Source: a virus
DNA length: 36,346 nucleotides
IMG/VR virus record: IMGVR_UViG_3300030107_006625
Span: 1 to 36,346 of that record
Direction: 5' to 3' (one strand)
Under the pieces are notes generated by a model that did not search any database, had not been told where the DNA came from, and worked only from the letters and a program-made list of their open reading frames with translations. The translations under genes and the position numbers were made by a program. Below are positions 1-36,346 of this stretch, piece by piece. Within the stretch, counting starts at the first letter, position 1; each line of letters begins with the position of its first letter.

Positions 1-55
1 TTACATTACCTGCAAATTCTAAACAAGAAAAAAGATAAATTAAAAAAATTATTTT
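1..55. repeat. 55-bp exact direct repeat, left copy
   Basis: Identical to 35842-35896. It is the outer boundary shared by the two control-region copies; beyond base 55 the copies diverge. In the right copy it lies just upstream of the first leftward gene. An exact 55-base match that begins at the very first base of the window may be an assembly k-mer overlap rather than biology. Confidence 0.9.
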
Positions 56-215
56 AAATTAATTACATGGAATTACATTAATTACTAGTTAATCTTGATC
101 CTACATTTTACAAGATTAGTTTAAAATCCTAACAATATTTAACAATTAAACAAGCTTTTTTTTAACTTACAAATATTTTTAATATGCAAGGTTTTTTATG
201 TAACAATTCCAATAA

Positions 216-299
216 TGAGACTCAATCTCAATAAGCAAATGAGAATGATTCTGAGACACAATCTCAATTAGATGGTATTGATAATGAGACTCAGTCTCA
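216..299. promoter_or_regulatory. Operator-like array of TGAGA-N5-TCTCA dyads (left copy)
   Basis: Three full 15-bp dyads lie at 216-230 (centre CTCAA), 252-266 (centre CACAA) and 285-299 (centre CTCAG). An imperfect dyad at 240-254 (right arm TCTGA) overlaps the second. Full-site starts are 36 and 33 bp apart. The same dyad recurs at 30641, 32217 and in the right-edge array. Spaced inverted repeats of this kind are typical repressor or initiator binding sites; the cognate protein is not shown by the sequence. Confidence 0.75.
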
Positions 300-337
300 A
301 TTGGGGGGTAGGGGGTATGGGAAACGAGTCGCCCCTC
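251..337. repeat. 87-bp exact direct repeat, left copy
   Basis: Identical to the last 87 bases of the window (36260-36346). It includes two operator dyads and the G-rich block, and ends in the C-rich run. In this copy it continues into the small terminase leader, whereas the window stops at the end of the right copy. Confidence 0.9.
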
Positions 338-344
338 AGATACC
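301..344. other. G-rich element with C-rich partner, candidate packaging site
   Basis: Runs of six, five and three G (303-308, 311-315, 319-321) are followed by four C at 332-335 in a genome of roughly 30% GC. GGTAT (314-318) can pair with ATACC (340-344), with GGG (319-321) against CCC inside, giving a hairpin of two short stems. Phage pac or cos sites commonly lie beside the small terminase gene, as here. The G runs also make a G-quadruplex conceivable. Function is inferred from location and composition only. Confidence 0.45.
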
Positions 345-395
345 ATTGCTCACAAATAGTAGATATTAAGTTTCAAAAAAAAATTCATGATAAGT

Positions 396-424
396 TTGAA
401 TATAAGTTTAAGATTTGCTATATT
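396..424 (+). promoter_or_regulatory. Sigma70-like promoter of the small terminase gene
   Basis: TTGAAT (396-401) is followed after exactly 17 bases by TATATT (419-424). The ATG of the small terminase begins at 430, so a start about seven bases after the -10 box would put the first transcribed base at or beside the start codon. No Shine-Dalgarno sequence precedes the ATG, so a leaderless or near-leaderless mRNA is possible. Confidence 0.5.
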
Positions 425-429
425 ATTAT

Positions 430-1056
430 ATGAGTAAAGTGTCAGAATTAAAGAAAAAACCTGCTAAAACCCTCGCAATTGACTATTGTGCATATACAAC
501 CCTCACAAATAAAGAAATCGCTAATAAAGTGGGTGTTTCTGTGGAGTCTGTAAATAAGTGGAGGCAAGATCCTAATTTCATAGATGCTGTGTATGATAAG
601 TATATGTTAAAGTTTGGTTTAGAGCTTCCTAATATCTTAGATGCTGTGGTTCGTGAGGCTGTTAGTGGTAATATGGTTGCTGCTCGATTGGCTTTGGAAC
701 ATAGTGGTAAATTGGTTAAGAATATAAATATAACAGTTGATTCTCCATTTGAGAAGTTTTTAAAAGCTGTGCCTGATGCTGAGGAAGTAGAGGAAGGTGA
801 AATAATAGATGTTGGTAGTTTTGAACATCTTCCTGAAAGAAAGCCACAAGAGGCTTCTAAGGTTTATAAGAAAAACCAGGTTGCTACCAAAGAGGCTATT
901 AAGAAAGCTGAAAGGAATGCTAAACAAAAGGTTTGGTATCAATGGAGGCAAAGAGCTAAGAAGGTTGGAGTTGAACCTTTAACTTCTAAAAGACCTACTC
1001 CTGCTCAAAGACAAGAATGGGAAGCTAAAATTATAGAGGCTGAGAATGAAAATTAA
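430..1056 (+). CDS. terS: Terminase small subunit (putative)
   Basis: Protein of 208 residues. An N-terminal helix-turn-helix (about residues 22-45, with the pattern LTNKEIANKVGVSVESVNKW) resembles the phBC6A51-type DNA-binding domain of small terminases, which recognise the packaging site and load DNA onto the large subunit. An oligomerisation-like helical segment (about 60-95) follows, then a long, charged Lys/Glu-rich C-terminal half. I chose the ATG at 430; the open frame extends upstream to a TTG at 415 that has no ribosome site. The G-rich candidate packaging site lies about 90 bases upstream, which fits the role. The large terminase is unusually on the opposite strand. The call rests on the HTH, size and position. 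Confidence 0.7.
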   Translation: MSKVSELKKKPAKTLAIDYCAYTTLTNKEIANKVGVSVESVNKWRQDPNFIDAVYDKYMLKFGLELPNILDAVVREAVSGNMVAARLALEHSGKLVKNINITVDSPFEKFLKAVPDAEEVEEGEIIDVGSFEHLPERKPQEASKVYKKNQVATKEAIKKAERNAKQKVWYQWRQRAKKVGVEPLTSKRPTPAQRQEWEAKIIEAENEN

Positions 1057-1231
1057 TGGTAAGTATCATACAGTAAATTGGAAAAGGTTTAGATTGTTTT
1101 GTGCTAAAGAAGCACCTAAGGGCTATAAATTCAAAAAGAATGAGATTAAGAATATGTATAAGGCTGTAGTAGGTTTAGGAAAGCACAAAAGAAGAAAGTA
1201 TAAAAAAGAAAACTTAACTAATTCCCATTAG
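1046..1231 (+). CDS. Small basic protein of unknown function
   Basis: 61 residues, rich in Lys and Arg, with no membrane segment and no motif I recognise. Its ATG overlaps the end of the small terminase gene by 11 bases, so it is probably translationally coupled. Its 3' end overlaps the converging minus-strand gene at 1214-1402 by 18 bases, which is unusual for real genes on both strands and lowers confidence a little. A basic partner of the packaging machinery is possible but unsupported. Confidence 0.6.
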   Translation: MKINGKYHTVNWKRFRLFCAKEAPKGYKFKKNEIKNMYKAVVGLGKHKRRKYKKENLTNSH

Positions 1232-1402
1232 TCCTATTTCAGTAGTACCCATCTCATAACAAATTTCATCATATATTTCTGGTGGTATCATAATTGGAAT
1301 GTCTATATTTTCTTCTTCTAATAGTTGATCTATGTATTTATTAATCATTTTCTCAACCTTAGCATATAGTTTTAACATTCTTTTATATTCTTCGTCTGTC
1401 AT
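1214..1402 (-). CDS. Small acidic helical protein, end of the packaging operon
   Basis: 62 residues, mostly helix-forming and acidic (DEEYKRMLKLYAKVEKM near the start). It is the last gene of the leftward packaging operon. Its ATG overlaps the stop codon of the head-completion gene (1399-1402), which indicates translational coupling. A small connector or tail-completion accessory would fit this position, but no family is recognised. Confidence 0.65.
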   Translation of the reverse strand: MTDEEYKRMLKLYAKVEKMINKYIDQLLEEENIDIPIMIPPEIYDEICYEMGTTEIGLMGIS

Positions 1403-1860
1403 TTTTTAATTAATTTCTTTATTTTTGCAGTGAAATTGTCTTCTACTTTACTTAAATCTGTTCTTGACATACCTATCGTTATAAAAGGTCTGCCTGGCAT
1501 AACATTTTTTCTAAATCTTTTATCTGGAAGACCATCATTATGTGTAATACCATAGCTTGTCATGTGAATGCCATCTTTTTTAGCTTGAATACTATTATAA
1601 AGATTGCCTGTTTGTTTTAGGGGAATCCCAGGAAATCTGTCTGTTGCTTTAGTCCCATCTGGGAAACCAATACCTAGCTTTCTATTTTCTATTCTTTTCT
1701 TTGTTAATGCAGGATATTGACCATATCCAAGGCTGTCTATGGTTTGTTTAATAGATTTTACATTTTCACCACCAACCTCAGCCATAGCTTCATCTATAGT
1801 TTCATCTAAGTCTTTAAGTGCTTTAGAAAAATCAAAATTTGCTTCTATTTTAGTTAGCAT
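1399..1860 (-). CDS. Head-tail completion protein (HK97 gp10-like / virion morphogenesis type)
   Basis: 153 residues. The pattern of LKQTGNLYNSI near residue 81, a Tyr-Gly-x-x-His element, and then MPGRPFITIG near residue 120 is typical of phage proteins that complete the head-tail joint: HK97 gp10 and the Mu G-like virion morphogenesis family. The gene follows the portal with an 11-base overlap and precedes a small coupled gene. The basic C-terminus (KIKKLIKK) is common in the family. Assignment to one of the two families is uncertain; the general role is fairly secure. Confidence 0.65.
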   Translation of the reverse strand: MLTKIEANFDFSKALKDLDETIDEAMAEVGGENVKSIKQTIDSLGYGQYPALTKKRIENRKLGIGFPDGTKATDRFPGIPLKQTGNLYNSIQAKKDGIHMTSYGITHNDGLPDKRFRKNVMPGRPFITIGMSRTDLSKVEDNFTAKIKKLIKK

Positions 1861-3169
1861 CTTCTGTTTCCTCGTATTCGCCTGTTTCCATAGCTTGTAA
1901 GTGCTTATCTTCCATAGCTTTTCTGTTTTTTTCTATTATTTTCTCAGCTTGTGCCTTAGATAAGTCTTTATTATACTCCATTAATAGGTCTACTTCATCT
2001 AACATATGATGTTTTAGTCTATGTTCGTCTAATAATATCTGATCTTGTACTGTTTTTGGATATTCAGGTTCGTTAAAGTCTAACATTAGCTTTTCTGGAA
2101 GGTTTATATTGTTATAAGCAGCAATTTCTTTCTCAATATAGTATAATTCATGCTCATACATCCTCCAAAGCTCTATATCGTCTTGATAATCTTCAAATCT
2201 TTCCAAATCTTTGATTTTTAGTGCAATTCCTGATGGAGTTTCGCCACCATCTTGTGCAAATTGAACATATAAGTGGTTATTTTGTGCTACTAAGTCCACT
2301 TGGAACTTAATATTCTCAATAACTGATTCAATATTGCCTGCTGGTGACACAATTCCAAAACTTGCACCTTCAGGTAGGTCAATTATTTGATCTGAGCCTG
2401 CTCTTTCGATTCTTTTATCAGAATCTACTCCTGTCATAAATGGCTGACCAAACATTTGGAATCTTAACCCTAATTGCATCTCTGTCATAGCAATATTCAC
2501 TTGTTCATTACAATCTACGATGTCATTAGCACCATCTACAAAAAATTCGTCTATTTGTTCCTCTCTATGAGTAAATAAGAATGGTAAAACACCATATCCA
2601 TGCTCATATTCGTGAATTATATTGCCTGTTTCGTCATAATGAACATAAATTGACTCATCCCAGTAAGCCCATTCGCATTTTTCTGTATTATTTATGTCTT
2701 CAGGTTGCATTAATAGTGGATACATGATAGCAGAAGGTGTAAATGGGTCTTTTAAATGCACATCAAAGTAATAAACAGGTCTATAATCAAAAAATGGCAT
2801 CCCATTTACTTCTTTATATATAATTTGTGTAGCAACAGTTCCCATTAAACGAGTCATTCTTTCTACATGCTTCATTCTAGCATCTTTTTTAATAGTTAGT
2901 AGATCATATTCGTTACTTACATTACGATTAGCACCTACTGTGTAGATTCTGCTCATTTTATTAATAAATCTTCTAGTGAAGTTTGCATTATAGCAGGGGA
3001 TTTCTCTAAAAGCATCAGCAGCAAAATAACTTTCTATATAGCTGTGTGTTCCATTTCCTCCATAATAGTCAAGCATTTTACGAACCCATTCTCTTCTATT
3101 TTTTTGGTTCATTAGTTTAGAATCAGATACTGATTGCTTTATAATCTCTTCTACTGTCATGTTTGTCAT
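1850..3169 (-). CDS. Portal protein
   Basis: 439 residues, the usual length of SPP1 gp6-like portals, which form the dodecameric vertex through which DNA is packaged. Supporting features are the position right after the large terminase with an ATGA overlap (3166-3169), a helical acidic C-terminus, and a central QNNHLYVQFAQDGGETPSGIALK stretch, of the sort found where portals have their stem and crown helices. No catalytic motif is expected. The C-terminal Glu-rich tail (EDKHLQAMETGEYEETEDAN) overlaps the start of the next gene. The family call rests on context and general likeness. Confidence 0.8.
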   Translation of the reverse strand: MTNMTVEEIIKQSVSDSKLMNQKNRREWVRKMLDYYGGNGTHSYIESYFAADAFREIPCYNANFTRRFINKMSRIYTVGANRNVSNEYDLLTIKKDARMKHVERMTRLMGTVATQIIYKEVNGMPFFDYRPVYYFDVHLKDPFTPSAIMYPLLMQPEDINNTEKCEWAYWDESIYVHYDETGNIIHEYEHGYGVLPFLFTHREEQIDEFFVDGANDIVDCNEQVNIAMTEMQLGLRFQMFGQPFMTGVDSDKRIERAGSDQIIDLPEGASFGIVSPAGNIESVIENIKFQVDLVAQNNHLYVQFAQDGGETPSGIALKIKDLERFEDYQDDIELWRMYEHELYYIEKEIAAYNNINLPEKLMLDFNEPEYPKTVQDQILLDEHRLKHHMLDEVDLLMEYNKDLSKAQAEKIIEKNRKAMEDKHLQAMETGEYEETEDAN

Positions 3170-4479
3170 CTTGTCCTCACTTTAAATTCTCTTTGTTTAA
3201 TTGGAAACTTATTTATAAAAAAATATCTTATCATGTCGCAACCATGGTCGTGAAAACCATCTTTTACAGGCTCAGGTTTTAAATCTGCTCCTTCTTTTAC
3301 TTCTGGATAACGATAATTCTCTAAATCTGTTATTATTCCTGTACATTTCTCATTTATATGAAAAAATCTTTCGCCTTGGGCATTTTCTATAAAACCTCTT
3401 ACATGAGATATACCTGATGCTATACTTCTTGAGGCTTTATCTCTTTTAGTGTGAACATTTATACCATGTTTCTTAAAAATTTCTATATCTCCTAGTCCTG
3501 ATTGCCCTTGTGCCTGCATACCAGCAGGGTCACCAAAATATTTAACGACATTATACCTTTTTGCCTTAATTTTTAAGGCTAACTCATCTGTTTTGACATT
3601 TGTCTTGTGTATTATTTCATCAATCATGTTTATATGATAAAAGCCACCAACTCTATATACTTGAAACCAACCAACTGCTGGCATTCTGTACCCAAAGTCT
3701 ATAGAACAATAGGTAGGTAAGTTTGGATTATACTTATAGTTGCCTACATCTAATGTTCTTTCTATTGGATAAACTTTACCAGCAAATGAAGTAAATGCAG
3801 CACCATATTCCTGTTCATATACTTCTTTAGCCATATTTCTTTTTCTTTCAAGAAGAAATTGGTCTTGTTTACCTTCAGGGAAGGCATAATGGTTATCCCA
3901 AGAGGGAGCTTGGTGAGATTCCCATAATTCATCGCTTTGCCCAAGGAGATACAAGTCATAAATCCAATTAAACCCTTCAGGTGTTGTGATAAAAATAGCC
4001 TTCCCTTTTCGGTCAGACAAAGTGGGAGATAAATACATATCCCATATTTTACTTTTAACTTTGGCAGCCTCATCAATTATTAACAGATCTAATCCCTCTC
4101 CAACCAGAGAGTCTGGATTATCTGCTGATTTAGCTTCAACTACTGTGTCCCATTTAAAATGAATAAATCTGTCTTTCTCTGAAGCCCTCTTTATATCATT
4201 CGGATGCCCAACTACCATCGTTTTCCATATCTCCCTGAACATAAGGTCTGCTTTATCATAAGATAAGCCAACCAGCCATATCCTTTTATTGGGTTGAGAG
4301 GCATAAAATGTTGCCTCCATAGCAGATGCAGTTGTTTTACCAAACCTTCTCCCACAAACCATGACAAAAAACCTTGCTGTATCTTTCGTAGGAAAATGCA
4401 TTTTATTTTGCCCTAGATGTGGTTTGTAGTCCATGTAATTAAACCACTTTTTCTTATAATCTGTAAGTGAATTATCCAA
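3166..4479 (-). CDS. terL: Terminase large subunit
   Basis: 437 residues: the ATPase and nuclease that packages the genome. Walker A is GRRFGKTT (residues 43-50), Walker B with catalytic Glu is LLIIDE (132-137), and the coupling motif ITTP is at 164-167. The RNase H-like nuclease acids are D261 (SIDFG), D317 (FGDP) and D415 near the C-terminus. All motor and nuclease residues look intact. The open frame begins with TTG at 4479 with only a weak upstream AGG; the first in-frame ATG is codon 16, so the exact start is open. The gene heads a leftward operon (terL, portal, completion) that diverges from the scaffold-capsid operon. Confidence 0.95.
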   Translation of the reverse strand: MDNSLTDYKKKWFNYMDYKPHLGQNKMHFPTKDTARFFVMVCGRRFGKTTASAMEATFYASQPNKRIWLVGLSYDKADLMFREIWKTMVVGHPNDIKRASEKDRFIHFKWDTVVEAKSADNPDSLVGEGLDLLIIDEAAKVKSKIWDMYLSPTLSDRKGKAIFITTPEGFNWIYDLYLLGQSDELWESHQAPSWDNHYAFPEGKQDQFLLERKRNMAKEVYEQEYGAAFTSFAGKVYPIERTLDVGNYKYNPNLPTYCSIDFGYRMPAVGWFQVYRVGGFYHINMIDEIIHKTNVKTDELALKIKAKRYNVVKYFGDPAGMQAQGQSGLGDIEIFKKHGINVHTKRDKASRSIASGISHVRGFIENAQGERFFHINEKCTGIITDLENYRYPEVKEGADLKPEPVKDGFHDHGCDMIRYFFINKFPIKQREFKVRTR

Positions 4480-4576
4480 AAATTTGCATTTTTACCTAAT
4501 ATTAATTTAAGTTATCTATTAGAATTATGCAAAATTATACATAATTCATTTATTTTAATATAAAAAGGAGGGCAGT
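4480..4576. promoter_or_regulatory. Divergent promoter region between terL and the late operon
   Basis: 97 bases of AT-rich sequence separate the divergent terL and scaffold starts. On the minus strand, TTGCAT is followed after 17 bases by TAAATT, a weak sigma70-like pair pointing at terL. On the plus strand no good -35/-10 pair is clear, although TATACA and AATATAA stretches are present. The scaffold gene has a strong AAGGAGG ribosome site. Late phage promoters often need a phage activator, so a weak match is not surprising. Confidence 0.4.
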
Positions 4577-5125
4577 ATGTCCGAAGAAAAAACACAAGCA
4601 ACGACAGAAACAGTAAGTGAAAGTCCTGCTAAAGAAACTACTCAAGAAGCCTTGATTGAGAAGTTAAAGGCAGAACAAGCCTATAGTAAATCCCAAAGGC
4701 AAAAAAAACAGGATGCTCAAAATCGTTTAGCTGAATTGGAAAGCAAACTTGCTAAATCAGAAGAAGATAAACTTAAAAAAAAGGAAGAATACAAAACTCT
4801 ATATGAGAAAGTTTCTTCTGAAAATGAAAGTTTAACAGCAAATTCTGAAAAGTGGGCTAAATATGAGGAAGCAAAAAGAAATTCTTTATTAGAAAACCAT
4901 CCTGAAGATGAGAGAGGATCTTTGGCTAAATTAGACTTAGAAACTCTTGAGTATGTAACGAGTAAAATTAATAACACAAAAACAAATGCTCCTGAAGTTG
5001 TAGGTAATGCAAGAAAAGCTGTTCCAGAAAAGCCTATAGATTGGTCTGATAAGCAAAATCTAAAGCAAAACTGGGCAACTATTCTAAATCAGTACAAAAA
5101 ACAGCCTCAGAAGCAAAAATCTTAA
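4577..5125 (+). CDS. Capsid scaffolding protein
   Basis: 182 residues, strongly charged and nearly all predicted helix, with a long coiled coil (about residues 22-100; repeated Ala/Leu heptads amid Lys, Glu and Gln). It precedes the major capsid gene by 11 bases, which is the standard position of the scaffold that directs prohead assembly. The N-terminus is Thr/Glu-rich and disordered, the C-terminus Lys/Gln-rich. A strong AAGGAGG site eight bases before the ATG marks the start of the late operon. No protease domain is visible, so any removal of the scaffold would need another enzyme or simple release. Confidence 0.8.
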   Translation: MSEEKTQATTETVSESPAKETTQEALIEKLKAEQAYSKSQRQKKQDAQNRLAELESKLAKSEEDKLKKKEEYKTLYEKVSSENESLTANSEKWAKYEEAKRNSLLENHPEDERGSLAKLDLETLEYVTSKINNTKTNAPEVVGNARKAVPEKPIDWSDKQNLKQNWATILNQYKKQPQKQKS

Positions 5126-5136
5126 AGGAGATTTAA

Positions 5137-6078
5137 ATGGCAACAAGTACAGGACTAGCTAACCCTGCTGCTTCATATGCTTCGGATACAGAATTAGCTG
5201 TATTTATACCTGAGGTATGGGCACAAGCAGTAAGAGCTTCATTCAAAAAAAATCTAGTATTAGCAAATCTAGGAACAGATTATTCAGGTCTAGTATCTGC
5301 TGGTGGAGATAAAGTTCATATTCCATCAGTCGCTGATGTCGCAAATATTGCAACAAAAGACCCTCATGTTCCTGTAAACTATACTAATGCAACAGAAGAT
5401 GAAATTGCATTGGATATAACATCTCATAGTTATGCTTCAGCAATGATAGATGACATGGGTAAGGTGCAATCAAATTCTGATCTATTATCTATGTATGCAG
5501 ATTCAATCGGTTATAAAATGGCTTTAGGTTTCGATGCTTCATTAGAAGCTACTTTAGCATTAACAACTGAGTGTATCAACATAGCAGGTAACACAGTTGC
5601 AAAAACTATCGATGCTTTAACATTAGCACATATATCAAAAGTTGTGATGGAAAACGATTGCCCTCTTAATGAGTGCACATTAGTTTTGAATCCAACTCTA
5701 TATGCTTCATTGTTTAGAATAGATGACTTTATTCATATTTCTAAAACTAACACAGCCGATATTCAAAATGGCTTAGTTGGTTCAGTTATGGGTATGGATG
5801 TAGTGCTTTCTAACAACATCACATCAACAAATCATAATGATGCTGTTGATTCTGATGATGGTGCATTAAATAATGCAAATGTTCTTGGTGGATTCGTAGT
5901 TCATAATTCAGGTTTAGGTTATGCTTTCAGCAAACAGCCTGAAGTTCAATCTGAATATGATATTGATTATATCGCACACAAATTAGTTGGTGATATGATT
6001 TATGGATCTGCTTTAATTCAAGATGCTTCTCAAACTAAAGTTTGGGGGATTGTTGAAGAAGGCACAACTGCTTGGTAG
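5137..6078 (+). CDS. Major capsid protein
   Basis: 313 residues, immediately after the scaffold with its own AAAGGAG site. The length, the early helix followed by a segment with VHIPSV (around residues 50-53), the central helical domain (about 105-190), and the C-terminal beta-rich part with the GDMIYGSALIQ stretch fit an HK97-fold capsid subunit of the small class found in many marine phages. There is no obvious cleavable N-terminal delta domain, which agrees with the separate scaffold gene. A large hairpin follows the gene, as is common for very highly expressed capsid genes. Confidence 0.85.
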   Translation: MATSTGLANPAASYASDTELAVFIPEVWAQAVRASFKKNLVLANLGTDYSGLVSAGGDKVHIPSVADVANIATKDPHVPVNYTNATEDEIALDITSHSYASAMIDDMGKVQSNSDLLSMYADSIGYKMALGFDASLEATLALTTECINIAGNTVAKTIDALTLAHISKVVMENDCPLNECTLVLNPTLYASLFRIDDFIHISKTNTADIQNGLVGSVMGMDVVLSNNITSTNHNDAVDSDDGALNNANVLGGFVVHNSGLGYAFSKQPEVQSEYDIDYIAHKLVGDMIYGSALIQDASQTKVWGIVEEGTTAW

Positions 6079-6101
6079 TAAGCGAGTAGTTTATCTTAAC
6101 A

Positions 6102-6131
6102 TTATAAGGGGAGTTTTTGCTCCCCTTATAA
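6102..6131 (+). terminator. Strong hairpin after the capsid gene
   Basis: A perfect 12-bp stem, TTATAAGGGGAG (6102-6113) with CTCCCCTTATAA (6120-6131), and a six-base loop TTTTTG. There is no U-run behind it (CAACTTGG follows), so it is more likely a partial terminator or an RNA-stabilising or processing stem than a full intrinsic terminator. It lies between the capsid gene and the next small gene. Confidence 0.7.
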
Positions 6132-6146
6132 CAACTTGGAGAATGA

Positions 6147-6341
6147 ATGAAAGATATAAAAGTAAAATTTAAAGGAGCTTTTGCTCCATCAGGCAAAAGA
6201 ACAGGTGTGCAATACATGGCTGGAAAAGCAAGAGTAGATCAATGGAAAAAGAATAAAAACTTTGACATGGAAATAATTGAGCCTAAAGCAAAACCTGCTG
6301 ATAAACCTAAAAAAGAAAAGCCTAAGAAGGAGAAAGAATAA
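6147..6341 (+). CDS. Small basic virion-associated protein, unknown
   Basis: 64 residues. The N-terminal half (KVKFKGAFAPSGKRTG and following) looks folded. The C-terminal third is a Lys/Pro/Glu repeat tail (KPKKEKPKKEKE) that is probably disordered. It follows the capsid hairpin, has a GGAG site, and overlaps the next gene by one base. Genes at this position in small marine phages are often head-associated, but I do not recognise the family. Confidence 0.65.
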   Translation: MKDIKVKFKGAFAPSGKRTGVQYMAGKARVDQWKKNKNFDMEIIEPKAKPADKPKKEKPKKEKE

Positions 6342-6841
6342 TGAGTGAGATAAAAAGAAATCTCAGAAGAGTTGTAAAGATTACACCTACAATTGCTACT
6401 GACGACAATGACGATAATCATGTAGCTTTTAATTGGACAGAAATTCCAAATGCTTGTTCTGAAAAAGGTGTAGCAACAATGCTTCAAAGTGTGGCTATAT
6501 TAGATGCAGATGACTCAGGTGCTCCATTAGAACTTATATTTGCAGTAGGTCAAACAGATGGAAGTGCTCCTTCAGGTGCTCAAAAGTTAGGACATTCGAG
6601 TGCATCAGTAGATATAACAGCAGCAGAAGCACAGGCTGTTCAAATATGTGGAAATGTTCAAATGACTTTAACAGAAGGTGATTTAAATACTGCTCAAGTT
6701 ATTACAACAACAAACATAGGTCTTGTTATGCAACCCCATGTAACTTCTGACTCTCTTTATGTTGCAGGTGTATGGAGAGGTGATCCTTCTACTACAGCAG
6801 CAGCAGATAGTTTAGACATATATTTAGGGTTTGAAGATTAA
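6341..6841 (+). CDS. Probable capsid decoration or virion structural protein
   Basis: 166 residues, Ala/Thr/Ser-rich and beta-prone, with no membrane segment, catalytic motif or signal peptide. Placement right after the capsid gene and the soluble, small-residue-rich composition resemble head-decoration proteins of small phages. It has an AAGGAG site and is coupled to the preceding gene by a TAATG overlap. The function is inferred from position only. Confidence 0.6.
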   Translation: MSEIKRNLRRVVKITPTIATDDNDDNHVAFNWTEIPNACSEKGVATMLQSVAILDADDSGAPLELIFAVGQTDGSAPSGAQKLGHSSASVDITAAEAQAVQICGNVQMTLTEGDLNTAQVITTTNIGLVMQPHVTSDSLYVAGVWRGDPSTTAAADSLDIYLGFED

Positions 6842-6847
6842 AATAAA

Positions 6848-7258
6848 ATGTCTTTGTTAAAAAAGATTAAAAAACATGAAGGTTTTAAATCTACTGTATA
6901 TAAATGCACAGAAGGTTATGACACAATCGGATATGGCTTTGCTATTAAAGATCTATACTTAGACGAAGATATAGCAGAGCTTATCCTTGTTAGAAACCTA
7001 GCAGTTCTCGTAGAAAGAATTAAAAAAACATTTCCCTGGGTAAATGATGCTCCAACTGAAATACAAGATGTTGTTGTTGATATGTGTTATCAGTTAGGAG
7101 TTAATGGATTTTCTAAATTCAAAAAAACAATATATTTCTTAGAAACTGAGCAATACGAAGAAGCCTCTGTGGAGATGCTTGATAGTCTTTGGGCAAAACA
7201 AACACCAAATCGTGCCAAAGAGCTTAGTAATGAAGTTAAAGCAGTAGCTTCAAATTAG
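6848..7258 (+). CDS. Endolysin: T4-type lysozyme (GH24)
   Basis: 136 residues, a compact muramidase that cuts the glycan strands of peptidoglycan. The catalytic region aligns with T4 lysozyme numbering: E11 (KKHEGF), position 20 in YKCTEGYDTIGYG, and T26. T4 has Asp at position 20, while this protein has Cys; Cys is found at this position in other phage lysozymes, and a T4 D20C mutant is reported to stay active. There is no signal peptide or SAR helix, so it should need a holin. Candidate holins are the one-helix proteins at 10168 and 10525. The ATG has no clear ribosome site and lies seven bases after the previous stop. Confidence 0.93.
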   Translation: MSLLKKIKKHEGFKSTVYKCTEGYDTIGYGFAIKDLYLDEDIAELILVRNLAVLVERIKKTFPWVNDAPTEIQDVVVDMCYQLGVNGFSKFKKTIYFLETEQYEEASVEMLDSLWAKQTPNRAKELSNEVKAVASN

Positions 7259-7309
7259 GAAATTTCCTCTCTTTATACTAAATTAATATCAAAAATACAA
7301 GGAAAATAT

Positions 7310-8089
7310 ATGGCTTTGAGGGACAAAGGAGTCGTAAAACGAGCAATCGTAACTCCTGATAAACATTTTCCTCTACACGATGTTAAGTCTATAAATATAC
7401 TTTGCAAGACTATAGAAATAGTTAGACCAGATATATATGTAGACCTTGGTGACATAGGGGAGTGGGAAGCATTTTCGCATTGGAAGTGGAAGAGAAAGAA
7501 AAAACCACCATTAGAATATATATTACCTACCTTAGAAAAAGATGTTAGAGATGTTAATAAAGGTATGGATCAGGTAGATGAGGCTTTAGATAAAGCAGGA
7601 TGTACTGAAAAATATATAACTGAAGGTAACCACGATAATTGGCTTAATATGTTTGTAGGTAGTTATCCTTATGTAGATAACTATTTATTCAAAGATGCAG
7701 TTAAGTTAGATGAAAGAGGATATACTTATTATCCTTTTGGTAGTCATCTTAAAATAGGAAAACTATACTTTTATCATGGACATCAATATGGTGGTCAATA
7801 TCATGCAGCAAATCATCTTAGGAAGTTAGGCTGTAATATAATGTATGGGCATTGGCACGACCTACAACAACATTCTGCTACTCATATGGATGGAGCAAGG
7901 TCAGCTTGGAGTATAGGATGTTTAAAAGATATGTCAAGAGAAAAGAATGCTTGGCTTGATAATAGAAGAATAAACTGGTCACATGCTTTTGCTATCGTTG
8001 ATTTTTTCAAGAATGGTTTATTTACTGTTCATATAATACAAATCATAAATGGTAAAACAAGTTTATGGGGAGAACTGATTGAAGGATGA
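7310..8089 (+). CDS. Calcineurin-like metallophosphoesterase
   Basis: 259 residues with a full set of metallophosphoesterase motifs: D17-x-H19 (TPDKHF), G47-D48 (DLGDIGEW), G106-N107-H108-D109, H156 in FYHGHQ, and the closing G180-H181-x-H183 (YGHWHD). These bind two metal ions and cleave phosphate esters or phosphodiesters. The substrate is not indicated. It lies inside the late operon between lysozyme and a membrane coiled-coil protein, an odd place for DNA metabolism, so a role in host-envelope or nucleotide processing late in infection is possible. The ATG has an AAGGAAA site; the next gene overlaps by ATGA. Confidence 0.88.
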   Translation: MALRDKGVVKRAIVTPDKHFPLHDVKSINILCKTIEIVRPDIYVDLGDIGEWEAFSHWKWKRKKKPPLEYILPTLEKDVRDVNKGMDQVDEALDKAGCTEKYITEGNHDNWLNMFVGSYPYVDNYLFKDAVKLDERGYTYYPFGSHLKIGKLYFYHGHQYGGQYHAANHLRKLGCNIMYGHWHDLQQHSATHMDGARSAWSIGCLKDMSREKNAWLDNRRINWSHAFAIVDFFKNGLFTVHIIQIINGKTSLWGELIEG

Positions 8090-8730
8090 AAATAGGTGAT
8101 TTATTATTACTTAAAGGGTATATAAATAAAAAACAACTCACAGCAGCTTTAAGTAAGCAGGCTGATGAGGCTATCAATTATAATAGATCAGTTCCACTTG
8201 GTAAAGTATTAGTAGAAGAAGGTCATGTAACAGTAGAAGAAGTTGCAGAGGCTTTGAATGACCAGCAAGTAAATTTAAACACAAAAGAGGAAGAACCTAT
8301 GGCTCATAAAATCGGTGAATCAACAGCATTCCAAATGGATTTAAAATTCTTAGTTACTATTGGTGCTGTCTTGGTTTCAGCAGTTGGTGTCTACTTTACA
8401 ATTACAGGACAAGTAGAAGATAACACTAAGGAAATAAACAATATTAAATCTATGGGTGATTTAAAAATTATATCTTACAAGTTAGAAGAGTATGATGAAA
8501 CATTTAAAGATTTAAAAGCATTAAATACTACTTTATCTCCACTTGCTAGTGATTTAACATATATTAAAACAGAATTAAATAAACTTAAAAATAAGAAAAT
8601 CAATATACCTGAAGTTGATTTATCAGGTATAGATGATTGTAAAAATAAGTTAGATGATTTAGCTGAAAAGCTAGATAGTTTTGAGAAAAGATTAACAAAA
8701 GTAGAAAAAAGCTCGAAAGGAAGGTTCTAA
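8086..8730 (+). CDS. Membrane coiled-coil protein with MshEN/GspE-N-like N-terminus
   Basis: 214 residues. Residues 2-25 and 37-60 are two copies of the motif x-hydrophobic-G-x-x-L-hydrophobic-x-x-G-x4-L/V-x3-L-x2-Q, as in the GspE N-terminal/MshEN domain, which in some ATPases binds cyclic di-GMP. The Arg that opens each canonical motif is absent here and the spacer is 11 rather than 5 residues, so ligand binding is doubtful. One membrane helix follows (about 86-108), then a long coiled coil (about 110-210). An in-frame ATG at codon 72 (8299), behind a GAGG sequence, could also yield a shorter membrane-plus-coiled-coil form. The gene overlaps the phosphoesterase by ATGA. Confidence 0.75.
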   Translation: MKIGDLLLLKGYINKKQLTAALSKQADEAINYNRSVPLGKVLVEEGHVTVEEVAEALNDQQVNLNTKEEEPMAHKIGESTAFQMDLKFLVTIGAVLVSAVGVYFTITGQVEDNTKEINNIKSMGDLKIISYKLEEYDETFKDLKALNTTLSPLASDLTYIKTELNKLKNKKINIPEVDLSGIDDCKNKLDDLAEKLDSFEKRLTKVEKSSKGRF

Positions 8731-8731
8731 T

Positions 8732-8824
8732 ATGCCTTATGGAAAAGGAACTTATGGCAAGAAAAAAGGAAGACCTGCCAAAAAGAAAAAAAGTATGAAG
8801 AAATATAAAAGAAAGAAGAAGTGA
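8732..8824 (+). CDS. 30-residue highly basic peptide (MPYGKGTYG type)
   Basis: Begins MPYGKGTYGKKKGR and continues as an almost pure Lys/Arg tail; about half of the residues are Lys. An AAGGAAGG ribosome site precedes the ATG, and the next gene follows after one base. Similar short peptides with this opening are, as I recall, frequent in AT-rich marine phages next to the basic 80-90 residue protein that also follows here. DNA or RNA binding, or a role in the packaged particle, is plausible from charge only. Confidence 0.7.
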   Translation: MPYGKGTYGKKKGRPAKKKKSMKKYKRKKK

Positions 8825-8825
8825 A

Positions 8826-9083
8826 ATGGCAAAGTATCAAGGTAAATCAGTTAGATTGAACAAGCCATCTCGTATTACAAAAGGACAACCAGGATATGGT
8901 CGTAAAAAATTTAAAGTATTTGTTAAAAGTGGAAGTAAGATAAAGAAGGTTATGTTTGGTGATCCTAACATGACTATTAAAAAATCTAGCCCTGCTAGAA
9001 GAAAGTCTTTTAGAGCTAGGCATAAATGTGCAACAGCTAAAGATAAAACAACAGCAAGATATTGGTCTTGCAAAAAATGGTAA
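8826..9083 (+). CDS. Conserved small basic protein with C-terminal Cys pair
   Basis: 85 residues, strongly basic. The C-terminal part ARRKSFRARHKC...TARYWSCKKW is highly characteristic and, as I recall, conserved in many marine podo- and siphoviruses without a proven function. Two Cys and one His (RARHKC and WSC) could bind a metal. The GDPN turn at about residue 46 is also typical. It sits between the basic peptide and the putative outer-membrane protein, and its stop codon overlaps the ribosome site of the next gene. Confidence 0.75.
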   Translation: MAKYQGKSVRLNKPSRITKGQPGYGRKKFKVFVKSGSKIKKVMFGDPNMTIKKSSPARRKSFRARHKCATAKDKTTARYWSCKKW

Positions 9084-9096
9084 GGAGATAAATGTA

Positions 9097-10167
9097 ATGT
9101 TTGGTGGAAGATTTAAAAATTATATTGCTTATGTGGTTACGACTTGCAGTTTGGTCTTTGGTGGCTTCTTTGATTATTCGACTCTTTATCTTAGTGGCAC
9201 AATGGGCACACCCTATGTAAAAGGCAATCAAGTATTAAAAAATGATTATAATTACACTATAGGTTTAAGAAAGATTGCATTATTCCCATACCAATCAAGA
9301 TCAAGATTTTACAAAGGGAATGAATCATCATTAGCAGATAAAGCAGTAATAGGTGCAGTAAATGGTTGGGAATATCTATTTAAGTATTCAGATGTTAGAA
9401 ATAGAAATAATGAGTTCAAAGATACTGAAGTATGGCTTAAATGGTCAAATGATAATTGTGTAGTTAAAAGCAAGTATGTTAATAAAGAGAGTAGAGATTT
9501 AGAATTTGCAGAGTTAGATATTAGGTATAGAAAACACTTTTGGTTTATTGACTTTACAACAGGTCTAACTGTTAAGGGACACCCTGTATATGGTCATCCT
9601 GCAATAGAAGATTATGAAGGTTTTTGGTGGGATTTAGCTTATGAATATGGCTATGAAGATAACTTAGTGCCTGTAACAGATTTAAATCAGAATGGAGAGA
9701 TTGACAATTATTACATATTTATTGAAACTGATCCTATCACAGAAGAAGGGTATTGGGAAATGTATTATGAGGAAGCTGATTTCTTTTGGACAGATGCTGA
9801 CTCCAATGCAGTTGCATATTCTGATGCAGAGTTTTACGAATATCATCTCCCAAATATAGTTGCACAATATAATGAAGATAATGAAATTAAAGAATACCAA
9901 GCAGAGCTGTATCAAGTTATAGGGCTAGATATATTGATGGGTTCAAGAGAAACTAGATTCTACTCACATATTTGGCTTAATGTGTTTCCACAATCTTATG
10001 GTTTAACAGATAAATCATACAAAGGAAAAGAAAGTCAGTATGATATAGGAATGTTGTTTGGTATGAGTCTAACAGACAATATAGGTCTGTTTTTAGAAGG
10101 AACAAAGGCAAGTTTTTATGGTAAAAATGAAGAGTATATCTCTACAGGAGTTAATTGGAGGTTCTAA
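9097..10167 (+). CDS. Putative outer-membrane beta-barrel protein
   Basis: 356 residues from the ATG at 9097, which has a TAAGGAG site ten bases upstream; an ATG 69 bases earlier inside the previous gene is open but unlikely. The N-terminus is a short basic stretch followed by a hydrophobic segment (about residues 8-23), like a signal peptide. The body is rich in Tyr, Trp and Phe with alternating strands, and the protein ends in a strand closing with Asn-Trp-Arg-Phe; a terminal Phe is the usual BamA recognition signal of Gram-negative barrels. One loop, DLNQNGEID (about residue 202), resembles an EF-hand but lacks the last acidic residue. Possible roles are receptor masking or outer-membrane disruption at lysis. 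Confidence 0.55.
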   Translation: MFGGRFKNYIAYVVTTCSLVFGGFFDYSTLYLSGTMGTPYVKGNQVLKNDYNYTIGLRKIALFPYQSRSRFYKGNESSLADKAVIGAVNGWEYLFKYSDVRNRNNEFKDTEVWLKWSNDNCVVKSKYVNKESRDLEFAELDIRYRKHFWFIDFTTGLTVKGHPVYGHPAIEDYEGFWWDLAYEYGYEDNLVPVTDLNQNGEIDNYYIFIETDPITEEGYWEMYYEEADFFWTDADSNAVAYSDAEFYEYHLPNIVAQYNEDNEIKEYQAELYQVIGLDILMGSRETRFYSHIWLNVFPQSYGLTDKSYKGKESQYDIGMLFGMSLTDNIGLFLEGTKASFYGKNEEYISTGVNWRF

Positions 10168-10260
10168 TTGCAGGAAATGACAGCATTTTGGTTAGGGTTC
10201 TGGGTTGTATTTTTGGGTGGTTTATTGTTATTTTATGCTACTGGAATGATAGGAGAATAA
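10168..10260 (+). CDS. Very small one-helix membrane protein
   Basis: 30 residues from a TTG at 10168, seven bases after GGAG; alternatively 27 residues from the ATG at 10177, with weaker spacing. The sequence is one membrane helix rich in Trp, Phe, Gly and Leu (FWLGFWVVFLGGLLLFYA) with a short polar tail. It directly abuts the genes on both sides. A small holin, or pinholin-like partner of the lysozyme, is possible. Confidence 0.65.
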   Translation: MQEMTAFWLGFWVVFLGGLLLFYATGMIGE

Positions 10261-10524
10261 ATGCTACAAGGTATTTTAGTTAAAAAAGTTTTAGATCTTG
10301 TGTTAAAACAAATCTTTAAACAATTTGATTTAAATAAAATAAATAAGTATGTTGAGGAAGACAATGAGCTTGACAAACAAATGAAACAAGTTCAAAAAAC
10401 TATTTCTAAACAAGGTAAGTATATAGAAGAGCTGGAAAAAAATGTAGCAATCCTAGAAAAATACTCTCATCCTCCAATAGATGGATTAGAGAAAAGATTA
10501 AAAAAACTAGAAAAGGAGAAATAA
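10261..10524 (+). CDS. Small coiled-coil protein
   Basis: 87 residues with an amphipathic start (ILVKKVLDLVLKQIFKQF) and then a coiled coil (about 30-70) of Lys/Glu heptads, ending in a charged helix. There is no clear membrane span. It starts immediately after the stop of the one-helix protein, behind a GGAG site. Spanin or holin partner are possible jobs given the neighbours, but there is no lipobox and no signal peptide to support a spanin. Confidence 0.65.
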   Translation: MLQGILVKKVLDLVLKQIFKQFDLNKINKYVEEDNELDKQMKQVQKTISKQGKYIEELEKNVAILEKYSHPPIDGLEKRLKKLEKEK

Positions 10525-10671
10525 ATGTTATCATTTATAACAAGTAACTGGGAATGGTTTTTATTAGGTTTATATGTTTTGGAAAAAGGTATTAAACTAA
10601 GCCCATCTAAGAAAGATGATTTGGTTTGGGACATGGTATTAAAGCCTATTGTTGATAAAATAAAAGGCTAA
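10525..10671 (+). CDS. 48-residue holin-like protein
   Basis: A short hydrophobic helix (about residues 9-19, WEWFLLGLYVL) is followed by EKGIKLSPSKKDDLVWD. Many small phage holins end a helix with the pattern KLSPTKKDD, so a holin-class protein is likely although it is short and has only one helix. A strong AAGGAG site lies nine bases upstream and the previous stop abuts the ATG. The lysozyme lies 3.3 kb upstream in the same operon. Confidence 0.6.
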   Translation: MLSFITSNWEWFLLGLYVLEKGIKLSPSKKDDLVWDMVLKPIVDKIKG

Positions 10672-10672
10672 A

Positions 10673-11365
10673 ATGGCATCAAGAAGAACTGAAATACGAG
10701 CAGATAGATTTGAGTCTAAAAGAAAAAACCCTATAAAATTAGGAGATGATTCTAATATAGATACAAACCTCAAGCCTGTTAAAATAGGCGATAAAAACAG
10801 TATTTTAGAGCTTTCTGATAGTGAATTAAAGGTAAGAGGAACTATTGATGCCTCAGCTATAACAGTAGATGGGGCATCTGTTCAAACAGAAGTAGATGCA
10901 GGAAAGATTTTAGGTTATACTTGTATTGATGATTATGCAGTACATTATTTAGAAACATCTTTTACTGTAGAAGATGCAGGTCATAAAGTTACTTTTACTG
11001 CACCACCTAGTGGTAATGTAGAAATAGAATTTACAGGATATTTTGACAGAACAAGCACATCTGATGTTACTGTATTTGCAGGGCTAAGTGATAGCTCTAC
11101 TTATAATTCAGTAGGTAATACATACGAATATGATTATGGTGGTGTTAAATCAGATGATGAGATAGATGATGAAATTATAACTTTTAAGTGGTGTGTTTCA
11201 GGATTACAAAAAGGAGCATCAATTACATACTATCTAGGCTTGAAGTCTAGTGATGCTACTGCTGTTCTTATAAAATATGGTTATAGGTCAGCTAATGGTT
11301 TAGCTTATCAACCTTTTATAATGAAAGCAACAGCATTACCTTCAACAATTTATGATGGAACTTAG
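10673..11365 (+). CDS. Virion appendage protein A, shares N-terminal module with 11529-12326
   Basis: 230 residues. Residues about 24-54 (GDDSNIDTNLKPVKIGD, then LELSD and ELK) match residues 19-52 of the protein at 11529. The rest is beta-rich, Thr/Ser/Gly-rich and lacks membrane segments or catalytic motifs, like tail-spike or head-fibre proteins. Shared N-terminal anchors with different C-termini are typical of virion attachment proteins. Which structure it joins cannot be seen. The ATG follows the previous stop by one base. Confidence 0.6.
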   Translation: MASRRTEIRADRFESKRKNPIKLGDDSNIDTNLKPVKIGDKNSILELSDSELKVRGTIDASAITVDGASVQTEVDAGKILGYTCIDDYAVHYLETSFTVEDAGHKVTFTAPPSGNVEIEFTGYFDRTSTSDVTVFAGLSDSSTYNSVGNTYEYDYGGVKSDDEIDDEIITFKWCVSGLQKGASITYYLGLKSSDATAVLIKYGYRSANGLAYQPFIMKATALPSTIYDGT

Positions 11366-11385
11366 AAATAACAATGGGAGCAAAA

Positions 11386-11529
11386 ATGGATTATGATAAA
11401 AAAATAGAAGAGTTAGAGCAACAATTAAAAGGCATTGAAACTGCTTATATTAAATGCATGGGTACGATAGAATATTTAAAAGCTGAAAAGAAAAAAGCTG
11501 AAGAGGGGAAGAAAGATAAAGGTAAATAA
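11386..11529 (+). CDS. Small coiled-coil protein
   Basis: 47 residues from the ATG at 11386, six bases after GGGAG; an ATG four codons upstream (11374) is open but has no ribosome site. The sequence is a charged coiled coil with heptads of IEELEQQL type and a Lys/Glu-rich end (KKAEEGKKDKGK). It separates the two sister appendage genes, and its stop overlaps the ATG of the second (TAATG). A trimerisation or chaperone helper for the appendage is plausible. Confidence 0.6.
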   Translation: MDYDKKIEELEQQLKGIETAYIKCMGTIEYLKAEKKKAEEGKKDKGK

Positions 11530-12326
11530 TGGCTAGTTTTACAGATAAGAAATTAAGTGAGGTTTATAAAGACATACTTCATACTGACAATTCTAATACT
11601 GGTATTGACTCTAACATAAAGCAAATTAAATGTGGAGATGGAGATACAAGTGCATTGTATTTATCTGATAGAAACTTTAAAGCACAGCCATCAACTGACT
11701 CAACCACTAATAGTGTTATATGTGATGCTGATGGAAATGCATTATTAACTGTAGATTCTACTAATGATTTAGTTAAAGCAGGAGCAGGGCAACATACTGT
11801 CAATACACAATATGCATATTTTGGTGTATCATCAGGAATAGGAGCTAATTATATAGTTAATAGGCATCATGTGTTAGCATTTGGAGGTAATAACCAAACT
11901 GATGCTTTAGCAGATAATTTTGTATTAGGAACAGGAACTGATCCTGCTACAACATTTGCAACAGCAGATGGTGCAGGTACAGATGCTTCATTAATAGTGC
12001 CTTGCATGTGGCTAGTGCCTGATAATATAACTATTGATGCAGTATATTCTTTAGAAGGTGGCGACAATGCAACAGGGGCTACGACTCGTATGCACCTTAT
12101 GTCTTATACATTTAATTCAGGTTCTACATCAGCTTTAGCAGATGGGACATTATTAGCACATAATTCAGATGTGACTAATGCAGGTAGTGAACAAGCCTAT
12201 AAAAGCACATGGACAGTAGATAGTGCTGATGTAGCAGGTAATAAAGTAATTTTAGCAACATTTTTAACAACAGATGTGACAGGTGACTACTCTGTATCTG
12301 TTATGGTTAAATATCATTTAAGGTAA
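11529..12326 (+). CDS. Virion appendage protein B, sister of 10673-11365
   Basis: 265 residues. The N-terminal module (about 19-52: DNSNTGIDSNIKQIKCGD, then LYLSD and FKA) resembles that of the protein at 10673. The rest is a different beta-rich domain with many Ala, Thr, Gly and Asp and no membrane segment. Fibre, spike or decoration protein is likely. It starts by TAATG overlap with the small coiled-coil gene and is followed by a 519-residue structural gene. Confidence 0.6.
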   Translation: MASFTDKKLSEVYKDILHTDNSNTGIDSNIKQIKCGDGDTSALYLSDRNFKAQPSTDSTTNSVICDADGNALLTVDSTNDLVKAGAGQHTVNTQYAYFGVSSGIGANYIVNRHHVLAFGGNNQTDALADNFVLGTGTDPATTFATADGAGTDASLIVPCMWLVPDNITIDAVYSLEGGDNATGATTRMHLMSYTFNSGSTSALADGTLLAHNSDVTNAGSEQAYKSTWTVDSADVAGNKVILATFLTTDVTGDYSVSVMVKYHLR

Positions 12327-12341
12327 AAAGGAGAAAGTTTT

Positions 12342-13901
12342 ATGGCAGACTACAGCAATCCAGCAGGAACAAATATAAGCCTACCTGTTGAAAGTGCAAA
12401 TAACAATAATTTGACTACTAGAAATCGTGGGGCATCAGAAATGATTGACCAAACACTCAAGATAGGTAGCACAGTAACATCTGTTTATTCATCAAGTGCA
12501 ACAGCAGCAAAAGGAGTTTTAGTTGCTCCAGAATCTTTAGAAATTTCAAATGTAGGTGGTGCAGGTGCATCAGTTTTAATTAAATTAGCTTATTGGACAG
12601 ATGGAAGCACTCAAGGAACAGCACAATACTTACAATTTTTAATTGGAGCAGGAGAAACTGTAAACTTCCCCATGTCAAGAGTTATAGTATCTCAAGATGC
12701 AGACACTATGTATAATGGAACTAAATTAGATCAGGCAGCACCTAATTCTAATATGTATATAGATTCAACAGTAGATTCTAATGATGGGACAGGAGATGAT
12801 ATAACAGGTTCTGCAACAAACACAAATTTATTTCTAGAAGCTGACAACGATACAAACTTTTTTCATGTTGGGGATTTAATACGAGTTAATGATGAGATTA
12901 TGGAAGTTACTGCTGTAGGAGATGACTCTGATGCTGCTAACACTAACTTAACTGTTATTAGAGGCACTCATGGTTCTACTGCTGTAGATACACATGCAGA
13001 TGATGCTGCGATTAGACTTCCTTTCTTTAATGCTTATCATAATTTTACTGCTGCAACAGGTGGTTATGATGTTCCTCAGACAGACAATGATGGTAAATTT
13101 AAAGCAATGAATTTCTTTGGATATGGAAGAGCTAACACATTGCATGGTTCAGGTATATTGCCAAGCTCTGTTTCAATTAAATTCTACAATGCAGGTTATC
13201 AAGAATTAGGTCTTTCAGGAATAACTCCTGGAACTAACACAGGTCTTACAGCAGGAACTACATATCAGTTTGACATAAATGTAGATGGAGCAGGAGATTT
13301 TGATGTTCAATTCACAGTAGATGCTAACAATACCAATTGGGGTGGTCGTAATGGTGTGTTAAGTAAAATACAACAAGTTTTTAATGATGCTTATTATGCA
13401 TCAGGTAATTTATTTGAAAAGAAAGTAACTGTGGGTATAGTTAATGGAGATGTAAGATTTACTTCAGGTCAATGTCTTTCTTCGTCTTCCATAGCCCTAA
13501 GTGATTCATCAGGAGCAAGCACAGATGTTTGGGGAGTTGGAAGATTTCCTACTGTAGCAAAACTAGCAACAGCAGTAGCTGCTAAACTTCCTGATGATAC
13601 AATCCCTACTGCTAAAACAGCAGAATCTATGGTCAATGAGTCAGCTTTTATGTTTGACGATGGAGAAGGAAATTTTATGGGAGCAGGAACAGGAACTATA
13701 AACTATGAAACAGGTGCAGTTGATTTTACATCAAAGCCTAATGCAGAGTTTGTAGTTTCAGCTAGATATGGAAGTGTTATGACAGGAAAAGTAAGTATAA
13801 GATCTGCAAATACAATAGATGACATTTCAGTTCGTAGTCTTAACAACTTGTTAGACACAATGATAAATATTAAAGTTAAAGGTTATCCTTTAGTTAAATA
13901 G
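12342..13901 (+). CDS. Large virion structural protein with IRV...RG-type module
   Basis: 519 residues, beta-rich and Asn/Asp/Thr/Ala-rich, with no membrane segment. Residues about 163-228 carry a module with GDLIRVNDEIMEV, LTVIRGTHGS and a following THADDAAI element. Its core pattern reappears in the next gene product. Such modules are seen in phage structural proteins. The last third has extended strands (TGTINYETGAVDFTS). The position between appendage genes and the connector suggests a neck, fibre or decoration protein. A strong AAGGAG site precedes the ATG. Confidence 0.6.
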   Translation: MADYSNPAGTNISLPVESANNNNLTTRNRGASEMIDQTLKIGSTVTSVYSSSATAAKGVLVAPESLEISNVGGAGASVLIKLAYWTDGSTQGTAQYLQFLIGAGETVNFPMSRVIVSQDADTMYNGTKLDQAAPNSNMYIDSTVDSNDGTGDDITGSATNTNLFLEADNDTNFFHVGDLIRVNDEIMEVTAVGDDSDAANTNLTVIRGTHGSTAVDTHADDAAIRLPFFNAYHNFTAATGGYDVPQTDNDGKFKAMNFFGYGRANTLHGSGILPSSVSIKFYNAGYQELGLSGITPGTNTGLTAGTTYQFDINVDGAGDFDVQFTVDANNTNWGGRNGVLSKIQQVFNDAYYASGNLFEKKVTVGIVNGDVRFTSGQCLSSSSIALSDSSGASTDVWGVGRFPTVAKLATAVAAKLPDDTIPTAKTAESMVNESAFMFDDGEGNFMGAGTGTINYETGAVDFTSKPNAEFVVSARYGSVMTGKVSIRSANTIDDISVRSLNNLLDTMINIKVKGYPLVK

Positions 13902-13909
13902 GAGGAAGA

Positions 13910-15163
13910 ATGGCAACAGCACCAACATACTGTACACACAGACAATTAAAGGATGTATTTCCTCAATTAGATTCATTTGACAATAAAAGACCTATTTATG
14001 GATGGACATCTTTAGGCAATAATGTTTATGTAGCATATAATACAGGATTAGTTACACAGCTATTTGTAGATGGTCAAGAAACAAATGCAGCACAAGCAAA
14101 TACAGGTGGAGCAACTTGGGCTTTTACTACCAATGGAGCTTTAAGTGCTTCACAATTAGCTTCTTCAACAGCATATAATAATATAATTTACGATGATCCT
14201 TCAGTAGGTTCTGAATCAGATTTAAAAGCAGGGCAATATGCTCGTGTAGGAAGTTCTAATTATGAATATGTATATATTCAATCAATAGATGCATCTTCTA
14301 ATACTATGACAGTTCTAAGAGGAGCATTAGGTTCTTCTGGTAATATAGCTGCTTGGGCTGATGAAACGACAGTTATAGAATGGATTGAAGTTAATAGTGC
14401 TAACAATTGGTATTATGATTCTTACTTAGATCATACTCTTTTATATTCTACTACAAATCCAAATGATTCTAATGTAGAAGCAGGAGAAGATTTTTCTACA
14501 TTAATAACAAGGATGACAGCAAATGCTAGTAGATATTTAGATGCTAAATTAGATCCTAACTTACCTAAAGAACAGTTGAAAGATAAAGAAGGTAATTATG
14601 ATTATATAATAGTAAGAACAACTGCTTTATTAGCAGCAGTATTTCTTATAAGAAGTCATGACCCAACTTCAGAAGTTGCAACAGCAATGATGGAAGATGC
14701 AATGGGTAATATAGATGCTTTAAACAAAGGAGGAGCTGCACTATCATGGCAAACAACTGGGGACTCATCAAAAGGAGTTATAAGAGATGTTACTTATACA
14801 TCAGGAAGCATAAGACCAGTAGATACAAGAGGAAGATGGTCAGGCTCTTGGGACTTAATAAAGATTAAGGTTATAGGTGGAGGTGTTCTTGGAACTGCCA
14901 CTTATTCTGTTTGGGTTAAAGATGGAGAAAGTTTAAAAAACAGACAAGTCGTAACTGCTGAAAAGATTACAGGAGATTATCAACATATTGCTAATGGCAT
15001 AGAAATAAGATTTGGTGGTAGTTCAGATTCTAGTGTTGCTACTGCTAATGATGAATGGGAAATGGAAGTAGCAGGATGGAGAGAAGAAGTAGATAATTCT
15101 TCAATAAATTCAGTTAAAATGACACGAGGTGGAACTAGAACTGTCAGATTTGGAAAATATTAA
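13910..15163 (+). CDS. Head-tail connector-like protein with inserted module
   Basis: 417 residues, long for a connector. The opening (TYCTHRQLKDVFPQLDSFD) and a helical part at about 200-255 (TRMTANASRYLDAKL, then RTTALLAAVFLIRSHDP) resemble gp6/Mu gp36-type connector adaptors. Between them, residues about 93-160 hold the module shared with the previous protein (YEYVYIQSID, then TMTVLRGALGS). The C-terminal 150 residues form another beta domain. This reads as a small adaptor enlarged by two domains. It is followed after two bases by a tail-terminator-like gene, in keeping with a neck role. Confidence 0.6.
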   Translation: MATAPTYCTHRQLKDVFPQLDSFDNKRPIYGWTSLGNNVYVAYNTGLVTQLFVDGQETNAAQANTGGATWAFTTNGALSASQLASSTAYNNIIYDDPSVGSESDLKAGQYARVGSSNYEYVYIQSIDASSNTMTVLRGALGSSGNIAAWADETTVIEWIEVNSANNWYYDSYLDHTLLYSTTNPNDSNVEAGEDFSTLITRMTANASRYLDAKLDPNLPKEQLKDKEGNYDYIIVRTTALLAAVFLIRSHDPTSEVATAMMEDAMGNIDALNKGGAALSWQTTGDSSKGVIRDVTYTSGSIRPVDTRGRWSGSWDLIKIKVIGGGVLGTATYSVWVKDGESLKNRQVVTAEKITGDYQHIANGIEIRFGGSSDSSVATANDEWEMEVAGWREEVDNSSINSVKMTRGGTRTVRFGKY

Positions 15164-15165
15164 GA

Positions 15166-15618
15166 ATGGCAGTAAATTTCACAAACAATTGGAAGAATAT
15201 TTTAGACAAGTTAGAGTCTGTTTTGGAAACAGAATTTAAAGGTGCTCTACCTGTTTATAAAGGAAATACTGTACCTAAAGGTGTAAATCAAGCATTGCAA
15301 CTTATACCTACAGGAACTGTTTTAAATGAGTACAATATAAATTCTGAATTAAGAGAATACTCTGTTACTTTAAGGTTTATATTTGCAGAGGTTAATGTTA
15401 AAGAAACTGCTCTTGACCACATACTTAGGTATGTTTCTCGTATAGAAGCATTAATACACGATAATATGACTATGACTTTAGATAAAGGCTCAGATGCAGA
15501 TAATAGTAATGCAGTAAATTGTAGATTTGAAAGCACAACTTTAAACTCAGATGAAGATTCTGGTGTTTATGTGACAGAGTGGGATTGGAAATGCCAGCAT
15601 TTAAGTAATGTAGCATAA
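15166..15618 (+). CDS. Tail terminator / tail completion protein
   Basis: 150 residues. An N-terminal helix (NNWKNILDKLESVLE), then a beta-alpha-beta core with a YSVTLRFIFAEV strand and a helix RYVSRIEALI, fits the tail-terminator family (lambda gpU-like and related) that caps the finished tail tube. Its position between the connector-like gene and the major tail protein is the usual one. The start has only a weak ribosome site and lies two bases after the previous stop, which suggests coupled translation. Confidence 0.65.
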   Translation: MAVNFTNNWKNILDKLESVLETEFKGALPVYKGNTVPKGVNQALQLIPTGTVLNEYNINSELREYSVTLRFIFAEVNVKETALDHILRYVSRIEALIHDNMTMTLDKGSDADNSNAVNCRFESTTLNSDEDSGVYVTEWDWKCQHLSNVA

Positions 15619-15627
15619 AGGAAACTT

Positions 15628-15825
15628 ATGAAGATAAAATTAAAAGATAAAGATAATCCTATAAAACAACTTTGGTGTTTTATGTATTCAGGTTATGAAT
15701 CATCTTTGATAGATCAAATAAACTCAGGCAAGCAAGTGGAAGTTGATAAAGTTCCAAAGCCTGCTTGGGATTTTGTAGAAAAAATTGAAATAAAAAAAAT
15801 GAAAAAGAAAAAGGAGAGTAAGTAA
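15628..15825 (+). CDS. Small protein between tail terminator and tail tube genes
   Basis: 65 residues with a folded-looking N-terminal half (IKQLWCFMYSGYE) and a very basic C-terminus (KKMKKKKESK). AAAGGAAA precedes the ATG, and the stop overlaps the ATG of the major tail gene (TAATG). No family recognised. Its fixed place in the tail cluster makes a tail-assembly accessory likely. Confidence 0.6.
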   Translation: MKIKLKDKDNPIKQLWCFMYSGYESSLIDQINSGKQVEVDKVPKPAWDFVEKIEIKKMKKKKESK

Positions 15826-16844
15826 TGGCTATTAATACAGCAGCTTTTTCACCTAAACAGTTTCAAGTTTTAATAGCTGAACAAGATGCTTTTGGAACAA
15901 TTGAAGCAGGGGGTGGAAATCCATATCATGCCTTAGATGTTGATTCTGTGGGAACACCATCTTTAAATCCAACACAGGTTTTAGATGTTAGGACAGGCAG
16001 TAGAGTTTTACAAAAAGAAGATTTTTTCCAGGATGTGAAAACATCAGTAAAGGAAATTTCAGTATCAGGTACAGCAACAACTGCTGCACTTGATATGCTT
16101 TTAGAGAATATAATGGGAGAAACAGAAAGTTCTGCAAGTGGAGTATACACTTTTGCATCTAATGCAGGAGTTCAATCTGTAGGTAAAACTGACTCTAGTC
16201 AAGAAGGAACACTTCTTTCTGTAGTTATAAAATCACCTTTAACTGATACAGATTTATCATTTAAAGATTGTGTTGTTACATCTCTAACATTAAATGGCGA
16301 TGTAGGAACAGAGGGTGGTAGAGTTAAATTTTCTGCTACACTTCAAACAGGATCAATTGTAGAAGATTTATCAGATGCTTCAACAACAGTAGATACTTCT
16401 TTTGGTGCTAGTGAAAATTACTTTATGAGTAACTGGTCTGACACTTCTTATAGAAAAATATATGGAGTTGATGATTTAGTTATGAGCACATTCTCACTAA
16501 CTTTAGAGAATCCTGCAACATTTTCAGGTATTTCAAGCACAGGATATGAAGTTGTATCAAGAGCAGGTGAGTTTTCAGCTACTTTAGATGTGTCAGTTAA
16601 ATACGATGTTAATACTGAACCATTAATGGCATCTTTCAACAACCAAACACAAGATGGTTCTACAGCAGCACAAGCTACATTGCTTAACAATGATGCTAGC
16701 TTAACTGATGGTGCTTTTGGCATAAGTATTCCAAAATCATTTTTAACTAATGTTGCATTTAATGAAGGCGATGTGATGATGATGGATGTTTCTGTTAAAG
16801 CAGTTGGAGATGGTTCTAATGCTTTAGTAGAAGTTGCATGTTAA
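15825..16844 (+). CDS. Major tail (tube) protein
   Basis: 339 residues, Ser/Thr/Ala-rich and beta-rich, with no membrane or catalytic signature. It sits between the tail terminator and the paired tail-assembly chaperone genes, the standard site of the tube subunit. The strand-rich core (SVKEISVSGTATTAALDMLL, then SLTLNGDVGTEGGRVKFSATL) and a second half with a similar rhythm (FSLTLENPATF and EFSATLDVSVKYDV) suggest two tube-like halves. It follows a GGAG site and a one-base overlap with the previous gene. Confidence 0.75.
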   Translation: MAINTAAFSPKQFQVLIAEQDAFGTIEAGGGNPYHALDVDSVGTPSLNPTQVLDVRTGSRVLQKEDFFQDVKTSVKEISVSGTATTAALDMLLENIMGETESSASGVYTFASNAGVQSVGKTDSSQEGTLLSVVIKSPLTDTDLSFKDCVVTSLTLNGDVGTEGGRVKFSATLQTGSIVEDLSDASTTVDTSFGASENYFMSNWSDTSYRKIYGVDDLVMSTFSLTLENPATFSGISSTGYEVVSRAGEFSATLDVSVKYDVNTEPLMASFNNQTQDGSTAAQATLLNNDASLTDGAFGISIPKSFLTNVAFNEGDVMMMDVSVKAVGDGSNALVEVAC

Positions 16845-16865
16845 ATTAAATAAAGAGGGAGCAGT

Positions 16866-17141
16866 ATGAAAATCAAACTCAAGTCAGGGAAAGAGGTTGT
16901 TTTAAATGACCTTACAGTAGATGAAAGAGATGAATTATTAGATTCTGTTGATTACGATAATTCAGATGATGGTGTTAAAATAAAAATGGTACACTCTACA
17001 ATGACAAAGTTTATTAGAGTGGGTGTTAAAGGTTCTGATGATAAATTTATAAAATCATTAACCTTTGCTGATAAAACTGAAATATTTCAACTCATACAAG
17101 GAGATCTACTTAACCTGGGGGAAGAAGAAGCCTCAGACTAG
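16866..17141 (+). CDS. Tail assembly chaperone, short form (G-like)
   Basis: 91 residues, mixed alpha-beta, with the opening KIKLKSGKEVVLNDLTVDERDEL typical of small tail-assembly chaperones that hold the tape measure protein before tube assembly. It follows the major tail gene and precedes a second chaperone gene and the tape measure. Near its 3' end a run of five G (17117-17121) sits where the minus-one frame is open into the next gene. A GGGAG site precedes the ATG. Confidence 0.75.
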   Translation: MKIKLKSGKEVVLNDLTVDERDELLDSVDYDNSDDGVKIKMVHSTMTKFIRVGVKGSDDKFIKSLTFADKTEIFQLIQGDLLNLGEEEASD

Positions 17142-17152
17142 CTTTAAATGTT
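17114..17152 (+). other. Candidate -1 programmed frameshift region between chaperone genes
   Basis: The minus-one frame of 17153-17587 is open back to a TAA at 17111-17113. In this interval the zero frame reads CTG-GGG-GAA, with five consecutive G at 17117-17121, so a ribosome could slip back one base on GGG. The downstream gene has no visible ribosome site. Frameshifted G-GT fusion proteins are a general feature of tail chaperones in long-tailed phages. The site is not a perfect X-XXY-YYZ heptamer. Confidence 0.45.
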
Positions 17153-17587
17153 ATGTTTGAGGCTTGTCAAGGATGTCAGTATGAGGAATATCCTTACGAA
17201 GCTCAGATACCTGTAGTAGTTAATGGAAACCGACCAATTTGGAAGTTTGAAAGTGATGAAGATGTTTGGGAGGTTATAGATTTAATAATAGAGGAAGTAA
17301 ATGAGTCTAATTCTAAAGGCAATGAGTTTGATATTGTATCATCAATACAAGCACAGTTGCCTTTTTTTACATGCAGTAATGCAGTATATAGTAAAGAAGA
17401 CCAAAAAGATATACAAAGATACTTATACTGCGAAAAGTTTAATGTCCCTGCATATAAAGGAAGCTATGGTGAACAGCCATGTTTATGGGTAGATAAAGCA
17501 TTTGTTATAAGAAATGCATTTGCAAAGTTAGAGAAAAAACAAATTAATAAGGTAAAACAGGATGGCAAAACCAGAATTAACAATTAA
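17153..17587 (+). CDS. Tail assembly chaperone, extension part (T-like)
   Basis: 144 residues from the first ATG in frame; no Shine-Dalgarno sequence is present, so it may be made mainly as a frameshift extension of the preceding protein. The N-terminus has two Cys close together (EACQGCQYEEYP), and two further Cys lie mid-protein. The rest is helical and charged. Its last 26 bases overlap the tape measure gene. The function is inferred from its position between the G-like chaperone and the tape measure. Confidence 0.65.
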   Translation: MFEACQGCQYEEYPYEAQIPVVVNGNRPIWKFESDEDVWEVIDLIIEEVNESNSKGNEFDIVSSIQAQLPFFTCSNAVYSKEDQKDIQRYLYCEKFNVPAYKGSYGEQPCLWVDKAFVIRNAFAKLEKKQINKVKQDGKTRINN

Positions 17588-19889
17588 ATTTAAAGCTGAC
17601 TCCAAGTCACTAGAACAAGCTTTAAAAAACTTAAAAGCAGGCACTGATCAGTTAAAGCAAGCTACTGTTGTATTAACAAAATCGCAGAAGAAAAATAACC
17701 AAAACCAAGAACTAGCAAGTGCAACAATAAAACAAAATATAATAGAATTTAATAGACTTAAAGGAAGAATAGATTTAAGTTCTGGCAGTTTAAAAAGCCT
17801 TGGTCTTAACATGACAGTAGTAACTAAAGCATCACAAGGCAACAGTAAAGCATTAGCTTTAATAACTAAAGCATATAATAGGCAAAAAAGAGATATAAAA
17901 GAAGTTTTAGATGTAAATCAAAAAAAATTAGCTCAAGACAAAAAAGTTGTAAGTGCTGAAAAGAAAAAAGAAAATGCTGTTAAAAAATCTACTAAAGCTA
18001 TTACTAAGGCAAAAGCTGCTCAAGATAAACTTACAAAAGCTACAAAAAGAGGAACTAAAAATTTAAGAATACAAACTGGTGCTTTTGCTACACTTCGTTC
18101 TAATTTACTTTTATACTCTTTTGGTGTTGGGTTAGCACAGGCTGCTTTAATTTCTTTTGTTGAAAAATCATCTAAATTAGAAGATTTAGAAAGAGGTTTT
18201 AGAGGTTTAGTAAGAAGTATTGGAGGTAGTGCTGATTCATTAGATAAGCTAAAGAAAGCAACTGACAATACTGTATCAAGTGCAGATTTATTAAGAGAAG
18301 CTAATAATGCTATGATGCTTGGTGTTGTTAAAAGTGATGAGGAAATGGCTCAATTATTCGACACAGCACAAAGGTTAGGTCAAGCATTAGGTGTTGATAC
18401 TAAAGATGCTATAAATTCTATAGTAACTGGTATGGGAAGGCAATCTAAGTTGATGCTTGATAACTTGGGAATTGTTATCAAAGCTGATGATGCTTATGAA
18501 AGATATGCTCAAAAAATTAAAGTTTCAAAGGATGAATTAACTGATCTTCAGAAAAAAGAAGCATTTAATCAAGAAGTTTTAAGAGTTTCAAAAAATATGG
18601 TAGAACAATTAGGGATAGAAACTTTTAGCACACAACAAAAATTACAAATGATGAGGGTTGCAACTGAAGATATATCAGTTGAAATGGGAAAAGTTTTGAC
18701 TCCTGTAGTAAATGCTTTAACTATACTTTTGGTTAAACTTTCTGAAAACTTAGATGCTGAAGCAATTAGAAAATATGGAACTGCTGTTATAGGAGTTGGA
18801 ACAGCTTATGTTATAATGAGTAAGTCAACAAAAAAAGCAATAAAAGCAAGTATTGCATTTACAAAAAGTAATAAAAAAATGCTTGCAGTAATGTTAGCTG
18901 TTGGGGCAGTTGTAGAGATCCTAGACAGACAATTTGATTTTTTTGAATTAGATGAAATAGAGAATGATTTAAATAATTTAAATACTGAGTTTGAAAATTC
19001 AGAAGATATATTTAAAGAAACTGCAAATGCCTTAAATGAACTAAATAGAGAAACTAAACTTAATATATCTCAACTAAAATTAAAGAATGCAGAAGATGGT
19101 ATCTCTGGAACTATAGGAGAAAAACTTCAAATACTTGCTATAAAAAAAGCTGCTGCTGAAAAAATGATAAACGAAGAATTGGGAAATCAAATAGAAGCAC
19201 AAGCACAATTAAACGATATAAATACAGAAATACATAATACTGAAATGGAAAGACATCAGCAAAAAATAGCTAATGCTGTAGAAATGGCTAATGCACTTGC
19301 TAATGTTATGCAAACAAGTGCTGACCTTGAAATGCAACAATCAAAACGAGCTCAAAAAGAAGCAATTGATGCTACTAATAGCATAAGAAATGAAAGAATA
19401 AGACAGATTGAAATTAAAAAAATCAACGACAAATTTGCTGCTGAACAAGAAAAGATTAATGAAAAAAGCAAAAGAGCAAAGAGAACTCAAACTGTTATAA
19501 ATACTGCTGTTGGTATAATGGAGGTATGGGCAGATAAAAGTGCTGGTTTGTTTACTAAAATAGCTATGTCTGCTTTAGTGGCTGCAGCAGGAGCACAACA
19601 AATTAAAACAATTGATGCTCAAAAATACCAATATGGTGGATTAGTTGGTGGTAGAAGACATTCTCAAGGTGGAACTATGATTGAAGCAGAGCAAGGTGAA
19701 TTTGTTATGAGCAGAGAAGCTACTGAAGCTGTAGGTATAGAAAACTTAAATAGAATGAATACTGGTTTAGGTGGTGGAGGTGGAGCTAGTATTGTTATAA
19801 ATAATCCTATTTTAGGTAAAGATACTATAGAAGATGAGATAGTTCCACAAATAAAAGAAGCACTTAGAAGAGGAGGTTCTATTGCTTAA
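17562..19889 (+). CDS. Tail tape measure protein
   Basis: 775 residues. The N-terminal half is Lys/Ala/Gln-rich helical and coiled-coil. Hydrophobic segments lie at about 181-200 (LYSFGVGLAQAALISF) and 439-455 (KMLAVMLAVGAVVEIL). The C-terminus has the tape-measure hallmark GGLVGGRRHSQGGTMIEAEQ, followed by EFVMSREA and a Gly-rich run. It sets tail length and carries the DNA-ejection segments. At about 1.5 angstrom per residue it would specify a tail near 110-120 nm, a rule-of-thumb figure. It overlaps the chaperone by 26 bases and the next gene by 8. Confidence 0.93.
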   Translation: MAKPELTIKFKADSKSLEQALKNLKAGTDQLKQATVVLTKSQKKNNQNQELASATIKQNIIEFNRLKGRIDLSSGSLKSLGLNMTVVTKASQGNSKALALITKAYNRQKRDIKEVLDVNQKKLAQDKKVVSAEKKKENAVKKSTKAITKAKAAQDKLTKATKRGTKNLRIQTGAFATLRSNLLLYSFGVGLAQAALISFVEKSSKLEDLERGFRGLVRSIGGSADSLDKLKKATDNTVSSADLLREANNAMMLGVVKSDEEMAQLFDTAQRLGQALGVDTKDAINSIVTGMGRQSKLMLDNLGIVIKADDAYERYAQKIKVSKDELTDLQKKEAFNQEVLRVSKNMVEQLGIETFSTQQKLQMMRVATEDISVEMGKVLTPVVNALTILLVKLSENLDAEAIRKYGTAVIGVGTAYVIMSKSTKKAIKASIAFTKSNKKMLAVMLAVGAVVEILDRQFDFFELDEIENDLNNLNTEFENSEDIFKETANALNELNRETKLNISQLKLKNAEDGISGTIGEKLQILAIKKAAAEKMINEELGNQIEAQAQLNDINTEIHNTEMERHQQKIANAVEMANALANVMQTSADLEMQQSKRAQKEAIDATNSIRNERIRQIEIKKINDKFAAEQEKINEKSKRAKRTQTVINTAVGIMEVWADKSAGLFTKIAMSALVAAAGAQQIKTIDAQKYQYGGLVGGRRHSQGGTMIEAEQGEFVMSREATEAVGIENLNRMNTGLGGGGGASIVINNPILGKDTIEDEIVPQIKEALRRGGSIA

Positions 19890-22800
19890 TTTAGACAATT
19901 ATCCTGAATTTAAATCAGATATACAAGGTAATGCTTTCAACTTACATCCTGTTGTTAAGATAAATACAAATCCTCCTATTTATTTATCTCAAAATGAAGA
20001 AGTTATTGATGATGGTGGAGAACCTAAAAACTTTCAAGCATTAAATCTTAAAATACCATCTATTAAAGAATCTATTGACATTGAAAATAGAAACTTTAAA
20101 ATAAATAACATTACTTTAACAATTTCAAATATAGACTACATAGATAACAATGGTAGTAAAACATTGTTTAGTGATTTATTTTCTACAAGAAACTTTTTAA
20201 ATATTAGTGTTGAAATATATTGGAAATCTCAATCATGTAAAACATTAGAACAATGCTTACCTGTATATACAGCTATTATCAAGAGAGTTTCTCACGATTA
20301 TAATAATGTTAAAATTATATTAGAAGACCTTACAGAATCTGTAATGCATAGAAAAGTTCCTATAGGGATATTAAATTCTGAGAATGCATTAAGAGATGAA
20401 GATGTAAATAAAACAATACCAATGGTTTATGGAGAAGTTGATAAAGCTCCATGTGTTTTGTATAAAGATTTAGACCAAGATTCAGAAACTTTAAAAAAAA
20501 TATACACTCTTGCAGATAGATATGAAGTCCCACTTCATAGAGGTGTTGTTGATGTTAATGATGGTTATAATCCTAATGCAGCAGGAACTAACACAGGAAG
20601 CACAGATCTTTTATATGTTTACTCAGGCTCTTACTTAAAAGTTATGGAAAATATTGCCGAACATGATAATTTAGATCCTAGCATTAGCCTTGAAGCACCA
20701 TCTTTTCCACAGCTTCAAGTTGAAACAGAAAATACTGAAGATAATGGTACAAGAACATTTTTAAGATCAACATTTCAAAGTCTTACTACTACAAATACTA
20801 TTTCTTTGGGTATAATGCAGGTTCTTTTCAATAGGACAGCAACTACATTTAGTGTTTTAAACCATCAACAACCATGGTCTTATGAAGAATATGGGAACCC
20901 TAACACTCCTAATGTAGCAATGAATTGGGCAGAGGAGTCTGTAGGAATACCACAAAATGCCATAGATAATAGTTGGACTACATACTCAGAAGTTCCTAGT
21001 AAAAGTTTATCAAGCTATGAATCTTTAATGACAACAGAAGATGGTTGGTTTTCTTTATCAAGTTTTTACAATGGAAGGAATATATCTACAAGGTATAACG
21101 ACAACGAAACTTTTTCTCTTAATGCATTTTCAGGAGATTGGGAAGAATCTTCTATGGAGATATCTAGCAATAATAAATATTGGCACATACATAGAAATAT
21201 TAATAGAGATTTAGGGCAAAGTTTAGCAGGAAAGGTAGAGTTTATATGCTTGCCTGATGCAAAAAAACTTTATGATTTGTTTTATGAGTGGTATAATAAT
21301 TTAGCTTCAGAAGAAAATCCAAGTGGGCATAATTTAAGAACATGGCAATCAAATGCAGTTAAAAATATTAATTCAAATAATAGGTTTAAAGAAAATCATT
21401 TCAATCATATGTGGGGAACAGCACTTGACTTTCAATCTACAGAATATGATGAATCTGGCTTACCTCCATTAGGTTTTTTGCATTCAATGACAGATTTTTC
21501 AAATCCTTCAGATGAAGGTTTAAATTATCCATATGATTCTATGGTTAATGATACAGCACCTGGCTTTAATGCTTCTGATGCTAATCTTCCAAATTATTTA
21601 TATAAAATAGCCAAAGATTTACAAATTAATAACTCTGAAAATCTTGAATATTTAACTACCAATCCTAATGCATGGATTTTATTTTCAAAAGATTTTGATG
21701 GAAATAGCATATCAGGCTATAATAAGCAAAATTTACCACATTACAATGAAACTGGAAATCTTAAAGCAATACATATTGACTTTTGGGATTTGTTAAGTTA
21801 CCACGAAATATCATATGAAGATTTACCTAGATATAGAGTAACAGGATTAATAGATAGAAATATGTATTATAATGGAAATCCTTATGATATAAATCATTTT
21901 TATGACAATCTTAGTGTTGAGTGGAATGGCATATCTCAAAATTTTTGGGTAAACACAGGTCAAAGATCAGGTTTTTCTTACCCTTGGAATGCACAAAGAG
22001 AGCAATCAGAAATTAACTCTATTGGTTACAATGGCACAGATGACTCTGTAGATTGGAATAATTTTTTCTCTGATAGCCAATGGCATATTCACTTTTTAGA
22101 AGATGTTACACTTGAAGGCTCAGGTATAACTATTAAAAAAGGAACAATGATGCCAGGTTGCATGGGAATGCCTATATTCAAATCTTTAGAAGATTACGAT
22201 GGAAGTCCTATTGATTATCAAAACTCAAATGGAATAAGAACAATTGCTAAAAATAAAATACCTGGTAATATTAACTTTAATTTAGGAGAGCAAGACACAG
22301 CATGGATAATAAATACAGGAGCTGAAACAGGCTCAGGTTTATCTGCTGATATTGTTGGAGATTTTTCTGATGCATTTCAAAGTTTTCAAGCAGAAGGAGA
22401 AGCTAAAGGTCTTGGTCTTTTAATGACTTTAAATGATTCTTCAGTTGATAATGCGATAGAGGAATCAGGCTTTGCTTATTTTTATGGGAAAGTTGATGCT
22501 CATATATATTGGACAGGTCTTGGAGGAGGTGGTATTGATGCAAGTTACCAATACCTCCAAATGAGGCAATATGCTGTAGATATCCCTACATCAGAAGAGC
22601 AAGCAGAAGGTGCAGAGATAGAGGCTTTTCCACTAGGTACTTTATCTGAGATTGTAGGTTTAGATGTTCTTGGTACTTGGGGAGTAGAAGGGCATCCTTT
22701 TTATGATCAATTTGTTAATAATAATTATAAAACCATGTACGATTCTCAACTTCAAAGCCTAGGAGATGACATATTCGAGCAATTCCCATTACATTCTTCT

Positions 22801-24603
22801 ATATGGGATATCCCTAACAGATTTAATGCAGCTATGGTAGGTTTTCATTTTAGATTTTTAAATTATGAAGGTGCTGCTTTGTTAAAAACTAGAGTTCATA
22901 ACATGGGAATGAAACACATATTTGAAATAGATGACATATTTGCAAAAGACTATTATTTAGAAACTAAAGGCAGGATTTGTGGAAGCTCTGATTCTCCTGA
23001 ATTAGAATCTCCTCCTACTGCTGTTATGAAAGATATTATAGAAACAGAATTAAATCAAAATATTAATGTCCATCCTTCTTATTTAGAGGTAGATTCTAAT
23101 TTAAGTTATGGTAATTGGAGTATAGCTTTTTCACAAACAGAACAAATTGAGGCTAAAAAAATAATACAAGAAATAGCTAAAAGCACACCTGTAATACCAT
23201 TGTTTAGATCTAATTTAAGTTTAGGCATGGCTCTTATAAAAAACAACTACTCTGATTCAGATATTTCTAGTGGAGGAATGATAAAAACTTCTGATATAAT
23301 AAGCTCTTCTTTAGACAGAACTAAAATTGAAAATGTAAAAACTATGGTTTCTGTTAAACATTCTAAAGATTATGCAGAAGATAAACATCTTCAAACATCT
23401 TATGTTAGTGCTTATGATTTTTATGGTAATGGTGATAGAGGATATCCTAATGGCTATAAAAAATCTTTTTATGGCTTAAATGCAAACACTCCAGGAGATT
23501 CTGTGTTAGAGTTTGTAAGCGATTATACGAGATATAAACAGGGATATACAGGAGATAGTTACTTTGGAAATTCAACACCTGAAAAATTAAGAGATTTTTT
23601 ATTAGCATATAATTGTAACCAACACAATATTATTAAATTTAAAACTACAATTAAGTATGCATATTTAGAAGTTACAGATATAATTCGTTTTGATTCATTA
23701 ATTAATGGAATGAAATGTTTTGGCGAAGATTACACTCAATCAGGTGTTATAAGAAATGGTCAAGAAATATATCCATATTTTATGATAACAAATATAACAA
23801 AAGATATTAATTCTATTAATATTGAATGCATTCAGATGCATAATTTAGAAAGAAACAATGAAGTTTTAATTCAAGGAAATGGTGATTTTAATCTATCAGG
23901 AGCAGCAGATGAGCAAGATATCCATGAATTGCAGAGTTATATTCTTAACCCTTACCAATACATTACAGAAGGACAGAAATATGCTTGTGATTTAAACAAT
24001 GATGGTAAATTAGATGAATCTGATTTAAGCATTTTAAGAGAATCGTTGCAAGAACCTTTAAATATTTCTACTATTGACGATCTTCCAGAGTATACAGTAT
24101 CTATAAGAGAAAATGGTCAAATATGGGTAAATATTCCTGAAACAATTTCAACTGTTGAGATAACTTGTGCCCCTCAATTATTGGGTCATAATGGATATTC
24201 TGAAATTTGGGCTCATAGTATAGATGTTGATGCAGAAGACTGGACACAGACAGACCCAATTCAAGAATTTCCTATTACAAATGGAGATTTTAATGGTGCA
24301 TCTTTTTTTACTCCTCATGCAGCAAATTATATGTATGTATTAGGACTAGAAAACTATGAACAACTTATTGGAACATTATTAACTCTACATACTCCCTCTC
24401 CATTATCTTATAATTACATACCAGTAGATCCAGAAATTGAAGAAATTGTTATTATTTGTCCTATAGTTTTAAAATTTATAAAACCTGATGGTACTGCTTT
24501 AAGATATCATATAGATCCATATGCAGGTTCAACCACTTACAAATTGTACTATGAAAGTTTTTTAGTTTGGCAACCTTTTTACTGGGAGCCAACCTTACCT
24601 TAA
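19882..24603 (+). CDS. Giant tail-tip / baseplate hub protein with dockerin-like domain
   Basis: 1573 residues. The TTG start at 19882 is well placed after AGGAGG (19871-19876) and overlaps the tape measure stop. The N-terminal 200 residues are beta-rich, like distal tail or hub proteins. A long middle follows, rich in Asn, Tyr, Trp and Ser and poorly recognisable, as in receptor-binding tips. Residues about 1334-1392 hold two calcium-loop motifs typical of type I dockerins: DFNLSGAADEQD (1335-1346) and DLNNDGKLDESD (1370-1381). The second matches DxNxDGxxxxxD exactly; the first has Ser at the fifth place. A final beta domain (about 1400-1573) follows. It is the largest gene here and probably contacts the host. 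Confidence 0.75.
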   Translation: MLNLDNYPEFKSDIQGNAFNLHPVVKINTNPPIYLSQNEEVIDDGGEPKNFQALNLKIPSIKESIDIENRNFKINNITLTISNIDYIDNNGSKTLFSDLFSTRNFLNISVEIYWKSQSCKTLEQCLPVYTAIIKRVSHDYNNVKIILEDLTESVMHRKVPIGILNSENALRDEDVNKTIPMVYGEVDKAPCVLYKDLDQDSETLKKIYTLADRYEVPLHRGVVDVNDGYNPNAAGTNTGSTDLLYVYSGSYLKVMENIAEHDNLDPSISLEAPSFPQLQVETENTEDNGTRTFLRSTFQSLTTTNTISLGIMQVLFNRTATTFSVLNHQQPWSYEEYGNPNTPNVAMNWAEESVGIPQNAIDNSWTTYSEVPSKSLSSYESLMTTEDGWFSLSSFYNGRNISTRYNDNETFSLNAFSGDWEESSMEISSNNKYWHIHRNINRDLGQSLAGKVEFICLPDAKKLYDLFYEWYNNLASEENPSGHNLRTWQSNAVKNINSNNRFKENHFNHMWGTALDFQSTEYDESGLPPLGFLHSMTDFSNPSDEGLNYPYDSMVNDTAPGFNASDANLPNYLYKIAKDLQINNSENLEYLTTNPNAWILFSKDFDGNSISGYNKQNLPHYNETGNLKAIHIDFWDLLSYHEISYEDLPRYRVTGLIDRNMYYNGNPYDINHFYDNLSVEWNGISQNFWVNTGQRSGFSYPWNAQREQSEINSIGYNGTDDSVDWNNFFSDSQWHIHFLEDVTLEGSGITIKKGTMMPGCMGMPIFKSLEDYDGSPIDYQNSNGIRTIAKNKIPGNINFNLGEQDTAWIINTGAETGSGLSADIVGDFSDAFQSFQAEGEAKGLGLLMTLNDSSVDNAIEESGFAYFYGKVDAHIYWTGLGGGGIDASYQYLQMRQYAVDIPTSEEQAEGAEIEAFPLGTLSEIVGLDVLGTWGVEGHPFYDQFVNNNYKTMYDSQLQSLGDDIFEQFPLHSSIWDIPNRFNAAMVGFHFRFLNYEGAALLKTRVHNMGMKHIFEIDDIFAKDYYLETKGRICGSSDSPELESPPTAVMKDIIETELNQNINVHPSYLEVDSNLSYGNWSIAFSQTEQIEAKKIIQEIAKSTPVIPLFRSNLSLGMALIKNNYSDSDISSGGMIKTSDIISSSLDRTKIENVKTMVSVKHSKDYAEDKHLQTSYVSAYDFYGNGDRGYPNGYKKSFYGLNANTPGDSVLEFVSDYTRYKQGYTGDSYFGNSTPEKLRDFLLAYNCNQHNIIKFKTTIKYAYLEVTDIIRFDSLINGMKCFGEDYTQSGVIRNGQEIYPYFMITNITKDINSINIECIQMHNLERNNEVLIQGNGDFNLSGAADEQDIHELQSYILNPYQYITEGQKYACDLNNDGKLDESDLSILRESLQEPLNISTIDDLPEYTVSIRENGQIWVNIPETISTVEITCAPQLLGHNGYSEIWAHSIDVDAEDWTQTDPIQEFPITNGDFNGASFFTPHAANYMYVLGLENYEQLIGTLLTLHTPSPLSYNYIPVDPEIEEIVIICPIVLKFIKPDGTALRYHIDPYAGSTTYKLYYESFLVWQPFYWEPTLP

Positions 24604-24618
24604 CAACTAGGAGTTATG

Positions 24619-25077
24619 ATGTCATTACTTAAAAGAAAACAGTTAATAAAAAATAAATTTAAAGATATTGAGAAGATATCAAGTGCATATGCAAGAATTG
24701 AATCAAGGGATAAATTTTATTCTGATTTAACATTAGATATAAATGGTGTTTTTAAAATAATAACTATAGAATACACAGGAAATATTTACGACTTATCTTT
24801 GCTTCAAAAGGGATTTAACCTTAATCATAGCTCTAATAAAAATAAAATCATCATAAATAATCCACTTAAATTAAACTTAAAAGATAATGCCTTACTTACT
24901 TTTAAGGGCAAATTAAATAAATTTAAATTTGTTAAAGTTTTTGGATGGGGAGGGTTAATTCTTAAAGCAAAAACAGAAAATCCATCTCATATTAAAGCTA
25001 ATATAAACAACGATAAAAATATAATAGGAACTAGCGATGTAACATTTAAAAGGTCGCATCAAGGAGGAAGAATTTAA
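24619..25077 (+). CDS. Tail-tip associated protein, unknown
   Basis: 152 residues from the second of two adjacent ATGs (24619), chosen because it lies five bases after AGGAG; the first ATG (24616) would be too close. Lys/Asn-rich, beta-prone, ending in RSHQGGRI. No family recognised. Its position between the giant tail protein and the last late gene, with a one-base overlap into the latter, suggests a tail-tip component. Confidence 0.6.
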   Translation: MSLLKRKQLIKNKFKDIEKISSAYARIESRDKFYSDLTLDINGVFKIITIEYTGNIYDLSLLQKGFNLNHSSNKNKIIINNPLKLNLKDNALLTFKGKLNKFKFVKVFGWGGLILKAKTENPSHIKANINNDKNIIGTSDVTFKRSHQGGRI

Positions 25078-26111
25078 TGGCATATAGTAGTGTAGGAAGA
25101 CCAGTATTTTATATAGATAATTATCAGTACCACAAAACAATAGGGACTCAAATAGAAATTAATTTACCTGAATCAACATACAGCCTTGAATCAAGCCCTG
25201 TTTTTCCACTAACACTTCAAAATAGGTTCTTTTATCTGCCTGTAAGTCTTATTAATTATGATTTTTCAGGAAACATGAAATATTATATGGCTTTTTTAAA
25301 TCATAACTTTGGAGATAATAATAGCCAACTCCAAATTTCAAATCAAACTGGTACTCCGATAACTGATTTTGAAGAGGTATTAAATGGCAATAATACAGGG
25401 GCTGGTGTCTTCATGCCTCTTAATGGCTCTACAATTTTAACAACATCAACTTCAAATGCTACAATGATGTATAGTTTTATGTCTGACAATTTATTAGAAG
25501 ACATACCTGTAAATGTAGGGACAGTTAGCTTTGGCATTCAGTACACTATGCCTCATTCTCCTGATTTAAAATTAAACATGGAAATAGAAATGGATGGCAT
25601 TGACACCACAACTACATCAGGTGGTGGAGCTATATCTAATGTTAAATATACTGGTAATCCATTATGGATTAATGGTGACAATAAAACAAATTGTTTTGAT
25701 GTATATGGAGATGAAGGTTTGGATGTTACACAAACAGGAGCTAGAAGAAATGGTAGAAAATCCTGGAATCTTAAATTCTCTTATATGAGTGAAACAGATT
25801 TATTTTCATCTAACCCTAAAGGTGGTAATTATACTGAGCATCCTGCTGACTCTACTTATAATGATGGAGATTTATCTTCAGGAACACAAAACTCAGGAAA
25901 TACATTAGCATTTAACATAGAAACAGATGATTCATTCTATGCACAAGTATGGAATAAAACACTAGGAGGTGCTTTGCCTTTTATATTTCAACCTAATAGC
26001 AATGATAATGATGACTTTTATATTTGCAGGTTTGATCAGAACTCTTTAAGAGTATCTCAATCTGCTTATAAAGTCTATGATATATCTGTTAAAATAGTGG
26101 AAACCTGGTAA
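25077..26111 (+). CDS. C-terminal late gene, probable virion structural protein
   Basis: 344 residues, beta-rich with Asn, Thr, Ser and Gly and several aromatic strands (NRFFYLPVSLINYDF; DLKLNMEIEMDGID). There is no membrane segment or catalytic motif. A distal tail or fibre role is likely as the last gene of the tail cluster. It starts behind AAGGAGGAAG and overlaps the previous stop. It ends in Trp-stop exactly where the leftward operon also ends in Trp-stop. Confidence 0.65.
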   Translation: MAYSSVGRPVFYIDNYQYHKTIGTQIEINLPESTYSLESSPVFPLTLQNRFFYLPVSLINYDFSGNMKYYMAFLNHNFGDNNSQLQISNQTGTPITDFEEVLNGNNTGAGVFMPLNGSTILTTSTSNATMMYSFMSDNLLEDIPVNVGTVSFGIQYTMPHSPDLKLNMEIEMDGIDTTTTSGGGAISNVKYTGNPLWINGDNKTNCFDVYGDEGLDVTQTGARRNGRKSWNLKFSYMSETDLFSSNPKGGNYTEHPADSTYNDGDLSSGTQNSGNTLAFNIETDDSFYAQVWNKTLGGALPFIFQPNSNDNDDFYICRFDQNSLRVSQSAYKVYDISVKIVETW

Positions 26112-26139
26112 TTACCAAAGAGGATTCTCTTTTATAATT
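26106..26139. terminator. Convergent transcription junction with hairpin
   Basis: The late operon and the leftward operon meet here with stop codons back to back in the perfect palindrome TGGTAATTACCA (26106-26117). Directly after it, AAAGAG (26117-26122) pairs with CTCTTT (26127-26132) around GATT, followed by the T-rich stretch TATAATTTTA. The stem is short and AU-rich, so it would be a weak terminator for rightward transcription. No better terminator is seen at this junction. Confidence 0.4.
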
Positions 26140-26276
26140 TTATACTTCTTAGCATTATGCTTTCTTGATTCTTCTAACTTACAAGGCTTGCATATTCTCT
26201 GTATTCCAGGATAGTTATGATACTTAACTCTGTTCTCATAGGTAATTTCTTTATCACATTTTCTACATATTTTCAT
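26112..26276 (-). CDS. Zinc-ribbon mini-protein, C2-C2
   Basis: 54 residues with two Cys pairs, CRKC (residues 4-7) and CKPC (29-32), separated by 21 residues. This is the classical spacing of a small zinc ribbon, similar to the recombination endonuclease VII or HNH-associated type. The C-terminus is basic. It is the last gene of the leftward operon and overlaps the resolvase by 14 bases. A DNA- or RNA-binding accessory is likely. Confidence 0.7.
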   Translation of the reverse strand: MKICRKCDKEITYENRVKYHNYPGIQRICKPCKLEESRKHNAKKYKIIKENPLW

Positions 26277-26622
26277 CTAAATACCTGTCAATATCCTTTC
26301 CTGCTATTTTTTTAAATTGTAAGTATTTTTTATAATCTTCAAGAAAATCATCTAATCTTAATAATATGTAATTTTCGCCCCTATCTTCTCTTACTACTAC
26401 TGCATCTACAAAGATGCTAGGTTTTAGCCATTTTGCTATGTTTTTTCGCCTTTTAGCCTGTATTCTAAGCTCTCCATGAGCTAAACAATCAACTTCTTCG
26501 TGATGACCTAGTGCTTGACCATTAGATCCCCATGCTCTTTTACATTCAATTCCTGATTCTTCAAATTTAGCTACAATTTCTCTTTCGTAGGTATTACCTT
26601 TTACTTTACTTGGATGTGCCAT
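26263..26622 (-). CDS. Hjc-like Holliday junction resolvase / PD-(D/E)XK nuclease
   Basis: 119 residues. The opening KGNTYEREIVAKFEESG (about 8-24), with Glu13 and Glu15, then VD (44-45) and RIQAK (53-57) follow the Hjc pattern of a nuclease core: Glu, Asp, Glu/Gln-x-Lys. The third acidic residue is Gln55 here, a variant seen in some phage and viral members as far as I recall. It would cut branched recombination intermediates before packaging. It has an AGGAG-type site and overlaps genes on both sides. Confidence 0.7.
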   Translation of the reverse strand: MAHPSKVKGNTYEREIVAKFEESGIECKRAWGSNGQALGHHEEVDCLAHGELRIQAKRRKNIAKWLKPSIFVDAVVVREDRGENYILLRLDDFLEDYKKYLQFKKIAGKDIDRYLDENM

Positions 26623-26740
26623 TTTTCTCCTTTTTAATCTTTTCGTTTTCTTTTTTCAATTTAAGTGCAAATTTCCTCATAGCTTCTTCAGGTGTTTCAC
26701 TTGGTTTTTTTATTTTCTTTTTACAAATCTCACATATCAT
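26606..26740 (-). CDS. 44-residue basic protein with one Cys pair
   Basis: Starts MICEICKKKIKK and continues as a Lys/Glu helix. The single CEIC pair could be half of a zinc site, completed by dimerisation or by a partner. It overlaps the resolvase by 17 bases and the upstream gene by 11. Too short for a family call. Real by its position in a tightly overlapping operon and by its Cys-pair theme. Confidence 0.55.
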   Translation of the reverse strand: MICEICKKKIKKPSETPEEAMRKFALKLKKENEKIKKEKNGTSK

Positions 26741-26927
26741 CTTTCAAATCCCTTATTCTCTCTTCCAATGTATCTACATCATCAAAACCATTAAGTTGTA
26801 TAACCATATCTGTCATTGAAGACATACACCAAACACAAAAAGCTACAGGAGATATACCAAAGCAACCAACCACATCTCCATTATCTTCTTCTATTTCTGA
26901 ATTACATATATTACATTCTTGTTTCAT
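26730..26927 (-). CDS. Small Cys-rich, probably zinc-binding protein
   Basis: 65 residues. The start at 26927 is chosen because its ATG overlaps the stop of the upstream nuclease gene (ATGA); the frame is open eight codons further but without a ribosome site. CNIC (residues 5-8), then a Cys near 21 and the CVWC pair (30-33), fit a treble-cleft or zinc-ribbon site. The C-terminus is an acidic helix. The function is unknown, but it sits between two nuclease genes. Confidence 0.65.
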   Translation of the reverse strand: MKQECNICNSEIEEDNGDVVGCFGISPVAFCVWCMSSMTDMVIQLNGFDDVDTLEERIRDLKDDM

Positions 26928-27370
26928 TTTATAATTTCCCATGGGACACAATAGTATTCTCTATTATTATCAGGATATTGTTTAATTTCACAACCTCCTG
27001 CTATATTAAGAAAATCCTTATGTTTTATAAACTTATATTCTTCGTATGTTGTAGAATAAAAGAAATACATTAAAGGCATTATTTCATTCCATTTACCATA
27101 ATATTCAATGTTTTCTAACTTCATTCCTAATTCATCTTTGCATCCCTTAACTTCTATAAAGCAAGTATTTTTAGCAAACATAATATAATCAGGAGTATAT
27201 CTAACCATCTTCTCAATTGTTATGAATTGATTTCCTGGAATACCTGAGTTTAATTGATCTAAACCATATCTTATAAATCTAATGTGATTCTCAGCACATT
27301 TATCTTCAAATAATAGTTCAGCAGTATTATTCTTTTTCCTTACATCAAATGGTTGTGTATAATCAGACAT
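26924..27370 (-). CDS. PD-(D/E)XK-type nuclease (putative)
   Basis: 148 residues. The active-site pattern is YTPDYIMF (Pro60-Asp61) followed by FIEVKG (Glu73, Lys75), with an acidic helix earlier (about 18-24). This is the core of restriction-type or phage endonucleases of the VRR/T7 endonuclease I-like kind. The exact family is not clear. It has an AAAGGAAT leader and is coupled to a zinc-ribbon gene downstream. It probably works with the Rad52-type annealing protein or on host DNA. Confidence 0.6.
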   Translation of the reverse strand: MSDYTQPFDVRKKNNTAELLFEDKCAENHIRFIRYGLDQLNSGIPGNQFITIEKMVRYTPDYIMFAKNTCFIEVKGCKDELGMKLENIEYYGKWNEIMPLMYFFYSTTYEEYKFIKHKDFLNIAGGCEIKQYPDNNREYYCVPWEIIK

Positions 27371-27581
27371 TATTCCTTTCCTTTTCTTTTTCTATCCACT
27401 TTTTATATCTTGGATTATTATTATAATTAGAGCCAAACATCTCTCTTACTGCACATTTTCTACAGATTAATCCTAAAAAATTATATGTTATTTCTGAATG
27501 CCACTCGTAAAAAGGGGCTTTCATTTTGTAGTTATCGCAACAAGAGCATCTCTGACTTAAATTCTGCATATATTTTATCAT
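27363..27581 (-). CDS. Small protein with two Cys pairs
   Basis: 72 residues. Cys at 12, 14 and 15 (CSCC) and CRKC (40-43) suggest a zinc-binding fold. The GGAGGT ribosome site eight bases before the ATG at 27581 decides the start, which means a 50-base overlap with the upstream gene. The C-terminus is basic (KKWIEKEKERNNV) and overlaps the downstream nuclease by eight bases. No family recognised. Confidence 0.65.
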   Translation of the reverse strand: MIKYMQNLSQRCSCCDNYKMKAPFYEWHSEITYNFLGLICRKCAVREMFGSNYNNNPRYKKWIEKEKERNNV

Positions 27582-27759
27582 CTATGTTTACCTCCGATAA
27601 ATCTCCACCTAACTCTATATATCTTTCTAAGCAGTTAAAAATCATTGATTTAGTTACTACAACTCCTGTTATTTTTGATTCATTGCCAATCCCAGTTTCA
27701 CAATAGTTTCTTAATCTGAACCTATATGTGTCTAGGATTACCTGATGAGTTTTGTCCAT
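27532..27759 (-). CDS. Small protein of unknown function
   Basis: 75 residues, mixed charge with a predicted helix-strand pattern and no Cys pair. It overlaps the following gene by 50 bases in another frame, more than usual, but both have plausible starts. The upstream flank holds the tRNA-like element. No family recognised. Confidence 0.5.
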   Translation of the reverse strand: MDKTHQVILDTYRFRLRNYCETGIGNESKITGVVVTKSMIFNCLERYIELGGDLSEVNIDDKIYAEFKSEMLLLR

Positions 27760-27789
27760 TATTAGCCTTTCTTTTTTGAGATACCTTTG

Positions 27790-27856
27790 TGGTGGTGAGG
27801 GAGTCGAACCCTCTCAAGCTAAAGGAATAATAAAAAAGCCTGAACCACTACCACCA
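27790..27856 (-). ncRNA. tRNA-like structure without a D-stem
   Basis: On the minus strand a 7-bp acceptor stem TGGTGGT/ACCACCA closes the element. It is followed by six unpaired bases, a 7-bp stem TCAGGCT/AGCTTGA (one G-U) with a 16-base loop, and at once a perfect T-arm: GAGGG, loop TTCGACT, CCCTC. Acceptor and T-arm are those of a real tRNA. The D-stem is missing, the middle loop is 16 rather than 7 bases, and there is no encoded CCA. The layout recalls the tRNA domain of tmRNA or a degenerate tRNA. It is not a normal tRNA, and no anticodon can be assigned. Confidence 0.65.
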
Positions 27857-27904
27857 TATTACCACAAAACACTCCTCACTCCGACATGAAAAAAACAAAT
27901 ATTA

Positions 27905-28144
27905 TTAATCTGCTTTGTTTACTTTTATTCTACTTATGTCTTGTGGTAATTCTTTGTCACAATCTTCCATTGCTTCCTGCATTCGCTTAACTACATTAGC
28001 TGATGATTCGCCCATAGAAATTATAACATCAAACCCCTCCAATGCAATAGAAAGTTTCTTCTTTAGTGCTTTGTTTTCTTTTTGCATTTTTTCACATTCA
28101 TCACTTAAACCTTTTATAATACCTGTTGGTTTTTGATTTATCAT
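27905..28144 (-). CDS. Small coiled-coil protein
   Basis: 79 residues. The helical centre (SDECEKMQKENKALKKKLSI) is a clear coiled coil, and the C-terminus is mixed and acidic-basic (DKELPQDISRIKVNKAD). Its ATG overlaps the stop of the upstream gene (ATGA at 28141-28144). No family recognised; an oligomerisation or adapter role within the replication region is possible. Confidence 0.6.
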   Translation of the reverse strand: MINQKPTGIIKGLSDECEKMQKENKALKKKLSIALEGFDVIISMGESSANVVKRMQEAMEDCDKELPQDISRIKVNKAD

Positions 28145-28617
28145 TTTTTACCCATCTTTTCTTTTGTTTCCTTTAAAAGTTGTTTAACCCAATCTTGTGG
28201 GGCAGAATCTACTTCTGCTTGTTTTAAATATTCATTCCTTTTCTTTATCTGCCGATCTATTTGCTTATCAACTTGTACAGGTATGTTTCCACCATTTTCC
28301 ATTGCTCTACTGAGCCAATTATTTGTAAATCTTTTAAAATCTTTTTTTGCTTTATTCGTGTTACATAAAAGCCATGCTTCACATTTTTTAACTTGTGCAT
28401 TTATATCTACATTTGGATATGCACTTTTCCAAGTTTCAAGTAACTCCTGGGGGATGTTAGAGTAGAACTTCTTGATTCGAGTGTTATAGGGATCAACTGT
28501 TTTACCACCATAGCTGATTTTTGAGTAGTCCTCCAGAAGATACTTGAAAACTTTTCTTCCATCAACCCATTTTTCTTTGCCATCAACACGAACTAATATT
28601 TCAAAGAACATGGGCAT
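28141..28617 (-). CDS. Replication-associated protein (putative)
   Basis: 158 residues. The central stretch TWKSAYPNVDINAQVKKCEAW, then a helix ending FTNNWLSRA, resembles the small helical domain with spaced Trp residues found in phage replisome organiser and DnaT-like proteins. The C-terminus is a charged helix. It starts three bases after the stop of the SSB-like gene with no ribosome site of its own, so translation is probably coupled. The neighbourhood (SSB-like, Rad52-type) supports a replication-recombination role; family membership is not proven. Confidence 0.5.
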   Translation of the reverse strand: MPMFFEILVRVDGKEKWVDGRKVFKYLLEDYSKISYGGKTVDPYNTRIKKFYSNIPQELLETWKSAYPNVDINAQVKKCEAWLLCNTNKAKKDFKRFTNNWLSRAMENGGNIPVQVDKQIDRQIKKRNEYLKQAEVDSAPQDWVKQLLKETKEKMGKK

Positions 28618-28620
28618 AAT

Positions 28621-28881
28621 TTAAAATGGAACTTCGCTTGTGTCAAATTCACTAACAGCACTTGTGCTAGTTGAATGATTATCACTTTTAGGTTTCCATT
28701 CACTTACATTTATACTATCGTAAGTTTTTGAACCATCTTTTGACTTTTGATCTGTCCAAACTGCAATGTTATACATCTTTCCATTCAGCTTGAAACTTCC
28801 TGTTTTATTAGGATGTTTGTCGGTTGCTCTGTTTTCATTTGCCCAAAGCGAACCTCTCCCTTCTTTTACTTCATATGCCAT
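28621..28881 (-). CDS. SSB-like protein (DUF736-like core, SSB-type tip)
   Basis: 86 residues from the ATG at 28881, chosen because AAGGAG lies upstream; the longer reading frame has no ribosome site. The core (GRGSLWANENRATDKHPNKTG, then FKLNGKMYNIAVWTD) resembles DUF736-type small proteins of presumed OB fold. The linker is Ser/Thr-rich, and the end EFDTSEVPF resembles the acidic tip with terminal Pro-Phe by which bacterial SSBs recruit partners. It lies between the annealing-protein module and the replication-type gene, which fits single-strand DNA binding. Confidence 0.6.
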   Translation of the reverse strand: MAYEVKEGRGSLWANENRATDKHPNKTGSFKLNGKMYNIAVWTDQKSKDGSKTYDSINVSEWKPKSDNHSTSTSAVSEFDTSEVPF

Positions 28882-28898
28882 ATGACTTATCTCCTTTA

Positions 28899-28961
28899 TT
28901 AAAATGCTGTTATAATTAACATTACTAAAAATAGAACACCTATTGAAATAAACAAATCCAT
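28899..28961 (-). CDS. 20-residue membrane peptide
   Basis: A single membrane helix (MDLFISIGVLFLVMLIITAF) behind AAAGGAGG. The ATG overlaps the stop codon of the Rad52-type gene (TAATG). A strong ribosome site and coupling argue that it is really translated despite its size. Function unknown; a regulator of a host membrane protein would be typical for such peptides. Confidence 0.5.
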   Translation of the reverse strand: MDLFISIGVLFLVMLIITAF

Positions 28962-29455
28962 TATTTTTCCTCCTTTGGCTTCCATTGTTGCACAACCACA
29001 AAACTATTAGTGTTAGGATTTAAAAACTTGTTACCCTTCATCTCTGCAACATATTTAAAGCCCTTTGGATCAGGCAGATTATACAAATCTCTAGCTAATC
29101 CAAAATGAACAGCACATCTTTTAAAGGAATCTGACACTTCTCCTTTTTGCTGTTCTACATTAGATTCTGTACCTACATCTGTTTTACTTACAGAATCAAC
29201 AACTCCATCTTCTCTAATGAATTTGATTGTTATAGTGCAATAAAGTATTCCTTTTTCATCTCTGTGAAATTGATTACTCCAATTACCTATACCAACTATT
29301 TCATCTAACTTATCCTGAATATATCTAGCATCAACATAAGCTAACATTCTTGCATACTTCTTTTCTGCCCAATCAAATGTTGAACCTGGTCTATACTTTA
29401 TTTCGTCTTTAGGTGTAGCAACATTTAACTTTGATAACTCATTTTCTTTTATCAT
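28961..29455 (-). CDS. Rad52/22-type single-strand annealing protein
   Basis: 164 residues. Clear Rad52-domain features are AYVDARYIQDKLDEIVGIGNW (39-59), SKTDVGTES (90-98) and KGEVSDSFKRCAVHFGLAR (104-122), which in the family form the DNA-binding groove of an annealing ring. Such phage proteins (DdrA/Sak class) pair complementary strands and support recombination-dependent replication. An AAAGGAAT leader precedes the start. The gene is coupled to a membrane peptide and precedes the SSB-like gene. No exonuclease of Exo/YqaJ type is visible; one of the PD-(D/E)XK proteins downstream may fill that role. Confidence 0.88.
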   Translation of the reverse strand: MIKENELSKLNVATPKDEIKYRPGSTFDWAEKKYARMLAYVDARYIQDKLDEIVGIGNWSNQFHRDEKGILYCTITIKFIREDGVVDSVSKTDVGTESNVEQQKGEVSDSFKRCAVHFGLARDLYNLPDPKGFKYVAEMKGNKFLNPNTNSFVVVQQWKPKEEK

Positions 29456-29472
29456 TTGTTATTCCTTTTTTT

Positions 29473-30213
29473 TTAGTTGTAAATTAAGCTTACTTTCTTA
29501 GATTGACCATAATTATATATCTTGTTTAACAAAAACACATATTGTTCTGTGTTGGTGCAATCAAATATCTCTGCTCTTCTAAGTTTAATCTTTCTCAATA
29601 ATTGATTAGAATCACAATCATCATGGTTTAAAAGATGTATCATAGCAAAAACAAATGCTCTTCTCTTGTAACCATCATAAAACTCAGAGATTTTATTAAT
29701 TTGCTCAGCTTCCTTGCAGGCTTTTGTCCAATGCTTAACTTGAAATAATCCATTTCTAAATCTTTCAAAATTCTTACCACTTCCTTTAACATTGCCTTGA
29801 AGCATAGCTATTGATTCATAGTCTCCTAGATTATATTTAGATTTAAACTCTTTGTATTTGCAATAATGCACATTACCAAGATCACAAAAACTATTAGCAT
29901 AATCCATTAACTTCCAATTCATAGTATTAGTGTTAAGCCTTTGAACTTCTTTAAGCTCATAACCCTCAACTATTATATAATAAACAGGTAGCATTAATTC
30001 TTTCCAACAGGAAAATCTATGCTGACCATCTATTATTTGATATTTCTCATTTACAATTATAGGAACACATAAAGACTCTTCTTTTATAGATGTTTTCAAT
30101 CTATTTAAGTGTGCTTTATTGACATCCCTATTTCCATCTAACTTTGAAAATAAAGAATAATCATTGGTTCTATAAACTGAGTTTACTTTAACTTGATTGT
30201 TTTCTTTTTTCAT
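29473..30213 (-). CDS. ParB/Srx-domain protein
   Basis: 246 residues. The N-terminal part has the ParB-like core: RLKTSIKEESLCVPIIVNE, then YQIIDGQHRFSCWK with D62-G-Q-H-R66. In ParB this arch binds CTP or DNA, and phage relatives include nucleases and transcription modifiers. The C-terminal two-thirds is helical and unrecognised. The leader is AAAGGAAAT. Likely roles are DNA binding or partition-like regulation; nuclease activity cannot be judged. Confidence 0.75.
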   Translation of the reverse strand: MKKENNQVKVNSVYRTNDYSLFSKLDGNRDVNKAHLNRLKTSIKEESLCVPIIVNEKYQIIDGQHRFSCWKELMLPVYYIIVEGYELKEVQRLNTNTMNWKLMDYANSFCDLGNVHYCKYKEFKSKYNLGDYESIAMLQGNVKGSGKNFERFRNGLFQVKHWTKACKEAEQINKISEFYDGYKRRAFVFAMIHLLNHDDCDSNQLLRKIKLRRAEIFDCTNTEQYVFLLNKIYNYGQSKKVSLIYN

Positions 30214-30224
30214 TTTTATTTCCT

Positions 30225-30479
30225 TTATTGTTTTGTTGTCATTTTATACTTATCCCAATCTTCTTTCTCTAAAAAGTTACTTAAAGACATTAGGATCGTT
30301 TCTATTACTGCATCTTTTGATGGTGCTAAGTGAAACAATGTTTCAAATACTGCATTTAAAAGACCATATGCTATAAAACTTCCACTATTTTTAGCTTTAC
30401 TCCATCTATCTGTATCATACAGAAGAAAATCCTTAGTATCTTCGTATGCCATATTTACTATTCTATCTTCTTTTCTCAT
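30225..30479 (-). CDS. Small helical protein, unknown
   Basis: 84 residues with several helices, one moderately hydrophobic (AYGLLNAVFETLFHLAP) but not a convincing membrane span. It overlaps the upstream gene by 17 bases and carries an AAGGAATAAAAA leader. No family recognised. Part of the nucleic-acid operon. Confidence 0.6.
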   Translation of the reverse strand: MRKEDRIVNMAYEDTKDFLLYDTDRWSKAKNSGSFIAYGLLNAVFETLFHLAPSKDAVIETILMSLSNFLEKEDWDKYKMTTKQ

Positions 30480-30696
30480 TTTTTATTCCTTTTTTATTTA
30501 ATATGTCTACTAATTTATCATGTCGTTTTCTTAACTCCATGACACTTCCATGCTCGTAATATACTTTACCACTCTTACTCACATAAATCTTTAGCTCTGA
30601 ATGCTTTACTTTTTTGAATTTATAAAGCTCTTCTATTTTTTGAGACTCAGTCTCAATTATCTCTGCAAACTCAGGGTCGTTTAATAACTCTTCCAT
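30463..30696 (-). CDS. Small acidic-basic protein carrying an operator dyad in its coding region
   Basis: 77 residues with an acidic N-terminus (EELLNDPEFAEIIETESQ) and a basic C-terminus (NKKGIKNEKRR). The codons for the ETESQ region read through a perfect TGAGA-N5-TCTCA site (30641-30655). The ATG follows the previous stop directly. No family recognised. Confidence 0.6.
   Translation of the reverse strand: MEELLNDPEFAEIIETESQKIEELYKFKKVKHSELKIYVSKSGKVYYEHGSVMELRKRHDKLVDILNKKGIKNEKRR
30641..30655. promoter_or_regulatory. Isolated TGAGA-N5-TCTCA dyad inside a gene
   Basis: TGAGACTCAGTCTCA, identical to the site at 285-299 and 36294-36308. It lies within the coding part of 30463-30696, about 200 bases downstream of the XRE regulator gene. 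It could act as a roadblock or silencer site if the dyad is a repressor operator. Confidence 0.55.
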
Positions 30697-30852
30697 TTAT
30701 TTATTCCTTTTCTTTTTTAAGTGTTTTTTAATCTTCTCTGCTTTCTTGCGAGTAGATTCCTTCTTCCATAACTCCATCTCAAAGTCTAAATCAAATTTAT
30801 CTTTTAGATATTTATTATAACCACCTCTGAAATATTCCTTTATTGCTCCCAT
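30697..30852 (-). CDS. Small basic helical protein
   Basis: 51 residues, Lys/Glu-rich, with an aromatic N-terminal half (KEYFRGGYNKYLKDKFDLD) and a basic end (IKKHLKKKRNK). Its start abuts the stop of the XRE gene and its stop abuts the next ATG, so it belongs to the operon. No family recognised. Confidence 0.6.
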   Translation of the reverse strand: MGAIKEYFRGGYNKYLKDKFDLDFEMELWKKESTRKKAEKIKKHLKKKRNK

Positions 30853-31083
30853 CTATCTACCTTCCGATCCAAATAAATCCCAATATACTATTCTCTTAGC
30901 ACTAGGATATAAGTCAGTTATTTTACAATTTAAAGTTTTAGTTAATTTTAATAATCTAGTATGGTTTGGTTTGCGAACCTCTGCAATATAATTACTAAGC
31001 TCTGTTGTAGAGATTCCAACCTCTTGTGCTACATGAATACAAGTATATCCATTTTCTCTTATCTTATCTTTAATATAATTCAT
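30853..31083 (-). CDS. XRE-family regulator (Cro/CI-type HTH)
   Basis: 76 residues, nearly all DNA-binding domain. The helix-turn-helix lies at about residues 14-38 (CIHVAQEVGISTTELSNYI), followed by a short tail with no cleavable or oligomerisation domain as in full CI repressors. The size suits a Cro-like or anti-repressor-like control protein. GAGGAG precedes the ATG and a 92-base gap separates it from the upstream gene, leaving room for its own promoter. It is the best candidate for binding the TGAGA-N5-TCTCA sites, which is inference. Confidence 0.8.
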   Translation of the reverse strand: MNYIKDKIRENGYTCIHVAQEVGISTTELSNYIAEVRKPNHTRLLKLTKTLNCKITDLYPSAKRIVYWDLFGSEGR

Positions 31084-31175
31084 ACTGCTCCTCTTTTAAA
31101 TAAATTCGTTTACATAACTTATAATGAATAATTTACAATTACAAGTATTTTCTTTTACATAGTTATAAATAATTG
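31084..31175 (-). promoter_or_regulatory. Intergenic leader of the XRE regulator
   Basis: 92 bases, very AT-rich, directly upstream of the regulator. On the minus strand TTGTAA and, about 15 bases later, TATAAG are visible as a weak promoter-like pair. No operator dyad is present here, so autoregulation by the array motif is not seen at this promoter. Confidence 0.3.
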
Positions 31176-31676
31176 CTACCTCTCCCATTTTTTATGTAGA
31201 GTATGTGATCCATCCATTCCAATATACTTGTAATACTTATTATGACAATCCCAACCATTTGGATAGCTTTTTATCCAATCTGTTGTTGTTTTGTGCTGTC
31301 CTTTGTATTCTTTCCCTAACTCAAATCCATGTAAATAATCTCCAAATTGCTCTCTCCATCTATCTTCTACACAACCTAATTGTCTGTGTAATAGATCTTT
31401 TATTCCTTCATCATTTAACACTTTGCAATGATTACACATAGATATAACTTCATTACTCTTGCAAAACATTTCTCTATGCTCAACTGCTCCATTAACTCCA
31501 TCTGTAAAACCTGAAAAATGAACAAGGCAAATAAAGCAAGTTTTGTCTACTGGATATTGCAAATCATTATAATCCAACCTTCTTACTTTACCTAAGCCTA
31601 TAATTAACTCTTTTTCTCTAATATCCTTCTTTATTACTTTTGTTTCTTTTGTTTCTTTATTAAATATATTTATCAT
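31176..31676 (-). CDS. Cys/His-rich protein, unknown
   Basis: 166 residues from the ATG at 31676, chosen because AAAGGAAT precedes it; the frame is open 15 codons further through a hairpin. Two Cys pairs, CFIC (about residues 47-50) and CNHC (81-84), with His residues around them suggest a zinc-binding HNH-like or treble-clef fold. VEHREMF between the pairs (about residue 65) would be compatible with an HNH arrangement. The C-terminal half is Trp/Tyr/His-rich. Nuclease function is possible but unproven. Confidence 0.55.
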   Translation of the reverse strand: MINIFNKETKETKVIKKDIREKELIIGLGKVRRLDYNDLQYPVDKTCFICLVHFSGFTDGVNGAVEHREMFCKSNEVISMCNHCKVLNDEGIKDLLHRQLGCVEDRWREQFGDYLHGFELGKEYKGQHKTTTDWIKSYPNGWDCHNKYYKYIGMDGSHTLHKKWER

Positions 31677-31697
31677 TTTATTATTCCTTTTTGTTTT

Positions 31698-31719
31698 GGG
31701 AGGGCTGTTACACCCTCCC
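31698..31719. terminator. GC-rich hairpin upstream of 31176-31676
   Basis: A perfect 7-bp stem GGGAGGG (31698-31704) with CCCTCCC (31713-31719) and loop CTGTTACA. It is the most GC-rich hairpin in the leftward region. In the rightward direction it is followed by a T-rich stretch, so it could end rightward transcription. In the leftward direction an A-rich stretch follows, so there it would act as a leader or processing stem. Confidence 0.55.
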
Positions 31720-31729
31720 ATTTATTATT

Positions 31730-32047
31730 TTATTTTACTTTATTATACACTTTTTTCATGTGCCTTATAACTGCTTTTAACTCTTTCAGTTCTCGTTTTG
31801 CAATCTCGCATCCATCTTCTATTCCTTCTGCATGAGACCAACCACTTCCAATGCGATACTTATCTGCAATTTCTTGAACTTCTTGTATGGCTTCTTTATA
31901 AGATTTTCTAATCCACCAATATGGATCATCAGAAGCATCCACATCCCACATTTGCATATGTAATTCACTTGAAAATGGGGCATCTTTTAATAAAATACCT
32001 GTTGGACTTTCCAAGTATTTCTTTCTTAAATCATCTCTTGATTCCAT
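31730..32047 (-). CDS. First gene of the nucleic-acid operon, unknown
   Basis: 105 residues, with a Trp-rich centre (MWDVDASDDPYWWIRKSYKEA) and a basic helical C-terminus. No family recognised. AAGGAAT precedes the start. It is the first leftward gene after the gene-free control stretch, so it should be among the earliest made from a promoter there. Confidence 0.65.
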   Translation of the reverse strand: MESRDDLRKKYLESPTGILLKDAPFSSELHMQMWDVDASDDPYWWIRKSYKEAIQEVQEIADKYRIGSGWSHAEGIEDGCEIAKRELKELKAVIRHMKKVYNKVK

Positions 32048-32079
32048 GATCTATTCCTTTATTTTATTTTTCAAAAAGC

Positions 32080-32098
32080 ACAACAACTCTTTTGTTGT
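32080..32098 (-). terminator. Hairpin with T-run in the operon leader, possible attenuator
   Basis: On the minus strand ACAACAA pairs with TTGTTGT around AAGAG, followed by GCTTTTTG. This is a short but regular intrinsic-terminator layout lying 33 bases before the first gene of the operon. It could stop read-through from the orphan block or attenuate the operon. Confidence 0.45.
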
Positions 32099-32216
32099 AT
32101 ATTATAATTTACAACATTTGCAAATAATATGCAAGAACTTTTTCTCGACGAGAATATAAAAAAATAAATTCTGACAAATTAAAAAACATAGTTGCAAATA
32201 ATTATTTTATTGATAT

Positions 32217-32231
32217 TGAGACTCAATCTCA
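32217..32231. promoter_or_regulatory. TGAGA-N5-TCTCA dyad in the mid-genome control stretch
   Basis: TGAGACTCAATCTCA, identical to the first site of both edge arrays, with one extra paired base on each side (T/A). It lies 170 bases upstream of the leftward operon and about 120 bases upstream of the structured-RNA start, so it could control either direction. Confidence 0.65.
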
Positions 32232-32325
32232 AAATTGATAAATTGTAAATTTGTTTTGTTTTATTATAAAATTTTCTTAATTTATAACCTTGACTTTTTT
32301 GGTTAAATACTTTTTCGGTCAAGAA

Positions 32326-32331
32326 TATAAT
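32326..32331 (+). promoter_or_regulatory. -10 box of the candidate structured RNA
   Basis: A perfect TATAAT on the plus strand. Transcription from about 32338 would begin at the first hairpin. No -35 at 17 bases is seen (TTAAAT lies there). A TTGAC/GTCAA dyad (32290-32294 and 32318-32322) overlaps the usual -35 region and may be an activator site. Confidence 0.45.
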
Positions 32332-32336
32332 ATAAA

Positions 32337-32575
32337 GTTGCACAGAAAAAGGGGATAATCTTAGTATATGCAACAGGTAGATTAAACAGATAAAATACCT
32401 TCTAAGGCTGACACAAAGTTCGGTAAAATAGTTATCCATATTATAAGTTTTGTGGCTTATAATTGCACTAAACTCGGCTCTATGAGGGGATAGTATTGCA
32501 GATCTAACTCCTGGATTATAACTCCAGGGGATAGATTCTGCACATACAGATATAAAGGGATAGTATAATATAGTA
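32337..32575 (+). ncRNA. Candidate structured non-coding RNA
   Basis: Four hairpins follow a TATAAT box. H1: GTTGCA (32337-32342) with TGCAAC (32369-32374). H2: AGGTA (32375-32379) with TACCT (32396-32400). H3: ATTATAAG (32440-32447) with CTTATAAT (32456-32463). H4: GCAGATCTA (32498-32506) with TAGATTCTGC (32532-32541), enclosing CTCCTGGA/TCCAGGGG around loop TTATAAC. GGGATA occurs four times (three as GGGGATA: 32351, 32486, 32527; one as GGGATA at 32557). The 3' end is not clear; no U-run follows H4. The strand is inferred from the -10 box, as hairpins alone do not tell it. I recognise no known RNA family. Confidence 0.55.
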
Positions 32576-32743
32576 TTAATCATTAATAATCTTAATAAAC
32601 TTATAACTATCTTCTTTATAATTCTCTGGTAATTCTATTAATTGCATCATTGCTTTAATTTGTTCATCTGAATATTTAGGTGAAAATGGATATTCAAGTT
32701 CTACTCTTATAATTGCTGTCTTTACAAATTTAGCTTTTTTCAT
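32576..32743 (-). CDS. Small orphan protein
   Basis: 55 residues starting MKKAKFVKTAIIRVELEYPF, with an acidic-aromatic second half. GGGGAAGAA precedes the ATG, which overlaps the stop of the upstream membrane peptide (ATGA). It is the last gene of the AT-rich orphan block. No family recognised. Confidence 0.6.
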   Translation of the reverse strand: MKKAKFVKTAIIRVELEYPFSPKYSDEQIKAMMQLIELPENYKEDSYKFIKIIND

Positions 32744-32850
32744 TTCTTCCCCTTTATATACATTGTTATTAGTGCCAGTATTATAATTTTAAAGCTAATA
32801 TTAGCTAAAAATTCTATTATAAATATTAATTCATATAATGCTTCACTCAT
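32740..32850 (-). CDS. 36-residue one-helix membrane protein
   Basis: Hydrophobic helix LIFIIEFLANISFKIIILALI, then a basic end (YIKGKK). GGGAGG lies eight bases before the ATG, and start and stop overlap both neighbours by TAATG and ATGA. Function unknown. Confidence 0.6.
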   Translation of the reverse strand: MSEALYELIFIIEFLANISFKIIILALITMYIKGKK

Positions 32851-33056
32851 TATATAAACCTCCCATTAAGTTTATTTATATTATAATCAGGATAATGATT
32901 ATTTAATTGATCTGCTAAATTATTATATTGAGATATAGTTAAATCAGATAAATCTGATACATCTATATCATCATCTAAATCATTACAATGATAACATAAA
33001 TAACCATCTTCAACATAATAATAGCCTTCTATACCACTAACTTTTATTTTCTTCAT
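32850..33056 (-). CDS. Small acidic orphan protein
   Basis: 68 residues, strongly acidic in the middle (CNDLDDDIDVSDLSDL), with one Cys-x2-Cys-like spacing (CYHC, about 21-24). AAGGAATATAAA leader. Small acidic phage proteins are often inhibitors or DNA mimics, but nothing here is specific. Confidence 0.6.
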   Translation of the reverse strand: MKKIKVSGIEGYYYVEDGYLCYHCNDLDDDIDVSDLSDLTISQYNNLADQLNNHYPDYNINKLNGRFI

Positions 33057-33068
33057 TTTATATTCCTT

Positions 33069-33326
33069 TTATTTATTGTTATTAATAAAATTATTTAATG
33101 TAGTGAGTATATTGTTTTTATCATTGATCCATAAAAAATCAGTCCATTTATCAACTATATTATGAAATTTAAAAGTTCTGTATTCTATATTTAGTTTATC
33201 AGCTATATAATAATCAAATATACTGCCATAAACACTGCAAGAATACCCTTCTTTTTTTAAATTATTATATTGATATATTAATTTATTAATATCATTTTTA
33301 TATTTTATTGAAAATATATGTTTCAT
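33069..33326 (-). CDS. Orphan protein, Asn/Tyr/Lys-rich
   Basis: 85 residues, alpha-beta, with no motif (SIKYKNDINKLIYQYNNLKK at the start). AAGGAATAAAAA leader. It belongs to the leftward orphan block. Confidence 0.6.
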   Translation of the reverse strand: MKHIFSIKYKNDINKLIYQYNNLKKEGYSCSVYGSIFDYYIADKLNIEYRTFKFHNIVDKWTDFLWINDKNNILTTLNNFINNNK

Positions 33327-33365
33327 TTTTTATTCCTTATTTTATTTATTATTTTTGATCTGAGA

Positions 33366-33518
33366 TCATTTTTTCAAACTCTTTTTAAATCTTTTTAATT
33401 TCTTATTATTTATATAATCATAATATGCTGTTATTATTATATTTAGCATTTTATCAAGACATACAGCAATAACAAAAAGCCAAGTACATATTATTATTAA
33501 TAGTATTATATGTTCCAT
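33366..33518 (-). CDS. 50-residue one-helix membrane protein (MEHI leader A)
   Basis: Starts MEHIILLIIICTWLFVIAVC, then a basic tail (NNKKLKRFKKSLKK): one membrane helix with a cytoplasmic basic end. The ribosome site, start and first four codons (AAGGGG through MEHI) are identical to those of the neighbouring gene 33530-33676. Function unknown. Confidence 0.6.
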   Translation of the reverse strand: MEHIILLIIICTWLFVIAVCLDKMLNIIITAYYDYINNKKLKRFKKSLKK

Positions 33519-33529
33519 TTTAAGCCCCT

Positions 33530-33676
33530 TTATTTATTATTATATGGGTTATTATCAATTAATTCCATTACTTTTTTAGCATTTTTATTGCCTTGATTAA
33601 CTTGCAATAATAAAATTGTATATTTATCATTAAATTTTAAATTACAAGTATTCCACCAGTTTAATATATGTTCCAT
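33530..33676 (-). CDS. 48-residue orphan protein (MEHI leader B)
   Basis: Starts MEHILNWWNTCNLKF. No membrane segment. It shares its ribosome site and first four codons with 33366-33518, but the proteins then differ, so only the initiation region is duplicated. Function unknown. Confidence 0.6.
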   Translation of the reverse strand: MEHILNWWNTCNLKFNDKYTILLLQVNQGNKNAKKVMELIDNNPYNNK

Positions 33677-33691
33677 TTTAAGCCCCTTTTT

Positions 33692-34024
33692 TTAATTAAT
33701 TTCATCAATTATATTATCTTCATATAATAGTTTTTCACCTATTATATAAACATACATATTAACGACTTGTTCAGAATTTGAAAAGTCTGTTGTAACTTCT
33801 CCAAAATTAAATTCTTCATATTCTTTTATACATTCTATAACATTAAATACTTCATCTTTTAACCATTTTCTGCATTCATAATAACCTATTAAATAATAAT
33901 CTTGATTAAATAAATCATGATGTATATCACATATATCTTGATTTAAATATTCTTTATCATATTTGATATTTTCTTTTAATGTTTCTATTGCATATTCTTT
34001 TATTTCTTTATATTTATAATCCAT
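33692..34024 (-). CDS. Orphan protein with conserved-looking HHD...FG pattern
   Basis: 110 residues, acidic and aromatic. The order DIHHDLFNQDYYLIG, then YECRKWL, then FGEVTTDFSN and VNMYVYIIGE recalls a small phage family of unknown function found in varied phages, from memory only. AAAGGGGTT leader. It is the most family-like member of the AT-rich block. Confidence 0.6.
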   Translation of the reverse strand: MDYKYKEIKEYAIETLKENIKYDKEYLNQDICDIHHDLFNQDYYLIGYYECRKWLKDEVFNVIECIKEYEEFNFGEVTTDFSNSEQVVNMYVYIIGEKLLYEDNIIDEIN

Positions 34025-34035
34025 TTTTAACCCCT

Positions 34036-34230
34036 TTATTTATTTAATTTATAATTATATTCTCTAGCTATATAATTAATGTGTTTTTGAGTAGTTACAG
34101 ACCACCAGCCCAACTGATTAATTTCTTTTTTTAAGTGGTCTATTTCAGCAACTATTGTATTATATGATTGTACTTTTTTATTATCTATAATAGATAAATT
34201 TTGCTTGTATTTTTCTAGTTTTGTAATCAT
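34036..34230 (-). CDS. Small helical orphan protein
   Basis: 64 residues, basic, with an early helix and a Trp pair (LGWWSVTTQKH) in the second half. AAAAGGAATAAAAA leader. No family recognised. Confidence 0.6.
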   Translation of the reverse strand: MITKLEKYKQNLSIIDNKKVQSYNTIVAEIDHLKKEINQLGWWSVTTQKHINYIAREYNYKLNK

Positions 34231-34256
34231 TGTTTTTTATTCCTTTTATTTATTGT

Positions 34257-34535
34257 TTATAGTTCTTTTATATCTTTTAATTCTATTATATCAAGTTCTA
34301 TTAAGCCATTTCCTCCAAAAATTTGTACTGTATCGTTTTGGCTGTATTTCATTAAATCAACAGAAAATTTAGAACTCCAATACTCAATTTCTCCTAAACC
34401 ATTAATAAAACTTTTATTCTGTTCATGTGTGTTATTAATGATCTTATTCTGTATTATAGTTCTTATATCTTCATTTGATATATTTTTAGATACTTTATAA
34501 ATAATAAAGCCATTGTTATCTATTATTAATTTCAT
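34257..34535 (-). CDS. Orphan protein
   Basis: 92 residues with a beta start (KLIIDNNGFIIYKV), a helix, then a Gly-Gly loop (QIFGGNGLIELDIIEL). It is coupled to the upstream gene by ATGA. AGAAGGAATAAAAA leader. No family recognised. Confidence 0.6.
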   Translation of the reverse strand: MKLIIDNNGFIIYKVSKNISNEDIRTIIQNKIINNTHEQNKSFINGLGEIEYWSSKFSVDLMKYSQNDTVQIFGGNGLIELDIIELKDIKEL

Positions 34536-34687
34536 TGTTTTTTTATTCCTTCTATTTTAATTAATTTATTTTCTAAATATTTAATTATATATTTATCAAT
34601 TTTAATTTCTTGTTGATCTGATAAAAATTGTATCTTCCATTTTAAATATGTTATTCTGTTTTTAATGTCTTTTATTTCTTTATTCAC
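34532..34687 (-). CDS. 51-residue basic helical protein with GTG start
   Basis: Starts at GTG (34687), directly after the stop of the upstream gene and behind AGGAGGTTTTTAA. It ends by ATGA overlap with the next gene. Lys/Ile-rich coiled-coil-like helix. No family recognised. Confidence 0.6.
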   Translation of the reverse strand: MNKEIKDIKNRITYLKWKIQFLSDQQEIKIDKYIIKYLENKLIKIEGIKKQ

Positions 34688-35074
34688 TTAAAAACCTCCT
34701 ATACTTAATTCAATTAAAATTAAAATTAAAAAAGCAATTAAACCACATTGTACAAACAAAATAAATAAAAAATCTTTTAAAATTTGTTTTTCTAGGTTTA
34801 TATATGTTATTGGTAACTTTAATTTTCTTTTTATGTTTAAAATTCTGTTAATTACTAACTTAAAACCGATAAAAACTTTTTTAAATATATTTTTTTCAAT
34901 TTTAAAATTCATAGCATTTAAAACATAATCAATTTTCTGATTATGTAATTTATTTCTATACTTTATATTATCTACATGATCATTAAATTTAATACCTATT
35001 TTCGCTTTGTTTAGATTGTAATTAAAATTAATCGTATCTAATTTTTTATTGTTTTCTAAGATCGTTTTATTCAT
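34688..35074 (-). CDS. C-terminally anchored membrane protein
   Basis: 128 residues from the ATG at 35074, chosen for a GGAG nine bases upstream; the frame is open five codons more. Basic, Asn-rich N-terminal two-thirds, then one membrane helix near the C-terminus (FLFILFVQCGLIAFLILIL). A basic domain held at the inner membrane by a C-terminal anchor. Function unknown. Confidence 0.6.
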   Translation of the reverse strand: MNKTILENNKKLDTINFNYNLNKAKIGIKFNDHVDNIKYRNKLHNQKIDYVLNAMNFKIEKNIFKKVFIGFKLVINRILNIKRKLKLPITYINLEKQILKDFLFILFVQCGLIAFLILILIELSIGGF

Positions 35075-35138
35075 TGTTTTCATCTCCATGTTAAATTTGT
35101 TTTTCTCATTAAAAGTAAGTTAAATTAAAGCCAGTTAC

Positions 35139-35318
35139 TTATACTAATTTTATATAATTTATTATTTGTTTATTACTTAGCTTAGGTAATGGTGCAATCC
35201 AGCCCCCAGAATTATATATAAACTGCTCTGAGACTAACTTATATTTAGAATTACTTTCTATAAATTTTATATTTAATTCGTAATCTTTAAAATCTGTTGT
35301 TATTAATTTCTTAATCAT
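35139..35318 (-). CDS. 59-residue orphan protein
   Basis: Starts MIKKLITTDFKDYEL and includes FIYNSGGWIAPLPKLS. Behind AGGAG. The Gly-Gly-Trp-Ile turn resembles small beta proteins, but no family is recognised. The 64 bases between it and the next gene hold nothing notable. Confidence 0.6.
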   Translation of the reverse strand: MIKKLITTDFKDYELNIKFIESNSKYKLVSEQFIYNSGGWIAPLPKLSNKQIINYIKLV

Positions 35319-35323
35319 TTTTT

Positions 35324-35494
35324 TTATCTCCTGTTATTCTTATATATGACAAAGCCTAATGTTAAATTACTTATATCTTTATGAGATAATTTCAACAATG
35401 TTTTTTTAATAGTATGTTTAAATTTATCAGATATATTATTTTCTTCTATTATTGCATCAATTAAGTTGTTTTTTTCTTTTTTTATTCTAGACAT
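35324..35494 (-). CDS. 56-residue basic orphan protein
   Basis: Starts MSRIKKEKNNLIDAI and ends YKNNRR. Mostly helix, basic. AAGGGGGC precedes the ATG. No family recognised. Confidence 0.6.
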   Translation of the reverse strand: MSRIKKEKNNLIDAIIEENNISDKFKHTIKKTLLKLSHKDISNLTLGFVIYKNNRR

Positions 35495-35529
35495 TAAAGC
35501 CCCCTTGTATTATGTTTTATTTAATTATT

Positions 35530-35802
35530 TTATATTTTTTCAAAATGTGTAAATAAATGATCATGTAATTCAGTTAATGTATAAACTCCATGAGTTTTAT
35601 TTATGTTAGTATTTAAATTAAAAACTAATAATTTATATTTAATTTCATTTTTTGGAATGATTGACCAATTTTCATTATCTTGTATTAAACTTTTTTGTAT
35701 ATCTAATTTAACTGGTATGTTATTTTTACTAGCATTTTTATTTAATTCAGTTACCATTTTTTTACATTGTTTTAAACTTGCTTTGTTTTTGTTTAAATTC
35801 AT
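35530..35802 (-). CDS. First gene of the AT-rich leftward block
   Basis: 90 residues from the ATG at 35802, chosen for GGAG about seven bases upstream; the frame is open 11 codons further to 35835 without a ribosome site. A basic helix opens (NLNKNKASLKQCKKMVTEL) and a beta part follows. It is the first gene downstream of the right-edge control region, so it should be expressed earliest. Function unknown. Confidence 0.6.
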   Translation of the reverse strand: MNLNKNKASLKQCKKMVTELNKNASKNNIPVKLDIQKSLIQDNENWSIIPKNEIKYKLLVFNLNTNINKTHGVYTLTELHDHLFTHFEKI

Positions 35803-35841
35803 TTGCAACTCCGATTGCTTAATTTTAATTAACATGATAAT

Positions 35842-35896
35842 TTACATTACCTGCAAATTCTAAACAAGAAAAAAGATAAATTAAAAAAATTATTTT
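35842..35896. repeat. 55-bp exact direct repeat, right copy
   Basis: Identical to 1-55; divergence starts at the next base (T in place of A). Confidence 0.9.
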
Positions 35897-36188
35897 TTTT
35901 GTTCTCTTCGTGAAAATGAGATGTACAAGAGAAAACAATTTTAAGATACTAACACACTTACAACCTGAGAAAGTCTGTTTTTAATATGTTTTTAGGCTTG
36001 TAACAATGTTTTAAAATATGCAAGAATTATTTTAAATATTTAGAATTACAATAATTATCAGTTAATATGTATCACTCATTCTTTAAGATTAGTTTAAAAG
36101 CCTAACAATATTTTACAATTAAACAAGTATTTTTTTAGATTACAAATCTTTTTAATATGCAAGTCTTTTTATGTAACAGATCCAATAT

Positions 36189-36308
36189 TGAGACTCAATC
36201 TCAATAAGCAAATGAGATTAATTCTGAGACTCAATCTCAGTTAGTAAATGAGAATGATACTGAGACACAATCTCAATTAGATGGTATTGATAATGAGACT
36301 CAGTCTCA
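36189..36308. promoter_or_regulatory. Operator-like array of TGAGA-N5-TCTCA dyads (right copy)
   Basis: Full sites at 36189-36203, 36225-36239, 36261-36275 and 36294-36308; imperfect sites at 36213-36227 and 36249-36263. The first three full sites are exactly 36 bp apart, the last 33. The left copy has one 36-bp unit fewer. The repeated unit consists of one full and one imperfect dyad. Confidence 0.75.
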
Positions 36309-36346
36309 ATTGGGGGGTAGGGGGTATGGGAAACGAGTCGCCCCTC
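36260..36346. repeat. 87-bp exact direct repeat, right copy, ending at the window edge
   Basis: Identical to 251-337. It carries the last two operator dyads, the G-rich block and the C-rich run, and the window stops at its last base. Confidence 0.9.

Follow-up and report, generated by a model that had tools for sequence, protein, structure and literature searches.

Comparison of related phages indicates that the region around positions 32337-32575 of the window belongs to a real, conserved structured RNA, whose sequence has diverged almost beyond recognition while the fold was kept. The window, i.e., the whole stretch of DNA analysed, is IMG/VR virus record IMGVR_UViG_3300030107_006625 of 36,346 bases, from an uncultivated marine phage. 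We consider it somewhat better than an even bet (roughly 0.55) that the element is a stand-alone noncoding RNA gene on the plus strand, forming a pseudoknotted scaffold with two identical docking sites for one partner and acting in trans. Nothing corresponding to the RNA family, its fold or its matched repeats was found, and in this sense they are new; as a structured phage RNA in general, the element has precedents in GOLLD and ROOL. The fold was kept through deep divergence in a large marine phage group, and therefore the RNA must serve a need; its modest size of ~280 nt suits structural work.

The stretch 32337-32575 is located between two leftward genes, 31730-32047 and 32576-32743. Relatives were entered through the ParB-like protein of the adjoining operon, which led to contig L002, where the syntenic intergenic region was 73% identical to the window. 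Further members were collected from IMG/VR with DNA patterns derived from conserved loops, and the RNA was found in at least 35 viral contigs, all fragments of related phages. The members were assigned to three sequence types with one architecture: type I (L012-L014, L026/L116/L136, L097, L100-L102, L002/L009/L134, L105, L130, L139/L140), type II (L040, L041, L046, L051, L057, L059, L141, L143, L144, L148, L172, L174) and type III (L058, L071, L152, L153, L155, L159, L160, L162), with L177 and L178 near type III and L147 intermediate in type. Thirteen of the 23 contigs of the TerL family (fragments of 19-40 kb) matched at E < 1e-4, a count which includes L179 (G004), whose match at E 2e-5 was unsupported by a simple pattern look at its sequence. 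Several pattern matches were discarded. Those in L010/L011 were chance matches inside a GC-rich coding gene, the pattern CCGAAGTAGATAACGCC gave members only in L152, L153, L155, L156, L159, L160, L162 and L163 while its other matches were without the remaining features, and most matches from another loop-pattern search were chance coding sequence. The TerL of the window (3166-4479, minus strand) belongs to a family of about 200 relatives in IMG/VR, which judging from these sequences is a large uncultivated phage group. No isolate phage was a close relative by DNA, the best TerL matches being ~31% identical, and no match pointing to a host was obtained when bacterial and archaeal genomes were searched with TerL.

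The sequence-only reading of this DNA had described four hairpins, H1 to H4. All four were present, showed paired changes in relatives, and correspond to P2, P4, P6 and P8, respectively, among the following features:

32278..32283, plus strand: position equivalent to a -10 box; TAATTT and weak in the window, TATATT/TATAAT in most relatives.
About 32288-32566, plus strand: the structured RNA, with P1 at its 5' side and the second repeat, R2, at its 3' side, delimited by conservation among relatives.
32289-32294 / 32318-32323, plus strand: hairpin P1, CTTGAC/GTCAAG; 16 different arm pairs in 16 lineages, 7/7 pairs changed on both sides.
Within 32289-32323, plus strand: P1 loop, U6 and then GG[UUAAAUA]C (UUAAAUA at 32303-32309), resembling a T-loop.
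32310-32316 / 32345-32351, plus strand: loop contact PK1, CTTTTTC of the P1 loop with GAAAAAG of the P2 loop; covaries.
32326..32331, plus strand: TATAAT, located in the linker between P1 and P2; relatives differ in the sequence and the length of this linker.
32337-32342 / 32369-32374, plus strand: P2, GTTGCA/TGCAAC; 17 different arm pairs in 17 lineages.
32360-32364 / 32402-32406, plus strand: P3, CTTAG/CTAAG, an H-type pseudoknot with P2; covaries.
32375-32379 / 32396-32400, plus strand: P4, AGGTA/TACCT; clear in type I, weaker elsewhere.
32389-32393 / 32432-32436, plus strand: PK2, GATAA of the P4 loop with TTATC; 18 different arm pairs in 18 lineages.
32408..32423, plus strand: P5, CTGA/TCGG, whose loop joins PK3; from alignments, with GTGT/ACAC and CGAG/CTCG in relatives.
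32412-32417 / 32449-32454, plus strand: kissing loops PK3, CACAAA of the P5 loop with TTTGTG of the P6 loop; 15 different arm pairs in 15 lineages.
32440-32447 / 32456-32463, plus strand: P6, ATTATAAG/CTTATAAT; closing pair C-G in L026, T-A in L002.
32463..32496, plus strand: repeat unit 1 (Q1-x-R1), TTGCACTAAACTCGGCTCTATGAGGGGATAGTAT.
32486..32496, plus strand: R1, GGGGATAGTAT; apart from R2, the only exact copy of the core in the window.
32498-32504 / 32534-32541, plus strand: P8, GCAGATC/GATTCTGC, a two-part stem with apex.
32508-32515 / 32523-32530, plus strand: P8 apex, CTCCTGGA/TCCAGGGG; paired change in L012.
32538..32566, plus strand: repeat unit 2 (Q2-x-R2), CTGCACATACAGATATAAAGGGATAGTAT; Q2 doubles as the 3' arm of P8.
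32556..32566, plus strand: R2, AGGGATAGTAT.

Predicted folding of 32337-32575 was stronger than that of all 200 shuffles (z -3.4), in agreement with the earlier statement that the density of stems exceeds chance. The opposite strand of 32282-32570 folded about equally well (z -3.7 vs -3.4); energy alone is therefore silent on the strand, and comparative evidence was needed. Covariance modelling on homologues, which had been suggested as the check, was carried out with a model of the 5' part only (P1, P2, P4), built from L139, L101 and L002 with the window excluded. It recovered the window at 32287-32407 with 110.6 bits (E 5e-21), and compensatory changes were seen in the stems. In the model-based alignment of 11 members 97.2% of the pairing cells could pair, against 75.2% with the letters of the 3' side shuffled (0/500), and both sides had changed in 18 of the 29 pairs. 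The covariation score was 0.64 and fell to at most 0.13 when the partner was shifted by 1-3 columns. PK1 and P3, being absent from the model, constitute an independent test, and scored 0.36 against 0.12 when shuffled (0/500). Arms of P1, P2, P3, PK2, PK3 and P6 matched at 0.99-1.00 within a lineage and at 0.41-0.53 between lineages, in a comparison where arms were picked by eye, a procedure biased towards matches within the own lineage; the test on fixed columns is free of this bias and covers P1 to P4 plus PK1, in type I only. Such replacements of both arms were seen in PK1 (CTCTTTC/GAAAGAG, CTTTTTG/CAAAAAG, CTTTTGG/CCAAAAG, CTTTTAG/CTAAAAG), in P3 (CCTGG/CCAGG, CTGAG/CTCAG, TTCTC/GAGAA, ACGAC/GTCGT and others) and in PK2 (e.g., GACAG/CTGTC, GGCAT/ATGCC, GATCC/GGATC, TAGAT/ATCTA), and the P8 apex of the 96% identical L012 had changed as a pair to CCTTCAA/TTGGGGG. 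By these comparisons the fold and its conservation can be taken as demonstrated, with P4 and the P8 apex appearing less well supported across types than the other helices. The P1 loop motif UUNRAUA was kept in the majority of members of types I and II, and U6 adjoining PK1 might form base triples.

The same data leave practically no probability for chance hairpins in AT-rich DNA or for a minus-strand gene. An antisense ORF of 134 codons (32179-32583, minus strand) does span the whole RNA, and comparable antisense frames of 105-144 codons were open in several relatives, but the covariation refutes this explanation and a coding signal is absent. The frame was absent or broken in L002, L102, L026 and L139; where it was open, differences showed no preference for any of the three codon positions and indels of 1-2 bases occurred. 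The description of the stretch as gene-free holds in that respect. A stop-poor antisense frame lying over an RNA could mislead annotation.

The model alignment contained 8 G-U cells and 1 A-C cell, as expected for the plus strand. Several relatives have promoter-like boxes shortly before P1 (TTGACA/TTGCAN, a spacer of 17/18 bases, TATATT; in L041 and L057 TTGACA-18-TATATT), while the window's own -35/-10 upstream of P1 was weak and no better than in shuffles. The G-U pairs and the upstream boxes of the relatives point to the plus strand for the RNA. A plus-strand RNA opposite to the neighbouring genes had been proposed from the window alone, and covariation over multiple lineages, together with a position and orientation kept in relatives, bears this out. 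The 5' limit was set near 32288, since relatives carry helix P1, with its strongly conserved U-rich loop, ahead of H1/P2, which places the start upstream of the TATAAT. That box, read earlier as the promoter, does exist at 32326-32331, but it falls in the variable P1-P2 linker and is one of five in 32000-32700, and it is therefore not taken as the promoter of the RNA. The start assigned to H1 near 32338 had to be given up, because the RNA starts with P1, some 50 bases further upstream, and in relatives the promoter-like boxes precede P1. Likewise, the element does not end with the last stem at 32541 but continues to ~32566, an approximate 3' limit, as no terminator was recognised for the RNA.

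The RNA lies 5-9 kb beyond TerL. Behind its 5' side is an operon with HTH, ParB-like, Rad52/annealing protein and SSB-like genes, from which it points away, and at its 3' end most members have a small convergent gene; in the window, R2 is near the stop codon of 32576-32743. An RNA ending close to the convergent stop codon, as in many members, would suit a purely cis-acting element, i.e., a terminator, a leader or an antisense RNA of the leftward neighbour genes. We find this very unlikely, as the neighbour genes change between members while the fold persists, and the G-U pairs favour the strand opposite to the genes.

The 3' part of the RNA is characterised by a unit of 29-37 bases present twice, before and after the P8 apex. 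The R cores within it comprise 8-13 bases, and in the window the identical core GGGATAGTAT occurs in R1 and R2. The cores agree inside each phage and differ from phage to phage: those of other lineages were AGGTTATAATAT, AGGATATAATA, GGATATTATA, GGGTTATAA, AAGGTTGTA and AGGGTTGTA, and further lineage-specific cores were TAGGTAAAG, TAGAGCGA, TAGAGCAA, AAGAGGAA, AAGGGTAAT and AAGGGGATAGATA. R1 was closest to its own R2 in 14/14 lineages, ties included, a result reached by 0/100000 permutations, and we regard it as demonstrated that R1 and R2 change in concert. No third exact copy of the core was found in the 36,346 bases of the window, whereas L139, L057 and L147 had one stray extra match each; a role of R as promoter or operator throughout the genome was rejected for lack of a further exact copy in the window. 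No complement of R recurred inside the RNA across lineages, and no partner of R was found. It is possible that the first bases of unit 1 pair with the 5' arm of P8 in an early hairpin, later displaced by P8. In L102 (3729-4006, minus strand) the 3' part and R were nearly identical to window positions 32476-32566, while its 5' core was unlike that of the window in P1, P2, P3, PK2 and PK3, a pattern possibly reflecting mosaic exchange inside the RNA.

In the reading that we prefer, we infer transcription as a gene of its own, on the plus strand and driven by a promoter immediately preceding P1, as well as a partner and an outcome for infection. The 5' part, from 32288 to ~32463, would form a compact core held by the P2/P3 H-type pseudoknot and by PK1, PK2 and PK3, and the 3' part would display the two phage-specific copies R1 and R2 flanking hairpin P8. 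The core would thereby serve as a scaffold, and the matched R sites would dock one partner that binds twice, either a dimeric protein or a nucleic acid target that is itself repeated, and this partner would evolve along with each phage. Matched sites docking a co-evolving partner would mean that the RNA acts in trans. Two matched sites could equally work at the DNA level. A narrower reading is that R1 and R2 are a recognition tag, the RNA working only when both agree, read by the partner, by a nucleic acid target or by template-switching; we hold this as tentative, with the odds leaning against it, and if true it would be a new principle for phage noncoding RNA. Matched yet drifting R1 and R2 are an unusual signal and offer a direct handle on function.

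Other explanations of the two copies were weighed. ColE1 RNA II is a structured transcript adjoining replication functions, and the RNA might in a similar way be a replication-start element, whose transcript primes or licenses replication with R1 and R2 as iterons for a phage initiator. Its place just upstream of the operon with the HTH, ParB-like, annealing and SSB-like genes, and the two phage-specific copies of R, would fit. We nevertheless regard it as doubtful: there are just two R copies, both within the RNA region, the gap to the 5' neighbour ranges from 28 to 333 bases among members and thus holds no conserved AT-rich unwinding region, and no initiator was identified. ColE1 RNA II has no homology to the window RNA, an origin role in the window being only conjectural, and we know of no counterpart to the matched R repeats in it. 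A ribozyme cutting or joining at R1 and R2 would be in line with the compact multi-pseudoknot core and with two identical sites around a hairpin, but it is quite improbable, as the lack of an R complement recurring in the RNA across lineages leaves no internal guide and no Rfam ribozyme family was matched. The DRT2 defence ncRNA is of similar length, and its template jumping needs matched short repeats. Matched short repeats at both ends of a segment would likewise suit an RNA that a reverse transcriptase uses as its template, R1 and R2 being the jump sites. This is highly improbable, since RVT_1 (PF00078) was absent from all 19 records of RNA carriers (the window and 18 further ones), with control genomes positive, and a host enzyme would be needed. 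Two partly matched units, like those found here some 40 bases apart, are also known from CRISPR repeat pairs and RNA anti-CRISPRs (Racr). Here, however, the units are only partly alike, as the R cores match and the middle of the unit differs, and the stretch between them is conserved and takes part in pairing with unit 2, whereas a CRISPR array has near-identical repeats and variable spacers.

Rfam at the gathering threshold, with 6S RNA, riboswitches and ribozymes included, gave no match in the window, L012 or L101; at a permissive E-value only irrelevant weak matches were obtained for the window and nothing relevant for L041 and L152. The RNA thus matches no known family, as had been stated before. 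The nearest known kind is GOLLD and ROOL. GOLLD is a large, strongly structured phage or prophage RNA with several covarying tertiary contacts and one marine-metagenome member, ROOL is a phage RNA of 659 nt with multiple pseudoknots and kissing loops, and kissing loops help to hold GOLLD, ROOL and OLE oligomers together (PMC12286853). The window RNA differs from them in that there was no match to the Rfam models of GOLLD, ROOL or OLE, a length below about 600 nt (GOLLD often exceeds 800 nt), and no tRNA gene in the 36 kb window by ARAGORN, tRNA proximity being frequent, not universal, in GOLLD and ROOL. An RNA-only assembly, in which PK1, PK2 or PK3 link copies into a ring or cage, would agree with the phage origin and the many covarying loop contacts, and covariation cannot separate intramolecular from intermolecular contacts. 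We consider it unlikely, as ROOL and GOLLD are more than twice as long as the window RNA, and there was no Rfam match and no tRNA.

Two further proteins of the window deserve mention. The 1573-aa tail-region protein (19882-24603, plus strand) contains a dockerin type I domain at residues 1334-1389 (Pfam E 7e-6), which is unusual for a phage. A 379-aa protein of the structural operon (9028-10167, plus strand) gave no Pfam match and, from its sequence, resembles an outer-membrane barrel, with a relative in L007.
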